Assembly (NCBI GenBank): GCA_947600065.1
Contig: CANQFZ010000001.1
Span: 99,375 to 163,374 of the forward strand
Reading direction: 5' to 3'
DNA length: 64,000 bases
Source: an uncultured Clostridia bacterium
GTDB lineage: Bacteria > Bacillota > Clostridia > Oscillospirales > Ruminococcaceae
Below the pieces are notes generated by a model, which ran no database searches, was not told the origin of the DNA, and saw nothing but the letters and a program-made list of their open reading frames with translations. How positions within the stretch are numbered: position 1 is the first letter of the stretch; every line of letters starts with the position of its first letter. Made by a program: the position numbers and the translations under genes. Positions 1 through 64,000 of this stretch are shown here, one piece after another.

Positions 1-424
1 TGTCTATCTCCTCGTCAAGTTTTTTAATCATCGCGTTCTTGCAAGCATTTTTTTTCGCGGATTTAGCAGGCTTTAAAAATGGCTTCGGAGGTTGTCCGTG
101 TTTGCCGTACTCGATAATATTTGCGAGTTTTGCGTTTGCTTCGCCGTCTTTACGAGGCTCGGCAAATCCTATTTTGACGTTGTAGTTACCGTTCTCGTCG
201 TACTTTGCAGGTGACGTTCCGAGAGCGGAAACAAGTTCGCCCGTTGACCGCGAATCAAATTTTGTTCCGCTTCCGATAACGCTCTGCAAATTTGAGTGCA
301 CCTTTTCTTCAATTACTTCCGCTCCCGCAGCCAAAACTTTTGGTATAATTTCGTCCGTTTTTTCTCTGAGTTTTGCAATTTTCATCAGAAAATCTTCGGG
401 CATTTTTACCGTACATTTAGCCAT
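1..424 (-). CDS. HK97 gp10-like phage tail completion/head-tail joining protein (truncated by window edge)
   Basis: Minus-strand reading from ATG at 424: MAKCTVKMPEDFLMKIAKLREKTDEIIPKVLAAGAEVIEEKVHSNLQ...IIEYGKHGQPPKPFLKPA; position in head-tail module. Runs off the left edge so absent from the ORF track. Confidence 0.75.
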   Translation of the reverse strand, partial: MAKCTVKMPEDFLMKIAKLREKTDEIIPKVLAAGAEVIEEKVHSNLQSVIGSGTKFDSRSTGELVSALGTSPAKYDENGNYNVKIGFAEPRKDGEANAKLANIIEYGKHGQPPKPFLKPAKSAKKNACKNAMIKKLDEEID

Positions 425-451
425 TGTTTGCATACCTCCTTGTTTTTCCTC

Positions 452-480
452 TTGACATTTTTGCAAATTCGGAGTATAAT
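452..480 (+). promoter_or_regulatory. sigma-A type promoter for the toxin-antitoxin pair
   Basis: TTGACA (452-457), 17-nt spacer, TATAAT (475-480). Confidence 0.75.
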
Positions 481-523
481 TAAGTAAGAAAGTATGAAAT
501 TCCGATTGTTGGGGGTGTTTGCT

Positions 524-790
524 ATGTTAGCGGAATTACGTACAAAATCACAAATCACACTGCCGAAAGAAATTGTTAGCTCTCTCGGACTGTCCGAAGG
601 GGATAAACTTGACGTTTGCGAAAAGGACGGCGTTATTTATTTGACGCCTGTTACTGTGTACCCGAAAAAATATGTTGACGAGCTTCAGACTGAGCTTTCC
701 GAACTAAAGAAAAACATTGCTGACGGAAAACAGCCGACTTTTGACAGCATAGACGCGCTTTTAGAACGTTTGGAGAGTGACAATGCTTAA
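524..790 (+). CDS. AbrB/SpoVT-type antitoxin
   Basis: MLAELRTKSQITLPKEIVSSLGLSEGDKLDVCEKDGVIYLTPV; swapped-hairpin AbrB signature; overlaps toxin start. Confidence 0.8.
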   Translation: MLAELRTKSQITLPKEIVSSLGLSEGDKLDVCEKDGVIYLTPVTVYPKKYVDELQTELSELKKNIADGKQPTFDSIDALLERLESDNA

Positions 791-1046
791 ACTGACATTT
801 ACAGACAGGTTTCAGAAACATTACAAAACCTTGAATGAAACTGAAAAAAAGCAATTCAAAAACAAGCTTGCTATTTTTACGGAAAATCCCTTGCACCCGT
901 CGCTTCGTGTAAAAAAGATACAAGGTACAGACGGCTTGTTTGAGTTCAGCGTGAATATGGATATCCGTGTTATCTGGTTTTACGAGGGTGAAGCACTGGT
1001 CGCTCTTGTTGACATAGGTCACCACGATATTCTAAAAAACTATTGA
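777..1046 (+). CDS. RelE/ParE (YafQ-like) toxin
   Basis: LTFTDRFQKHYKTLNETEKKQFKNKL...LRVKKIQGTDGLFEFSVNMDIRVIWFYEGEALVALVDIGHHD; typical RelE fold pattern. Confidence 0.8.
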   Translation: MTMLKLTFTDRFQKHYKTLNETEKKQFKNKLAIFTENPLHPSLRVKKIQGTDGLFEFSVNMDIRVIWFYEGEALVALVDIGHHDILKNY

Positions 1047-1052
1047 TTTTTG

Positions 1053-1078
1053 CCGAGGACATATGCCCTCGGTTTTTT
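1053..1078 (+). terminator. Rho-independent terminator after toxin gene
   Basis: GCCGAGGaCATATGcCCTCGG followed by TTTTTT. Confidence 0.7.
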
Positions 1079-1418
1079 ATCCGCTTGCTGTAATTTCTCT
1101 CGCCAAAACTTCAAGATACATTTTGCGCCCCTTGACATTCTCAGTCGACTTGATTTCAAACGTTCTTTCCTCGCAGATTATCCGCATATCCTTTGTTATC
1201 TCAACGCCCGGAATCACACGGATTTGAAACAGCTCTGTCGCGTCCGAAAACTGCGCCATATTCGCCCATTTCTTACTCCCGTGCCGACCTTCGCGGTATG
1301 CTCTGACTTCGGCAACGGTCGTTTCTTCCATGTGAGAAAATCCCTCATCATCAAGCACTTTTTTCTTGCTTATTATGCGGATTTTCGTGTTCATTTTTCC
1401 GAAGCTCACACCTTCCAC
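1077..1418 (-). CDS. phage head-tail adaptor protein
   Basis: Small protein with beta-rich head-tail joining pattern; synteny between gp6-like connector and gp10-like protein. Confidence 0.7.
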   Translation of the reverse strand: MEGVSFGKMNTKIRIISKKKVLDDEGFSHMEETTVAEVRAYREGRHGSKKWANMAQFSDATELFQIRVIPGVEITKDMRIICEERTFEIKSTENVKGRKMYLEVLAREITASG

Positions 1419-1723
1419 TCCCTATCTAACCGCAGTAACAGATTAACCGTGTTCCAGACCTGCTGACCTGCCGACACATTATCCGCGAAAAATCCGCCTG
1501 TCGAACCGTCTCTGCTCTCATATAAATGACTTACAAGCATTATAACCGCCTGCTCGGTAGTCGGCGGCATTGCTTTTTCCGCATAACTGCCTTCGGGGAT
1601 ATGCTGATAACTTTCGGCATAAGAAATCGCGGCGGTTATGTAACTTTTCAGCAAATCATCATCTTCCGAGTGTTCAAGTATTAAATTTTTCTTGACTTTG
1701 ACGAGTAATTCTTCAATTTCCAT
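1406..1723 (-). CDS. phage gp6-like head-tail connector
   Basis: MEIEELLVKVKKNLILEHSEDDDLLKSYITAAISYAESY...; DNA-packaging connector pattern and synteny. Confidence 0.75.
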   Translation of the reverse strand: MEIEELLVKVKKNLILEHSEDDDLLKSYITAAISYAESYQHIPEGSYAEKAMPPTTEQAVIMLVSHLYESRDGSTGGFFADNVSAGQQVWNTVNLLLRLDREWKV

Positions 1724-1742
1724 TCCCGCCGCGCTCCTTTCG

Positions 1743-2093
1743 TCATTCCGTTTCCATAAGTCCTGCCGTTTGCAATGCCGATAAAAGCGTATTAAATGTG
1801 CTTACAAGGTCGGAAACTTCCGACGCTTCACTGTCCGCCTGATACGCGATTTTCGGCGCGGCGGGAACATAAAGTTTCCCGTTTTCATCAACTGCGACTT
1901 CAACTGTTTCTGCGTCTTTTGCCTTAGCCTTTACACCTCCGAGAGTATCAGCCGAAGCAGTAGGCAGGGTATAAGCCGACCCGCCGCCCCCGCTCAAATC
2001 TTCGACTTCAGCCCCTTCTTCGATTATAAGCTTTCCGCCGATATGCGTAACTTCGCCGCCCGGCTCGGTGTAGTTCTTAACGTTGTAACTCAT
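1743..2093 (-). CDS. phage head fiber-like protein
   Basis: MSYNVKNYTEPGGEVTHIGGKLIIEEGAEVEDLSGGGG...TADTLGGVKA-like motif; directly downstream of capsid. Confidence 0.6.
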   Translation of the reverse strand: MSYNVKNYTEPGGEVTHIGGKLIIEEGAEVEDLSGGGGSAYTLPTASADTLGGVKAKAKDAETVEVAVDENGKLYVPAAPKIAYQADSEASEVSDLVSTFNTLLSALQTAGLMETE

Positions 2094-3295
2094 TATACTC
2101 CGCCTTTCATCTGCAACACCTTAACAGCCTCAGCAAGTACAAGTTTACCGTCAACGCGCTCGCTTGACAGATAGCCAATATGTCCGGTAGTTGCATACAA
2201 CTCATACAAGGGCTTAAACGCTCTGCTCTGACGGTCTGCAATCCAGTAGTAGCTAAAATCGCCGAACGCAATCGTCTTAGCACTCGCCGCCGCAGTAGGC
2301 ATAAAAGCCGAGGTATACACGGGTCTGCCAAGCAGCATATCAGGCGTATTAAGCTGCAGAGAAGGCTGCCAGAGGTACTGTCCCTGTCCGTCTTTGAGTT
2401 TGCGGATAAGCTTAATTGTATTATCGTTAAGCAGCCACACCGCTTTGCGGCGGTAAGGCGATTTGAGGGAGTAGAAAAGGTCCATAATCTCATCGCCCGT
2501 GATTGCTGCTTCTCCCGCAGCTGTCACACCAACGTCCGCGCCGCCTGCATCAGCAAGAATACCCGTAGGCTTATTCGAGCCGTCGCCCTTGATAAATGCC
2601 TCTTCTTCAAGGTTTCCAATGCGTCTTGCAAACTCTTTTGAAATGTACGACTGCATATTAAACGCCGAATCGTTCATCAATTCTTCGGAGATTTTAATTA
2701 TAGCGCCTGCCTTGTAAGCGTCCAAAGAAACTTGATTAAATGAACCTTCGGTTTCAGGATATGTGCCTTCTTCTTCAATCCAACTTGCTGTTCCCGCGGT
2801 TGCTACAACGGGAATTTTGCGAGTTCCGCTTGATGTTCTGATAACTTTCGCAAGTTTTCTCATCACGGTTTCTTCTTCGAGAGCCTCAACAAGCACTTTT
2901 TCAAATTCGTCGGGTACAAGATACCCGCCCTCGCTGTCAGTGCCAACCGTCAAAGCGTTTATAATCTGCGGAGTAGCAACTTTCGAGCGCATCATATCCC
3001 AGAATTTCGCGTTGTACTCGTCAGATGCTCTCCCGCTCTTAAAATCGGGGTTTTTAGCCTGCGGTGCTGTCAGAATAGGCGAGTTCGCAGACTTTTTGAG
3101 TTCAGCTTCAATCTGCTCCTGACGTTCAAGCCTTGCAATTTCTTTGCCGAGGTCAGTTATTTCCTGTTCCATTTGCGTATATTTCGCATCATCTTCAGCG
3201 GAAAGCACGCCGTTTTCTTTCCTGTGCGCGTCCAAAAATGATTTAGCATTATTCCACGCAGCTACGCGCTTTTCGCGCAGTTCAAAAATTGTCAT
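2093..3295 (-). CDS. HK97-fold major capsid protein
   Basis: N-terminal coiled delta domain then TVGTDSEGGYLVPDEFEKVLVEALEEETVMRKLAKV..IPV...A..W..EE. Confidence 0.95.
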   Translation of the reverse strand: MTIFELREKRVAAWNNAKSFLDAHRKENGVLSAEDDAKYTQMEQEITDLGKEIARLERQEQIEAELKKSANSPILTAPQAKNPDFKSGRASDEYNAKFWDMMRSKVATPQIINALTVGTDSEGGYLVPDEFEKVLVEALEEETVMRKLAKVIRTSSGTRKIPVVATAGTASWIEEEGTYPETEGSFNQVSLDAYKAGAIIKISEELMNDSAFNMQSYISKEFARRIGNLEEEAFIKGDGSNKPTGILADAGGADVGVTAAGEAAITGDEIMDLFYSLKSPYRRKAVWLLNDNTIKLIRKLKDGQGQYLWQPSLQLNTPDMLLGRPVYTSAFMPTAAASAKTIAFGDFSYYWIADRQSRAFKPLYELYATTGHIGYLSSERVDGKLVLAEAVKVLQMKGGV

Positions 3296-3306
3296 AATAA
3301 TTCCTC

Positions 3307-4029
3307 CTAAAATTTAAGTAATTCCAGACGCTGTTCGAGTTCTTCTACCGAGCGCCCTGTGTTTTGCTTTTTAATCGCGCATTTTGCCGCGATTTTGTCC
3401 ATAAGCGAGTTAATAACTTGCGTCTTGGAGTAGAGCATAGCCGATATTTCGGGCATTTCTTGTCTCTCGGAGCGCTCTAAAACGCCGTCCGCGAAGCCGA
3501 GTTCAATCGCCTTGTTTGCGTTCATCCACGTTTCAGACTCCATAAGATTTGATATTTTCTCCCGCGTCAGACTTGTTTTGATTTCATAAGCGTTGATTAT
3601 GCTCTCTTTTACTTCGTCGAGCATATCTATTGCTTTTCTCATCTCGTTATGGTCGCCGAAAGCCATTGTTGCAGGATTGTGTATCATCATCATTGATACG
3701 GGCGACATTAAAACCTTGTTTCCCGCCATTGCAATAACACTCGCCGCGCTTGCCGCAATGCCGTCAATCTTTACAGTCACGTTATGCTTATAATCCATAA
3801 GCATTGTGTAAATCTGCGCAGCCGCTACACAATCACCGCCCGGAGAGTTAATCCACACGGTAATATCTCCGTCGCCGTTCATCAGTTCCTCTTTAAACAT
3901 CTGCGGCGTAATATCATCGTCAAACCAGCTTTCCTCAGCTATCGTTCCATTTAAGACCAGTGTCCGTTCTTCTGCCCCTGTTTGGTTCAGTGTCTTGGTC
4001 CAGTTCCAGAACTTCTTCATTTGTTCCAA
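3307..4029 (-). CDS. ClpP-like prohead protease
   Basis: WINSPGGDCVAAAQIYTML...GIAASAASVIAMAG...MMMIHNPA; ClpP catalytic Ser/His motifs. Confidence 0.93.
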   Translation of the reverse strand: MEQMKKFWNWTKTLNQTGAEERTLVLNGTIAEESWFDDDITPQMFKEELMNGDGDITVWINSPGGDCVAAAQIYTMLMDYKHNVTVKIDGIAASAASVIAMAGNKVLMSPVSMMMIHNPATMAFGDHNEMRKAIDMLDEVKESIINAYEIKTSLTREKISNLMESETWMNANKAIELGFADGVLERSERQEMPEISAMLYSKTQVINSLMDKIAAKCAIKKQNTGRSVEELEQRLELLKF

Positions 4030-5281
4030 CCCCCTTTCCGCTGTTCATAAATGTACCCGCCTGCGTCAGCGGCAGCATATTTCCGTTTACAAGATACAAG
4101 TCGCCGCCTTGCTCTGCGGGTATGCGGTCAAGGTTTTCAAGCTCGCGTATGTCATTCGCCGACATCCAGCCGTTCTGCCTTGCCGTTGCATATCCTCTCA
4201 TTCTGCCCTCATAATCGCCGCGTAAAAGCCCCTCAACGTTGAATTTAATAAACATTGTCTGCTTCTGCTCGGGGTTTAAAAGCGCCTTTTGCATTGCCTG
4301 TTCCCACCGAACAAGCCACGGTTGCAGAGTGTACCGCACAAATTCAAGCGACTGCTGCTCAATGTTCGAGAAACTCGATTTGTCCAAATCTCCTATCATG
4401 TGCGGAGGAATACGGAAAATCCTTGCAATCTCGTCAATCTGAAATTTTCTGGTTTCCAGAAATTGTGCCTGCTCATTCGGCATTCCGATAGGCGTGTACT
4501 TCATTCCTTCTTCGAGAACGGCGATTTTGTGAGAATTTCTCGGACCGCTGAACATTCTCTGCCAGCTTTCGCGCACTTTGTTTGGGTCTTTTAACGTGCC
4601 GGGGTGTTCCAATATCCCGCTCGGAGTTGCGCCGTTTTCAAAAAACTTCGCGCCGTATTCCTCGCAGGACATTCCCAAGCCGATTGCGTTCTTTGCCATT
4701 GCAATAGGCGAGTAGCCGACAAGCCCGTCAAATCCAAGTCCGGGAATATGCAGGACATCTTCCTTTTGGAGTTTTACAATTGTACCCGTCTGACCTTCTT
4801 TCATCTGTCGTTCATCGGGCGGGATTGCATACTCATAATATATCTGCTTGTTATCATCTCTGCAGACTTCCATTCTGTCAGCCATAAGCGGGTATAACGC
4901 TATAACTTCATTCGCATTGTTGCGTATTATCTGCGCGTAGGCATTGCCCCACAACAGCAAGTGTGTCATAAGCGTTTCTCGGAAATTAAACGACGTCATT
5001 TCCGGGTTCGGCTCGTCATGGAAAATGCGATATAAACCGCTGTCAACCGCTTTTTCTTTTCCGCCGTCAGCCTTGTATCGGTATAAATGCAGCGGCAGAC
5101 TTGCGACAGCTTCCGACAATATCCTTACACAGGAATACACTGCCGTAAGCTGCATTGCCGACCGCTCATTAACGTATTTCCCCGAACTTGACTGACCTAA
5201 AAAGAATGAAAACGCGCTTCCGCTTGTGCTGTTCATAGCAGGCGCGTCCCGCGATTTAAACAGTCTTGCAAAAAAATTCAT
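3935..5281 (-). CDS. HK97-type portal protein
   Basis: AMQLTAVYSCVRILSEAVASLPLHLYR...GLVGYSPIAMAKNAIGLG; phage portal signature. Confidence 0.95.
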   Translation of the reverse strand: MNFFARLFKSRDAPAMNSTSGSAFSFFLGQSSSGKYVNERSAMQLTAVYSCVRILSEAVASLPLHLYRYKADGGKEKAVDSGLYRIFHDEPNPEMTSFNFRETLMTHLLLWGNAYAQIIRNNANEVIALYPLMADRMEVCRDDNKQIYYEYAIPPDERQMKEGQTGTIVKLQKEDVLHIPGLGFDGLVGYSPIAMAKNAIGLGMSCEEYGAKFFENGATPSGILEHPGTLKDPNKVRESWQRMFSGPRNSHKIAVLEEGMKYTPIGMPNEQAQFLETRKFQIDEIARIFRIPPHMIGDLDKSSFSNIEQQSLEFVRYTLQPWLVRWEQAMQKALLNPEQKQTMFIKFNVEGLLRGDYEGRMRGYATARQNGWMSANDIRELENLDRIPAEQGGDLYLVNGNMLPLTQAGTFMNSGKGVGTNEEVLELDQDTEPNRGRRTDTGLKWNDS

Positions 5282-5299
5282 AGGTTACTCCTTTCGCCT

Positions 5300-6919
5300 T
5301 TAAAATACCAAAATCCCTCTGTCATCATATACAGACGTGCTGTTCTGATTTCCGCATCTTATCGCCCTGTCAAGCGCCATTATCGTAGCAACCGCGCCGT
5401 CGATTTTCTCCGTAGACTTCTCTTTGTCTGCCTTGATATTTCCCGCAGGGTCAGTGCGAATAAAAATGTTGTCCATCATCCACCGCAGAACAGGGTGTCC
5501 GCCGTGAGCGATTTTTTCTTCAAGCACAAGCTTCATCAGTTCCTTAGTAGGCGGTGACATATCCTTAAAGCCTTGCCCGAACGGCACAACGGTAAAGCCC
5601 ATATTCTCGAGATTTTGTACCATTTGCACCGCACCCCAACGGTCAAACGCAATTTCCCGAATGTTAAACCGCTCTCCGAGCCGCTCAATAAACTGCTCGA
5701 TATAGCCGTAGTGTACAACATTTCCCTCGGTCGTCATCAAAAAGCCTTGTTGCTCCCAAATATCATACGGCACATGGTCACGCCTTACTCTCAGTCCGAC
5801 ATTTTCTTCGGGTATCCAGAAATACGGCAGAACCATATATTCCCCGTCCTCGTCAATCGGCGGGAATACAAGTACAAATGCCGTTATATCCGTTGTTGAC
5901 GACAAGTCAAGACCACCGTAGCACACGCGCCCTTCAAGTTTGTCCTCATTCACCGCAAACGCGCATTTGTCCCACTTGTCCATAGGCATCCAGCGCACTG
6001 ACTGTTTTACCCACTGGTTTAGCCTTAACTGCCTGAATGAGTTTTCCTCTCCGGGGTTTTGTTTCGCGCTGTTGCACGCCGCCTGCACTTTCTCAATGTC
6101 AACCGTTATTCCGAGCGACGGGTTAGCCTTCGCCCAGACCTTTGGGTCAGTCCAGTCGTCGTTCTGGTCCGCACCGAAAATCACGGAATAAAACGTCGGG
6201 TCAATCTTCCTGCCCGCTTCAATGTCAAGCGCCTTTTGATGTATCTCATAGCAGATAGAGTTTACGTCATTTCCCGCAGTCGTGATAAGGAAAAACAGCG
6301 GCTGCGCCCTCGCGTCGCCAGAACCTTGCGTCATTACGTCATAAAGTTTTCTGTTCGGCTGTGTATGCAACTCGTCAAAAATAACTCCCGAAGTGTTGAA
6401 ACCGTGCTTGTTTGCAACGTCCGCCGAAAGTACTTGATAAACGCTGTTTGTCGGAAGATAGATAAGCCGCTTTTGTGATTCGAGGATTTTCACACGCTTC
6501 ATAAGAGCAGGGCAGAGCCTTACCATGTCCGTTGCGACATCAAAAACGATCTTCGCTTGATTTCTGTCCGCCGCACAGCTGTAAATTTCGGCGCGTTCTT
6601 CGCCGTCGCCGCATAACAACAGCAGCGCGACCGCCGCCGCAAGTTCAGACTTGCCTTGCTTTTTCGGAATTTCAATAAAAGCCGTGTTAAATTGCCTATA
6701 GCCGTTCGGCTTGATTACTCCGAAAATATCTCTGATGATCCTTTCCTGCCAGTCGATAAGGTCAAACCGCTTTCCTGCCCAAATGCCTTTGGTGTGCGAC
6801 AGGCTCTGTATAAAATTTACCGCAAAATCCGCTTTTTGTTTGTCGTAATGGGACGATTTCGCCATAAATTTTGTCGGTTTATAGCCTTTCAGCTTTCGCA
6901 TTTTCGCTGTTTGCGCCAT
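5300..6919 (-). CDS. phage terminase large subunit
   Basis: EIPKKQGKSELAAAVALLLLCGDGEERAEIYSCAADRNQAKIVFD; VIFDELHTQ Walker B; nuclease domain. Confidence 0.95.
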   Translation of the reverse strand: MAQTAKMRKLKGYKPTKFMAKSSHYDKQKADFAVNFIQSLSHTKGIWAGKRFDLIDWQERIIRDIFGVIKPNGYRQFNTAFIEIPKKQGKSELAAAVALLLLCGDGEERAEIYSCAADRNQAKIVFDVATDMVRLCPALMKRVKILESQKRLIYLPTNSVYQVLSADVANKHGFNTSGVIFDELHTQPNRKLYDVMTQGSGDARAQPLFFLITTAGNDVNSICYEIHQKALDIEAGRKIDPTFYSVIFGADQNDDWTDPKVWAKANPSLGITVDIEKVQAACNSAKQNPGEENSFRQLRLNQWVKQSVRWMPMDKWDKCAFAVNEDKLEGRVCYGGLDLSSTTDITAFVLVFPPIDEDGEYMVLPYFWIPEENVGLRVRRDHVPYDIWEQQGFLMTTEGNVVHYGYIEQFIERLGERFNIREIAFDRWGAVQMVQNLENMGFTVVPFGQGFKDMSPPTKELMKLVLEEKIAHGGHPVLRWMMDNIFIRTDPAGNIKADKEKSTEKIDGAVATIMALDRAIRCGNQNSTSVYDDRGILVF

Positions 6920-7067
6920 TCCCCCACCTGCTTTTATTTGCAATTGATTGCAAAATTCTTTTATCAAGCAAATAAAAAATCGGCAATCGTTTCAGACCAC
7001 CGATTTTTTATATTTTCTATCATATCTCAAATTGAACAAACGGCGACACCTTTATTGGCGTACACTG

Positions 7068-7634
7068 TCAACTGCCAACAGCGCCCTGTGACCTCAGCAA
7101 TTGTTCCATTGCGTCCTCAGCCGTTCCGACGTCGCTGTTCTCCTTGACAATCTGGAATATCTGATACCATAAATTGTTTATCTGTTTCATGTAATTTTGC
7201 GACATTGCGACAAACGGCGAAGCAATTTCCTGACCGGTAGTCGGGTGTTTCGACAAAAATCCATTTTTGGAAATAATATGCTCACATTGCACCCATCTTG
7301 CCACGCTCATTGCATAATTCCTGATGAGCTGAACACTCACAGCCTTTTCACAGCCTCTCGCTTTGAGCCATTGCCACGTTTCCTCGAAAACTTGAGCCGC
7401 AACAATTTCCTCTTTGCACTTTTGCTTCTCCGTCATATAGTCCTTGACTTCCGGGCTTTGCGCATTATCGGCATTTCCCGTCAGTTTAATAATTCCCGAA
7501 GGTTTCTTACCACTCGATTTTCTGCGCTCCGTCAAGCCCTTAGCACTAACGTCCGCGCCCTTATCGGCAACAGCCTTCGGTTTACGTCCGCTGCCTGCTC
7601 TTGCGCCGCCTCGCATAGTACCGTCTTTCGCCAT
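7068..7634 (-). CDS. phage terminase small subunit (P27-like)
   Basis: GARAGSGRKPK N-terminus; upstream of TerL. Confidence 0.8.
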   Translation of the reverse strand: MAKDGTMRGGARAGSGRKPKAVADKGADVSAKGLTERRKSSGKKPSGIIKLTGNADNAQSPEVKDYMTEKQKCKEEIVAAQVFEETWQWLKARGCEKAVSVQLIRNYAMSVARWVQCEHIISKNGFLSKHPTTGQEIASPFVAMSQNYMKQINNLWYQIFQIVKENSDVGTAEDAMEQLLRSQGAVGS

Positions 7635-7746
7635 TTTCTCACCCCCAAAATCCCTAACCGTTAATACCCCGTTTGATTTTGCCTTTTTCGCACGCGATAC
7701 TCCGCGCCGTTGTCCGTTTCCTTTGCTTATAGAGATTTAAACTCCC

Positions 7747-8097
7747 CTACCGGTCGCAAATCTCGTTTAAATGTATCTTGGTGTGACACGACTGGCACAA
7801 GCTCATTAAGTTTTCAAAGTCATTCGTGCCGCCCTGAGAAACAGGCTTCTTGTGGTGTACTTCTTCAACAGGCGTCAGCCGTCCTTCTTTCAGACACATT
7901 TCGCACAGCGGGTGCAGCGCGACATATCTCGCCCGAATAATTCTCCATTCACGACCATAGCGCTTATTGACATCAGGACTGCGTTCGAGCCGATTGTAAT
8001 TATCGCGTGCAATTTTCGTATGTGCATTGCAATATTCTCCGCACGTAAGGTTCGGACACCCCGGAAACTTGCACGCTCTTTTCGGTTTCCTCGGCAC
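7747..8097 (-). CDS. HNH endonuclease
   Basis: PLCEMCLKEGRLTPVEEVHHKKPVSQGGTNDFENLMSLCQSCHTKIH. Confidence 0.9.
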   Translation of the reverse strand: MPRKPKRACKFPGCPNLTCGEYCNAHTKIARDNYNRLERSPDVNKRYGREWRIIRARYVALHPLCEMCLKEGRLTPVEEVHHKKPVSQGGTNDFENLMSLCQSCHTKIHLNEICDR

Positions 8098-8139
8098 AAT
8101 AACCGCTCCTTTTTAAATCATTTTTCATTTTATAGGATA

Positions 8140-8583
8140 TCATATAGGCGTGTAGGATTGCAATAAGGTTTTGTAGGTTCTTTGAAAATCCTGCAGCGCA
8201 TAGCCGTGAAGTTCTCTTGTGTACTGATATGTATAATTCAGTTCAACGGAGATCGTTTCAAGGGATTTAAATTCTACATATCGTCGAAATAGAATTTCAA
8301 CATATCGGGTATCTTTCAAGCCTTGTATTTCATTTATGATTTTATGCTTTTCTTCAACGTACTTGTTAATTTCAGTGTTAATCTGCTGTTCGACTTCGAT
8401 TATTTTATGAATGGTTTTAACAAACGGAGCTTCTTCAACAACGCTTGTTTTAATGTGTTCTTTTGAATAATCAATTCCTGTTGAACTTGAAGCTTTCAAA
8501 CGCAAATCGGAAAGTTCCTGTATTTTCTGATTTATTATCGTATCTAAATGTTTTAAATGCTTCAGATAGTCTTTCGCTTTCAT
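8140..8583 (-). CDS. phage sigma-like/ArpU-DUF1492-type regulator
   Basis: Coiled-coil then LKDTRYVEILFRRYVEFKSLETISVELNYTYQYTRELHGYALQDFQ region-4-like HTH. Confidence 0.7.
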   Translation of the reverse strand: MKAKDYLKHLKHLDTIINQKIQELSDLRLKASSSTGIDYSKEHIKTSVVEEAPFVKTIHKIIEVEQQINTEINKYVEEKHKIINEIQGLKDTRYVEILFRRYVEFKSLETISVELNYTYQYTRELHGYALQDFQRTYKTLLQSYTPI

Positions 8584-8656
8584 AGGTATAATTTCCTTTC
8601 ATTTTGAACCGCTCTAAAGTCAGATATTCCAAAGGGTTGCAAAGAGTAATACCTGT

Positions 8657-8872
8657 TCATTGTTTCACCTCCTCTGTACAATCCTCTAAGCTCGCTATAA
8701 CTACACAGCCCGACTTTTTGCCGATAAGTTCGAGCGAGTATGTCCAGCCTTTTTCCTTTGTGTACCTTGTAATAACTCCCGAAAGAGTATACACGGCGCT
8801 TAAACCCATATGCGTATGCACAACGGGCGTGCCGTCAACAATAGCCTTGTTTACCTGTTCCAAAGTCATCAT
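8657..8872 (-). CDS. small phage hypothetical protein
   Basis: ORF in tight synteny between RusA and sigma-like gene. Confidence 0.5.
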   Translation of the reverse strand: MMTLEQVNKAIVDGTPVVHTHMGLSAVYTLSGVITRYTKEKGWTYSLELIGKKSGCVVIASLEDCTEEVKQ

Positions 8873-9270
8873 AATTCATCGATCCTTTCTATCCTCACAT
8901 AAATTCCCGTTTGTTTTGCGTAAAATTTCTCGACAATCTCGCTTGCAACAACCGCGTCGTCTTTCCAAAACCCCGCTTTTGTCATGCAGTCCTTAAGCAG
9001 TTTCTGAAGATTATCGGTGTCGGGTCTGGTTGACTTATATTCACCGTCAGCGTGCCTTTTCCCGCTCGGAAACAGCCACTTTACAGTAAGCCTTACCGAC
9101 TTGTCAAACGGCGTTTTAGGCTTATTCTGCGCAAGATACGCGGTAAGTTTTTGCCGAGCGTTTTTCAGTTCGGGCGTGTCATAGAAAACGGGCTTTCCGT
9201 TTCTGACGGTCACTTTGTGTTCTTGCGCGGTAACTGTCGGCGGTATCATGGGCATAAAAAATTCTACCAT
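8869..9270 (-). CDS. RusA-type Holliday junction resolvase
   Basis: MVEFFMPMIPPTVTAQEHKV...TRPDTDNLQKLLKDCMTKAGFWKDDAVVASEIVEKFYA (RPDxDN motif). Confidence 0.88.
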   Translation of the reverse strand: MVEFFMPMIPPTVTAQEHKVTVRNGKPVFYDTPELKNARQKLTAYLAQNKPKTPFDKSVRLTVKWLFPSGKRHADGEYKSTRPDTDNLQKLLKDCMTKAGFWKDDAVVASEIVEKFYAKQTGIYVRIERIDEL

Positions 9271-9329
9271 AGATGTCCTTTCTGCAGTGCTTGAAAAAAA
9301 TCTGCAAGTTACCGTTAAGCGTGTAGGGG

Positions 9330-9515
9330 TCACCGCCGCATTTAAGCGGTGACCTACCGTACACGCGTAACGGTAGTGAGTGACACGAACTATATATAAG
9401 GGGTGACAACAATTTGTCACCACGTTTTTTAACGTGGTGTCCGAACTTTGACACGACGTATTTTTAACGTGGTGTCCAAGTTGTGACATTTTGACATTTT
9501 GACAAATGTCACGTT
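9330..9515. repeat. cluster of inverted repeats between primase/helicase and RusA genes
   Basis: GTCACCGCcgcatttaaGCGGTGAC, GTGACAacaatTTGTCAC, CACCACGTTttttAACGTGGTG, GACACgACGT..ACGTggTGTC, GTGACAttttgacattttgacaaaTGTCAC. Confidence 0.7.
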
Positions 9516-11695
9516 GTGTCACTGTCCTTTTTCCTGATAAGTTTTGTTCGGCTGTCGAGTTCATAATCAAATTTGTCCAACCATCTTCTGACTGTCCTCT
9601 CGCCTACATCAAGATACTCTGCTACTTCTTTTACCGTTGCAGGTTCTCCGCAGTTGACGTTTAAAAGGGCTTGTTCGAGCTTTTCCTTGTTGCCGTCATT
9701 CTGCTTTTTGGCTTGCTTTCTGCGCTTTTCATTCATCACCTGCCAAGAGGTAAGGTCGCCCTCGGCATTGAGGTCTTTAAGCGCTCCCGCTTCGTCAACT
9801 CGGTGTATCGGATAATCAAACCACAAATTAAGCGCAGGAAACTTCGGAAACTCGCGCAAAGTGCCGTCTATTCGCCAAGCCGAGCGCATTGTGATTTTCC
9901 TCTCGGCTTCGGAGATTTTTGCGGTAAGCTCGGCAAATTCCGTTTCGGAAAGCGCCTTTTTCGCGTGCGACATCATTTTCTGAGAAGTAACCGTATCGTC
10001 CTGCGAATAGTCGCTGTACCCGATTTTATCAAGCGCAGACAAGCACAACTTGCATACCGCCTTGTTCTTCTCCTCTTTTATCAGGCTTTCGGAAACGTCG
10101 AGTTCAATAAGGTCGAGCAGAGCGTCGGGGTCTCTTGCGAATACGCCCGAACCGCTCGCTCTGTCCATACTGCGCTTTGCACCTTGTGCGCCTTTTGAGT
10201 GGTGATGACAGTAAATGACCGCGCAGGAAAGTTCTGTACATACCTTGTCAAACTGATTGCAGAAATTCGACATATCGCTCGCGCTGTTCTCATCACCCGT
10301 TATGACCTTGTAAATAGGGTCGATAATGACGGCGATATACTCTTTTTTTGCCGCTCTGCAGATAAGTTTCGGCGCAAGTTTGTCCATAGGCACAGACTTT
10401 CCGCGCAGGTTCCAGATGTCGATATTCCTTATGTTCTCGGTTTTAAATCCGAGAGCGGAGTAGACATCTTTAAATCTGTGCAGACAGCTTGCGCGGTCAA
10501 GTTCAAGGTTTACATACAAGACCTTGCCCTTTGTACACTTAAATCCTAACCACTTTTCGCCCTCGGCAATTGCCGCGCACAATTCTATCAGCGCATAACT
10601 CTTTCCCGCCTTTGACGGTCCTGCGACAAGCATTTTGTGTCCCTGCCTTAAAACTCCCTCAATAAGCGGTTCGGCAAGTTCGGGGAGATTATCCCAGACC
10701 GTTTCCATATTCTCTACTTCCGGCAGGTCGTCGTTTATTCCCTCTACCCAGTCGCTCCACTCCGAAAAACTCTTTTTGCCGATATTAGTTGCAATAAGGC
10801 ACTGTTTGCTGTCCTTGCGTATAACTCCCGGCATTCTCGACAGCCGCGAGGGATTTTTGTTCTGCGTGTCTATTTTCAGTCCGTGTTTCTGACAAACGCT
10901 GTACAAAAACTCAACGCGCTTTCTGTATTCGTCATAGCTGTCAGCGCCGATATTGACGATAGCGTGAAGCGACTTGTTGCCGCTGTAAACCAACGCTCGG
11001 GCGGGCAGTTCAAGCTTTCTTATTATCGCGTACTGCTCCTTTACATCAAGACAGTCACTTTCGACAAGCGCATATCGGAAATCGGTAACATTTTCGTTCT
11101 TAACGCCTTTTCCGTCAAGAGGATTGAACCGTATCCACGCGCCCGCTTTGGGGTTGTAGTCGCCTAAAACTCTGCCTATATCGCCGCCGCATTTAGACAA
11201 GCGGTCAATAAGCTGACCTGCCGTTCTGTCGCAGTTTCCCTTGTTCGCGGGGATAAACTTTCCGTCTTTCTCGACGCTTGCTACTACATATCCGACATTT
11301 TCGTCGGGACTGAAAAGCGCCCTCAGATATTCAATAAGCTGTTCGTGAGGCTCGCGTTCGGGGAAGTCGTTGCCGCCTGCCTCATAGGATATTTCATCTT
11401 CCCAGTCAAGAGCCTTGCTTTCGCCGTTAAAAAAGGTCATGCCGTTATCTTTTGCAAGTTTTATAATTGTAGCGCCCGTAACGGGATTTTCTCTGTCTGT
11501 AAAGCTGTCCCACTTCTTTTCGCATTCTCCCGCATGATAACGACCGCTGTCGCTTTTGCTCCATTCGTCCCACACGTCATAGGAATATCCCTCGTGCTTT
11601 AACGCCATACCGACATAAAGCCAAGTCTGATAGTCAAGATTTGCGGGGTCTATGTATTTTAGCGCCTCGTTTAGTTGTCCGTTATTAAAACTCAT
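9509..11695 (-). CDS. phage primase/helicase-like protein (PriCT-type N-terminus + RecA-like AAA_25 ATPase)
   Basis: LDYQTWLYVGMALKHEGYSYDVWDEWSK; GHKMLVAGPSKAGKSYALIELCAAIAEG Walker A; C-terminal HTH. Confidence 0.8.
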   Translation of the reverse strand: MSFNNGQLNEALKYIDPANLDYQTWLYVGMALKHEGYSYDVWDEWSKSDSGRYHAGECEKKWDSFTDRENPVTGATIIKLAKDNGMTFFNGESKALDWEDEISYEAGGNDFPEREPHEQLIEYLRALFSPDENVGYVVASVEKDGKFIPANKGNCDRTAGQLIDRLSKCGGDIGRVLGDYNPKAGAWIRFNPLDGKGVKNENVTDFRYALVESDCLDVKEQYAIIRKLELPARALVYSGNKSLHAIVNIGADSYDEYRKRVEFLYSVCQKHGLKIDTQNKNPSRLSRMPGVIRKDSKQCLIATNIGKKSFSEWSDWVEGINDDLPEVENMETVWDNLPELAEPLIEGVLRQGHKMLVAGPSKAGKSYALIELCAAIAEGEKWLGFKCTKGKVLYVNLELDRASCLHRFKDVYSALGFKTENIRNIDIWNLRGKSVPMDKLAPKLICRAAKKEYIAVIIDPIYKVITGDENSASDMSNFCNQFDKVCTELSCAVIYCHHHSKGAQGAKRSMDRASGSGVFARDPDALLDLIELDVSESLIKEEKNKAVCKLCLSALDKIGYSDYSQDDTVTSQKMMSHAKKALSETEFAELTAKISEAERKITMRSAWRIDGTLREFPKFPALNLWFDYPIHRVDEAGALKDLNAEGDLTSWQVMNEKRRKQAKKQNDGNKEKLEQALLNVNCGEPATVKEVAEYLDVGERTVRRWLDKFDYELDSRTKLIRKKDSDTT

Positions 11696-11707
11696 TATTC
11701 ACTCTCC

Positions 11708-12931
11708 TTAAAATTTTCCTGCTGTCCAAGCTCGCGGCTCAATTACAGTCCCGTCCTCGATAATTACACTGCACTCTTCGCCCGTGCTGACTCTTGTCGC
11801 GATAGCCTGCAAGCCCTCGGCTTCGAGCCAGCTTCCGAACTCTTTAAGCGTAATATTGTCCATTTGTTCGAGCTTGTCAAGCAGTACAAATCCGCATTCG
11901 GGATTTAGTTTTCTTACGATAGCCGTCGCTATCTTAAGCTGTTCCGAACCGCTCATACAGTCCCATTTGCTGCCGTTGTAGATAAGTTCTCCGCTTTCTA
12001 CCGACAAACCCTCTAACGGCATTTTCGCACCGTTTAAAAGAGCCTTGCGGGCGTTTCTTGTTGCGTTCAGTTTTTCCGTAAGCTCGTTGTACTGTTCGCG
12101 TATCTCCGCCGCCTCTGCCGCCGCTTTTTCGCGTTCGATATTTGCGCGAACTTTGTTGTTGTTCTCCTCGATTGCCGCAATGCTCTGTTCTATTTCTGCG
12201 GTGCTTTCGTCTATGAGGTCTTCGGCTGATCTCCTTGCGGTCTCAAGGTCTTTTTCAAGCCGTTTTACAAGCTCGACAGCGGAGTTGTATTCCTGCTCTA
12301 TCTTAGCCAAATTCTCACGTTTGCGCTGATTTTCGCCGTTTTTGGCAAGTATGTCCTGCTGTATTTTCACAAGCTCTGACACCGACATTATTTTTTCGGG
12401 AGCATTTGCAAAGCTCGGCATTTCGAGCGCATATTTTTCCTTCCTGTCCGCAATTCTTCCGACTTCAAGGCGCTGATTATAAAGCCGCTGTTCCTCGGTT
12501 TCAAGTTTAAGCAGCTCGTCTTTAACGCCTATTATCTTCAGCAGTATATCTGCTTTTTCCGAGGACTTTGCCGACATAAATTTCGGCAGGTCGAGCGCAA
12601 GCGTTTCTATAAATTCGTTCAGCAACTGCTGACCGCCCTTTTTACCGCTTTTGTCCGTTACTTTAAGTTTTGAGCTGTCGCCATACCGCTCGACTATAAT
12701 GCCGTTTGAAAGCTCGACTTTCAGGTGCGGGGGAATAGCCGAGCCGTCTCTTTCGGGCTTTGAGGGCTTGTATCTGTCCCCGCCCAGCGCCCACGCTATC
12801 GCGTCCAGAACGGAGGTCTTACCCTGTCCGTTCCGTCCGCCTATAACCGTTAAGCCGTTCTCCGTCGGCACAAGCACAACGGCTTTTATGCGCTTTACAT
12901 TTTCAAGTTCAAGTTGATTTATTTTTACCAT
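11708..12931 (-). CDS. AAA/SMC-like ATPase, phage recombination
   Basis: LTVIGGRNGQGKTSVLDAIAWALGG; coiled coil; C-terminal MSGSEQLKIATAIVRKLNPECGFVLLDKLEQMD. Confidence 0.8.
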   Translation of the reverse strand: MVKINQLELENVKRIKAVVLVPTENGLTVIGGRNGQGKTSVLDAIAWALGGDRYKPSKPERDGSAIPPHLKVELSNGIIVERYGDSSKLKVTDKSGKKGGQQLLNEFIETLALDLPKFMSAKSSEKADILLKIIGVKDELLKLETEEQRLYNQRLEVGRIADRKEKYALEMPSFANAPEKIMSVSELVKIQQDILAKNGENQRKRENLAKIEQEYNSAVELVKRLEKDLETARRSAEDLIDESTAEIEQSIAAIEENNNKVRANIEREKAAAEAAEIREQYNELTEKLNATRNARKALLNGAKMPLEGLSVESGELIYNGSKWDCMSGSEQLKIATAIVRKLNPECGFVLLDKLEQMDNITLKEFGSWLEAEGLQAIATRVSTGEECSVIIEDGTVIEPRAWTAGKF

Positions 12932-12962
12932 TTTTATACTCCTTTCAGTTTAATTAGTTTAA

Positions 12963-13985
12963 TTAAAACGGATAATCCCGCATAGCCTTTACGCAGTCAA
13001 AAACCTGCTCCCAAGCGCCTATAAGCACTCCGTTTACAAATTCTTCGGGATAGTCATTTATCGGCATATCCGCGGGGAAATAGCCTTTTTGAGATACTAC
13101 GTTTCTTATCTCCGCTTCGTCAACGCCGTTTTCTGTCATAAGGTCGCTTAAAGCCCTCGGAAGAGAACCGCTAAGCTCGTTATTTTCCTGCTCTGCGGGC
13201 GTTTCGACAACTTCTTCTGTTTTCGCCGTTTCAGCGATATCTGAGGTCGGCTCTGCTGTTTCCTGTTCAAATATATGCCGTATCTGTCCGTATTCCATAG
13301 GTATCTCTTCGGGAAGGCCATAGCGGTTTTTCGCGTCCCAGCAGGGGTGATGTGAGGTGAACATAACGCGCCTGCCGCCCTGAGCCTTGTGCTTTTTTCC
13401 GTCTTTGTCGGCGGCTACCGAGAGCGTTTTATAGTTCGCAAACAGCACCATATCCGCCCATTCCTTTACAAGAGGGGAAATTGCACTGCCCGTTTTCTGA
13501 CCAAGTTTCATTTCATAGCGGTCATAACTGCCGAGTTCGTCGGGCTGTTCAAACTTTCTTATGCAGGCGTGAGCAGTCAGGACAACATTTATCCCCGCGC
13601 TTATTACGTCAGTCAGTTTGTTCAAAAACTTTCCGAAGTCCTCTTTTTCATAAACATAGCCTTTGCCGTATCCGAAATCTTCAATGCCCTTTTTGCCGTT
13701 GCGTTCGCACAAGTCCTTGATACAAAGCGTTTCAGCCCAGTCAACGGTATCTATGACAAGCGTCTTGCAGGGTTTGTTCTTTATAACAAAGTCTATCTGC
13801 TCGTTAAGGAACGCCCACGAGGACGGCTTGTCCATTCTTGCCACGTCAAGCTCCTTTGTACTGCCCTCGGTGTCGATAAAAAGAGGTTCGGGGAACTGCG
13901 CGGCGAGCGTCGATTTTCCTATGCCCTCGGGACCGTAGATAACTACCTTTTTCGCTGATACGATTTTACCTTTTGTTATGTTCAT
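12963..13985 (-). CDS. phage AAA_24 nucleotide-binding protein
   Basis: KVVIYGPEGIGKSTLAAQFPEPLFIDTEGSTKELD. Confidence 0.85.
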   Translation of the reverse strand: MNITKGKIVSAKKVVIYGPEGIGKSTLAAQFPEPLFIDTEGSTKELDVARMDKPSSWAFLNEQIDFVIKNKPCKTLVIDTVDWAETLCIKDLCERNGKKGIEDFGYGKGYVYEKEDFGKFLNKLTDVISAGINVVLTAHACIRKFEQPDELGSYDRYEMKLGQKTGSAISPLVKEWADMVLFANYKTLSVAADKDGKKHKAQGGRRVMFTSHHPCWDAKNRYGLPEEIPMEYGQIRHIFEQETAEPTSDIAETAKTEEVVETPAEQENNELSGSLPRALSDLMTENGVDEAEIRNVVSQKGYFPADMPINDYPEEFVNGVLIGAWEQVFDCVKAMRDYPF

Positions 13986-14001
13986 TTTTCATGCTCCTTT
14001 A

Positions 14002-15585
14002 TTATGTTGTAGGTTTATATTCGGCAGGGTTAATTGAGTACGGCACCCGCCAGCCGTTCGCGGCAATTCTCGTGATAAGATTTGACGCCGCTTCAAACGA
14101 CCATTCTCCCACACGCTTAAAGCCTTTGTTTTCGAGCAGTCTTATCTGTTTCGGCGTTGAAAGTCCCTCTTGACGGCGCTTATACAGCCTGTTGAGCAAG
14201 AGCGCGGCTTTTCCCGCATTTTCAAGCTCGTCCGTAAATATCCCGCATTTTTCGAGAGCCTCGCGCTGTTTATCGGTAGGCGGCATCATCTCCCAGCCGA
14301 ACGACGGAACATACCCCGAAAGGTCTGCCGCGCCTATCGACATTTCAAACTGAAGCGGATCTACGAGAGCGCGTTTTCTCTTGCGCATTTGCATAAGCTC
14401 ATTTGCAAGCGCCCTCTCGCGCTGTTGTACAACGTCCTCGGCGGCTTGTTTTTCGGCTGTTTCTATGTCGATAGCCGCTCCTGCCTTTTCGAGGTTCTCC
14501 GTCATTTTTTCGGCAACTTCCGCGCTTTCGCAGATAAGGTGTGCAGGTCTGCAAAGTTCGTGCCGCTGAGTATGCCACAAGAAATCCAGCAACAGGAGAT
14601 ACTCCTTGTTCGGAGCGAGCCTTGTTCCGCGTCCTACCATTTGACAATAAAGCGAGCGGACTTTTGTCGGTCTGAGTACTACTACACAGTCAACGCTCGG
14701 ACAGTCCCAACCCTCTGTAAGGAGCATTGAATTACACAATACATTATATTTTCCGCTTTCAAAATCCGAAAGTATCTCGGCTCTGTCCTCGGAATTGCCG
14801 TTTATCTCGGCAGGTCTGAAACCGCGCTCCGCAAGAATGTCCCTGAACTTTTGCGAGGTTTTTATAAGCGGCAGGAAAACTACGGTCTTGCGGTCTAAGC
14901 ATACGTTCTTCATCTCGTCGGCAATTCTGTAAAGATACGGGCCAAGAGCCGTGTCAATGTCGCTTGCTTTATAATCTCCCGCCTGCGTCGAAACGCCCGT
15001 CATATCAAGTTTAAGCGGTATTGTGAGCGCTTTTATCGGCGACAGATACCCCTCGCGTATAGCCGCAGGGAGAGAGTATTCATATGCAAGCGAATTGAAA
15101 ACCGAGCCTAAGTTTTTCATATCTCCTCTGTCAGGAGTAGCCGTAACGCCTAAAATCTTTGCTTTGCTGAAATGCCGCAGTATTTTCTGATAGCTTTCGC
15201 TTATTGCATGGTGAGCCTCGTCAATAATTATCGTCCCGAAATAGTCGGCAGGGAAACGGTTCAAACGGCTGTCGCGCATAAGCGTCTGAACACTGCCTAC
15301 AACAATTCTTTCCCACGAGTTAAGGCAGGTCTCGTCAGCCTTTTCTACCGCGCAGGAAAGCCCGCAGGACGACAGTATCTTTGCTGCAGCTTGCTGTAAA
15401 AGCTCGCCCCTGTGCGCAAGGATAAGCACTCTCTCGCCTTTTCTTACACATTCTTCCGAGACCTTAGCGAATACTATCGTCTTTCCTGTCCCCGTGGGCA
15501 GCACGAGCAAGGTGCTTTTGTTGCCTTGCTCCCACTGCTCAAAAACAGCTTGTTTTGCTTTAAGCTGATAAGGTCTGAGTTCCAT
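14002..15585 (-). CDS. phage DEAD/DEAH-box helicase
   Basis: LVLPTGTGKTIVFAKV; IIDEAHHA; GVTATPDRGD; QMVGRGTRLAP. Confidence 0.92.
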   Translation of the reverse strand: MELRPYQLKAKQAVFEQWEQGNKSTLLVLPTGTGKTIVFAKVSEECVRKGERVLILAHRGELLQQAAAKILSSCGLSCAVEKADETCLNSWERIVVGSVQTLMRDSRLNRFPADYFGTIIIDEAHHAISESYQKILRHFSKAKILGVTATPDRGDMKNLGSVFNSLAYEYSLPAAIREGYLSPIKALTIPLKLDMTGVSTQAGDYKASDIDTALGPYLYRIADEMKNVCLDRKTVVFLPLIKTSQKFRDILAERGFRPAEINGNSEDRAEILSDFESGKYNVLCNSMLLTEGWDCPSVDCVVVLRPTKVRSLYCQMVGRGTRLAPNKEYLLLLDFLWHTQRHELCRPAHLICESAEVAEKMTENLEKAGAAIDIETAEKQAAEDVVQQRERALANELMQMRKRKRALVDPLQFEMSIGAADLSGYVPSFGWEMMPPTDKQREALEKCGIFTDELENAGKAALLLNRLYKRRQEGLSTPKQIRLLENKGFKRVGEWSFEAASNLITRIAANGWRVPYSINPAEYKPTT

Positions 15586-15596
15586 AGTTCCTCCCC

Positions 15597-16076
15597 TTAA
15601 AACTTACCGGGAGTGAAAACCCCGCCGAAGTTTCCCGAACTCGTCTGTTGTGCTGAATTATTCGGCTCGTAGAACTTCTTCACTTCGTTCGACTGCATTT
15701 TCTCACCCGCATTGTTTGTCCATTCGCGGATACCTATTTTACATCTGCCCGTTGCTCCGATAACTTTGCTCCAGTTCATTCGCAGAGGCTCGCCGTGTTT
15801 TTTCTGACCTATGCCGATAAAGAACGCTGAGATAAGTCCCTCGCATTTGGTGTGCAAAAAGAGGTTGTGCTTTATGTAAGCCTTACCGCTCGTGCTGTTT
15901 ATCTCAAGCGTTATGATCGCCTTGTTGCAGGGAGGGAGCTTTGCGCTTCCCTCGTGACGGGCGCGTTCAAATCCCGTTACCTTAAAATTGTAGTCGCCTT
16001 CGGGAAGAAGGATAAAATCACTTTCGTGAGATATCTCGTCGTCCCAATCCAATTCTTTTTCAATAAATTCTGCCAT
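15597..16076 (-). CDS. DUF669-family phage protein (probable ssDNA-binding)
   Basis: DWDDEISHESDFILLPEGDYNFKVTGFERARHEGSAKLPPCNKAIITLEI. Confidence 0.8.
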   Translation of the reverse strand: MAEFIEKELDWDDEISHESDFILLPEGDYNFKVTGFERARHEGSAKLPPCNKAIITLEINSTSGKAYIKHNLFLHTKCEGLISAFFIGIGQKKHGEPLRMNWSKVIGATGRCKIGIREWTNNAGEKMQSNEVKKFYEPNNSAQQTSSGNFGGVFTPGKF

Positions 16077-16157
16077 TGTAAAATCCTCCTAAAATATTAT
16101 TTTTTTGTTATATTTGTCCGACCGAAAAAGCCGGTACATGTTTTGTTAAATATTGCC

Positions 16158-16436
16158 TTACGCGTTTTCCTGCCGAATGTTTTTGTTCAGAACATCGGCT
16201 AAATAGTCGGGGTAGTCAAGCATTGCGCCGTAATCAAGCGTTGACGATCCGCTGTAAATCGGCTTCGGAATGCCCAGCTTTTTCCGCTCGTTAAGTGATA
16301 TGCACTCCTTTGGCGCAATCTTTCTTTTAAGCCGTTTTTCGTACTGCTTTGCAACATATTTGCCGTATGACAAGCCCTCTGCCGTTGCCTTTCTGACAAT
16401 GATGTTGATGTACATGTTTTTGTTTGTTATTTTCAT
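16158..16436 (-). CDS. phage hypothetical protein
   Basis: ORF in operon context. Confidence 0.45.
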   Translation of the reverse strand: MKITNKNMYINIIVRKATAEGLSYGKYVAKQYEKRLKRKIAPKECISLNERKKLGIPKPIYSGSSTLDYGAMLDYPDYLADVLNKNIRQENA

Positions 16437-16447
16437 TTAATTTTCAC

Positions 16448-17557
16448 CTACTCCAAATGTAATTGTAAATCCGACATTTCCCGCTCTTCGGCTTTCCTGC
16501 GCTCTTTGTATTCAACATATTTCTGCCGATACTCGTAAGACTTGCCGAAGATATTCCATGCCGCTCGAACCACGTTAGGCTCATAAGGGCGAATTTTCTC
16601 CAAATCTGAAATAGCCTTGTAAGATATAGGACACCCGCAGCACCCTGTCCGTTTTAACCCGTAAACCTCGTAAGCGTCGCTGTATCTTATCCTGTAATGA
16701 TCCTTATACCATGCCTTGTCCTTATCAGTTATATAAAAAAGCGGGCGAAAACGGAACTTATCACCTTGCGTATAGAAACACATTGTGTTGCCGTCATTTT
16801 CAAAGTCGACTCCGCGCGGAACGGAACGCATACCGCCTTCAGCTCGCCGCTCGCCTGTTATAATCAAATCATAATCTTTTTGAACTTGATGTGCCAACTG
16901 CTTTTTACAGTAATCACAACACTTAGCACTGATTTGAAAATCAGGCGGATACTCGGCTATAAAATCCCGCATATATTTCGACGAGTTAATAACAAGCTGA
17001 ATATTCGGTCGCGGTTCTCCTGCCGAATTACAACAGCACAAGAAATTTATAATAGCCTCGCAGCCGGGATAACGAGCTTTAAGTTCTGCACGTTTAGCGC
17101 GTTTGTCCTCGGCGCTTTCATATTCTTCGGCAATTGACAACGGAATATTTTTGCTCTGCCAACCGGATAAGCCCTCGGACATAATCTTAGATACAAAAGG
17201 TATGCCGTATTTGCGAGTAGCTTCAACAATATTAACTTTTGGGCGAGCCTCCTCGATTTCAACACCGTATTTCCGAGCGGTTTCTTTAACGTGGTCTCTG
17301 GTAGCTTTCATCTCCAAGCCCGTATTGAAAAATATGTATCTGACGGGCGGCACCGAAGGAAACCATTTGCGCGTCCGCTCAATTAAGTCGATAAGTATAT
17401 CGCTGTCCGAACCGCCCGAATAGGAGCAAATAGCGTTAGGGTGCTGCTTTAGACGAGTTGCGATAATGCCTATAATTGCTTGGAACTTGTCAGGTGCATC
17501 TAAGTCGGCATAAGAAGGGCGTTCAGTGTACACGCGGCTTTTATATTCGTCCTTCAT
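16448..17557 (-). CDS. PAPS-reductase-family (PP-loop) phage protein
   Basis: SYSGGSDSDILIDLIERTRKWFPSVPPVRYIFFNTGLEMKATRDHVKE; multiple Cys incl. RTGCCGCPISYKAI. Confidence 0.85.
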   Translation of the reverse strand: MKDEYKSRVYTERPSYADLDAPDKFQAIIGIIATRLKQHPNAICSYSGGSDSDILIDLIERTRKWFPSVPPVRYIFFNTGLEMKATRDHVKETARKYGVEIEEARPKVNIVEATRKYGIPFVSKIMSEGLSGWQSKNIPLSIAEEYESAEDKRAKRAELKARYPGCEAIINFLCCCNSAGEPRPNIQLVINSSKYMRDFIAEYPPDFQISAKCCDYCKKQLAHQVQKDYDLIITGERRAEGGMRSVPRGVDFENDGNTMCFYTQGDKFRFRPLFYITDKDKAWYKDHYRIRYSDAYEVYGLKRTGCCGCPISYKAISDLEKIRPYEPNVVRAAWNIFGKSYEYRQKYVEYKERRKAEEREMSDLQLHLE

Positions 17558-17790
17558 TAGTTTCTCCTCTCCGCTACAGCCTGCACCGCAACTCCCGCTC
17601 CTACCATCACTAAGCCTACCGCGATATGTACAAAATCCGCTGACGTAAGATAGCCGTAGTAGTCGCCGTTGCCGATAGAGCCGATAACAAGCAACAGCCC
17701 GACCGTAATAAGTACAGCGACGACCGCTATGCGAAGTTTCTCCATAATTCCACCTCCGAGATTTTCTTTGTTGTTTATCTTTTTAGGCAC
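17557..17790 (-). CDS. small membrane protein, hypothetical
   Basis: two predicted TM stretches. Confidence 0.5.
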   Translation of the reverse strand: MPKKINNKENLGGGIMEKLRIAVVAVLITVGLLLVIGSIGNGDYYGYLTSADFVHIAVGLVMVGAGVAVQAVAERRN

Positions 17791-18045
17791 TTACTCCATT
17801 TCTCCACTATGATCTGTAAATAACCATTGTGGGCTGCATTTTAGTGCAATTGACAACATAACAAGTTGTTCGAGAGTCCAGACGCGCGGATTGTTCCTGC
17901 GGTCGGCATACGTTGACTTTGGAATATTAAGCTTGGCGGAAATTTCCTTGTCTGTTTTAAGACCGAAGTAAGCGCAGCGGGATTCAATGTTCCGCTGTAC
18001 TATTTGCATCATCTTTGCAGTTTCAGATTGCTTTACTTTTGACAT
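17791..18045 (-). CDS. XRE-like small phage regulator
   Basis: LKTDKEISAKLNIPKSTYADRRNNPRVWTLEQLVMLSIALK HTH. Confidence 0.7.
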   Translation of the reverse strand: MSKVKQSETAKMMQIVQRNIESRCAYFGLKTDKEISAKLNIPKSTYADRRNNPRVWTLEQLVMLSIALKCSPQWLFTDHSGEME

Positions 18046-18050
18046 TTAAA

Positions 18051-18812
18051 TCACCTCTTTAATAGATTTGCAGACAGAAATTTATTTATAAAATACTCCT
18101 GCCCCTTGCCTGTAACTTTTGTTGTTCTGTTAATTCTGATCGAACCGTCAGGATTGTTTATAGTCGTTTCTTTTACCTCGAAAAGTCCCATATCCATAGC
18201 ACGTTGTGTGGGCATGTTATGTGAACTGCCGCCTTTCATCAGATAGCCTTCTTGCCTTAACTGCTCAAACAGACGTTTCTGACCTGTGTCAACTCCGTTC
18301 TGTTTGAGCAACTTAGCAAGGTCGCCTATTAGAATTGAGGTTTTTGCCGCCTCCACAGCGTTTGCGAAAACAATCTTAGGTTTGTCCTGCTCGGCTTGAT
18401 TTTCAAGAGCAATACGCTTTTCGCGTTCCTCTTTGAGAGCCTTAAACGCCGCTATTGCAAGGTCGGGATTTTGCAATAACTCTTCTGCCGCATATGCTTT
18501 GTGTTTGCGGATTGACGGAAGAACTTCAGAAGTTACCCAATGCTTAAACTTTTTGGCATTCGGCAGCTTGCTTGAAAGAATTAGGCTGTAAAGTCCGCTC
18601 TCGTTGATAATCGTTAATTCCTGCGTTCCTCCAAGGGTGTCGTGTTTTGCGACCCCCTTATCTTCGCTGTCAACGTGTCTTGCTATAGCATCTCGTACGT
18701 TGCTGTAGCCGAGTTTCTCCGCCACATCTTTGCCCACGAACCACGGTTCTCCGTCAATTGACGTTCCCCGTATCGAGCCGAAATCCGAGTTGTTAAATGT
18801 TGTAAGTTCCAT
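18051..18812 (-). CDS. phage antirepressor (BRO-N + KilAC/ANT)
   Basis: GEPWFVGKDVAEKLGYSNVRDAIARHVDSEDKGV...; C-terminal phage antirepressor domain. Confidence 0.92.
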   Translation of the reverse strand: MELTTFNNSDFGSIRGTSIDGEPWFVGKDVAEKLGYSNVRDAIARHVDSEDKGVAKHDTLGGTQELTIINESGLYSLILSSKLPNAKKFKHWVTSEVLPSIRKHKAYAAEELLQNPDLAIAAFKALKEEREKRIALENQAEQDKPKIVFANAVEAAKTSILIGDLAKLLKQNGVDTGQKRLFEQLRQEGYLMKGGSSHNMPTQRAMDMGLFEVKETTINNPDGSIRINRTTKVTGKGQEYFINKFLSANLLKR

Positions 18813-18827
18813 TTTTAGCCTCCTAAA

Positions 18828-19049
18828 TTATTTTGATACCACAAGCGTATCAAAAAGTTCATCAAGCGGCACATCTACGCCGAGAATAGCTTTAATTTTT
18901 CGCGCTTCAGCAAGTGAGATTTTGCGCTTGCCCGTGAGCTTAAGCGACATACACGACGCACTTAAATTCATAAGCTCGGCAAGTTTTTCAAGCGTCATTT
19001 GCCTGCGCGCTAATTCGGCGCTTAAATTCGGATATACAATTTTTGTCAT
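18828..19049 (-). CDS. Cro-like HTH repressor
   Basis: LARRQMTLEKLAELMNLSASCMSLKLTGKRKISLAEARKIKAILG. Confidence 0.8.
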   Translation of the reverse strand: MTKIVYPNLSAELARRQMTLEKLAELMNLSASCMSLKLTGKRKISLAEARKIKAILGVDVPLDELFDTLVVSK

Positions 19050-19067
19050 AATATTTTCACTCCTTTC

Positions 19068-19162
19068 TATAAACTCAATTGAGTTTATATAACGGTATTA
19101 TACATTCAGTTGAGTAAATTGTCAAGTACTTTTTGAAAAAAATATTTTCAATTGAGTAAATT
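19068..19162. promoter_or_regulatory. lysogeny-switch operator cluster
   Basis: 22-bp palindrome TATAAACTCAATTGAGTTTATA plus related TTCAGTTGAGTAAAT and TTCAATTGAGTAAATT copies between divergent Cro/CI genes. Confidence 0.75.
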
Positions 19163-19166
19163 CAAC

Positions 19167-19195
19167 TTGACACATTGTAAATTTTGTTGTATAAT
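19167..19195 (+). promoter_or_regulatory. promoter of CI-like repressor
   Basis: TTGACA, 17 nt, TATAAT. Confidence 0.75.
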
Positions 19196-19218
19196 ACTTT
19201 ATAGAGAGGTGATAAAAA

Positions 19219-19584
19219 ATGACAGTTGAGGAACAGTTAAAAGAACTGATTTTAAGCAGATTTAAAAGCGTTCGTGCATTTGCAATTGCAATAGACGTCC
19301 CGCCGTCCACTATCAACAACATTTTCACGCGCGGTATAGGCGGCGTTAGACTTGGGACAGCTATTCCGATGTGTATAGCATTAAACATTGATATTGCTTA
19401 TCTGGTAAGCGGGGAAATCCGCTCGAAAGACATTGCCCTGCAACTCGAGCCTGACGAAGAAAAACTCTTGAATGCTTACCGGAGCTTTAATGCCGAAGGG
19501 CAGGAAAGGCTGCTGCAATATGCTGTTGATATGACGCAACTTGACCGATACAAAAAAGTATGTGGTAAATCTGATCTGGCTTAG
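19219..19584 (+). CDS. CI-like XRE repressor
   Basis: SVRAFAIAIDVPPSTINNIFTRGIGGVRLGTAIPMCIALNIDIAYL. Confidence 0.85.
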   Translation: MTVEEQLKELILSRFKSVRAFAIAIDVPPSTINNIFTRGIGGVRLGTAIPMCIALNIDIAYLVSGEIRSKDIALQLEPDEEKLLNAYRSFNAEGQERLLQYAVDMTQLDRYKKVCGKSDLA

Positions 19585-19599
19585 AAAATGCAAATAAGC

Positions 19600-19622
19600 C
19601 GCTCTACTGAGCGGCTTAAACT
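19600..19622 (+). terminator. terminator-like hairpin
   Basis: AAGCCGCTCtactGAGCGGCTT. Confidence 0.55.
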
Positions 19623-19642
19623 AAACAAAGGAGAAATATAAA

Positions 19643-20536
19643 ATGAAATCTAAGACTACTGCGTTGATTTTATGCATATTCTTAGGCTATTTGGGTATAC
19701 ACCGTTTTTATGCAGGCAAAATAAAATCTGGTATTCTTTATCTTTTTACATTCGGACTGTTCGGGATAGGTTGGATTGTTGATGTAGTCTTGATTTGCAA
19801 AGACAATTTTCTTCCCAATCAAGCAATGGCTTCGGTCAGAACAACTTCGCAGCCTGCTCAAAAAAACACTTCTACACCAACTTCTGTTTCCGTATCTGCG
19901 CCACGTCAGTATGTTCCAATGCCGTCATTTCCAAATTTTACAGACGGATACGGGTTACAATATGAGTATGAAAATGAATTGTACTTGATAAACACGACAG
20001 CCGCTGAACTTAACGTAAAACTTGGTGGGGAAATAACTTTCAAGCAAGAACCGGAAAACGAGCACGACAATCAAGCTGTCGCCGTTTTTCAAGACAACCG
20101 CAGGCTCGGTTATATATACAGAGGTCAGACGCAGGAAATGGCGAACCGTTGGTTAAAAAATGGGACTTCGCTTTTGGGATATATAAGCTCCGTCGATATT
20201 TCGCATAATAAAATCAAGTATAAAATCGGATTTTATAAGCCGCTCGCTGAAATGCAGAAAGAAACCTTTAAACTTACAGGACTGCGACAGAAGGACAGCA
20301 TAGGAGAGCTGAGAGAGGACAACATCAGGATTTTCTCTGTGGGTGATAGTGTTACTGCAGAATATGATGTGGCAGAAGAAAAATATATCGTATGGTGCGG
20401 CGGCTGCGAAATCGGCACGTTGCCGAAAAATGCTGAAGAATTTGCAGAAGATAAAAAGAAAATCATTGGAGTTTTGACAAAAATAGATTTTGATGATGAA
20501 GATAAATGCTCAGCAGAGGTTGAACTTTATAAGTAA
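19643..20536 (+). CDS. TM2-domain/HIRAN-domain fusion protein
   Basis: N-term ALILCIFLGYLGIHRFYAGKIKSGILYLFTFGLFGIGWIVDVV (TM2); middle ITFKQEPENEHDNQAVAVFQDNRRLGYIYRGQ (HIRAN). Confidence 0.8.
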   Translation: MKSKTTALILCIFLGYLGIHRFYAGKIKSGILYLFTFGLFGIGWIVDVVLICKDNFLPNQAMASVRTTSQPAQKNTSTPTSVSVSAPRQYVPMPSFPNFTDGYGLQYEYENELYLINTTAAELNVKLGGEITFKQEPENEHDNQAVAVFQDNRRLGYIYRGQTQEMANRWLKNGTSLLGYISSVDISHNKIKYKIGFYKPLAEMQKETFKLTGLRQKDSIGELREDNIRIFSVGDSVTAEYDVAEEKYIVWCGGCEIGTLPKNAEEFAEDKKKIIGVLTKIDFDDEDKCSAEVELYK

Positions 20537-20683
20537 TTTTTGCAATTGATTGCAAAAACGGATTTTAAGAGGGTGAGAAAATGGCATCAGAAAAAAGTTC
20601 CTGTGTTGTATGAATATTTGTTCGAAATTCTATAAAATTTGGTCGATTTTTTGTAACATATCCACAAATTGATTGTTTTTTTA

Positions 20684-20712
20684 TTGACAATTACAGCTAT
20701 TGGGAGTATAAT
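20684..20712 (+). promoter_or_regulatory. consensus sigma-A promoter upstream of candidate RNA and NYN gene
   Basis: TTGACA (20684-20689), 17-nt spacer, TATAAT (20707-20712). Confidence 0.8.
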
Positions 20713-20724
20713 ATAAATGTAGTT

Positions 20725-20810
20725 AAGACTACACTATATCAGACAGTGTATTCCCGATAGTAGTTCCCCCACCATAAGGGGTGTTACGAGGTCGGGAGTA
20801 TTTTTATTTT
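20725..20810 (+). ncRNA. candidate structured leader/ncRNA upstream of NYN gene
   Basis: Hairpin ACACT...AGTGT, then long stem TATTCCCGA...TCGGGAGTA enclosing CCCC...GGGG, ending in TTTTTATTTTT. Confidence 0.55.
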
Positions 20811-20820
20811 TGGAGGTTTT

Positions 20821-21561
20821 ATGAATAGCACTGATTTGGTAAGTATTAAGCGCACAGTCACAACAGCTATACTCGTTGACGGTGGTTTTTACAGGCGGCG
20901 AGCTGTATTTTATCAAGGCTATATTTCACCCGAAGAACGGGTTGAGGAACTTATTTCCCATTGTCGTTCATTACTTAATGCGGACAAATTTGAACAGCGA
21001 AATCTTTATCGCATATTTTATTATGATTGCCCACCTATTGATAAAAATGTATATCATCCGCTTCTTAACAAAAGCATAAATCTCGGTAATTCAAATGATT
21101 ACAAATGGCAAAAAAAGTTTTTAGAAACGCTTAAAAGCAAAAGGAAAGTAGCCTTGCGTCTTGGCAGACTTAGCGAAAATGACAGTACATATTTGTTAAA
21201 GCCCGATGTTCAGAAAAAACTGATAAGAGGAGCAATAAGCATAAACGATTTGACAGAACGGGATTTTGCTTTAAATATAACACAAAAAGGCGTAGACATG
21301 AAGATAGGCGTTGACATTACAACTTTATCAGTAAAAAAGCAGGTTGACCAGATAATTCTTATTTCAGGCGACAGTGATTTCGTTCCTGCCGCAAAACAAG
21401 CAAGGCGAGAGGGCATAGATTTTCTTTTAAATCCGTTGGGGGCGTCTATCAAAAAAGATTTATATGAGCATATCGACGGCTTAATAAATTATATTCCGCA
21501 AAAATACACCAATAAATCAGAGCATACAGATGAAACTGATGAACAGAAACTCACTACATAG
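20821..21561 (+). CDS. NYN-domain (LabA/DUF88-like, PIN-superfamily) protein
   Basis: TAILVDGGFYRRRA; KIGVDITTLSVKKQVDQIILISGDSDFVPAAKQARREGIDFLLNPLG. Confidence 0.88.
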   Translation: MNSTDLVSIKRTVTTAILVDGGFYRRRAVFYQGYISPEERVEELISHCRSLLNADKFEQRNLYRIFYYDCPPIDKNVYHPLLNKSINLGNSNDYKWQKKFLETLKSKRKVALRLGRLSENDSTYLLKPDVQKKLIRGAISINDLTERDFALNITQKGVDMKIGVDITTLSVKKQVDQIILISGDSDFVPAAKQARREGIDFLLNPLGASIKKDLYEHIDGLINYIPQKYTNKSEHTDETDEQKLTT

Positions 21562-21580
21562 AATTAGGAGTTGAAAAACA

Positions 21581-22633
21581 ATGGCTTCTGCAAAGAAATT
21601 GCCGTCTGGGAAATGGCGTGTGCTGCTGTACACGGGAGCTGATGAGCAAGGCAAAAGAAAGTATAAATCATTTACGGCTGACAGTAAAAAAGAAGCAGAG
21701 TTTCTCGCGGCGCAATATAACCAACTGCACATAGAAGTTAACCGCTCAGAAATGACGCTCCGAGCGGCAACAGAGCGGTATATAAAATCAAAAGAAAATA
21801 TCCTCTCTCCGTCCACCGTCCGCGGCTATTATGTGATTTTGAAAAATTACCTGCCGCGTCTGTTTGCGGTAAAAATCAAGGATATAAATCAAGAAATTAT
21901 CCAGATTGCTTTTAATGATTTCGCAAAGAGCTACAGCGCGAAAACTTGCCGTAACGCTCACGGCTTAATAGCAGATGTCCTCAAATCGGAGCGCCCCGAC
22001 TTGCATTTGAAAACAACATTGCCGCAAAAATCAAAATCCGACATTTATGTCCCCGACGCGCAGGAAATCGAGCAAATTTATCCGCTGACCGAGGGTACAA
22101 ATATTGAAATACCTTTTATCCTTGCAACGCAGTGCGGGCTTCGTGCGTCCGAAATAAGCGGGCTTGATGTATCCTGCGTCTATCCCGACCATATCGAGAT
22201 TAAGCAGGCGCGAGTAGACGGGCTTGACGGCGCAGTACTCAAAAAACCGAAATCATATTCGGGCTTTAGAAGTATTCCGATAAGCGCAGAAATACACGAC
22301 ATTCTGATAAGCAAGGCAGACGGGAGCAGAATTTGCTCAATGACTTCTACTTCTATTTCTTCGGCTTGGGGAAAATTTCGAGCAAAACACAAAATAGACG
22401 CTCATTGCAATTTCCATGCGCTCCGCCACCATTTCGCGAGCCGGTGCTTGCTTTTGGGAATACCGCAAAAGTACATTGCTGAGCTTATGGGGCATAACTC
22501 ACTCAATATGATTGAGAAAGTATATCAGCACGTTTTTCCTTCGGCAATGGCAGAGTTCGCGGAAATGTTGCGGGAGCAGGACAAAAAATTTATGCAACAC
22601 AAAATGCAACACAAAAATAAAAAACTCGCATAA
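21581..22633 (+). CDS. phage tyrosine recombinase/integrase
   Basis: SAM-like N-terminal domain; ATQCGLRASEISGLD...HALRHHFASRCLLLGIPQKYIAELMGHNSLNMIEKVYQHV (R-HxxR-H-Y). Confidence 0.95.
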   Translation: MASAKKLPSGKWRVLLYTGADEQGKRKYKSFTADSKKEAEFLAAQYNQLHIEVNRSEMTLRAATERYIKSKENILSPSTVRGYYVILKNYLPRLFAVKIKDINQEIIQIAFNDFAKSYSAKTCRNAHGLIADVLKSERPDLHLKTTLPQKSKSDIYVPDAQEIEQIYPLTEGTNIEIPFILATQCGLRASEISGLDVSCVYPDHIEIKQARVDGLDGAVLKKPKSYSGFRSIPISAEIHDILISKADGSRICSMTSTSISSAWGKFRAKHKIDAHCNFHALRHHFASRCLLLGIPQKYIAELMGHNSLNMIEKVYQHVFPSAMAEFAEMLREQDKKFMQHKMQHKNKKLA

Positions 22634-22660
22634 TAAAGCCGTTTTTAACATATTTCCAAC

Positions 22661-22686
22661 GGGTTCAATTCCCCTCGGCTCCACCA
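22661..22686 (+). other. prophage att site: tRNA/tmRNA 3'-end fragment
   Basis: GGGTTCAATTCCCCTCGGCTCCACCA (T-loop, acceptor, CCA) just downstream of integrase; no complete tRNA 5' part nearby. Confidence 0.7.
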
Positions 22687-22850
22687 CGCATTGAAGCCCA
22701 CCGTAAAGGTGGGCTTCAACGCTGCACATTTTTACTTTGAAATTCCCTAATGGAATTTCAATTTTGCTTCGCAAAACCGTAAAAATGTGCTACTACCCGA
22801 AAAGTGGTTTTAAATTCCAACTTACAAAAAATCTTTTTTGTAAAGGTTAG
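22687..22850. repeat. compound palindromic repeat downstream of tRNA end (copy 1)
   Basis: CGCATTGAAGCCCACC..GGTGGGCTTCAACGCTGCACATTTTTACTTTGAAATTCC..GGAATTTCAATTTTGCTTCGCAAAACCGTAAAAATGTGC; inverted copy at about 61030-61176. Confidence 0.8.
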
Positions 22851-23373
22851 ACAACTAGAGGCTAGAAGTTAGAGGTAAGAGGTAAGAATTTGTACCGAAC
22901 GGTTGTTCGCCGAGTTCTTACCTCTTACTTCTTATTTCTTACTTCTAAAAGCTCAAAACCGTAAAATCTGTACCACGCCGCCAAACAGCTTAGCAGTGCG
23001 GATTTTCTCTGTTCCAATAATCCGAAAATTCAATCACCGGCTCGGAAATACATTCAATGAAAACAGGTTTAAAACCATCATACAACACGAAATACAACAC
23101 GAAAACCGCTTTGTAAGGATTAGACATGTTTAAATTTTTTACTTTGAATTTCCCTAATTTGAAATATTATTTTATTTCAAAATTTTTTTTATTTTCCTAT
23201 TGACAAACATAAATAATGGTGTTATAATGTACATGTACTAATAAGAATAATACATATAACACTTTTAGTACAAGCTGTCGGGTATATTTTATTGAGCTGT
23301 TTGAGGGGGAATGTAAAATTCAAATGATCACAAAACAAATTCTTAAAAACAAGCGGCATGAAAGGATAAGACT

Positions 23374-23856
23374 ATGAGAGAGAAAAGAATCAGCAGGCTA
23401 CAGATAATATTGGTGTTCATCTTACTGTGCGGCTTAGGTTGTTACTTTATAGTTTTCATTATCCCGAATTTCATTAAGAACGAAGATGGTTTAAATGCCG
23501 AATTATCATCAAGCGGAGAATTTTATTCAAGTAATGTTTCAGCATTTGAAAAATCCCTTATGGGAGAATGTAATCTCCTTGTAAAATTCAAGGGAGCCGA
23601 AACGGAATATTTCCCTCACGGTGACACTTACAGCATAAATACAAGGCAGATAAACATGATAACGTCAAGCGACAAAGGATATCAATTCGATCGCTTTATT
23701 GAAAACGAAAAATTAAAAGTCAAAGGAAATTATTACGGAAAGCTGTATTCCGTTTTAATTGATTATAAGATCTCGGCCTTTACCGGAAAGGGCTATCCCA
23801 GAGAACCATACGAAGAAGAATGTCTCGGAAATTTTTATTTAAATGTTCATTCATAA
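23374..23856 (+). CDS. membrane-anchored hypothetical protein
   Basis: N-terminal TM segment; upstream of ABC permeases. Confidence 0.5.
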   Translation: MREKRISRLQIILVFILLCGLGCYFIVFIIPNFIKNEDGLNAELSSSGEFYSSNVSAFEKSLMGECNLLVKFKGAETEYFPHGDTYSINTRQINMITSSDKGYQFDRFIENEKLKVKGNYYGKLYSVLIDYKISAFTGKGYPREPYEEECLGNFYLNVHS

Positions 23857-23868
23857 GGGGCGAGATAT

Positions 23869-25032
23869 ATGTTTTTAAAGTACATATCTAATAATTTTAA
23901 AAAGCACAAATTGAAGTATATTGTAATGGCACTGTGTGAGATAGTGTTGTTGCTTATTTCTCTTTTTGCAAGCTGTACGGTAATGAATTATGTTATCGAA
24001 AAGAACTATGCCGTGGAAAATGCAAAGGGATTTACTTTTTCATTTCCCGATGCCGAAGGTTTAAGCCCCAACGACCCTAAATACGCCGAAAAAATTGACA
24101 AATGTCCCGATGCGGAAAGTCTAAGAGAAAGGATATATGAATTTTGCAGACGCTCGCCTGTTGAATTGTCGTATGTGTCTATAAGACTTGCCGACAATAA
24201 ATATAATTATACCGTTACTGATTATTACTTTGTCACATACGACGACCTTGTGGATTTCTATGAGAAATCAATGTCAATGTCCGCAGGTACATATCCTACC
24301 GAAGAACAGTATTTAAATCATGAAAAGGTCGTTGTTCTCGGAATGCTCCCGACATGGCTGGGACGAGATCCGTTTGCCTATTCCGATGAAAGTCATGTAC
24401 TTTTCGGAAAAAATGACGACGAATATCTTGTTGTCGGGAATAATCCCATAAACGATTGTTTCAGCATTTTATGGGGAAGCGAGCCGGATAATTCAAAGGT
24501 TTGCTCTGTCGCTCTTATCTCAAAGGACTTAGTGACAGATGAACAGAAAAAAGAAACAGAAGCCCTGTTTAAAGAAATAGTCGCTCCCGATATAAATATT
24601 GCAAACACCTGGCTCCCAAGCAACGACGGCTTGCTTGAGATACGCAAAAGCGTTTCTATCATTATAATGACGTTGGCTCTGCTCGTAATATCCGCATTTA
24701 TTATCCTTGCGATCTTTAAGTATATGACAGACGAGCACAGAAACGAATATGCCGTTTTAAGGCTTTGCGGCTACGGGAAATTTAAGGCATTGGCTTTTCC
24801 GTTTGTTGAGATAATTTCCATTTCGGCGGTCTGCTCGGTTTTGTCGTGCGTTATTTTCTCGCTTTTCATTCCGCTTTTAAAGAAGAATTTCCCTGCGGTT
24901 GCGGTGTTGTTTGACTTCGGTTTTTTTGCGATCTTTACTGTAGGATTTATAGCAATAACGGCTATTATGTTTGCTGTTTATATTGCCCCGTCGTTAAACA
25001 GATCGGTGAGCGATGAACTTCGGGAAATGTGA
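23869..25032 (+). CDS. FtsX-like ABC permease (type A)
   Basis: MacB/FtsX-like topology; paralog of 26185-27378. Confidence 0.8.
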   Translation: MFLKYISNNFKKHKLKYIVMALCEIVLLLISLFASCTVMNYVIEKNYAVENAKGFTFSFPDAEGLSPNDPKYAEKIDKCPDAESLRERIYEFCRRSPVELSYVSIRLADNKYNYTVTDYYFVTYDDLVDFYEKSMSMSAGTYPTEEQYLNHEKVVVLGMLPTWLGRDPFAYSDESHVLFGKNDDEYLVVGNNPINDCFSILWGSEPDNSKVCSVALISKDLVTDEQKKETEALFKEIVAPDINIANTWLPSNDGLLEIRKSVSIIIMTLALLVISAFIILAIFKYMTDEHRNEYAVLRLCGYGKFKALAFPFVEIISISAVCSVLSCVIFSLFIPLLKKNFPAVAVLFDFGFFAIFTVGFIAITAIMFAVYIAPSLNRSVSDELREM

Positions 25033-26185
25033 GGTGAAACAAATGGGATATTTAAAATTATCTTTTTCATCTTTCAGTAAAAACAAGCTCACTTTTGTTT
25101 TTATGGTTATTGTTATTGCCGTACTTTTTCTGACGGTAAATTTTATGATATCCACGCTCGCTGACAGGCAGATGCTCACAAAGGGATATGAAAAGGTTTT
25201 AAGCGATAATACGGCTGTTGTGTGCGATATAAATTACACGGTAAAAAGGGCGCAGGGTCTTGTCGGCAGTTATAAAGAATCGCGCGAACAGATATTGTCC
25301 GACATAACCGACGAATATGAATTATACTTTTCCGCAAAAGAATACGGAAAGCGCTCGGACGGAGAAGAAGTCGTTGTTATAGCGGTTTCGGACGAAATTT
25401 ATAATAATCTTGCTCTGCCGCTTGTTTCGGGGGATTATTCCGAAGCGGTAGCGTGCTTCGGTCTTCCCGACGAGAGCGTTACGGTAAATAAAAACGGCTG
25501 TATAAGTGAAATAAAGATATCGGGCAATCTTACTAAAGACACTTATCTTCCTATCTCAAATTCATTCAGCACATCTAACGATTTTACTGCGAGCGACCTG
25601 TATTCCGATCCTGGAGAAAATAACAGTTTTATCATTGCAAGAACAAGCAGCTTTAATACAGATATGGACTTTTCTTGCGATATGTGCTTTCTCGTTCACT
25701 TCCCCGAAAACTTTGATGAAAACATAGCAAAGCTCAGAGAAAAAGCAGGCGTTCAAGAGGGCAAAGCGATCCTCAATAACTCGCAGAAGGCTTTGTGGGA
25801 GGACTTGGCGGATTTCATTCCCGTTGTGGTCTGCATTTTGCTGGTGGTAATAATCGGCACAATGAGCATTTCCATAATCCTGAACAAATACAACGAAAAG
25901 CGCGGAGGCGTGCTCTGGATATGCGGCTTTAGCAGAAAACAAATATTGTTCGCGCACTTTGTGAATATGCTGATTATTTTTGTTGTCGCGGCGATTTTAA
26001 GCGTCGGAGCATTTTTCATAATGTCGCTTTTGCAAATTGAACTTGTCGTTTCGGCAAATCTTTCGGCTGCAAACATAATCGCAACTGTAGCTCTATCATT
26101 GATCTTGATTTTAGCGTCAATGATGATCCCTGCAATAAAGAGCAAGAAAACTACACCTATTGAATATTTAAGGAGGGCGAAATAA
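25013..26185 (+). CDS. FtsX-like ABC permease (type B)
   Basis: Paralog of 27388-28551 (MGYLKLSFSSFSKNKLTF / MSYLKLSFSSFGKNKLTF). Confidence 0.8.
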   Translation: MNFGKCEVKQMGYLKLSFSSFSKNKLTFVFMVIVIAVLFLTVNFMISTLADRQMLTKGYEKVLSDNTAVVCDINYTVKRAQGLVGSYKESREQILSDITDEYELYFSAKEYGKRSDGEEVVVIAVSDEIYNNLALPLVSGDYSEAVACFGLPDESVTVNKNGCISEIKISGNLTKDTYLPISNSFSTSNDFTASDLYSDPGENNSFIIARTSSFNTDMDFSCDMCFLVHFPENFDENIAKLREKAGVQEGKAILNNSQKALWEDLADFIPVVVCILLVVIIGTMSISIILNKYNEKRGGVLWICGFSRKQILFAHFVNMLIIFVVAAILSVGAFFIMSLLQIELVVSANLSAANIIATVALSLILILASMMIPAIKSKKTTPIEYLRRAK

Positions 26186-27378
26186 TGTTTTTAAGGTACA
26201 TCTTAAACTCAATTAAGAAATACCCCGTGAAATATGCCGTTATTGCGATTTGCGAGGTTTTGATTTTAGTGATTTCGCTTTTTGCTTCTTGCGTGCTGAT
26301 GAATTATTCATCTGAAGATGAAAAGAAAAGGGCAATGTCATTTTTCTTTTCATTTTCAAAATTAGACACTGTGCATATAACTACGAACAATCTCTCCGAA
26401 GAAGATGAAGCATTTATTGCCGAGGATTTTGCAAATCTTCCGTACACAACGGATATGCGCGAAAGGATATATAAATTCTGCGAACAATCACCTATTAAAA
26501 TAAATAACGTGGAAATAATGTTAAAAGGGTGGGAAAAGAATAGTTACATGATAAACGTGCATTATTTTCCTGCTTATGAGGATCTGATATATTATTTTAC
26601 CGAAAGCGGCAAGCCCGATTGGTCATACCCTCAAAATATACTTCCGGCAGAACAGCAATATCTTGATAAAGAAAAGGTCATTATTTTAGGTATGGGTTCA
26701 ATGCACAGCCAAAACGGAGAATATGTTTATTCGGACAAAGATCATCTGATGGTTGGAAAAAATGACGATGAATATTTGATTTTAGGAACAACCGAATATA
26801 ATGATGCTGAAATATTATTTGGTACTGAACCCGATTATTTGAAACTTGCCGCTGTTGATTTTGAATTCACGGAAATTCCTATGCAAAATCAGGTCAATGA
26901 ATTTAACGCTTTGTTTAAAGAAACAGTCTCGCCCGATATTGAAATTACAATAGACGATCCCCCGCATATAAAAGATTTGCTTGAAAAACGGAAAGAGATA
27001 TCAAACATTGTTGTTATGTCTGCGCTTATACTTATTTCTTCATTTAATATTCTCGCGATTTTTAAGATCATGGCAGATGAACGAAAATCCGAATACGCCG
27101 TGTTCAGACTTTGCGGTTACGGAAAATTCAAGGCAATGTTGTTCCCGTTTGCCGAAATCATTTCTCTTTCGGCAATATGCGCAGTTTTATCTTGCGTGAT
27201 ATTCGCCGCTTTAACTCCGCTGATAAAGCAAAGCTATTCGGTAGTTACGGTGATGTTCGACTTTGGTTTTTACGCAGTTTTTGTGCTTGGATTTGTTGCG
27301 GTAACTTCCGTACTGTTCGCCGTTTACATATTGCCGTCGCTGAACAAATCGGTGAGCGATGAATTGAGGGAAATGTGA
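26185..27378 (+). CDS. FtsX-like ABC permease (type A paralog)
   Basis: MFLRYILNSIKKYPVKYAVIAICEV...LISLFASC; similar to 23869 ORF. Confidence 0.8.
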   Translation: MFLRYILNSIKKYPVKYAVIAICEVLILVISLFASCVLMNYSSEDEKKRAMSFFFSFSKLDTVHITTNNLSEEDEAFIAEDFANLPYTTDMRERIYKFCEQSPIKINNVEIMLKGWEKNSYMINVHYFPAYEDLIYYFTESGKPDWSYPQNILPAEQQYLDKEKVIILGMGSMHSQNGEYVYSDKDHLMVGKNDDEYLILGTTEYNDAEILFGTEPDYLKLAAVDFEFTEIPMQNQVNEFNALFKETVSPDIEITIDDPPHIKDLLEKRKEISNIVVMSALILISSFNILAIFKIMADERKSEYAVFRLCGYGKFKAMLFPFAEIISLSAICAVLSCVIFAALTPLIKQSYSVVTVMFDFGFYAVFVLGFVAVTSVLFAVYILPSLNKSVSDELREM

Positions 27379-27387
27379 GGTGAAATC

Positions 27388-28551
27388 ATGAGTTATTTAA
27401 AATTATCATTTTCTTCTTTCGGCAAAAACAAACTGACTTTTTTGCTTATCATTATTGAAATTGCCGCACTTTTCCTTACGACAAATTTCCTCGTTTCAAC
27501 GCTGGCTGACCGACAGATGCTTACAACGGGATACGAAAAAATACTAAACGACAATTCGGCAGTCGTGTGGGACAGTAAATGGATCGAAAACAAAGCCGCC
27601 GGACTTGCGCAAAATATCGGACAATCCCGTGAATTATTGCTTAAGGACATTACAGATGATTACGAAATTTACGATACGGTTATGTTGACTGACGTTGAAA
27701 CAGGCACTGTTATAGCAGGCGTTTCAGACGAGATATATGACAATCTTGCTTTGCCGCTTATGTCGGGGGATTTTTCGGAAGCTGTTGCAAGTTTCGGTTT
27801 TACCGGCAGCGAATTTAATTTCACCCGCCGTATCGGCGAAAATGAATACCGCGATTTCAGCATAAAAATTTCGGGAATGCTTACGTCTGATACATATGTT
27901 CCTATGATGAATTATTTCAGCACGGGAATTGATTTTACAATCAATGACCTATACGTAAGCTCGGACGAATATCGTGATTACAATGGTTTTATAATCGTAA
28001 GAAAAAGCGTTTTTGACGAAATAGATTTATCGACAGCATGCACGCCCGTATTTATAATTCACTTCTCCCAAAACTATGATGAAAACATATCCAAACTCAG
28101 ACAGGAAGCGGGAGGAGTGCATGAGGGGAAAGCTGTTCTCGAAAATTCGCAAAACGCTTTATGGAGGGACTTTGCAGACTTCATTCCTGTTGTGGTCTGC
28201 GTTTTGCTTGTAGTAATAATCGGCACGGTCAACATTTCCATGATCCTCAATAAATACAACGAAAAGCGCGGCGGGGTGCTTTGGATATGCGGGTACAGCA
28301 GACGGCAGATATTATTCGCGCATTTTATAAGCATGCTGATAATTTTTGTTGTCGCGGCAATATTGAGTGTCGGAGTTTATTTCATAATGTCGTTTTTGCA
28401 GGTGGAACTTGTCGTTTCGGCAAATCTTTCAGCCGCAAACGTTATCGTAACAGTCATACTGTCGCTGATTTTGATCTTAGCGTCAATGATTATCCCCGCC
28501 ATAAAGAGCAGGAATACTTCGCCTATTGAATATCTGAGGAGGGCTAAATAA
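27388..28551 (+). CDS. FtsX-like ABC permease (type B paralog)
   Basis: Near-identical C-terminal half to 25013 ORF. Confidence 0.8.
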   Translation: MSYLKLSFSSFGKNKLTFLLIIIEIAALFLTTNFLVSTLADRQMLTTGYEKILNDNSAVVWDSKWIENKAAGLAQNIGQSRELLLKDITDDYEIYDTVMLTDVETGTVIAGVSDEIYDNLALPLMSGDFSEAVASFGFTGSEFNFTRRIGENEYRDFSIKISGMLTSDTYVPMMNYFSTGIDFTINDLYVSSDEYRDYNGFIIVRKSVFDEIDLSTACTPVFIIHFSQNYDENISKLRQEAGGVHEGKAVLENSQNALWRDFADFIPVVVCVLLVVIIGTVNISMILNKYNEKRGGVLWICGYSRRQILFAHFISMLIIFVVAAILSVGVYFIMSFLQVELVVSANLSAANVIVTVILSLILILASMIIPAIKSRNTSPIEYLRRAK

Positions 28552-29213
28552 TGATTGATTTAAGGAATATAACAAAGGTCTACAATCCTAAAAAGCACAA
28601 CGAATTTACGGCTCTTAATGACGTAACGCTGAAAATTGAGGACGGGGAATTTTGCGCGGTCATAGGAAAATCCGGTTCGGGCAAGTCAACCCTTTTGCAC
28701 ATAATAGCCCTACTCGATAAATTTACATTTGGGGATTATATTCTGAACCAAAAAAATATTGCAAAAACTCCCGAAAATACCGCAGCAAAATACCGCGCTA
28801 AAAATATAGGCTTTGTAAAACAGGATTTCGCGCTTATTGAAGATTACACAGCGCTTGACAACGTAATGCTCCCGCTTTATCCGATAAAAGCAAAGGATAA
28901 AAAGAAAATGGCACTTGCTGCGCTAAAGAAAATGGGTATTGAAAGGCTTTCTGAAAAGGAAACAAGAACACTTTCCGGCGGTGAAAAACAGCGTGTTGCC
29001 ATTGCAAGAGCTATCGTAAACGAGCCTAGCATTATCCTCGCGGACGAGCCTACGGGTTCACTTGACAGTAAGACCGCCGCCGAGATCATGAACGTTTTCA
29101 AGCAACTCAACGATGAGGGAAAAACCGTTGTTATAGTAACGCATGACAAAGGTATCGCAGAGCAGTGCAACAGGATAATTGAGATCTCGGACGGGAAAAT
29201 AATTTCTGGTTGA
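28551..29213 (+). CDS. ABC transporter ATP-binding protein (MacB/LolD type)
   Basis: GKSGSGKSTLLHII; LSGGEKQRVAIARAIVNEPSIILADEPTGSLD. Confidence 0.95.
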   Translation: MIDLRNITKVYNPKKHNEFTALNDVTLKIEDGEFCAVIGKSGSGKSTLLHIIALLDKFTFGDYILNQKNIAKTPENTAAKYRAKNIGFVKQDFALIEDYTALDNVMLPLYPIKAKDKKKMALAALKKMGIERLSEKETRTLSGGEKQRVAIARAIVNEPSIILADEPTGSLDSKTAAEIMNVFKQLNDEGKTVVIVTHDKGIAEQCNRIIEISDGKIISG

Positions 29214-29298
29214 AGGTATGCGAACAGGTCATTCTCGCGGAAATCGGTAAACGTATTATCTCTTCTGCAATGCTTATAAATTCAACAAATATAGCTAA

Positions 29299-29337
29299 TA
29301 AAAAACCCCGCTTCTCCTAAACGGAAAAGCGGGGTCG
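29299..29337. terminator. bidirectional terminator between convergent genes
   Basis: AAAAAACCCCGCTTctcctaaacggAAAAGCGGGGT. Confidence 0.75.
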
Positions 29338-29340
29338 TTA

Positions 29341-30210
29341 TCAGCAAGCAGTGACTTCATCAAGCGGCATTTCGGTTGCCTCCGAATGTCTGGCGGAGAA
29401 CTTTTTATCATCTTCTTTGTCTTCGAGGCAAAGAACTATGTCAAGTTTTCTCGCATTGAGGCTTTCCAAAACGCCGTCTACAAGCCCGTCCATTGCGACC
29501 AGAGTGCAGTCCTCAAGGTCTCTGTTTGCATCCAGAAAGCGCATTAGGTCTATGACGTTCTTAAATACGAACGCGGTTTTGGGAGCCTTTGACAGGGGGT
29601 ATTCGAAATAGCCGTCAAGGGTATTGCTAACGCGGACGGTGTATTTTACGCCCTTTATCGTTCCTCGGATATCGCCGCCGATATCCTTGCCCTTGCGCTT
29701 TATAACAAAGACGGCGTTGCCTTTATCGTCCTGATAAAGGTAGTCCTCTTTTATCAGCCTTCTGACTGTCCGTGCGGATATTCCACAGTCTTTGATAAGA
29801 TAGGCGTAAACGCGCTTTGTGTTTTCTCCGTGAGGCGGCATGCTCCCATTGTTTTCAATAGCTCTGTCGAGCTTCCAGGCACCAATGGATAAATCGGGCG
29901 TATAAGGCTCTTTTGATTCGGGCGCTTCGCCGTTTAAGAGCTCAAACATGGCTTCCTCATAGCTTATTCCCAGCGCATGCACAAGGCAGCTCACCGAGCC
30001 CGAACCGCCTGTTTTGAGCTTGCGAAAACAGAACAATGGTTTATTCGCTTTATTTGTGTTTATAGAGAGCGAATTAAGCTTTGGGAACTTATATTCCATC
30101 TTCTCTTTATTGCCGTCAAAGACGCAGTCATAGCCTTTCTTGATGAGATAATTAACAACATCGGCAGCATTAGCCTTTAAAAACTGATTAAAAGAATAAT
30201 ATTTTTCCAT
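29341..30210 (-). CDS. mobile-element primase-like (DUF3991/Toprim-like) protein
   Basis: N-term CHC2-like PLFCFRKLKTGGSGSVSCLVHALGISYEEA; TIKGVKYTVRVSNTLDGYFEYPLSKAPKTAFVFKNVIDLM. Confidence 0.6.
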   Translation of the reverse strand: MEKYYSFNQFLKANAADVVNYLIKKGYDCVFDGNKEKMEYKFPKLNSLSINTNKANKPLFCFRKLKTGGSGSVSCLVHALGISYEEAMFELLNGEAPESKEPYTPDLSIGAWKLDRAIENNGSMPPHGENTKRVYAYLIKDCGISARTVRRLIKEDYLYQDDKGNAVFVIKRKGKDIGGDIRGTIKGVKYTVRVSNTLDGYFEYPLSKAPKTAFVFKNVIDLMRFLDANRDLEDCTLVAMDGLVDGVLESLNARKLDIVLCLEDKEDDKKFSARHSEATEMPLDEVTAC

Positions 30211-30307
30211 ATAGGTATTTCCCTTTCTATTGAATTTTTATTTTGGGGCATATATGCCCCCTTTTTGCCCGCCTTTCGACGGGCAATGGTAGTTTTATTA
30301 TTTCTTA

Positions 30308-31636
30308 TCATACCTCGGTCTGAGCCTCATTTGTGCCCTGTCTGCGCGAGGATCTTTTGGGCAGAATTGAGTAGGGTGGAAGCTTATCGACTTTCTTTGC
30401 ATAAGTCATGCCTCTTTGAATGAAGAACGCCTTGTCAAGCCCGAGACCCATAACCTCTATGGGCGAGATATTAGCTCTCTGAGCAATGAAGTGAATGGTA
30501 TCATAGTCCATTCCACCGAGATATAGAACGTTGTCGCAGTTGTTTACTATGGTCTTTCTATTAGCTTCACCATAGCCTGCATCGAGCTGAGAAATCGACT
30601 GAAGTATGATGCTTGTCGATATATCGCGGCTTCTAATAACGCTTATAATCTTGTCGAAATCCTCGATTTTACAGTTGGTAGCAAAGTCATCGAGGACAAT
30701 TCTAACGGGTATTTTAAGCCGAGAATTAGGCTGCTTATCGGCGGTTTTGAGAAGCGTTTGGAAGGCTTGGGTATAGAAGACGTTTATAAGTCTGTCGAGC
30801 GAACGGTCGGAATCGGATACGTTTAGGAACACTGCAGTTTTCTCAAAGCCCATGTTTTCAAATCTAAAGGTAGAGGGCTTTGTGACCATTTCTCTCGCCG
30901 CGTCAAACTCAAACACCGAAAGCGGAGTTTCGACGAACATAATAACCGACGACCAGGTTTTGTCTGCGCTAAAGGAGCCCTTTATCATAGCATAGCGGCG
31001 CGCAGCGAGCGACTCGGGCTTGTTTACGCAAAGCTCTTCTAAGAACGGAATCTTACGCTCTGAGATTAAATTGGCAGTCGAGTAATTGAAGACGTCTAAG
31101 ACGGTAGCAAGGTTCTTGTCTTCTTCGTCGAAGCATTCAAGAACATAGCTTATGAGGCAGGACGTAAACTGGCGCGCCTGCTCCGACCAGAACGGATCTT
31201 TCGCGTCCAACTGAGGTATCAGGGTGTTGGTAATTGAGAGGATTTCTTTGTCGTTGTACACCTCAACGCCGTTCCTTTTTATCTTTCCTATAAAGCGGAG
31301 CGGGTCGTAGCCTTCGCCGTTCGCAGGATTTATCAGGTCGATGTTGTAGACCTTGTAGCCGCGGCGTTCGAGGTCGTCCTTGCACATGCTATAGAGGTTT
31401 GATTTAGTGTCAGCGACAATGAAGCTTTCATCGCTGTTCATGATGTAAGGGATAACATAAGATCCCGTTTTTCCACCGCCCGAAACGCCTACAACCAGGT
31501 CGTTGTTGTTGAGGTGGGTCAGGCGGGAATTGCTTCCCACCTTGATACCCGCTCCAAAGCATCTAACGGTTTTGTTTTGATAATTCATATCGGTCTGTCC
31601 TTCTTTCTTAAGATTTTGATAATTAGTTTTAATCAT
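30308..31636 (-). CDS. VirD4/TraG-type conjugal coupling ATPase
   Basis: DLVVGVSGGGKTGSYVIPYIMNSDESFIVADTKSNLY; IVLDDFATNCKIEDFDKIISVIRSRDISTSIILQSISQL. Confidence 0.92.
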   Translation of the reverse strand: MIKTNYQNLKKEGQTDMNYQNKTVRCFGAGIKVGSNSRLTHLNNNDLVVGVSGGGKTGSYVIPYIMNSDESFIVADTKSNLYSMCKDDLERRGYKVYNIDLINPANGEGYDPLRFIGKIKRNGVEVYNDKEILSITNTLIPQLDAKDPFWSEQARQFTSCLISYVLECFDEEDKNLATVLDVFNYSTANLISERKIPFLEELCVNKPESLAARRYAMIKGSFSADKTWSSVIMFVETPLSVFEFDAAREMVTKPSTFRFENMGFEKTAVFLNVSDSDRSLDRLINVFYTQAFQTLLKTADKQPNSRLKIPVRIVLDDFATNCKIEDFDKIISVIRSRDISTSIILQSISQLDAGYGEANRKTIVNNCDNVLYLGGMDYDTIHFIAQRANISPIEVMGLGLDKAFFIQRGMTYAKKVDKLPPYSILPKRSSRRQGTNEAQTEV

Positions 31637-32247
31637 TATGCGTTCTCCTTTGTGTTTGTATCGGGAAGCTTAAAGACCCCGATTTTAGTAGCAGCGCCGA
31701 ACTCAAGAGCCTCTTTGGCGGTCATATAGCAATCGTTCTTTGTCTTTTCAAGAACGGCTTCTATAGACTGACCTGTGCGCTCGGATATAAGCTCGGCAAG
31801 TTCTTGTCTGACTGCCATAAGGTTTTCGAAATCTTCTTGCAGGGTCAGCGGCTTTCTACCCGCCAGATCTCCGCCGCCATAGCTGGGGTCGTGGATCATA
31901 AAGCGCGAATGCGGAAGCATTGTTCGCTGCGCTCCCTGAAGGAAGATGACTGCTCCCATGCTCGCTGTCAAGCCCATACAAACGGTGTTTACAGGCGAGC
32001 TCAGTCCGCGTATTGTATCGCAGATAGCCAGCCCCGAGTCGACACAGCCGCCGCAGCTGTTTATGCATAGCGTGATAGGCTCGCCGGGAGCGTCTGCTTC
32101 GAGCGTCAGAAGCTGTGTAATAAGCTCGACAGCAGAGTCGGGATTAACTTCGCCGTTGAAAAAGACGACGCGTTTCTTGAACATTTCATCGTTCAAGTCG
32201 AGAGCTTGGAAACCCTGATAGGTTTCCTTTAAAATACGTGTAATCAT
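31636..32247 (-). CDS. ClpP-like serine protease
   Basis: PITLCINSCGGCVDSGLAICDTIRG; GLTASMGAVIFLQGA; SRFMIHDPSYGG. Confidence 0.85.
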   Translation of the reverse strand: MITRILKETYQGFQALDLNDEMFKKRVVFFNGEVNPDSAVELITQLLTLEADAPGEPITLCINSCGGCVDSGLAICDTIRGLSSPVNTVCMGLTASMGAVIFLQGAQRTMLPHSRFMIHDPSYGGGDLAGRKPLTLQEDFENLMAVRQELAELISERTGQSIEAVLEKTKNDCYMTAKEALEFGAATKIGVFKLPDTNTKENA

Positions 32248-32331
32248 ATGTTTTATCTCCTTTAAAGATAATGTGGGTCGGCCTTTGGGAATCGAAGAAC
32301 GACCCGTTATTCTTCGATTCACTTCTTACTT

Positions 32332-32377
32332 TGACTTTCTCCGCGCGAATTTATGGCAGAAAACGCGCGGATAAAGT
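32332..32377. repeat. long hairpin upstream of ClpP-like gene
   Basis: GACTTTcTCCGCGCG...CGCGCGGAtAAAGTC. Confidence 0.65.
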
Positions 32378-32670
32378 CACATACGGAGGTATAAACATCA
32401 ACAGCTTTAGTGATATGACATCGTGATAATTTTAATATAACGATTGTCAGGACTTGAATGTGGATATCGACTTTATACTTTGATATGAACTTATTTGTAT
32501 CGGTATTAGATCTGAGTATCAATATCACATCACTTTGGCTATCGACGTCTTTTCAAAAGAAAAACAGCAATTATTTGAGAAAATAATTGCCATCTCCGGC
32601 GTATCGCTAGAGCATCTCTTTCTATCATAAAAAACTCTTGCGTGTCAAAGGTTTTTGACGCGCAAACTCA

Positions 32671-32953
32671 GTTAATTAGAATTAAATAGAGGTAATTAGT
32701 ATCAAATAGGTATAGTTAATTAGTTTTAAATAGAGTTAATTATGTTTAAGTAGTTTTGCTCTCATAGCGATACCTGCCGTAGGCGTGGGTCGCTGTCCCT
32801 GCGATCCTCAAAAGAAATGCACGCGTGGCAAAGGCTTTTGCCGCGCCGCACCCGGCAGCAACATCTTATTTAAAGTTAATTAGTTTTAAATAGAGATAAT
32901 TAGTTCTAAATAGAGATAATTAAGTTTAAGTAGAGTTAATTAGTTTTAAATAG
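32671..32953. repeat. AT-rich iteron-like repeats, unit about 21 bp TTAATTAGTTTTAAATAGAG
   Basis: Units near 32671, 32692, 32715, 32736, 32875, 32896, 32916, 32937, interrupted by the 109-bp repeat. Confidence 0.8.
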
Positions 32954-33092
32954 TCGTTGTATCAAGGTGTTGCTACATATAAACGTGGGTCGCTGTCCCT
33001 GCGATCCTCAAAAGAAATGCACGCGTGGCAAAGGCTTTTGCCGCGCCGCACCCGGTAGCAACATCTTATTTAAAGTTAATTAGTTTTAAATA
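32784..33092. repeat. 109-bp direct repeat, two copies exactly 200 bp apart (32784-32892, 32984-33092)
   Basis: CGTGGGTCGCTGTCCCTGCGATCCTCAAAAGAAATGCACGCGTGGCAAAGGCTTTTGCCGCGCCGCACCCGG(C/T)AGCAACATCTTATTTAAAGTTAATTAGTTTTAAATA. Confidence 0.92.
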
Positions 33093-33108
33093 CGATATCT
33101 GTAAGCTG

Positions 33109-33183
33109 TAACGCGAAGCGTTTTTTGATAGCGCGAAGCGCACGCGAAGCGTTTTTTGCCTAAGCGAAGCACGCGAAGCGTTT
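33109..33183. repeat. GCGAAGCG palindromic repeat cluster
   Basis: AACGCGAAGCGTTTTTTGATAGCGCGAAGCGCACGCGAAGCGTTTTTTGCCTAAGCGAAGCACGCGAAGCG. Confidence 0.8.
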
Positions 33184-33410
33184 AAACTGATTTCACAAAA
33201 CCCTAGTGCGGCGTTTTTTTGTTAGTTTATAGTACAAACTAATAGACGATTTTTGCGGTCTTATCGGGCAAAACAAACGGCTTTGTTATGCGAAATTTTC
33301 ACTCGAAAGCGACCTCATGCCGCATATAAAGCGGTCTTTTACAAAACCTCAAATGCCGCCTTGCTTTTTGGGGGAAAATATGCTATAATAACCTAAAGGG
33401 GAGTGCAAAG

Positions 33411-36400
33411 ATGAATTACAAAGAATTGTTGGAGCTTGATTCGAAAGAATTAAAAAGATTAAAAGAAGCCGGCGAACTCGAATGGGACGCCAAAGGGGAC
33501 ATCGCATGGGGCATTCTCAATGCGATATATTCAATTGATCCGGATTATGTAACAGAGGACGTTATAAAAGAAATCTTCTGCAAGGTCATGGGCTATAAAG
33601 ACTATAAAAGTTCTGCCCAATGTTATGCAATAGAAAATGTTATTAACATTTATGACGGTATCGCTATAATGCCGACAGGCAGCGGAAAATCCGCGTGCTT
33701 CGAATTTCCTGCGGCAGTAAGAAAAGGAACGGTTATTGTAGTAAGCCCGCTTATCTCCCTGCTTAGAGATCAGGAGAGAAACGCTAAAGTGCCTGCTCTT
33801 TATGTGTCGTCTTGGAACATCAACAAGCTGTCAAAAAAGTATGCTGAATGTCGGTTGATTTTGGTGTCGCCCGAAACGCTTCAAATGCCGAAGTTCGTGC
33901 GGTTTGCGAGAGATGTTTTGTCTAAAATACAGATGGTCGTTATTGATGAGGCGCATTGTATTGCGCTTTGGGGCAATTCGTTCAGACGGGATTATCAGAA
34001 CATAGGACGTTTTTTTGACAGAATAGGAAAACAACCGCAGGTTGTTGCGCTTTCTGCAACGCTTACGCCGTCAATGATCAATACCGTAAAAAGCGTTCTG
34101 CGAATGAGAGATGAAAAATTATTTATAACCTACAGCGATCTCAGCGAAAAGGACAAGAAATCGCTTTTTATGCGCGACAATATAGAGCTTTCTAAAATTA
34201 AAATAGAAGCAAGTCCTAAAACAAATGACGAATCGCTGCCGATTGAAACAAGAATAAAAGACAAATATAACCAACTTATAAAAGACCTGAATATTCTGCC
34301 CAAAAGCAATGCGAAAACAAAAGACTTAAAAGCAAAAGATTTAAAAGCAGATACAAAGTCAACTATCGTTTTCTGCTCGTTTGTCGATACGGTAAATGCT
34401 CTGTATTGTAAGCTGAAGGAAGAGCTCGAAAACGATAGTCGCTATGAGATACTCAGATATCACGGAGCTATGGAAAGTGAAGACAGAATGAAAAACCAAA
34501 ACGCATTCTGCGAAGACGATTACGACCCAAAGAAAAAGTCGAAAAAAACCGAGCAAAAATCCGCCAAACCCGAGCATAAAATTATGATTGCGACAAACGC
34601 TTTCGGAATGGGCATTGACAAGGGAGATATCTCGCAGATAATCTTTTTTGAGATACCGCATGATATTGAAAATTATGCGCAGGAATTTGGTCGCGCAGGC
34701 AGAGACGGCAGACAGGCAAAGGCTGTGCTTTATATCTACGAGCCCGACGCAGAGCGTATCAGGGCAATGCTCGAGCGCGAAGAGGACGAGCTTGAAAAAA
34801 ACCTTTCAAAGCAAAGGTTTAACGCGTTTATGAAAATTATCTCGAGCGTTAAAGATAACAGCAAAATAAAAGAGCTTGTCGCGGATTATTTTGTAAATGA
34901 AAATAAATACATTGATTTCAGCAATTTGCAAAATAAAATCGACGCAAGAAACAAAGCGCACGGAAAGCCTTTCCGTTTTCCCGACGAGCTTTTTATAAAC
35001 GTCTGCCCGCCCGCTTATAATATAGAACGCGGAGAATATGCCGTCGGCGAGCCTATAATAAACACCGCCTATGAGGACGCTTATGACGAAATCACTCTCA
35101 GCTCAAAAGTAGACCATTTGGACTTGATGATAGCAAACGCGGTTTACACCTACGGCTTTAACGGTATGAAGACCATAACCGCCGAGGACGTTTGTCATTT
35201 ACTTTTGGGAAATGAAAAGTCGCTTTGCAATAAAAGAGAAATTGCCGAGATACATGCGCGCATAAAAAGGCTTTGCGAAACCGAGATCACTATAAAGCGC
35301 AAGAAAGGGTCTTTTGTTGACATAGAAGGAAACGTCTCTCAGGAAATAAACGGGCATTTTCTTGAGCTCGAAATTGACAATAAGAACAAATTTGTCTACA
35401 GCTCCACTCCGCCGCTCTATAAGTATGCGGAAATATGCAACGGAGAATTTTTCGCTATAGATACATCATGGCTCAGAATAAAGAGCAAGAAGCTGAAGCC
35501 GCTCGAAAATAATCTAGAAAATATAAAGCTTTCGACGTTTATTGCTTGGCGTGTTCACCTTTTGCCGCAATATCGCTCGGGTCGGCTGAAAGCCCTTCGC
35601 GAATATCGCAAGGACGGAACAGAAAGTACAAATGAAACGAACAAAAAGCAGTTTGACGTCATTCGCTTTGAAAACCGCGACAAGCGCCGCAAGGCAATGT
35701 ATGACATTCTGGAATATGAAAATCGCGATGAAGAACAAAAGAAGGCAACCGCAGAAAAGGTTATGCGTATTCTGGAATATTATAAAAAGCGGGAATATAT
35801 TCCCGACTATAGAGAAATTGAAGAACGAGGGCGTATTGTCGGGGTTGAGTTAGGAGAGACAGAAAAGCCCATAAAAGACCTGCCGAAAGAATTTTACTTC
35901 TGCGAAAGCGCGGCGGCGAAAAAGATTTTAATGCATGACTATGAATTTGACGAGCCGAACGAATGCTTTACGTTCAAAAGCGAGAGCAAGATAAAGCTCG
36001 ACTATTTAGACCTTATGATAGCAGGTGCATTTTATACGCTTGAAAAATACAAGAAATATAATCAGGATATAGAGGAAAAGCTTGTTTGGGCGTTGCTTTC
36101 GGGAGACGGTGAAAAAGCTCCGTCTAAAAATATCCCGGAGACTATAAAAGAAAGGATTAACACGCTGGGATATCCGAGAGCAATGATAGAGTTTAATAAC
36201 AAGGAGCAGAAAACAAATGCCGACTCCTTTCTTGGTACCCGTCTGGAATATCAAAGAATAAACGGCGAACAAAAGCGCGTTTTTATTCCCGAGTCAGCGC
36301 TTTATGACAATGCCGACAAGGACAAAGACCTGGTAAAGATGAAATCGCGCCTTATGAACATAAAGTCCGAAAAGCTGGGCGAAAAGGTCATTCCCAATAC

Positions 36401-36761
36401 GCTTGAAAATCTGATGATAAATCACTTTGTCTTATGGCAAATAATGTCCGCTAAAAAGGCAAAGCGAAAGAGCGTTGTTCTAAGGCTTTCCGAAGACGAA
36501 GACGGCACTTGTCTTTCTGCGGCAATGGAGGACGGATTTGAGCCGAGCGTTTTTGTTGAATGTAAAAAAAGCGAAGTGCATAAAAGGGTTCTCATTCCGA
36601 TTTTAAGTCACTATTATCGGCGCGAAAAGCTGATTGGCAAATACACCGTAAACGGCGACGAATACACTGTGCAAATTGATAAAAAGCCCTCGCCAAAGCC
36701 CAAGGCAAAAACAGCCGTAAATCCCGCAAAAGTGAGGAAAAAGCCTACGCGAAATTATTGA
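33411..36761 (+). CDS. RecQ/DEAH-type helicase with C-terminal duplicated replication-initiator-like domains
   Basis: IAIMPTGSGKSACFEFPAA; VVIDEAHCIALWGNSFRRDY; ALSATL; GRAGRDGRQAK; two C-terminal LSSKVDHLDLMIANAVYTY / IKLDYLDLMIAGAFYTL modules. Confidence 0.75.
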   Translation: MNYKELLELDSKELKRLKEAGELEWDAKGDIAWGILNAIYSIDPDYVTEDVIKEIFCKVMGYKDYKSSAQCYAIENVINIYDGIAIMPTGSGKSACFEFPAAVRKGTVIVVSPLISLLRDQERNAKVPALYVSSWNINKLSKKYAECRLILVSPETLQMPKFVRFARDVLSKIQMVVIDEAHCIALWGNSFRRDYQNIGRFFDRIGKQPQVVALSATLTPSMINTVKSVLRMRDEKLFITYSDLSEKDKKSLFMRDNIELSKIKIEASPKTNDESLPIETRIKDKYNQLIKDLNILPKSNAKTKDLKAKDLKADTKSTIVFCSFVDTVNALYCKLKEELENDSRYEILRYHGAMESEDRMKNQNAFCEDDYDPKKKSKKTEQKSAKPEHKIMIATNAFGMGIDKGDISQIIFFEIPHDIENYAQEFGRAGRDGRQAKAVLYIYEPDAERIRAMLEREEDELEKNLSKQRFNAFMKIISSVKDNSKIKELVADYFVNENKYIDFSNLQNKIDARNKAHGKPFRFPDELFINVCPPAYNIERGEYAVGEPIINTAYEDAYDEITLSSKVDHLDLMIANAVYTYGFNGMKTITAEDVCHLLLGNEKSLCNKREIAEIHARIKRLCETEITIKRKKGSFVDIEGNVSQEINGHFLELEIDNKNKFVYSSTPPLYKYAEICNGEFFAIDTSWLRIKSKKLKPLENNLENIKLSTFIAWRVHLLPQYRSGRLKALREYRKDGTESTNETNKKQFDVIRFENRDKRRKAMYDILEYENRDEEQKKATAEKVMRILEYYKKREYIPDYREIEERGRIVGVELGETEKPIKDLPKEFYFCESAAAKKILMHDYEFDEPNECFTFKSESKIKLDYLDLMIAGAFYTLEKYKKYNQDIEEKLVWALLSGDGEKAPSKNIPETIKERINTLGYPRAMIEFNNKEQKTNADSFLGTRLEYQRINGEQKRVFIPESALYDNADKDKDLVKMKSRLMNIKSEKLGEKVIPNTLENLMINHFVLWQIMSAKKAKRKSVVLRLSEDEDGTCLSAAMEDGFEPSVFVECKKSEVHKRVLIPILSHYYRREKLIGKYTVNGDEYTVQIDKKPSPKPKAKTAVNPAKVRKKPTRNY

Positions 36762-36950
36762 AGCATAAAGGCATAAACGCCTTTATAAAGCTATATTACG
36801 GGTTGTTTAATTTTCACTACAAACTAATAAAAGCCCGTGCCCTAAGGTTATGTAAATCAGTTAGAAATTTACAATGTGCTTCGCACAAATCAAAAAAACG
36901 CTTCGCGTCTTGCTGCACAAGTTAAGCAAGCACATTGCCCGTTGGGTGTT

Positions 36951-37076
36951 TTATTTAAGACTAATTAACTTTATTAAATCTAATTATTTATATTTAAATC
37001 TAATTACCTTTATTTAAAATAATTAACTGAATTATGCGCGGCAAAAGCCTTTGCCGCGCATATTTTTCTTTTGAGG
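36951..37076. repeat. right-side inverted iteron-like array with 24-bp palindrome (37036-37059)
   Basis: CTAATTAACTTTATTAAAT / CTAATTATTTATATTTAAAT / CTAATTACCTTTATTTAAA / ATAATTAACTGAATTATGCGCGGCAAAAGCCTTTGCCGCGC...CTTTTGAGGAT, reverse complement of the left-side module. Confidence 0.8.
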
Positions 37077-37193
37077 ATTGTGGGTTTGTTGTTTCCGCAA
37101 TTCTCACGATAACCACCTCTCTTTCATATCTAAAGAAGGCATATAAAGGAGTGATGTGCCTTCGATGATTTGGCGCGCTATATTCGCGCAATT

Positions 37194-37295
37194 GTGGTAC
37201 TCGGGTGCTTGTGCATATACATTCTATTCTACTCTAAACACTTTGTATCTGAAATCTCAGCTCTCCACAAGCGAACTCTGAGTACCACGAACCTC
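37194..37295 (+). ncRNA. candidate structured RNA / terminator-like hairpin downstream of helicase gene
   Basis: GTGGTACTCgggtgCTTGTG...CACAAGcgaactctGAGTACCAC then CTCTTTTTT. Confidence 0.45.
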
Positions 37296-37329
37296 TTTTT
37301 TATTAATCTGTTATGTATTAAGATTATTT

Positions 37330-37409
37330 AATCTAATTAACTATATTTAAAATAATTAACTGAATTATGCGCGGCAAAATCCTTTGCCACGCAATTTTTT
37401 TCTTTTGAA
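37330..37409. repeat. second right-side iteron/palindrome copy (palindrome 37369-37392)
   Basis: AATAATTAACTGAATTATGCGCGGCAAAATCCTTTGCCACGC...TTTCTTTTGAAGG duplicates 37020-37076. Confidence 0.8.
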
Positions 37410-37460
37410 GGTCATAGGCCTTCTGTTTTGCTCAATTTTTTACCTTCCTCTCGGTTTGAT

Positions 37461-37512
37461 GATGAAGGTTGGCAGCGCATAAGTACATAAGTGTATATTG
37501 TCAGCCTTCATC
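37461..37512. repeat. long hairpin
   Basis: GATGAAGGTTGGCA...TGTCAGCCTTCATC. Confidence 0.6.
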
Positions 37513-37670
37513 AGCTTACCTTCACGCTTACGGCTGTGAAAAAAAATTAACTCTAAAACGCTTTAGAAAGGTGTGATACAAAAGCTTTAACAACGCTCCG
37601 ACAGCTTCGCAGCGGCTTTCGAGAGTGAGTATACGACTGCTGAAAATTTAATGTAAAAGAGGTTTATATC

Positions 37671-38036
37671 ATGAATTTAAACGATTTTAAAGCCGACTAC
37701 ACAAACGGCGCCCGAGCAATTACTGACAAGGATACAATAAGAAATGTCGTAAATCTGATGGCTCGCCTTCCTACCGAGGAAATGTATTCCCCATATATTT
37801 CCGTGACCCCACATGGCTCAGACCAAAAGATTCCTCTGCGCGAAAGGGCACTGGGGTATTATAGGGATTTTCTGGGAGAAGAACATTTGCCCGAGACTTT
37901 TTCAGAGCTTCTTTTCAGATTTAGCAATTATTATGCGAACTATGATTATTGTAATAAGCCGATTTTCTATTACGACTACCTGTCGCGGCTATCACTCGGG
38001 TTTTTAGTAACGCCCGATAATAAGAAAAATAATTAA
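37671..38036 (+). CDS. hypothetical protein, family A (copy 1)
   Basis: ORF with RBS; similar in layout to 38486-38821. Confidence 0.6.
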   Translation: MNLNDFKADYTNGARAITDKDTIRNVVNLMARLPTEEMYSPYISVTPHGSDQKIPLRERALGYYRDFLGEEHLPETFSELLFRFSNYYANYDYCNKPIFYYDYLSRLSLGFLVTPDNKKNN

Positions 38037-38049
38037 GGAGATTTATAGT

Positions 38050-38505
38050 ATGAAAATTGATAAAAACAAATTACTTGACCACCAAAATGCTCAGATAACC
38101 CAGTCGCTGTTTATGAGCATTCGCCTTAGCGATTATTATGAAGCTTTAGCCGATATGCTCGGAGATAATACCTACAGAGGGCTTATGAGCCGCTTTAGGG
38201 AATACTTAAGGATTGACCCCGAGACGCATTATTATAACGGTTTCTCCAGCGCTGTTGATAAATCCTTAGAGCCCAATATGAACATAACAGTCGGCGAGAT
38301 GATTTATAATGCTCATAAAATTTTACACACTATGGACGATGCACTTACATCTAAACTAAACCAAAACGCCGTCAAAGCTGCGATGAATATCCTCGACCTG
38401 ACGCTGATTAAGCCGATGACAGCGATTTGGGAAAGAAACGCTCTTATGAAAAATAATGAATTTGAAGAAAGGAATGACAGCTATAATGAATTTGGAAATG
38501 CTTAA
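38050..38505 (+). CDS. hypothetical protein, family B (copy 1)
   Basis: Shares LSDYYEALADMLG..R..Y...DPETHYY..F......PNMNITVGEMIYNAHKIL with 38808 ORF. Confidence 0.65.
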   Translation: MKIDKNKLLDHQNAQITQSLFMSIRLSDYYEALADMLGDNTYRGLMSRFREYLRIDPETHYYNGFSSAVDKSLEPNMNITVGEMIYNAHKILHTMDDALTSKLNQNAVKAAMNILDLTLIKPMTAIWERNALMKNNEFEERNDSYNEFGNA

Positions 38506-38821
38506 ACAGCGCACATCCTCCGCGACAAGCGACCACGAGACAATATCAAACGCTATGAGGATACTTTCAAGCGCGCCGCTTGAATTTTTGTTCAGCGACA
38601 AGAACTCCTTTCAGGCAAACTTTGAGGAGTTCATTGACTATATGGAGAAGACCTTGACCTGTGAAAACGACAGGCTCCCCGATAATCTTGGGGAACTTAT
38701 CGCGAATATTGAAAACAATGATTACAGCTTATATATCCTTCGCAGGCTTTGGGGCTGTCTTGCGGCGCTGCACGAAGGGTATATGATAGATTCGTTCGGG
38801 GGTGTAAATGATGAACAATAA
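38486..38821 (+). CDS. hypothetical protein, family A (copy 2)
   Basis: Start ATG 38486; overlaps upstream and downstream genes (translational coupling). Confidence 0.6.
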   Translation: MNLEMLKQRTSSATSDHETISNAMRILSSAPLEFLFSDKNSFQANFEEFIDYMEKTLTCENDRLPDNLGELIANIENNDYSLYILRRLWGCLAALHEGYMIDSFGGVNDEQ

Positions 38822-39251
38822 AATCAGCATTAAAAACATCAACTATATGCTTAGAGCAAAGTCTGCACTTTCGGTCTTTATGGGAACAAAACTAAAGGAT
38901 TACCTGAAGGTTGCCGCGCAGCTTTGCGGGCGCAAGGACTTTGACAATTTTGACGAGCTCTATGAGTTCACAAAGCTTGACCCGCAGCAAAGGATATATA
39001 TGAAGTATTTTTATCCCGACTGCGAAACGCCCGATGAGCCTAATCCCGACGTTACTATCGGCGAAATGCTGCACGCCGCTCAGGCACTTTTCCGCCACGA
39101 AGCAAGCCTTTTAAATCCCGAGGACTATGATGACGTAGAAGACCTCGAAAGCCTTTATGCTGAAATGGAAGACAGCGCAATATTCATAATAAGGTCGATA
39201 TTTGCTCCGCTTGCGGCTCTTGCAAAGAAAGAAGATGAAAATAAAACTTAA
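38808..39251 (+). CDS. hypothetical protein, family B (copy 2)
   Basis: LKDYLKVAAQLCGRKDFDNFDELYEFTKLDPQQRIYMKYF...PNPDVTIGEMLHAAQALF. Confidence 0.65.
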   Translation: MMNNKISIKNINYMLRAKSALSVFMGTKLKDYLKVAAQLCGRKDFDNFDELYEFTKLDPQQRIYMKYFYPDCETPDEPNPDVTIGEMLHAAQALFRHEASLLNPEDYDDVEDLESLYAEMEDSAIFIIRSIFAPLAALAKKEDENKT

Positions 39252-39265
39252 AAATAATATTCAAC

Positions 39266-39331
39266 CTTACGGCTGTTATACATGCATAAGACCATTCGGT
39301 CATAATGCGTATATAACAGCCTTTATTTTTT
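39266..39331 (+). terminator. long terminator hairpin
   Basis: GGCTGTTATAcatgcataagACCattcGGTcataatgcgtaTATAACAGCCTTTATTTTTTT. Confidence 0.75.
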
Positions 39332-39463
39332 TAAGCTCTTATCTCTTACTTCTATGTTGACAAAATACATTAAGATGTGCTATAATAAAAAAAGTTGATA
39401 AAAGCTTTAACAAAGATGGTTAGAAGGTTAGAGGGTTGGAGGGTTGGAGAGTTGGGAACAATA

Positions 39464-40471
39464 ATGAACTTTTATGATCTGACTGTTGACAAATTAAAAA
39501 AATTTCTCGCCGAAAACGACGAAAATCCCTCAAAGGCGCTTTTGCTCTTTGACGGGATATACCGCAAGGGCTATAAGGATTTTGGGCAGTTTGGATTCAG
39601 CGAGCGCGTTGTAAAGAAATTGTCGGCGTTTAAGCTTGAAGTGCCCGAGGTAGTACGAAAATTAGACGGTGGGGACGCCGCAAAGCTTTTGCTAAAACTT
39701 TCTGACGGCAATTTCTGCGAAACAGTACTTATGCGCCGGAGATTTGGAAATTGCGTTTGCGTTTCAACTCAGGTAGGCTGCAATATGGGCTGTAAGTTCT
39801 GTAGGAGCGGTATGCTCAAAAAACAAAGAAACCTTTCTGCAGGCGAGATCGTCGGACAGCTTATTGCTATCTCAAGAGAGTTTTCATGCAGGATAGACGG
39901 CGTTTCCGTTATGGGCATTGGCGAGCCGTTCGACAATTTTTCCGCTGTCGCTGATTTTTGCAGCATAATAACCGAGGACAAGGGGCTTGCTGTTTCAAGA
40001 AGAAAGGTCACGGTTTCGACCTGCGGCATTGTTCCGAAGATACGAGCGTTTGCGGATATTAAAGCGCCCGTCAGCCTTGCAATAAGCCTGCATGCGCCGA
40101 ATGATAAGCTGAGATCAATGCTTATGCCGGTAAACAAGATTTATCCCATAAAAGATGTTCTTGACGCGGCGGAATATTATTCAAAAAAGACAAACAAGCG
40201 TGTTACTCTTGAATATATCCTTTTGGCAGGGATAAACGACAGTGAGACCCACGCCAAAGAGCTTTCCGAGCTTATTCGCGGCAGAGATTTCTACGTAAAC
40301 CTTATCCCTTACAATGACACCGACACCGAGTTTAAAAAGCCTTCGGCGGAAGTTTTGGACAACTTTTGCCGAGTTCTGAAGGAAAACGGCGTTGTCGCAA
40401 CAAAGCGAAAGGAGTTTGGAGCTGAGCTTAAAGCTGCCTGCGGACAGCTTGCTTCTGTTTACGAGGAATAA
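39464..40471 (+). CDS. RlmN/Cfr-family radical SAM rRNA methyltransferase-like protein
   Basis: CVCVSTQVGCNMGCKFCRSGMLKKQRNLSAGEIVGQL; SLHAPNDKLRSMLMPVNKIYPI; LEYILLAGINDS. Confidence 0.88.
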   Translation: MNFYDLTVDKLKKFLAENDENPSKALLLFDGIYRKGYKDFGQFGFSERVVKKLSAFKLEVPEVVRKLDGGDAAKLLLKLSDGNFCETVLMRRRFGNCVCVSTQVGCNMGCKFCRSGMLKKQRNLSAGEIVGQLIAISREFSCRIDGVSVMGIGEPFDNFSAVADFCSIITEDKGLAVSRRKVTVSTCGIVPKIRAFADIKAPVSLAISLHAPNDKLRSMLMPVNKIYPIKDVLDAAEYYSKKTNKRVTLEYILLAGINDSETHAKELSELIRGRDFYVNLIPYNDTDTEFKKPSAEVLDNFCRVLKENGVVATKRKEFGAELKAACGQLASVYEE

Positions 40472-40487
40472 GAACTATATAAGCGAA

Positions 40488-40513
40488 AAAGGGGGAAAAC
40501 TAGTTTTCCCCCT
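40488..40513 (+). terminator. palindromic terminator
   Basis: AAGGGGGAAAACTAGTTTTCCCCCTT. Confidence 0.7.
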
Positions 40514-40624
40514 TAACTTATTTTAAAAAAGCGGAAAAAACATTATTCAAAGTGCGCTGGTTCTTTAATAATCAAACATCGAAAAAACACAATGTGAAAG
40601 TTAAATGAAAATTTGCAAATGATA

Positions 40625-40674
40625 TTGACACTGTGTCAGGATAGTGTTATACTATCAATAGTGACATAATGTCA
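40625..40674 (+). promoter_or_regulatory. TetR promoter with twin operators
   Basis: TTGACA-17-TATACT; TGACACTGTGTCA (40626-40638) and TGACATAATGTCA (40662-40674). Confidence 0.75.
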
Positions 40675-40692
40675 GAACAAGGAGGTCGGAAA

Positions 40693-41325
40693 ATGCCTAA
40701 AGGTTCACCCGAACTTACAAACGCACGCAAAGAAGAAATAATCAATGCCTGCGAAAAGCTGTATAAAACACATAGTTTCAAGGAGATAACGCTTAAAGAT
40801 ATAAGCGAAAAAACGAGCTTTACGCGCACATCTATCTACAATTATTTTCAGACGAAAGAGGAAATTTTCTTAGCGCTTTTACAGCGTGAATACGAACTCT
40901 GGAACGCCGAATTAAATAAAATTATGCGTAAATTTCCCGCGCTTACAAAAGACGAGTTTGCGGATAAACTCGCAAAATCCCTTGCAAACCGCGCGCAATT
41001 GCTTAAAATTATGTCCATGAACCATTATGACATGGAGAGTAACAGCCGTCCCGAAAGGCTTGCGGAATTTAAAGTCGCATACGGAAGCTCACTGAGAGCG
41101 GTGATGAACTGTCTCGAGCAGTATTTTCCCGAAATGCCCGTCGAGGACAAACAGGGATTTTTGTATACGTTTTTCCCGTTTATGTTCGGCATTTATCCGT
41201 ACACTTTCGTTACAGAAAAACAGCGGACGGCAATGGAAAAAGCGGGCGTAAATTATGCATTTATGACAATTTACGAGATAACTTTTAACTGCGTGAAAAA
41301 GCTGTTAGGGGAATATAACGTATAA
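40693..41325 (+). CDS. TetR-family regulator
   Basis: EIINACEKLYKTHSFKEITLKDISEKTSFTRTSIYNYFQTKEEIFLALL. Confidence 0.92.
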   Translation: MPKGSPELTNARKEEIINACEKLYKTHSFKEITLKDISEKTSFTRTSIYNYFQTKEEIFLALLQREYELWNAELNKIMRKFPALTKDEFADKLAKSLANRAQLLKIMSMNHYDMESNSRPERLAEFKVAYGSSLRAVMNCLEQYFPEMPVEDKQGFLYTFFPFMFGIYPYTFVTEKQRTAMEKAGVNYAFMTIYEITFNCVKKLLGEYNV

Positions 41326-41399
41326 AAGGAATAAGAGGTCATGGTTTAAAATTCTTACCTCTTACCTCTAATTTCTTACATCTAAAAGGAGGAGTTTTT

Positions 41400-42149
41400 A
41401 TGGAAAAAATAACACAAACAGCAGGCAGAGATCAACTTGGCGGTTTCGCTCCCGACTTTGCACATTTTAATGATGATGTGCTTTTCGGAGAAAACTGGAA
41501 CAACACGGACATTGACTTGAAAACGCGCTGTATAATTACTGTCGTTGCGCTGATGAGCTCGGGTATTACGGACAGTTCTCTCGTATATCATCTCGAAAAT
41601 GCAAAGGCGCACGGCGTATCGCGCGCGGAAATTGCTGCAATAATAACGCATGTTGCGTTTTACGCAGGCTGGCCGAAAGCTTGGGCAGTGTTCCGCATGG
41701 CAAAGGACGTCTGGAAAGACGAGGAGCTTTCGGATAAAGACAAGTATCAGAACACTATACTGTTCCCGATCGGCGCGCCGAATGACGGCTTTGCGCAGTA
41801 TTTTACAGGGCAGAGCTATCTCGCTCCGATTTCAAAAGAGCAGGTCGGTATCTTTAATGTCACGTTTGAGCCGAAATGCCGCAACAACTGGCACGTTCAC
41901 AATGCCGACAAGGGCGGCGGGCAGATACTTATCTGCATAGGCGGACGCGGGTATTATCAGGAGTGGGGAAAGCCCGCAATTGAAATGAAACCGGGCGACT
42001 GCATAAATATTCCCGTCGGCGTAAAGCACTGGCACGGCGCTGCTCCCGACAGTTGGTTTTCGCATTTAGCGATTGAAGTTCCGGGAGAGAATGGCTCAAA
42101 CGAGTGGCTGGAGCCTGTTGACGACGAGCAATACGGGAGTTTGAATTGA
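41400..42149 (+). CDS. carboxymuconolactone decarboxylase-like + cupin fusion protein
   Basis: CIITVVALMSSGI...HLENAKAHGVSRAEIAAIITHVAFYAGWPKAW; NWHVHNADKGGGQILICIGGRGYYQEWGKPAIEMKPGDCINIPVGVKHWHGA. Confidence 0.9.
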   Translation: MEKITQTAGRDQLGGFAPDFAHFNDDVLFGENWNNTDIDLKTRCIITVVALMSSGITDSSLVYHLENAKAHGVSRAEIAAIITHVAFYAGWPKAWAVFRMAKDVWKDEELSDKDKYQNTILFPIGAPNDGFAQYFTGQSYLAPISKEQVGIFNVTFEPKCRNNWHVHNADKGGGQILICIGGRGYYQEWGKPAIEMKPGDCINIPVGVKHWHGAAPDSWFSHLAIEVPGENGSNEWLEPVDDEQYGSLN

Positions 42150-42175
42150 GTAAATAATTTCAGGAGGACATTATT

Positions 42176-43351
42176 ATGATGAATTTTGTGTTCAACAATC
42201 CTACAAAACTGCTTTTCGGAGTTGGAAAACTCGGAGAACTGCACAACGAAAAACTGCCGGGAAAAAAGGCTCTGCTGTTGTTGTCGAAAGGACAATCCGT
42301 CCACAAAAACGGCTCTTATGACAAGACAGTTGAAGAACTTAAAAAAGCGGACGTTGATTATGCGGAGTTTGCGAAAATTATGGAAAATCCGCTTGTTGAA
42401 GTGGTGGAAGAAGCCGCAGAATTTGCAAAGCAAAACGGCTGTGATTTCATAGTCGCGCTCGGCGGGGGAGCGGTTCTGGACTCGTCAGTTGCAGTTGCTA
42501 CAATGGCTACAAATCCCGGTCATTTGTGGGATTATGTCGTTGGCGGCACGGGAAAAGCACTGCCGCTTGTAAATCAGCCCTTGCCGGTTGTGACGATTGC
42601 AACATCTTCGGGAACAGGTTCTGAAATGAACGAATGGGGCGTTATCTGCAAGGAAGATACTCATGAAAAAATCGGTTTCGGCATACCGGGTGTCGGCAAG
42701 CCTTATCTTGCGGTTGTTGACCCGACGTAAATGACGACAGTTCCGCCGAAATACACGGCTTATCAAGGCTTTGATGCGCTGTTTCACAACACCGAGGTTA
42801 TGATGTCGACTTCACTTAATATTATGTCGGAAGCTATTGCATTGTCCGCAATTGAGAATATTGCAAAATATCTGCCGCGTGCCGTCAAAAACGGAAATGA
42901 CCTCGAGGCGCGTGAACACGTTGCTTACGGCAGTACAATGGCGGGTATCACTATGCAGCTCACTTCCACAACTGCCCAGCATTCCATGGAACACGCAATG
43001 AGCGCATATCACCGTAATCTTCAGCATGGCGCGGGACTTATTATGATATCAAAAGAGTTTGCTCAGTTTTTTGTTGACAAACACGCCTGCGACGATAGGT
43101 TCATTAAAATGGCAAAGGCTATGGGCGTTGAAAATCCGACCTCTCCGCAGGATTTTATTGACGCACTGGTTCAGCTTCAAAAAGACTGCGGCGTTGACGA
43201 TCTTAAAATGAGCGACTATGGATTTACAAAAGAAGAATGTATGACGCTCGCCAAAAATGCAAGAGAAACCATGGGCGGTCTGTACGCGGCAAATCCCTGC
43301 GAAATGACGGACGAAGACGTTGCGGGAATTTTTGAGAGATCGTTCAGATGA
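42176..43351 (+). pseudogene. iron-containing alcohol dehydrogenase interrupted by in-frame TAA (42728-42730)
   Basis: Two same-frame ORFs (42176-42730, 42731-43351) join at ...YLAVVDPT*MTTVPPKYTAYQGFDALFHNTE. Confidence 0.85.
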
Positions 43352-43467
43352 TCAAGCAGAAAACAAACGGCGTACCTTTCTAGAGGTTAGAAGTAAGAGG
43401 TAAGAGTTCAAGCTCTTACCTCTTATCTCTTGTCTCTAAAAGGGTTTGAACTCTAGCTTCTAGATGC

Positions 43468-44127
43468 CTACAGGCTATATAAAATCGTACTTAGTAAGTT
43501 CGCCAGAAAATGCGCTAGAAAGCAACACCATGCGTTGTCGGTCTTTTTGAATATAATCCCGTAAATAATTGCGTCTATAAAGACAAAAAGCAGGTCAAAA
43601 AAAACAATTATCGGCTCTCCGAAATTGAAATGTCCGAGAGAGAATAAAAATGACGCGAGAATAAGCGACGGTATAAACGGCATTACTTTTGAAGTCTGTT
43701 TCTGGAAAAACGCTCGCCAGGCTATTTCCTCTCCGAGCGCAAAAACAATGAGTTCCAAGAGCATTATCGGCAGATTTGCCAAATCCAAAAAATCACCCGT
43801 TCTCCCCAGCACATGCTCAATATAATCAGGTATCCATAATTTTGCCACAACATAGCATATCACGTTCATCAAAAGCGTCAGCAGTATAAGCAGAATGACC
43901 GTTTTGCTTTTCAGCGAACCGATAAACGTTTTGATGTTAAATCCTTCGTTTTTGTTTTCGTTTGTTTTACGGGTGGTAAAATAGGCTATTACTCCCACGA
44001 TAACGGATATTCCCGCAAGCTTCAGCGGCTCGCCGTTTATCTGCAAATTGAGCAGGTTTGTAAATGATAAAACTATCATCACAATGACGAGGACAATCAC
44101 TGCGGAATGTAATTTTGTTTTATTCAT
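43468..44127 (-). CDS. CPBP (CAAX-protease-like) membrane protein
   Basis: ALGEEIAWRAFFQKQ; FSLGHFNFGEP; multi-TM. Confidence 0.85.
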   Translation of the reverse strand: MNKTKLHSAVIVLVIVMIVLSFTNLLNLQINGEPLKLAGISVIVGVIAYFTTRKTNENKNEGFNIKTFIGSLKSKTVILLILLTLLMNVICYVVAKLWIPDYIEHVLGRTGDFLDLANLPIMLLELIVFALGEEIAWRAFFQKQTSKVMPFIPSLILASFLFSLGHFNFGEPIIVFFDLLFVFIDAIIYGIIFKKTDNAWCCFLAHFLANLLSTILYSL

Positions 44128-44696
44128 TTTTCGTCCTCCTGTATAGCTAGAATTGCACCTTTAAATACCTGCTTTAGATGTGTCGCCGCAAGTTCTTCAT
44201 CAAATTCAAAAGAATTGTTGGCAATAAGGCTCGCATATCCGTGTACGAACATTGCAAGCGTAATAAAAACATTTTTCGTCTGCTCTGCGTTTAGTTTCAT
44301 AGCTCCCTGCATAACCGAAAGAATGGGCGTAAGCTCATGTGAATTTATCACTTCAAGTATACTGTTTTCTTTGGCAAAACCCGACTGAAACAGAAAGCGG
44401 AATAAATGAGGTTCTTCTACAGCAAACAGTATATAGTTAAGCCCTATTCCGAGCATAACGTTATTTTGATTTTGCTGATTATTAAGCAGATACTCCGTGT
44501 GATATTCACCTGTTTTTTCATAGGCGGCTTTTTTTAATTCTTCGATAGTAGCAAAATGGTACATAACAGGCTGTGTGGAACAATTCAGCTTTTTTGAGAC
44601 CGAGCGGGCGTTTATGTTTTCCGCGCCCTCGGTTCGGGCAATCTCAAAAGCTGCCTCTATAATCATCTCTTTTGTTATTTTAGTTTTCGGCGGCAT
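44124..44696 (-). CDS. TetR-family regulator
   Basis: ITKEMIIEAAFEIARTEGAENINARSVSKKLNCSTQPVMYHFATIEELKKAAYE. Confidence 0.88.
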   Translation of the reverse strand: MPPKTKITKEMIIEAAFEIARTEGAENINARSVSKKLNCSTQPVMYHFATIEELKKAAYEKTGEYHTEYLLNNQQNQNNVMLGIGLNYILFAVEEPHLFRFLFQSGFAKENSILEVINSHELTPILSVMQGAMKLNAEQTKNVFITLAMFVHGYASLIANNSFEFDEELAATHLKQVFKGAILAIQEDEK

Positions 44697-44781
44697 AATG
44701 CTCCCCTCCGGATACAGGATAGATGATATAAGCAATAAACAACTTTCAAATTCTGACGTAGTCGATTACGACCGCAGTATA

Positions 44782-45141
44782 CAGTGTACAGTTTAAAGTA
44801 TGCAGTAATGGTATCCGCTTCGCGGATAAAATTAAGATCACTATCGGACTGAATGGTTTTGAAAAGAATTTATTGTTGTATAACATATATTATATAACAA
44901 GAATTATATTTTGTCAATAGCTTTTTTATTAAATAATTTTCCATTTTCAAAATAACATAAAAAAATAAGCGGCTGTAGGCAGTTGACAGTGTACAGAGTA
45001 CAATATTCAGTAAATTGTGAAAAGAGGAAAGAGCGTAAACCTATCGCAGGCTTACGCTCTTTTAATTATAGAACGATCTAAATATTATCCTTCGAAGGCA
45101 GATTCCATTACTGCATACTTTAAACTGTACACTGTCAACTG
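44782..45141. mobile_element. MITE-like inverted-repeat segment
   Basis: ACAGTGTACAGTTTAAAGTATGCAGTAATGG and its exact reverse complement CCATTACTGCATACTTTAAACTGTACACTGT flank about 300 bp; internal CTGTAGGCAGTTGACAGTGTAC copy. Confidence 0.6.
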
Positions 45142-45152
45142 CCTACAGGCGC

Positions 45153-46853
45153 TTAGCAGCAGCCGTTGTCATCGCCGCCGTGACCTGATTTTTTCTTATT
45201 TACTGCAATGAATATCACAACGCCTACGACAATAACTACGCCTACAATTGCAACTATTATCTTCGGCAGGAGATTATCATCCTGAGTTTCGGTCTCGGTC
45301 TGCGCGTTGCTGTCGGAAGAACTGTCCGCTGAAGAAGCTGTGCTGTCGGAATTTGTGCTGTCAGTTACGGTTTCATTCGGAGCAGCGCCCGATGTTTTAT
45401 AGCTGTTTATAACGCTTTCGGTTGCCGTTGTATAATCCTCGTGATTTTTGTCGCTTCCTATGTAATCTTCGCTTGTTTCATCAAGCACATACATTTTCTC
45501 GACATATCCGAGAATGGGAGCGTCATGCCCGTTTTCGTCAACGACGTCTTTGTTGTATGCGAAGAAATACGGAACTTGAAGTTTGTTTGCTATGACCTTT
45601 GTATTTTCATCGGCGGGGTCGGAAAGATAGTAAATATAGTTTCCGCTTTCGATCGTGTATTCGGTTTCAATATTGCCAAGATACTCGTTTACAAGGTCAA
45701 CGTACAAATTTGCGAATACATTTTCGCTGTCACGGATATGAATATCTCCCTCATAACCCCAGAATTTCTTTGCGTACCCGCCGTCAAACTTGGTATCAAA
45801 ATTATAGATGGTCACATTGTTTTCGACAGCGTAATCATTGATAAGGTCAATGACCGCCTGCGTATTTCCGCACCACGAACCGCCGAACAAGATGAGATAA
45901 TCCCCGCTTTGATTTAACAGCCATTGAAGCTGTTTATAAGTAAGCGTCTGAATGTTTATTTTATCGTCTTTTTCAAAAAGCGTCCTGCCCGATTTTTCAT
46001 TGTAAGCTAGACGGATATAATCTGCGTCCGTAAACGAGGACAGCTGAACCTTGTCGCTCCCTGTTCCGATGTGGCTGAAGATCGCATTGTTAAGCTGTTC
46101 TTCATAATCGGTCACACGAGTTGTGTCGTCCTGAGTTTTGCTGTTTGTAAACAGATCCTTGCCGCCGTTTGCGTCACGGTACAGCATTTTTTCAAAGCCG
46201 TATACTATCGGATATTTTTCGCCTTCTACACTTTCACCCGCGTTATTGACGGTGTTGTCCTTGTTATAGAGGAAAAGGAACGGCACCTGGACTTTCGGAA
46301 CAGTAACGTCCTTGCCCTCGGAATTTGTATAGGTAAGCGCGCTTTCGCTGTCAGCCTTATACTCTACCCAGTCGTTTAAATTCGTAAGATAGCGCGTTAC
46401 TAATTCGCCGTAAAGGTAATTGTAAGCCGCGCCGCTTTTGTCCGAACCGTTTGTTTCGCGGATATGCGTGTCGCTGTTCGTGCCGTCAAGACGGAAATCA
46501 AGATTGTAAACAGTATCAACGCCCGCCGCTTTTGCCGCGTCGTTTATGTAATCAATTACCGCCGTTGTGTTGGGGCACCACGAGCCGCCGAACAGTATAA
46601 GATAGTTGCCCTCCTGTTGGAAAAGGTAAACAGCCTCTTCCCATGTAATGCTCTGGAAAACCGAATTTTCATCTCCGAGATTAGCATAATCGGCGTTGTA
46701 ATAGGCTTTTCCCGCATCGTAATCTGAACTTGACGACCCGTCAGCCGCCGCAGAAACGAGCGGGAACGCAGCGGCAAGCACCAGCGCCGCTATTGCCCAA
46801 AACAGTATCGCAAGCCGTGATGCGGACTGCTTTTGTGATCTTATTTTTGACAT
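45153..46853 (-). CDS. secreted, membrane-anchored protein with two thioredoxin-like domains
   Basis: Signal peptide; LILFGGSWCPNTTAVIDYIND and LILFGGSWCGNTQAVIDLIND repeats; C-term TM and KKKSGHGGDDNGCC. Confidence 0.75.
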   Translation of the reverse strand: MSKIRSQKQSASRLAILFWAIAALVLAAAFPLVSAAADGSSSSDYDAGKAYYNADYANLGDENSVFQSITWEEAVYLFQQEGNYLILFGGSWCPNTTAVIDYINDAAKAAGVDTVYNLDFRLDGTNSDTHIRETNGSDKSGAAYNYLYGELVTRYLTNLNDWVEYKADSESALTYTNSEGKDVTVPKVQVPFLFLYNKDNTVNNAGESVEGEKYPIVYGFEKMLYRDANGGKDLFTNSKTQDDTTRVTDYEEQLNNAIFSHIGTGSDKVQLSSFTDADYIRLAYNEKSGRTLFEKDDKINIQTLTYKQLQWLLNQSGDYLILFGGSWCGNTQAVIDLINDYAVENNVTIYNFDTKFDGGYAKKFWGYEGDIHIRDSENVFANLYVDLVNEYLGNIETEYTIESGNYIYYLSDPADENTKVIANKLQVPYFFAYNKDVVDENGHDAPILGYVEKMYVLDETSEDYIGSDKNHEDYTTATESVINSYKTSGAAPNETVTDSTNSDSTASSADSSSDSNAQTETETQDDNLLPKIIVAIVGVVIVVGVVIFIAVNKKKSGHGGDDNGCC

Positions 46854-46882
46854 TATAATTCCTCCAAAATAATTTTTATCTG

Positions 46883-47401
46883 TCAGCAAAGCTCTATTTC
46901 TTCTGCGGGTTCGGGACTGCCTGTATTCTGCGAAGCGTTCGCGCCGCCGTTTGTATATTTACTTTCAAGAGCCGTCAGATCATCGTAATTGCTGACATTT
47001 TTACATTCGCCCGTAGAGCAGTATTCGTCAAAGCTTTTGCGGGCAAGCTCGATATATTCTTTTATCGTTGCCTCGTCCTCGCCGTTTTTATCGGCAAGAT
47101 ACGCGGCTTTTATCGCAAGCCGAACGTACTCGAATTTTGCTTCGGATAATTCATCGGCGTTTGTGACCTTGCTTTGCAGGGAAAGATTAGGGTCAAGCTC
47201 CCCGTAATATTTCAGCGCAAGGTCTATCTTTCCCTTGCTGTCGTCGGAAAATTCAACCGTGCCTATCGTGTCGATAGCATTTACCGTTCTGCTCACCGAA
47301 AGGTTTACGGAAACAATGCTCAGCACTAAAAATAAAGCTGCCGGAATTACCAATACTATCGTGAATTTTACTGCCGTACTTGTTTTGGTTTTGCCTGCCA
47401 T
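46883..47401 (-). CDS. membrane-anchored hypothetical protein
   Basis: N-terminal TM; co-oriented with transporter and Trx-like gene. Confidence 0.55.
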   Translation of the reverse strand: MAGKTKTSTAVKFTIVLVIPAALFLVLSIVSVNLSVSRTVNAIDTIGTVEFSDDSKGKIDLALKYYGELDPNLSLQSKVTNADELSEAKFEYVRLAIKAAYLADKNGEDEATIKEYIELARKSFDEYCSTGECKNVSNYDDLTALESKYTNGGANASQNTGSPEPAEEIELC

Positions 47402-48851
47402 GTCTTATTCTCCTCCTCTTTATCAAAAACACTGTCGTCAAGCTGCCCCTCTTTGCGGGCAACAATAGCCGCCGATACTGCCGCGCAGGTCGCATTGTTA
47501 AGTGTTCTCGCCATATCCGATATAGTGTTTATCGGTATAAGCAGGACCACAGCTGCAATAGGCAGATCCAGCGCGCTGAACACAGCTACGGATGAAACGA
47601 TAGCAATTCCGGGAACCCCCGCGCTTCCGAGCGACAGCACAAGCGTTACTACGAGAGGACGCGCCCGAACCAAAAAAGGACGAGCCCCGCGCTTCCGAGC
47701 GACAGCACAAGCGTTACTACGGCGAGCAAAATGTAATTGCTTATTCCCCAGTCAAGCCCCGTTGCGTTTACAAAGAACATCACGAGCAGAACGGGCCATA
47801 CGCAGGTGCAGCCGGGCATTCCTATCGTAGTGCCGAGCGGGGCAGTGAAGTTTGCTACTTCCTCGCTTACGCCGACTTTGTTTTCCAGCGCGTCAATTGT
47901 CACGGGAAGCGTTCCTATACTGCTCTGAGTTGTAAACGCCGTCGCCTGTGCGCTGAAAATTTTCTTGAAGAATTTAACGGGATTTAGCTTTGCTGCAAAT
48001 TTAATAAGCACGCCGTTAAATATATACGCGTGGAAAAACGCTACTGCATAGATTATACCGACTAAGAGCAGCAATTGCAGAATAGTGTCTATGTCCGAGA
48101 ATATTGCGGCGGCGCTTGACGCTATCAGGCAGAGAACCGCATAAGGCGTAAGGTCGATAACAAACCTAAGTATTTTGAAAATGATCTTCTTTGTTGCTTC
48201 TACAAGATTTTTGAACGAAACGACCTTTTCTTCTCCCTCGCTTGAAGACACCCCGATATAAGCCAAAGCAATTGCCGCGGCGATTATGATTATCGCGACG
48301 ATATTGTTGTTTGCTATATCGCTTATGATGTTCGACGGGAACAAACCAAGCAAGGTTTGGTCAAACGATTGCTTTAAGCCGCCGTATGCCTCGACTGTAG
48401 AATCGCTTACAGTTGCTATGCCGTCAAACACCGTCGATTTATCCCAAAGTCCGAAGACCGAGCCTGCCGCAAGGCTCAGAACAATTGCTCCCGCCGCCGA
48501 TGCTAACAGCCAGAACACGGAGCGAACTCCTATTGATCTCACGGCTTGTTTGCTTTTGAGCGACACAAAGCTCGAAATTATAGAAACTATGATGATCGGC
48601 GCGGCAAGCGCGGTTATCACGTTTACATAAATATCGCCTATAAGCCCCACCCATACAAGATATGAATTGTTTTCGGACGCGAAAACTATCCCGACTATCG
48701 CGCCGAACACAAGAGCAATAAGCGTTACGATCGTGCGGTTTGTTTTCTTTGAAAGAAAATGCAGCAGCACAAATAACAGACCTACTATTGAAAGCGCAAA
48801 CAGCGCTATCCGGTTAATGCTTAATAAAAAATCCATTTTTGAAAAATGCAC
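47368..48851 (-). pseudogene. TcyP-like cystine/dicarboxylate:cation symporter, frameshifted near 47620-47725
   Basis: 48851-47649 frame ends abruptly after LVLSLGSAG; remainder (VPGIAIVSSVAVFSALDLPIAAVVLLIPINTISDMARTLNNATCAAVSAAIVARKEGQ) continues in another frame down to 47368. Confidence 0.8.
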
Positions 48852-49022
48852 TCCCTCTCTTTATCGACAGTCTGTAATTTTGATTTTTAAACATATCAAA
48901 TATTTAATTCAACATCGCCCAAATCTGAAATTAGATCTTATGAGCATTTCAAAGTAATTTCTTAATTTCAATATTTGTCATCTTCCTTTCCTGCAAAATT
49001 ATTATACCGCACTTTGTATTTT

Positions 49023-49060
49023 TTGTCTAATACAAAACTTATATATTGAGTTATAGATTT
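49023..49060 (-). promoter_or_regulatory. shared 38-bp regulatory motif upstream of symporter unit
   Basis: TTGTCTAATACAAAACTTATATATTGAGTTATAGATTT; aligned with same spacing to 58175-58212. Confidence 0.7.
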
Positions 49061-49114
49061 CTTGTATAAATAAAAGCGGCATTGCTTGTGCAATACCGCC
49101 GTTTTTAAATCCCG

Positions 49115-50017
49115 CTATGAATTTTCTTTCAGATATTCCGCCGCTGACATTGCGGCATTTGCTCCGTCCGACGCCGCCGTTATTACTTGCCTCAGCTTTT
49201 TTGTCCTGATATCACCCGCGCAAAACAATCCTGCCGCTTTTGTTATTCCCGTTTCATCTGCTTTGATATATCCGTTTTCGTCCAGATCGACGATATTCCG
49301 CACTAGATCGGACGCGGGAGACATACCTATCGCTATAAAAACTCCGTCGAGAAAAAGCCTGCGCCCGCTGTCGAGCAATATTGAGCTTACGCGGTTTTCG
49401 CCCGTAATTTCGGTCACATTCGCGGGGGTTATTATCTCAATGTTTTCGCGCGATCTTATTTTAAGAACGCTTTTCTTTGAACCTCTGAATTCGTTTCTTC
49501 TATGAATTAGATACACCTTTTTTGCAATGTCGGATAAATACAGCGCGTCGTCAAGAGCCGTGTCGCCGCCGCCGATAACGGCTAGCGTCCTGCCGCGATA
49601 CAAAGCGCCGTCGCATATGGCGCAATATGAAACGCCCTTACCGACAAACTTTTCTTCTCCGCTTACATTCAGCCTTTTATGAGTCGCCCCCGCGGCATAG
49701 ATAACGGCTTTTGTTTCTATGACATCTCCGCTTTGGAGCGTGGTTATCCAAACGCCGTTTTTCTGTTCAAGGCTGACAGCCTCGCCCTCGAAAAACTCCG
49801 TACCGAAATTTTCCGCGTGTTCTCTGAATTTCTCGCCGAGGTCAAATCCGCTTATACCGCAAAGTCCTAAGTAATTATCCACCTGTGCGCTTTCGGCGAT
49901 CTGCCCCGTACCGAGATATTCCTTCTCTATAACGATAACGTCGAGATTTGCTCTTTTAGCGTACAAAGCCGCAGACAGCCCCGCAGGTCCGCTGCCTATT
50001 ATCGCAAGATCTTTCAT
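49115..50017 (-). CDS. thioredoxin reductase-like flavoprotein
   Basis: IIGSGPAGLSAALYAKRANLDVIVIEKEY; SYCAICDGALYRGRTLAVIGGGDTALDDALYLSDIA; GLFCAGDIRTKKLRQVITAASDGANAA. Confidence 0.92.
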   Translation of the reverse strand: MKDLAIIGSGPAGLSAALYAKRANLDVIVIEKEYLGTGQIAESAQVDNYLGLCGISGFDLGEKFREHAENFGTEFFEGEAVSLEQKNGVWITTLQSGDVIETKAVIYAAGATHKRLNVSGEEKFVGKGVSYCAICDGALYRGRTLAVIGGGDTALDDALYLSDIAKKVYLIHRRNEFRGSKKSVLKIRSRENIEIITPANVTEITGENRVSSILLDSGRRLFLDGVFIAIGMSPASDLVRNIVDLDENGYIKADETGITKAAGLFCAGDIRTKKLRQVITAASDGANAAMSAAEYLKENS

Positions 50018-50436
50018 GGCTCTCTTTCCTCTATAACTAATTCCTCACGCTGTGTTTCAGTGCCGTCAATGTGAAAAGAATTGAGCACGGGATTTTCCTT
50101 GTCCATAAGCGACAATATAAGATAACTCGCCGTTTTGTCATAGGCTAGGCGCTTGTCCTCTTCGGACGGTCTTGACGGGGAAGAGGGGTGAGAATGCCAG
50201 TTTCCGAGCGGCAAAAGCCCGCGCTCGCGCATATCACGAACGGCGGCTAATTGCTCCTTTGGGTCGAGCGAAAAATGCTCGTTCGACTTGTCAATATTGT
50301 TTAGCAAGTACACCTTTTCGATAATTTTGTCATTTCCCTCTGTTCTGCCTGCAATAAGCCCACAAGCCTCGTTCGGAAGTTCGGACAGAGCGCGGTCTAC
50401 TATTTTATAAAAATCGTCCTTTGATATTATTATCAT
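50014..50436 (-). CDS. JAMM/MPN (JAB) metalloprotease
   Basis: LPNEACGLIAGR; LPLGNWHSHPSSPSRPSEEDKRLA. Confidence 0.9.
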   Translation of the reverse strand: MIIISKDDFYKIVDRALSELPNEACGLIAGRTEGNDKIIEKVYLLNNIDKSNEHFSLDPKEQLAAVRDMRERGLLPLGNWHSHPSSPSRPSEEDKRLAYDKTASYLILSLMDKENPVLNSFHIDGTETQREELVIEEREP

Positions 50437-50445
50437 AAGTTTTCC

Positions 50446-51252
50446 TCACACGCCGTTACATTCTGCCTGCTCGTAATCCACAAGTTCGGTTATCGTGGGA
50501 TTGTCGCCGCACACCGCGCATTTTCCGTTCGGCTTGGGGAGTTTAATTTTACGGAACTCCGGTTTTAGCGCGTTAAACGTCAGCAAATATCCCGTAAGCA
50601 ATTCGCCCGTACCCGTTATGTACTTTATTGCTTCCATTGCCTGAAGACTGCCGATAATGCCGCCCATAGCGCCGATAACTCCCGCCTGCTTGCAGGTAGG
50701 CACAGCGTCCTTTGGCGGAGGCTCTTTAAACACGCATCTATAGCAGGGACCTTGTCCTGGAACGTAGGTCATAAGCTGACCTTGAAAGCGGATTATTCCT
50801 GCATGGCAAAACGGTTTCTTTGCCATAACGCACGCGTCGTTTATTAAAAATTTCGCGGGGAAATTATCCGTGCCGTCTATAATGAAATCATAGTCGCGGA
50901 TTATTTCCATTATGTTTTCCGAGGACACAAACTCGTGGTAGGTATTGACCGTGACATCGGGGTTCATTTTGTTTATAGTTTCCTTTGCGGACTGCACTTT
51001 GGGCTTTCCGACGTCCTCTGTCGCGTGAATGATCTGCCGCTGTAAATTCGACAGATCTACCTCGTCCGCGTCTGCAATTCCTATAGTTCCTACGCCTGCG
51101 GCGGCGAGATACATAGCGCAGGGCGCGCCCAGACCGCCCGCCCCGATTATCAGCACTTTTGCGTTAAGGAGCTTTTTCTGTCCTTTAACGCCTACTTCCT
51201 TTAAGATGATTTGCCGCGAATATCTTTCCAACTGTTCGTTAGAGAATGCCAT
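50446..51252 (-). CDS. MoeB/ThiF/HesA-type E1-like adenylyltransferase
   Basis: RYSRQIILKEVGVKGQKKLLNAKVLIIGAGGLGAPCAMYLAAAGVGTIGIADADEVDLSNLQRQIIH. Confidence 0.95.
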   Translation of the reverse strand: MAFSNEQLERYSRQIILKEVGVKGQKKLLNAKVLIIGAGGLGAPCAMYLAAAGVGTIGIADADEVDLSNLQRQIIHATEDVGKPKVQSAKETINKMNPDVTVNTYHEFVSSENIMEIIRDYDFIIDGTDNFPAKFLINDACVMAKKPFCHAGIIRFQGQLMTYVPGQGPCYRCVFKEPPPKDAVPTCKQAGVIGAMGGIIGSLQAMEAIKYITGTGELLTGYLLTFNALKPEFRKIKLPKPNGKCAVCGDNPTITELVDYEQAECNGV

Positions 51253-51457
51253 AGCTTCCTCCTCCCATAAAATACAAAAATTCCACGACATCTCCGTCGT
51301 GTAATTCAATTGATGAAAAGTTTTCGTTATCTGCAAACTCGTCATTTACCGATACCGTGATATAATCGGGATTTTCGATGTTTTCCTGTTTGATGAGCTC
51401 GGCTATAGTCAAGCCTTCGTTAAATTCCTTTGTTTCGCCCGCAACTATTATTTTCAT
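51239..51457 (-). CDS. ThiS/MoaD-type sulfur carrier with C-terminal extension GGG-SYGIL
   Basis: MKIIVAGETKEFNEGLTIAELIKQENIENPDYITVSVNDEFADNENFSSIELHDGDVVEFLYFMGGGSYGIL. Confidence 0.9.
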   Translation of the reverse strand: MKIIVAGETKEFNEGLTIAELIKQENIENPDYITVSVNDEFADNENFSSIELHDGDVVEFLYFMGGGSYGIL

Positions 51458-51467
51458 CTCATACCTC

Positions 51468-51785
51468 CTATTTGTTTTCGTCAATAAGGCGTTTAAGTTC
51501 TTCCTTTTTTTGCGCGCCAATAAACCGTCCGACCTCACCGCCGTTTTTAAACAGCAAAAACGTCGGCGTAGCGGCAATGTCGTATTTCTCGCAAAGGTCG
51601 GGTTCATACGCCGCATTTACTTTCGCAATGAAAACTTCGTCGGAGTATTGCTCGCTGAGTTCAGACAGTATCGGCGACATTCGCTTGCAGGGAACGCAGG
51701 TATCCGTGTAAAATTCCACAACGGAAAGCCCCGAAAACTTTAAGACCTTTTCGGCAAAATCGTCGTTTCCTATTCTTTGAGCCAA
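51468..51785 (-). CDS. thioredoxin
   Basis: VVEFYTDTCVPCKRMSPILSELSEQY. Confidence 0.92.
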   Translation of the reverse strand: MAQRIGNDDFAEKVLKFSGLSVVEFYTDTCVPCKRMSPILSELSEQYSDEVFIAKVNAAYEPDLCEKYDIAATPTFLLFKNGGEVGRFIGAQKKEELKRLIDENK

Positions 51786-51786
51786 G

Positions 51787-52032
51787 TTAATCGCCTACCT
51801 TTCTGACTAAAAGATCATATGTCCCGTCTTCGTTTTGGGTAAACTCCAGGATCTCGTGACATTCCTCTTTAAGACTTCTCGGCACGTTTTGCGCGGGCTC
51901 GCCGCTGTTCATGTGGACTTTAAGAATATCCCCCTCGTCCAGCTCGTCAAGAGCTACCTTTGTCTTTACAAACGTGACGGGGCAGTTTACATCGGTTATG
52001 TTTATCGTGTCGGTTATATTGTATTCGGACAT
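51787..52032 (-). CDS. TusA/YedF-like sulfurtransferase
   Basis: ITDVNCPVTFVKTKVALDELDEGDILKVHMNSGEPAQNVPRSLKEECHEI. Confidence 0.9.
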   Translation of the reverse strand: MSEYNITDTINITDVNCPVTFVKTKVALDELDEGDILKVHMNSGEPAQNVPRSLKEECHEILEFTQNEDGTYDLLVRKVGD

Positions 52033-52037
52033 TTTTA

Positions 52038-53276
52038 TCATTCCTTTCTATTTACGCTCTCTATCGCTTGTGTAAAATCCTCTATAAGGTCGCGGGCGTC
52101 CTCAATTCCCACGCTTATGCGGATAGTATCGTCATACACGCCCGCGTTTATTTTCTGCTCTTCGGTGCTGTTCAGATATATGGTTGACGCGGGGTGAATG
52201 ACGAGAGTTTTTGTGTCTCCGATATTTGTTGCATTCATCGCATATTTCAGGGCGTTCATAAGCGCATAGGCTTTCTTCTTTGAACCCGCTCTTAGTGTCA
52301 CTATCCCGCCGCCCTTACCGCCGAATTGCTTTTGGACTAATGGATAATACGGGTTGTTTGGGAGAGCAGGGTAGTTTACCTTTACGCCGATTATTTTCTC
52401 CAGCTCCTTTGCGAGCGTCAGAGCGTTTTCACAGATGCGTTCCACTCTTAGTGCAAGCGTTTCAACACCTAATAAATTCAGATATGCATTCATCGGAGAA
52501 AGACAGCCGCCGATGTTTCGCCATGTGTCGTTTTTAAGTCGCGCGGTAAACGCAAGTCTACCGTATTTTTTATAAGGCGCAAGTACGGGATATTTATCAA
52601 GATCCCACTTAAAATTCCCGCTGTCTACGATTATTCCGCTTATTGAGTTTCCACAGCCGTTTATGTATTTTGAAGATGAATGAATAACAATGTCCGCGCC
52701 GTATTCAATTGAGCGGATAAGATACGGCGTGGCGGTAGTAGCGTCTACTAAAAGCGGAATATTATTTTCGTGAGCAAGCTCCGATACGCTGCGAATATCC
52801 ATAACGTCAAGACAAGGATTTCCGATTATCTCGCCGAAGATCACCTTTGTTTTGTCGGTGATGTGCTTTTTTATCTCGTCAATAGTCATATGCGTTACAA
52901 ACTTAGTTGTAATGCCGTATTCTTTAAGGTCGCGGAACAAATCTACCGTTCCGCCGAACAGCCCTGCGCCTGCAATTATCTCATCGCCCGTGCTTAAGAT
53001 ATTCAAAAGTGCCGATGATATAGCCGCCATTCCCGATGAACAGGCGGTCGCGGCGCGTCCACCCTCAAGCTCGCAAATGCGCTTTTCAAAAGCGTCAACC
53101 GTAGGATTTGAGATTCTTGTGTAGGCAAAGCCCGCCGCTTTACCCGCGAACACCTTTTCGAGTTCTTCCGCGCTTTCATATGAGAACGCGCATACCTGGC
53201 TTATCGGCGGGAGAGTTGCGCCGTTTTGAGATCTCCCTGCCGATTTGCCGTGCAATAATTTTGTACAAAATTCCAT
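52038..53276 (-). CDS. metY: O-acetylhomoserine sulfhydrylase (MetY-like)
   Basis: PLP-dependent Cys/Met metabolism family: PTVDAFEKRICELEGGRAATACSSGMAAISSALL...DIVIHSSSKYINGCG. Confidence 0.88.
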   Translation of the reverse strand: MEFCTKLLHGKSAGRSQNGATLPPISQVCAFSYESAEELEKVFAGKAAGFAYTRISNPTVDAFEKRICELEGGRAATACSSGMAAISSALLNILSTGDEIIAGAGLFGGTVDLFRDLKEYGITTKFVTHMTIDEIKKHITDKTKVIFGEIIGNPCLDVMDIRSVSELAHENNIPLLVDATTATPYLIRSIEYGADIVIHSSSKYINGCGNSISGIIVDSGNFKWDLDKYPVLAPYKKYGRLAFTARLKNDTWRNIGGCLSPMNAYLNLLGVETLALRVERICENALTLAKELEKIIGVKVNYPALPNNPYYPLVQKQFGGKGGGIVTLRAGSKKKAYALMNALKYAMNATNIGDTKTLVIHPASTIYLNSTEEQKINAGVYDDTIRISVGIEDARDLIEDFTQAIESVNRKE

Positions 53277-53290
53277 ATCAAGTACCGTCT

Positions 53291-55030
53291 TTATATTGAT
53301 CTTAACACTCTTGCCAAAGTATCAATGTCTTCAAAAGTGTTATACAGTGCCAAAGTAGGGCGCACAACGCCCTCAAGCCCGTAGTGCCGAAGAATAGGCT
53401 GTGCGCAGTGATGACCCACGCGCACGGCGATCCCGTTTTGATCGAGAATTTGCCCTACGGTATCATTTGACACGCCGTCTATTACGAAAGAAAGCGCGCT
53501 TGATTTAGAAGGAGCAGTTCCGACAAGATGAAGTCTGTTTATCTTTGCTAATTCTTTCATTCCGTAACTTACAAGTTCGTGTTCATATGCGCTGACGGCG
53601 GGCATACCGATCGAGCTAAGATATTCGAGCGCCGCACCTAAACCCACCGCGTCGCCGATACTGCCTGTTCCCGCCTCAAATTTATTCGGCGCGGGATTGT
53701 ATATCGTTCTTTCAAACGTAACGTCCTTTATCATATTGCCGCCGCCGTGATAGGGCTTTGCGGCTTCGAGAACGTCCTTTTTGCCATAGAGCGCGCCTAT
53801 TCCCGTGGGAGCGTATATTTTATGTCCCGAGAATACGAAAAAGTCAGCGTCAAGCGCGGAAACGTTCACGGGGATATGTGCCACAGACTGCGCCCCGTCT
53901 ATCATTATCCGAACTCCGTGCCTGTGCGCAATTGCAATAAGCTCGGCTACGGGCGTTATCGTGCCTAATACGTTTGAAACGTGCGTTACGGACACAAACT
54001 TTGTGCGTTTGGTAAACAGCTTTTCGTATTCGGAAAGTTTAAGCTGCCCCGAATCGTCAACGGGAATTACCTTTATTACCGCGCCAGTTTCCTGTGCAAT
54101 GAGCTGCCACGGAACGATATTCGCGTGATGCTCCAAAAGCGAAACAATTATCTCATCGCCCGGCTCTAAAAGCGGCTTTACATAAGCCTGCGCCACGAGA
54201 TTTATACCCTCGGTCGTGCCTCTTACAAATATGATGTTATCCTTTGACGGCGCACCGATAAAGTCCGCGACGGTCTGACGAGCCTTTTCATATGCGTCCG
54301 TAGAACGTGCCGCCAACGTATGCGCTCCTCTGTGGACGTTTGAGTTTTCATGCTCGTAATAATAACTCAGCCTGTCTATAACGGCTTTCGGGCGCTGAGT
54401 AGTAGCGCCGTTGTCGAGCCATATAAGCGGATTTCCGTTTACCTTTTCGCGAAGAATAGGGAAGTCCTCGCGGATCTGTTCAAGCGTTTTCGTTCCGACA
54501 ACTATCCTCGTGTTGTTTTTCTGACCGCCCACGGTTTCAAAATTCACGCCTTTGTTATCCTTTTGCGGGATTACGTTGTTGTCATTCGCTGTTGTGCGGA
54601 CGTTTATGCTGTTGTTATCATCAGCCTGCGCCTGCGATACTACCTTTGGAGAAAACCCCGCGTTATCCGCGTCCTTGCTCGTATAATCTGTGGTCACATT
54701 TTCAAGCTCGCGAAAAGCTCCGCCTATGTCGGTGAAAGCGGGAAACTCGCTGCTTACACCCGAAAGGCTGTCGAAATTCAGCTCTTTTCCGAGCTGTCCG
54801 AGAATGTTCTCATAATCGCTTGTTCCAAGCAAGGAAACGGCTTTGTTCGCGGCGGTATTGATGATCCCCGCGTCGCCCGTTGTCACGAGTTTTTGAATGC
54901 CGTCGGCGCACACATCGGGTTCAAAAATGCTCCCGCCCAGATCGCCAAATAGGTCGTTAGCAAGCGTTTGGAGTTCGTGTTCCGAAGGCAAGCCCGAATA
55001 ATCGAAAACATCAAAATTATTCGTAGTCAT
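53291..55030 (-). CDS. SufS/CsdA-type cysteine desulfurase with about 200-aa N-terminal low-complexity extension (encapsulin cargo type)
   Basis: C-term NGNPLIWLDNGATTQRPKAVIDRLSYYYEHENSNVHRGAHTLAARST; FSGHKIYAPTGIGALYGKK; VRVGHHCAQPILRHYG; N-term disordered N/D/G-rich. Confidence 0.93.
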   Translation of the reverse strand: MTTNNFDVFDYSGLPSEHELQTLANDLFGDLGGSIFEPDVCADGIQKLVTTGDAGIINTAANKAVSLLGTSDYENILGQLGKELNFDSLSGVSSEFPAFTDIGGAFRELENVTTDYTSKDADNAGFSPKVVSQAQADDNNSINVRTTANDNNVIPQKDNKGVNFETVGGQKNNTRIVVGTKTLEQIREDFPILREKVNGNPLIWLDNGATTQRPKAVIDRLSYYYEHENSNVHRGAHTLAARSTDAYEKARQTVADFIGAPSKDNIIFVRGTTEGINLVAQAYVKPLLEPGDEIIVSLLEHHANIVPWQLIAQETGAVIKVIPVDDSGQLKLSEYEKLFTKRTKFVSVTHVSNVLGTITPVAELIAIAHRHGVRIMIDGAQSVAHIPVNVSALDADFFVFSGHKIYAPTGIGALYGKKDVLEAAKPYHGGGNMIKDVTFERTIYNPAPNKFEAGTGSIGDAVGLGAALEYLSSIGMPAVSAYEHELVSYGMKELAKINRLHLVGTAPSKSSALSFVIDGVSNDTVGQILDQNGIAVRVGHHCAQPILRHYGLEGVVRPTLALYNTFEDIDTLARVLRSI

Positions 55031-55970
55031 GATACTCGCCCACCTCAACATCTTCCAATACCGCAATGGCGTCGTCCGCTAAGATCGCCGCAGAGCAGTA
55101 AAGGCTCAGCAGATAGGACGCCACGCCTTTGTCGTCAATGCCCCTAAAGCGCACCGACAGACCTCTCGACTGTTCGTTTTTCATACCCGCCTGATAAAGT
55201 CCGATAACGCCGCGCTTAGCCTCTCCCGTGCGCAGCAGAAGAATGTTGGTCTTTCCGCTTTGGCTCTTGGGATTTTTCAGCCCGTCTACAAGCAGCTTAT
55301 CGGTAGGGATTATCGGTATTCCTCTCCATACTACGAAAGTGCCGCCCGCGATGTTTGTTGTTACGGGCGGAACTCCGCGTTTCGTGCATTCTCTTTCAAA
55401 CGCCGCTATAGCACGCGGGTGAGCGAGGAAGAATGACGGTTCTTTCCATACCTTTGTGATAAGCTCGTCAAGGTCGTCGGGAGTGGGCGCGCCGTTGCTT
55501 TGAACGGGCTGTATCCTCTGCGAATTTGCAACATTTTTGAGCAAGCCGTAATCATCGTTATTGATAAGCTGGCTTTCCTGACGTTCGCGCAGGCTCTCAA
55601 TGCCGAGCGCAAGCTGTTCTTTTACTTGATCGTAGGGCGCGCTGTAAACGTCCTCTATGGCGGTATTAACGTTAATGATCGTTGAAATGGAATTTAAACG
55701 GTATTCGCGCGGTTCTTCCTCGTATTGTATGTAACCGTCGGGGATAATGTCGGACTTCTTTGTCTGACTGCACAAAACGTCAAGCGGAGTATCTCCCTCA
55801 ACGACCTTGTTAACGCGGTAAATTCCCGTCGGCAAGCCCTTAAATTCCAGTAGCTTTGTCAGCCATTTCGGGGTAATTGCGCCGTACTGTGGCTTTGTTT
55901 TGTTTACGTCCGCCAGATTATAGGCGGCGCGTGCGCCTAATGCCTTGATTGCTTGTTCTTCATTTGCCAT
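55017..55970 (-). CDS. family 2A encapsulin (SrpI-like) shell protein
   Basis: ALGARAAYNLADVNKTKPQYGAITPKWLTKLLEFKGLPTGIYRVNKV...FFLAHPRAIAAFERECTKRGVPPVTTNIAGGTFVVWRGIPIIPTDKL; adjacent to cysteine desulfurase. Confidence 0.9.
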   Translation of the reverse strand: MANEEQAIKALGARAAYNLADVNKTKPQYGAITPKWLTKLLEFKGLPTGIYRVNKVVEGDTPLDVLCSQTKKSDIIPDGYIQYEEEPREYRLNSISTIINVNTAIEDVYSAPYDQVKEQLALGIESLRERQESQLINNDDYGLLKNVANSQRIQPVQSNGAPTPDDLDELITKVWKEPSFFLAHPRAIAAFERECTKRGVPPVTTNIAGGTFVVWRGIPIIPTDKLLVDGLKNPKSQSGKTNILLLRTGEAKRGVIGLYQAGMKNEQSRGLSVRFRGIDDKGVASYLLSLYCSAAILADDAIAVLEDVEVGEYHDYE

Positions 55971-56006
55971 TGTTTTATTCTCCTTAAATAATTTTTTATT
56001 TGAAAG

Positions 56007-57452
56007 CTATGCTTTCTCATTTGCAAAAAATAGTTCCTTTGCCGCATTCACACCGCCGCTCAGACTTAACATTCGCCCCTCATATCCCGCGTCTTTCAGC
56101 GTATTTATCGCCAGGATACTGCGCTTTCCCTCCGTGCAGATAAAAACGGTGTCTATATCGGGGTTTAGTTCCTTTTGCCGTCTTGCAAGCTGTCCTATCG
56201 GAATAACAACGGCATTCGGGAAACGGCGAATTGCTCTCTCGTGCGGTTCTCTGATGTCAATTATAGTAAGCGGCTCGCCGCTGTCCATTCTCGCCTTTAG
56301 TTCCGCGGGCTCGATAGTTTCAACGGAATTTTCTTCCTCGCACGGTTTCAGTCCGCAGAAATCTTCGTAGTCAAATTCGGTTATTTCTGTGATAGACGGC
56401 GATTTCCCGCAGACAGGGCAATTTTCGTCCTTGCATATATTCAAGACCGACGTGCGAAAATTCCAAGTGTCCATGACAAACAGCTTTCCCGCTAAAGTTT
56501 CACCGCCGCCTATAAGCAGTTTTAAGACCTCGTTTGCCTGTATACTGCCGATAATTCCCGAAAGGGGGCTTATCGTCCCGCCTGCCGAGCAAGTAGGAAC
56601 TAATCCCGCGGGCGGCGGGGCAGGGAACTGACACCGAAAACACGGACTTCCGTTTTGCACGTCGAAAACGCTTACCTGTCCCTCAAATTGATAAATCGCC
56701 CCGAACACAAGCGGCTTTTTGCAAAGTACGCACGCGTCGTTAATAAGATAGCGCGACTGATAATTGTCCGTACAGTCGACTATTACATCATATCCGTCTA
56801 TTATCCCCGCTATGTTGTCGGCGGTTATGCGCTCGTTTATTGTTTCTATCTTGACATTAGGATTTATGGCTTTTATCTTATCCCTTGCGGACGCGGTTTT
56901 TGGTCGGTTCACGTCTTTCGTCGTGTGTATGACCTGACTTTGCAGATTTCCAAGCGAAACCTCGTCAAAGTCGGCTATACCGAGCGTTCCCACTCCCGCC
57001 GCAGCCAGATACTGCACGACGGGAGTGCCGAGCGCCCCCAATCCTATAATGAGAACTTTCGCTGCTTTAATGCGCTTTTGCCCTTTTACTCCGATATCCC
57101 GCAGCATAAGGTGTTTGTTATAGCGTTCAATTTCCTTGTCGTCAAGCGTCACCGCTTTGCGCCGTTCGTCGGAGATAACGCTCACTGCGGGCGCGCCTCC
57201 CGCGATCACAGGCAGCAGCAAAATGCGGTCGCCGTCTTTTAAATCCGCATCGTTATGTACTCGCGTATCATTTACAAAAACGCTGACAAACGGCTTAATA
57301 TTGCCGTTATCCTCAAAAATTTTCTCACATTCGGGATATTTTTCGCGCAAGTCGCAAAGCGCCTCGCGGACAGTATTTCCCTCGACCTCGACTTCGGCTT
57401 TATGCTCTGCGAATATGCGCAGAGTCGCCGAAATATACAACGTGTTCTTCAT
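56007..57452 (-). CDS. MoaD/ThiS - ThiF/MoeB (E1) - rhodanese triple fusion
   Basis: N-term MKNTLYISATLRIFAEHKAEVEVEG...LLLPVIAGG; E1 RYNKHLMLRDIGVKGQKRIKAAKVLIIGLGALG; rhodanese TIDIREPHE..FICTEGKRS. Confidence 0.92.
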   Translation of the reverse strand: MKNTLYISATLRIFAEHKAEVEVEGNTVREALCDLREKYPECEKIFEDNGNIKPFVSVFVNDTRVHNDADLKDGDRILLLPVIAGGAPAVSVISDERRKAVTLDDKEIERYNKHLMLRDIGVKGQKRIKAAKVLIIGLGALGTPVVQYLAAAGVGTLGIADFDEVSLGNLQSQVIHTTKDVNRPKTASARDKIKAINPNVKIETINERITADNIAGIIDGYDVIVDCTDNYQSRYLINDACVLCKKPLVFGAIYQFEGQVSVFDVQNGSPCFRCQFPAPPPAGLVPTCSAGGTISPLSGIIGSIQANEVLKLLIGGGETLAGKLFVMDTWNFRTSVLNICKDENCPVCGKSPSITEITEFDYEDFCGLKPCEEENSVETIEPAELKARMDSGEPLTIIDIREPHERAIRRFPNAVVIPIGQLARRQKELNPDIDTVFICTEGKRSILAINTLKDAGYEGRMLSLSGGVNAAKELFFANEKA

Positions 57453-57891
57453 GCTGTTTCCTGCTTTCTGTTAAGAGTTGTTCTTCCTTACAGATATTTG
57501 TACCGATAATTTTTTCAAAGCTCGCTATCTTAAAATATAGCCCGTCTGCACCCTCGTTTGCCGAAACAATGGGATATGAATGATCGTAAAGCATATACCG
57601 CTCGTCAGTTTTTGAGAGGACTGCGGCGCAGTCCGGATGCGAATGATAAAAACCTACTATCATAAGGTCATGAGTAAAAGCAAAAAGTTCTATCTTATGG
57701 ATAACAAGCGGATCTAAAGCAAAATACGCCGACTTATCTCTTGCGCTTTTATTTTCCAAACGCAGTGCTTGTTCTGCAAAGCGCTTATTGCTTATTTGCT
57801 TTCCGAGCAAAACGCCGCAGCATTCGTTCGGGTATTCACACTCCGCATGAGAAAGAAGCGCCCTTGTAACGTCATCATTAAGTACGAGCAT
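57400..57891 (-). CDS. JAMM/MPN (JAB) metalloprotease, second copy
   Basis: YPNECCGVLLGK; MIVGFYHSHPDCAAVLSKTDERY. Confidence 0.88.
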   Translation of the reverse strand: MLVLNDDVTRALLSHAECEYPNECCGVLLGKQISNKRFAEQALRLENKSARDKSAYFALDPLVIHKIELFAFTHDLMIVGFYHSHPDCAAVLSKTDERYMLYDHSYPIVSANEGADGLYFKIASFEKIIGTNICKEEQLLTESRKQHEEHVVYFGDSAHIRRA

Positions 57892-57909
57892 AAAAATTAC
57901 CTGTAAAAA

Positions 57910-57966
57910 TAAAAAAGCCCGAGTTTTCTACAGAACACGTTCTGTAAAAACCTCCGGTTTTCCGGT
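57910..57966 (-). terminator. hairpin between YezD-like ORF and JAB gene (terminator/attenuator candidate)
   Basis: TTTTTACAGAACGTGTTCTGT...CCCGAG..TTTTTTATTTTT on minus strand. Confidence 0.45.
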
Positions 57967-58115
57967 CAGTTTAATCTGATTTTATCTGTTTTTTCTACTT
58001 GAATTACTCTTCCGTCTTGAATTATAGCCGTCACGGTACCGTATTTCGTTTCCCGTATCAGCCTGTCTATAATTTCAAGATAGTTATCTTTTTTCACATC
58101 ATCATTTTTTGACAC
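57966..58115 (-). CDS. YezD/DUF2292-like small protein (49 aa, GTG start, not in ORF track)
   Basis: MSKNDDVKKDNYLEIIDRLIRETKYGTVTAVIQDGRVIQVEKTDKIRLN; G-rich RBS upstream. Confidence 0.8.
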   Translation of the reverse strand: MSKNDDVKKDNYLEIIDRLIRETKYGTVTAIIQDGRVIQVEKTDKIRLN

Positions 58116-58174
58116 AATATCTGCACCCCCCCTCGGCTTTTGTTATGATTATAGTATAACATAGTCAGGAGTGA

Positions 58175-58212
58175 TTGTCTAATACATAATAGGTATGCCG
58201 AGCTATAGATTT
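58175..58212 (-). promoter_or_regulatory. shared 38-bp regulatory motif upstream of encapsulin/sulfur operon
   Basis: TTGTCTAATACATAATAGGTATGCCGAGCTATAGATTT; on minus strand TTAGACA then about 17 nt then TATACT. Confidence 0.7.
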
Positions 58213-58235
58213 AATTTATAACTCCGGGCGTGTTT

Positions 58236-59174
58236 TTAAACCTTGTCGATAGCCTTATACTTTTCAAGATAACCCCGTATTTCCTCAATATAAAGCTTCC
58301 CCATTGCGCTTATAGGCATATTTTTCCTTGTGATATAGCCTATGACCATTTTGTCGGCGTCGTCGGGCGTTTCGTATTCAAACGGAACTGCGACAAAATC
58401 CGTGCCGTTTAATTCCTCGCAGATTATCCCCGAACACAGCGTATAGCCGTTCAGTCCTATCATGAGATTTAACATTGTGGCTCGGTCGTTGGCTTTTATC
58501 GTCCTTGCATAATCCTTTGTGCCTAAGATCTCCTCCGCAAAATAGAACGACCCGTTGTCGCCCTGTTCAAATGACAGGCAAGGATATTCGTTAAGTTCCT
58601 CAAATCGTATTGAACTGCGCTTTGCGAGCGGGTGTTCCCGCCATAGATATACATACGCGTCGCATACGGCAAGCTCGTGAAAATCAAGATCCTTTGTATG
58701 CAGAAGCTTCATTATGACCGCGCGGTTGAAGTCGCTGAGATAAATTATCCCGATCTCGCTTTTACCTGTATTAACGTCGTCTATTACCTCTTTGGTCTTG
58801 GTTTCTCTGATTGCAAAATCGTATTCAGCGGTGTTGAATTTCTTTGCTATCTCTACAAAGCTTTTTACGGCAAACGAATAATGCTGAGTTGAAATGCCGA
58901 ATTTCTTCTTGAGATTTCCAAGCTTTCCGTACTTCTGGAGGATCTCTTCATACTGCTGATACAACTGTCTTGCGTACAGCAAAAACTCTGTACCCTCGTT
59001 TGTAGGTGTAACGCCTCTGCCGCTGCGGTAAAAGATCGTTATCCCAAGCTCCTTTTCAAGCTCCTTTACAGAGCTTGTAAGCGACGGCTGCGACACATAC
59101 AGAATTTCCGATGCTTTATTGAGAGACCCCGTTTCGGAGATCGTAATAATATAGTGCAGTTGTTGTAAAGTCAT
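58236..59174 (-). CDS. LysR-family regulator
   Basis: MTLQQLHYIITISETGSLNKASEILYVSQPSLTSSVKELEKELGITIFYRSGRGVTPTNEG. Confidence 0.93.
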   Translation of the reverse strand: MTLQQLHYIITISETGSLNKASEILYVSQPSLTSSVKELEKELGITIFYRSGRGVTPTNEGTEFLLYARQLYQQYEEILQKYGKLGNLKKKFGISTQHYSFAVKSFVEIAKKFNTAEYDFAIRETKTKEVIDDVNTGKSEIGIIYLSDFNRAVIMKLLHTKDLDFHELAVCDAYVYLWREHPLAKRSSIRFEELNEYPCLSFEQGDNGSFYFAEEILGTKDYARTIKANDRATMLNLMIGLNGYTLCSGIICEELNGTDFVAVPFEYETPDDADKMVIGYITRKNMPISAMGKLYIEEIRGYLEKYKAIDKV

Positions 59175-59525
59175 AACATCCCTCCTTTTCAAAACGGCTA
59201 TAAATTATTATAATACTATTTACCTATTATGGCAATATGAATAATGAAATAATTTAAAATTATTTAGCTTTTGAGGTAATTGAGGCGAGAAGTAGATGGT
59301 AAAAAATAAGAGGTAAAAAGTTTAGCCCCTTGTCTCTTTTTTCTTTAATAAGGCAAACAACCTTTTGTCTAAAACTCTAACCTCTAGAAGGGGAAAAGTG
59401 CGGTTCGCTAATTCGGCGTTTTATGCTCCATATACGGCAACTTGCGCAAATTCGCTTGAACTTCTCCAAAAAATCTGCTGCAATAAACTTAGTTTCCAAT
59501 ATATCCTCTGGGCGGAGGTGCTGAT

Positions 59526-59966
59526 TTGAAGATCGAAATAAATATTGACGAAAAAGCAGAGGAACTTACGGTGTGCGTGCTGTGCCCGCAGCTTACGCCC
59601 GAAGTCGAAAAAATTATCGAAACGCTTAGAACGCTTAACAATCAATTAAGCGTAAAAAAGGACGGCGAGATTTTTCTTTTGGACGCCGCCGAGACTCTTT
59701 ACATAGAAAGCGTAGACCGAAAATGCTTTGTCTACACGTCGGGCGAAGTCTATGAAACGGATATGCGGCTTTACGAGCTGGAAAGGGATTTGGGACATTG
59801 CGGTTTTTTTCGGGTAAGCAGATCCTGTCTTGTAAATCTGCGGACGGTGCGTTCTTTAAAGGCAGATATTGACAGGAGAATACGCATAACGATGTTAAAC
59901 GGCGAGCAAATAATCGCGTCGCGGCAGTACGCCGACGGGCTTAAAGAAAGGCTTGGTGTGAAATAA
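59526..59966 (+). CDS. LytTR DNA-binding protein
   Basis: IFLLDAAETLYIESVDRKCFVYTSGEVYETDMRLYELERDLGHCGFFRVSRSCLVNL. Confidence 0.9.
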   Translation: MKIEINIDEKAEELTVCVLCPQLTPEVEKIIETLRTLNNQLSVKKDGEIFLLDAAETLYIESVDRKCFVYTSGEVYETDMRLYELERDLGHCGFFRVSRSCLVNLRTVRSLKADIDRRIRITMLNGEQIIASRQYADGLKERLGVK

Positions 59967-60436
59967 TGAAAAGGAAAACTGTTTTTGATTATCTATCCCT
60001 TGTAATGATGCATTTCGGAATTTCAATGCTTGTGATGAATATTTTCTGCGTATTATTCGGAGACAATGCAAAGGAATTTTCAACATTGTTTGAACTTGGC
60101 GGGGCGGGGCTTTCGGTAAAAACCGCACTGGAATTTTTCGCGCTGAATATGCTGATTATCGCCGCGAGATTTGTGTTTTTTACGGATCTGATATTCAAGA
60201 AATTTCCGCTTGTGTGGCGCACGGTATGCTTGGTGACATCTGTAATCGCTCTTGTGGGCGTGTTTATCGCGGTTTTTGGTTGGTTTCCGATCAATTCGCC
60301 GATAGCTTGGGCAATGTTTTTTGTGTGCTTTGTCATATCGTTTCTGGCGAGTTGGTTTGTTACATCTTTAAAGGAAAAAGCCGAAAACAAAAAATTGGCG
60401 GAGGCACTGGAAAGACTAAAGGAGAAAAACAGATGA
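59966..60436 (+). CDS. DUF3021 membrane protein
   Basis: Four TM segments; adjacent to LytTR gene. Confidence 0.8.
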   Translation: MKRKTVFDYLSLVMMHFGISMLVMNIFCVLFGDNAKEFSTLFELGGAGLSVKTALEFFALNMLIIAARFVFFTDLIFKKFPLVWRTVCLVTSVIALVGVFIAVFGWFPINSPIAWAMFFVCFVISFLASWFVTSLKEKAENKKLAEALERLKEKNR

Positions 60437-60963
60437 GAGCGATCTTTGCGGATAATTTACAAAAAAAGTTCGGAGAGAAAACGATGCTTGACGGCGTTTC
60501 GCTCGATATATCCGAAGGCGAAATTTTCGGGCTTTTGGGACCGTCGGGCGCGGGCAAAACAACGCTTATCAATATCATTACCGGACAGCTTTCGCAGACC
60601 GGCGGATATGCCGAAATTCTTGGAACGGACACTCGGAAAGCAGGTGACGAGGTGCGTAGGAAAATCGGTGTTATGACAGATATCATAGGCTGGGCAATAG
60701 GACTTTTAAGTCCTTCCCGGACCGCCGCACATTCTGTTTCAATACCGCTGATGTTGGTGCCGCTGCTGCCGCTGCTTTCGGCATTCAATAATACGATAGC
60801 TAGAGCGTCTAAAGTGCTGTTTTCGGAACAGATACGGAAATGCTTTGCCGAGGGCAAAACGGTCGGGATGAATACGACGGCGGTTATTGTCTCATCGGCG
60901 AATTTGGTTGTAGCCTTGGCAGTATTTGTTTGGGCGTATCGGAGGAGCAGGAGGAGAACATAA
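60433..60963 (+). pseudogene. ABC ATPase N-terminus fused to ABC-2 permease C-terminus by internal deletion
   Basis: Walker A GLLGPSGAGKTTLIN present, then after VMTDIIG switches to permease-like GLLSPSRTAAHSVSIPLMLVPLLPLLSAFNNTIA; no Walker B/signature. Confidence 0.8.
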
Positions 60964-61029
60964 AAAATCAGGCTTTTTATACAAGCTGTGACAAGGACTT
61001 CGTTCTTGTGTGTAACCTTTACAAAAAAG

Positions 61030-61176
61030 ATTTTGGCAAACTATAAGTTAAAACCACTTTTCGGGAAGTGCGCATTTTTACGGTTTTGCTTTAGCAAAAT
61101 TGAATTGCCGGAAGGGCAATTCAAAGTAAAAATGTGCAGTGTTGAACCCCACCGTGAAACGGTGGGGTTCAATGCG
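61030..61176. repeat. compound palindromic repeat downstream of tRNA end (inverted copy 2)
   Basis: Reverse complement CGCATTGAACCCCACCGTTTCACGGTGGGGTTCAACACTGCACATTTTTACTTTGAATTGCC..GGCAATTCAATTTTGC.AAGCAAAACCGTAAAAATGCGC. Confidence 0.8.
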
Positions 61177-61203
61177 TGGAGCTGGTGAACGGACTCGAAC
61201 CCC
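61177..61203 (-). other. tRNA 3'-end fragment at junction of serine-recombinase element (att)
   Basis: Minus strand GGTTCGAGTCCGTTCACCAGCTCCA; upstream bases do not pair as a T-stem, so only the 3' end is present. Confidence 0.65.
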
Positions 61204-61252
61204 GACCATGTGTTGTTGGTAAAGAGATAAAATTCAATTTTTGATGTTCGCT

Positions 61253-62869
61253 TTATGGTGCGTTCAGTTTTCCGATAAACCTGTAAAATATCTCAATTTG
61301 CTGATATGTTCTGCCGTCATCGGATTTTTCCTTGTGGTGAACCACAATTTTGTCAATCAGCTCGTTGAGGATTGCTGCGTCAAGCTTTTCAACGTTTGTA
61401 TACTTGCGTATCACATTGATGAATTTAACCGCATTGTCGGAATTGCTTTTCAGCTTATCAAGCCGCACTGAAAGTTCCGTGAGCGACTGCCTGATTTCTG
61501 CCTGTTCGGTTTCGTATTCGCTAGCCATACGCTCATAACGGCTGTCGGGTATTTTGCCAAGCGCGTTGTCCTCATACAGCTTACAGAGTATCTTGTCAAG
61601 CTCCGTACAGCGCGCGAGTTTGTGTTCATATTCTCCGTTAAGCTGTTTAAGAGTTTTGTCGGTCATTGACTGATATTTTCCGCCGAGAAACGCGCTGAAC
61701 TTCTTGCTGTCTGCGCGGTATCTGAACAGATTTTTGCGAATATCTTCAAGCACTATATTGTAGACAGTATCGAATGTAATATAGTGCGACGCGCAGTATT
61801 CCTTTCCGTGAGTCTTGTACATCCGGCATGAATACGAGCCGTGATATGTCCCGTCCCTGCGCTGTTTTTGAGAGTACGTCAGACAATGTCCGCAATCCGC
61901 GCAGTAGAGCAGTCCCGCAAACATCTGTATTTCGCCTGTTTTTGCGGGGCGGTGTTTCGCGCTTAATATCCTGTGAACCGTGTCCCAAAGCTCCTTTGTG
62001 ATGATAGGCTCGTGGCAGTTTTCGGCGACTATCCATTCCTCGCGCGGGTTCTTTACCTTTTCCTTGCTCTTTATGGATTTGTTGCGGCGTTTGCCGTATA
62101 CAAGCTGTCCGAGATAGACCTCGTTGTCCAGAATTGCGCGTATTGAGGTAACGTGCCAGTCGAATTCCTTACGCCAGTAATCGCTTTTGAAGTAGTCGGG
62201 ATTGTTTTTGTTGAAGTAGGCGATAGGCGTGAGTACCTTTTCCTCGCGGAACATTTTAGCCATTTTGTTGTAGCCGATGCCCTCGGCAGCAAGCCTGAAT
62301 ATCCGCTTTACAACCTGCGCGGCAGGCTCGTCAACTATCAGATGATGACGGTCGGCAGGATCGATTTTATAACCGAACGGTGCTTTTGAGCCGATGAATT
62401 GTCCGTCGCGGGCTTTGGCTTTTTTCGCCGCTTTCGTTTTCTTGGAAACATCACGGGCGTACATTTCATTCACGACATTCTTTATAGGGAAGAGCAGATC
62501 GTCGCCGTTTACCAGCGAATCATAATTGTCGTCTGCCGCGATAAACCGAATGTTGTTGTCTGTAAACTCCCGCACATACATTCCCGTTTCAACATAGTTT
62601 CTTCCGAACCGCGAGAGGTCTTTGACGACTACAAGGTCGATTTTCCCGTTTTGAATATCTTTGTACATTTGCCTGAAAGCGTCTCTGTCGAAGTTAGTGC
62701 CGCTGCATCCGTCGTCGCAGTAGAATGTGTAGTCCGTTATCGAATGATCCTTGCAGTATTGCTCCAGCAGAACTTTTTGCGTTTCGATACTCACGCTTCC
62801 GCCAAAGTTGCCGTCGTCCACTGAAAGCCTGCAATATAATGCTGCCTTGTAATTCTGTTTTCTTGTCAT
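61253..62869 (-). CDS. large serine recombinase
   Basis: ALYCRLSVDDGNFGGSVSIETQKVLLEQYCKDHSI; VVVKDLSRFGRNYVETGMY; recombinase + zinc ribbon LLYCADCGHCLTY. Confidence 0.95.
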   Translation of the reverse strand: MTRKQNYKAALYCRLSVDDGNFGGSVSIETQKVLLEQYCKDHSITDYTFYCDDGCSGTNFDRDAFRQMYKDIQNGKIDLVVVKDLSRFGRNYVETGMYVREFTDNNIRFIAADDNYDSLVNGDDLLFPIKNVVNEMYARDVSKKTKAAKKAKARDGQFIGSKAPFGYKIDPADRHHLIVDEPAAQVVKRIFRLAAEGIGYNKMAKMFREEKVLTPIAYFNKNNPDYFKSDYWRKEFDWHVTSIRAILDNEVYLGQLVYGKRRNKSIKSKEKVKNPREEWIVAENCHEPIITKELWDTVHRILSAKHRPAKTGEIQMFAGLLYCADCGHCLTYSQKQRRDGTYHGSYSCRMYKTHGKEYCASHYITFDTVYNIVLEDIRKNLFRYRADSKKFSAFLGGKYQSMTDKTLKQLNGEYEHKLARCTELDKILCKLYEDNALGKIPDSRYERMASEYETEQAEIRQSLTELSVRLDKLKSNSDNAVKFINVIRKYTNVEKLDAAILNELIDKIVVHHKEKSDDGRTYQQIEIFYRFIGKLNAP

Positions 62870-63004
62870 ATAACTCCTTTCCCGGCAGCGGATCGCTTGG
62901 TCTTGCAACGGACAGTATACCACAACCGTCCGCACAAGTCCAGCGTTTTTTTCTCTGCCGTCAAGATTTTTTCGCGGAAATCACATCTTAAGGGTAGGGG
63001 ACTC

Positions 63005-63241
63005 CTATTCTTCCTGATCTGATTGCTCCTCGCTCTCCTCGCTTTCGAGCCTGTTTAGCATAAGATTTTCAAGGCTGTCGGCAGCATTTACCTCGTCCTT
63101 AAACGCTGACCACACCCGATATGTCACACCGCCGATCTCGCGGTCGGTGAACTTAATTTTCTTTATCTTGGGCATATTCTCGCACATCGGTCTGTTAAGA
63201 CCATTTACTTTTTTAATTTTATAACCGATAATTTTTCTCAT
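63005..63241 (-). CDS. small mobile-element hypothetical protein
   Basis: ORF upstream of serine recombinase; acidic C-terminus. Confidence 0.55.
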   Translation of the reverse strand: MRKIIGYKIKKVNGLNRPMCENMPKIKKIKFTDREIGGVTYRVWSAFKDEVNAADSLENLMLNRLESEESEEQSDQEE

Positions 63242-63580
63242 AAATACCTCCTTGAAGTATCATTCTGTTTACCGTAGCAACCCCTATGAATTCGGCATGG
63301 CTGCCGCGCCTATTTTTCTTACAACCCCTGATTTGCGGAATTATTCATTTTACAACCCCTCTTTTCTTTTTCAATATTTGGCTCTGCGGCGGGCTTTGCC
63401 CGTCCGCTGTATTCGGGACGACCCCGTCCCTTTAACTTGCATCATTTTCATAATCCGAACTGCTCTCACACCGCTTGCAAAGCCGTTTTCCAAACTCGCG
63501 CAGAAACGGCTCAAATTTCGCTCTTATCACGCATGGCGAGTTGTTACCCTACTCTGCGGTCAAAACTTGCTCAAATCGCC

Positions 63581-63988
63581 TCACGTTTCGGAATTAAACG
63601 CCGGAATGTTTATCCCTTGCTTGGCAAGACTTCTTCTCATCATTTCCGCCGCCATAGTTATGAGCGCGTCACCCTGCGATTGCTCAACAGGGACAGCAGG
63701 GACGGCATTTCCTTCGCACGGTAAATCCGCATCCTCAATCTCAATCAAGCTATAATCAGCATTTGCGACATTTTCAGGGTCGGCAGGGACAGCATTTTCC
63801 GAATACAAAATTTTACCGCCACTGCTGTCCTTTTCGGGATTATAACGGATAAAAATATTGCGGATACCATTACTTTTTGTTTTCCCGTAATCAATTCCGA
63901 ACGAACGTATCTCATCATCATGTTGAAGTAAATCACGGTAGAGCCAGTTGCAATTAAAATCCTGTCCGGGATATTTTTCTTTAAGCAA
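63581..63988 (-). CDS. mobile-element hypothetical protein (may extend past window edge)
   Basis: ORF in recombinase-associated context. Confidence 0.45.
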   Translation of the reverse strand: MLKEKYPGQDFNCNWLYRDLLQHDDEIRSFGIDYGKTKSNGIRNIFIRYNPEKDSSGGKILYSENAVPADPENVANADYSLIEIEDADLPCEGNAVPAVPVEQSQGDALITMAAEMMRRSLAKQGINIPAFNSET

Positions 63989-64000
63989 TGAACAAATTTC

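Follow-up and report, generated by a model that had tools for sequence, protein, structure and literature searches.

The window, by which we mean the whole 64,000-nucleotide stretch of DNA analysed here, contains a gene that places a Ubl domain in front of an E1 and a rhodanese domain within a single chain. An E1 needs a free C-terminal carboxylate to act on, as established for MoaD and MoeB, and a Gly-Gly lying inside a chain must therefore be exposed. The locus thus raises the question of whether the Ubl is released, by which protease, and which E1 would then activate it. We consider it probable that the fusion is a sulfur-carrier precursor, which is cut by a JAMM protease after Gly86 to give a Ubl that is converted to a thiocarboxylate for cysteine or homocysteine synthesis.

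Architecture of the fusion and its operon

The first-pass annotation described a single-chain MoaD-like Ubl/E1/rhodanese fusion with an internal Gly-Gly, and the open reading frame and Pfam bear this out with all three domains above cut-off: ThiS at residues 8-86 (40.6 bits, cut-off 22.5), ThiF at residues 111-347 (264.9 bits) and rhodanese at residues 382-471 (46.7 bits). The reading frame starts with ATG behind an AGGA-type ribosome site. The ThiS/MoaD-like Ubl ends in LLLPVIAGG at residue 86, as had been read, and Gly85-Gly86 is followed directly by APAVSVISDERRKAVTLDDKE. By its domain order, ThiF and then a rhodanese with the active Cys439, the fusion belongs to the E1-rhodaneses of the MoeZ/MoeBR/Uba4 type. 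The best fold match of the predicted structure is Uba4 (6yub, 438 columns), and MoeB (1jw9) is covered at a target TM of 0.96. AlphaFold2 folds the Ubl and E1 confidently; pLDDT falls below 50 over three or more residues only at residues 83-89, the stretch that holds the Gly-Gly, and 286-291, the E1 crossover loop.

Table 1. Features of the fusion and of the operon around it, listed from high to low coordinates
Feature	Position	Strand	Basis or remark
LysR-type regulator	58236..59192	(-)	
Small DUF2292 (YezD-like) protein	57966..58115	(-)	upstream of JAMM2
JAMM2 metalloprotease (Prok-JAB)	57400..57891	(-)	60.2 bits, cut-off 25; motif
Ubl-E1-rhodanese fusion, 481 aa	56007..57452	(-)	ORF and Pfam; Ubl aa 1-86, GG aa 85-86, E1 (ThiF) about aa 103-350, rhodanese aa 382-471
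Gly85-Gly86 codons, predicted cut boundary (P-x-[IV]-A-G-G / A)	57195..57200	(-)	alignment; AlphaFold2 low-confidence linker
Family 2A encapsulin shell protein (SrpI type)	55017..55970	(-)	NF041162, 474.9 bits, cut-off 380
Encapsulin-cargo-type cysteine desulfurase, long N-terminal extension	53291..55030	(-)	SufS subfamily, above cut-off
O-acetylhomoserine/O-acetylserine sulfhydrylase-like PLP enzyme (MetY-like)	52038..53276	(-)	
TusA-like sulfurtransferase	51787..52041	(-)	
Thioredoxin	51468..51785	(-)	
Set-2 ThiS-like carrier	51239..51457	(-)	Pfam; end FMGGG-SYGIL (capped past GG)
Set-2 E1 (MoeB/ThiF type, without rhodanese)	50446..51252	(-)	Pfam and residue alignment
Set-2 JAMM1	50014..50436	(-)	HSHP-x6-S-x2-D intact
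Thioredoxin-reductase-like flavoprotein	49115..50017	(-)	

The second Ubl/E1/JAMM set that had been noted in the same operon is present, with its ThiS, E1 and JAMM genes; the encapsulin and desulfurase between the two sets had been overlooked. Since the shell, desulfurase, MetY-like, TusA and thioredoxin genes share one strand between the sets, the whole is a sulfur operon built around an encapsulin, and all needed parts lie within about 8.8 kb. The pair by which family 2A encapsulin operons are recognized, a SrpI-like shell and a cysteine desulfurase cargo gene, is found here; against the cargo model NF041166 the desulfurase scores 774 bits, just under the cut-off of 800. The operon occupies window positions 49115-59192, and related forms recur across phyla. 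An interrupted palindrome, ACAGAAC-AC-GTTCTGT, lies between the DUF2292 and JAMM2 genes (57920-57960) and is a possible operator or hairpin. MoaE gave no match in the window's genome, which is 98.6% complete, and this rules out a molybdopterin role for the Ubl in the manner of MoaD and MoeB. Several PALP-family enzymes are encoded elsewhere in that genome.

The Gly-Gly junction across relatives

A genome scan returned 80 named loci. Gut anaerobes supply most of them, with Lachnospiraceae, Ruminococcus, Fibrobacter, Treponema, Desulfovibrio, Thermoguttaceae, Succinivibrionaceae and Synergistaceae among the groups represented. With whole-genome loci included, 89 loci from many phyla were parsed, 67 fused and 22 with Ubl and E1-rhodanese split. 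A few of these are the same locus reached twice, and the protein counts therefore refer to sequences made non-redundant at 90% identity (45 fused and 21 split, 66 proteins). A plasmid search yielded, among the matches listed, nothing beyond generic E1-rhodaneses and a single pair of adjacent MoaD and ThiF genes. The general gene order is cysteine synthase (or MetY), JAMM, Ubl, E1-rhodanese, encapsulin, desulfurase. Where there is room to see, an encapsulin gene comes next in 61 of 62 fused loci, so that the fusion is not a chance arrangement, and in 15 of 19 split loci. In the E1-rhodanese tree the fusion arose at least twice, once in a large clade and once in the Azoarcus-labelled locus L108. 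The outgroup root, with the outgroup on a long branch, makes the split form the older state; L093 and L115 also sit on long branches, and their exact placement is not relied on.

Of the 66 proteins, 65 retain the motif P-x-[IV]-A-G-G (44/45 fused, 21/21 split), and in the alignment variability jumps abruptly past the Gly-Gly. Among 44 fusions, which continue into a linker, 41 have Ala or Ser as the next residue; the split proteins can have almost anything there and stop 0-25 unrelated residues later (GG*, GGK*, GGRR*, GGCTA*, GGNNGVRTY*). Because the motif is conserved while the sequence beyond it varies, the part past the Gly-Gly is disposable. The set-2 ThiS proteins, in the window and 28 relatives (29/29), all carry 1-6 extra residues after GGG (Q, R, C, A, SYGIL) and would need trimming too. 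The Gly-Gly is thus normally capped in this operon family, and the fusion carries the longest such cap. In PF14453-ThiF fusions, taken as a control class, the junction has no Gly-Gly in any of five cases, which counts in favour of cleavage here. We infer, with good support from this comparison, that the Ubl is released by a JAMM cut after Gly86.

Fusions lacking the Gly-Gly had been named in advance as evidence against cleavage, and one was found among the 45 (L115, PAMAGE). Its E1 catalytic Cys has become Asp as well, and its genome, a draft assembly, gave no Prok-JAB match. Loss of the Gly-Gly in a JAMM-less genome fits the cleavage model, though as a single case in a draft assembly it is suggestive only. 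In the same Thermoguttaceae locus (L115:3-1562) a cysteine-rich repeat, CDSCCDAD, lies between Ubl and E1.

The candidate protease

JAMM2 has an intact motif, E23...H83-S-H85-P-x6-S93-x2-D96, that conforms to the JAMM/MPN+ pattern E...H[ST]HP-x6-S-x2-D, and its fold matches Rpn11 and PfJAMM1. The overlap of about 50 nt between the JAMM gene and the fusion start measures 53 nt (57400-57452). So long an overlap occurs in the window's genus only (also in genome G095); elsewhere the JAMM gene mostly ends between a few nt inside the Ubl and some tens of nt before it. As relatives outside the genus mostly have abutting genes, the overlap is incidental, and it was dropped as a functional signal. Across the relatives HxHx7SxxD is kept in every JAMM ORF listed, and E-x-C-G, with the catalytic Glu, was found in all of them except that of L043.

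The earlier proposal that the adjacent JAMM cuts after the Gly-Gly gains comparative support, and JAMM2 is the likely cutter on that basis and the best candidate; its supposed tie to the fusion does not hold. Split loci have JAMM just as fused ones do, and its task there would be the trimming of short tails; its presence is therefore not due to the fusion.

That the cut is made by another protease, JAMM1 or an unrelated housekeeping enzyme, is a rather unlikely reading. Six fused loci (L033, L041, L067, L079, L087, L090) have a JAMM1-type gene and none at the adjacent position; some fused loci thus keep only the set-2 type of JAMM, and JAMM1 may perform or share the cutting. The work on MoaX, a naturally cleaved MoaD-MoaE fusion, did not identify its protease, which need not be a JAMM (PMC4326299). 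On the other side, JAMM2 lies closest in most loci of both kinds, fused and split, and it keeps its motif. Among 16 whole genomes, picked mainly for loci without an adjacent JAMM, 12 had a Prok-JAB match; the four without were G571 (locus L080, fused with Gly-Gly), G577 and G578 (both split) and G579 (L115). The Gly-Gly-bearing fused locus L103 (G576) has JAMM fragments only; G571 and G576 are draft metagenome assemblies.

JAMM2 might instead act mainly as a Mec-like hydrolase that strips an amino acid from its carrier, in which case it would process the fusion only incidentally or not at all. Split relatives, and many of the fused ones, have JAMM beside cysteine synthase, an operon class noted by Iyer et al. 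in 2006 (PMC1779556), but the window clade has lost the cysteine synthase neighbour and JAMM2 persists there. We regard this reading as improbable in its exclusive form; the two roles are compatible.

In the preferred reading, JAMM2 most likely, and possibly also JAMM1, would cut the fusion after Gly86 to give a Ubl with a free Gly-Gly end and an E1-rhodanese remainder. The freed Ubl would be adenylated and then take sulfur from the rhodanese persulfide to become a thiocarboxylate, which would feed cysteine or homocysteine synthesis through a cysteine synthase B-like enzyme in relatives and the MetY-like enzyme in the window. The encapsulated cysteine desulfurase would be the source or store of the sulfur, and JAMM may in addition detach the amino acid that the carrier holds. 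The E1 step has probably weakened in the window clade or been handed to the set-2 E1.

State of the E1 domain

The equivalent of MoeB Arg73, the arginine that contacts the ATP phosphates, is Ser172 in the window fusion, which leaves the set of ATP-site residues incomplete, while Lys86 and Asp130 are kept. All 29 proteins of the window clade have lost Arg73 (Ser, or Asn, Cys, Thr), but only rarely Lys86, Asp130, the zinc cysteines or the rhodanese Cys. Arg73 is retained in every split protein and in the other fused ones, such as the Ruminococcus-type fusion of L066. In yeast Tcd2 the corresponding Arg128Ala change lowers the product ratio by 91%, and Tcd1, with Thr at this position, is stated to be incapable of taking part in ATP activation (PMC13139853). 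Changes at G41 and Arg14 were set aside as signs of a dead E1, since Ala occupies the G41 position in human UBA1 (PMC12355090) and the Arg14 finger has been reported as dispensable (PMC13139853); only Arg73 was used. The fused E1 of the window is thus a member of its family by fold and doubtful as an active adenylating enzyme. With Arg73 lost, activation of the Ubl by its own fused E1, as first supposed, becomes doubtful for the window clade.

The set-2 E1 of the window has equivalents of Arg14, Arg73, Lys86, Asp130 and Cys187. An intact set-2 E1 occurs in 21 of 24 genomes with an Arg73-less fusion. Elsewhere in the main fused clade 14 of 16 genomes have a set-2 E1, and outside that clade none of six (five split, and L108). 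Set 2 is common to most main-clade fused genomes, from which it appears older than the loss of Arg73; it probably arrived with the fused clade, and its E1 could have taken over activation afterwards. More tentatively, and on balance unlikely, the fused E1 of the window clade is a pseudo-E1 that has ceased to adenylate, and the Ubl freed by JAMM2 is activated in trans by the set-2 E1, perhaps within a heterodimer of that E1 and the pseudo-E1-rhodanese. Tcd1 resembles the window E1 in keeping Lys and Asp and in having a short residue for Arg73, and it pairs with an intact paralogue (PMC13139853). Unlike the window system, Tcd1 and Tcd2 serve tRNA modification without a Ubl, and E1 pairing here is hypothetical. 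If correct, it would be a bacterial counterpart of paired active and inactive E1 subunits, serving an encapsulin sulfur store.

The same observations could mean that the fused Ubl is never released and is vestigial or structural, the free set-2 ThiS being the working carrier. Most fused genomes do have the second Ubl/E1/JAMM set, the window-clade E1 has lost Arg73, L115 illustrates where such decay ends, and the Gly-Gly of an uncut chain could be retained for binding. PF14453 ThiS-like-ThiF fusions, which also place the Ubl N-terminal to the E1 but have no Gly-Gly at the junction (absent in 5/5 controls), are evidently permanent; PF14453 has no match in the window genome, and the window fusion has the Gly-Gly and PF02597 instead. 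If the tail were vestigial, drift like that of L115 would be expected, yet [IV]AGG is kept in 28 of the 29 Arg73-less proteins and the HxH/S/D motif of JAMM2 wherever the gene is found. Absence of release is thus improbable too.

That the Gly-Gly codons serve as a Shine-Dalgarno sequence for an internal start, giving a free E1-rhodanese without proteolysis, is very improbable and was dropped as not conserved: GGAGGA codons do precede the E1 ATG in split relatives such as L034 and L109, and the window has a GGAGG with an in-frame GTG about 10 nt downstream of it, but within 12 codons past the Gly-Gly an in-frame ATG occurs in 0 of 44 fusions and any start codon in only 11, and the Ubl would stay unfreed. 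The double use of the Gly-Gly codons by some split relatives is seen at L034:10110-10130.

Relation to known systems

CysO-CysM-Mec+ of M. tuberculosis, QbsE/QbsD and HcyS/HcyD are JAMM-processed carrier systems, in which the JAMM acts on a thiocarboxylate carrier at its Gly-Gly end to remove a C-terminal extension or release an amino acid. By comparison, the extension removed here would be the whole E1-rhodanese. MoaX of Mycobacterium tuberculosis, the direct precedent, requires cleavage after Gly82 for activity (PMC4326299); there too a MoaD-like Ubl precedes its partner enzyme and the junction is Gly-Gly followed by a small residue, the cut being predicted in the window. Unlike in MoaX, the partner is an E1-rhodanese rather than MoaE, a JAMM gene is adjacent and a molybdopterin context is absent.

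Operons of ThiS/MoaD, E1-rhodanese, JAB and cysteine synthase form row 4c of Iyer et al. (PMC1779556). The same four protein types are found in the split and many fused relatives, and the split ones match that row; the window locus differs in its fused Ubl, its linked encapsulin and desulfurase, and a MetY-like enzyme in place of cysteine synthase. With family 2A encapsulin operons, near which rhodanese and cysteine-synthesis genes are enriched (PMC8049743, PMC8346489), it shares the SrpI-type shell and cysteine desulfurase cargo; a search of the main texts of these two papers by key terms gave no mention of a Ubl/E1/JAMM module. We found no report of the fusion or of its encapsulin tie in the main texts of the openly available literature, and the novelty is therefore provisional.

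If the preferred reading holds, a sulfur carrier is made at the N-terminus of the enzyme that activates it, and a dedicated protease of the ubiquitin type sets it free. Bacteria would then have a parallel to the cleavage of ubiquitin precursors after Gly-Gly. Family 2A encapsulins, for which no sulfur acceptor is established, would also be tied to Ubl/E1/JAMM chemistry. The natural series from split to fused, to Arg73 lost, to Gly-Gly lost offers a test bed for the hand-over of E1 function.

We also note three further reading frames in the window. A 578-aa frame (45153-46889) has no Pfam match; just past the operon, 47649-48851 encodes a Sodium:dicarboxylate symporter family transporter, possibly an amino-acid importer; and a 560-aa frame nearby (61253-62935) reads like a large serine recombinase.
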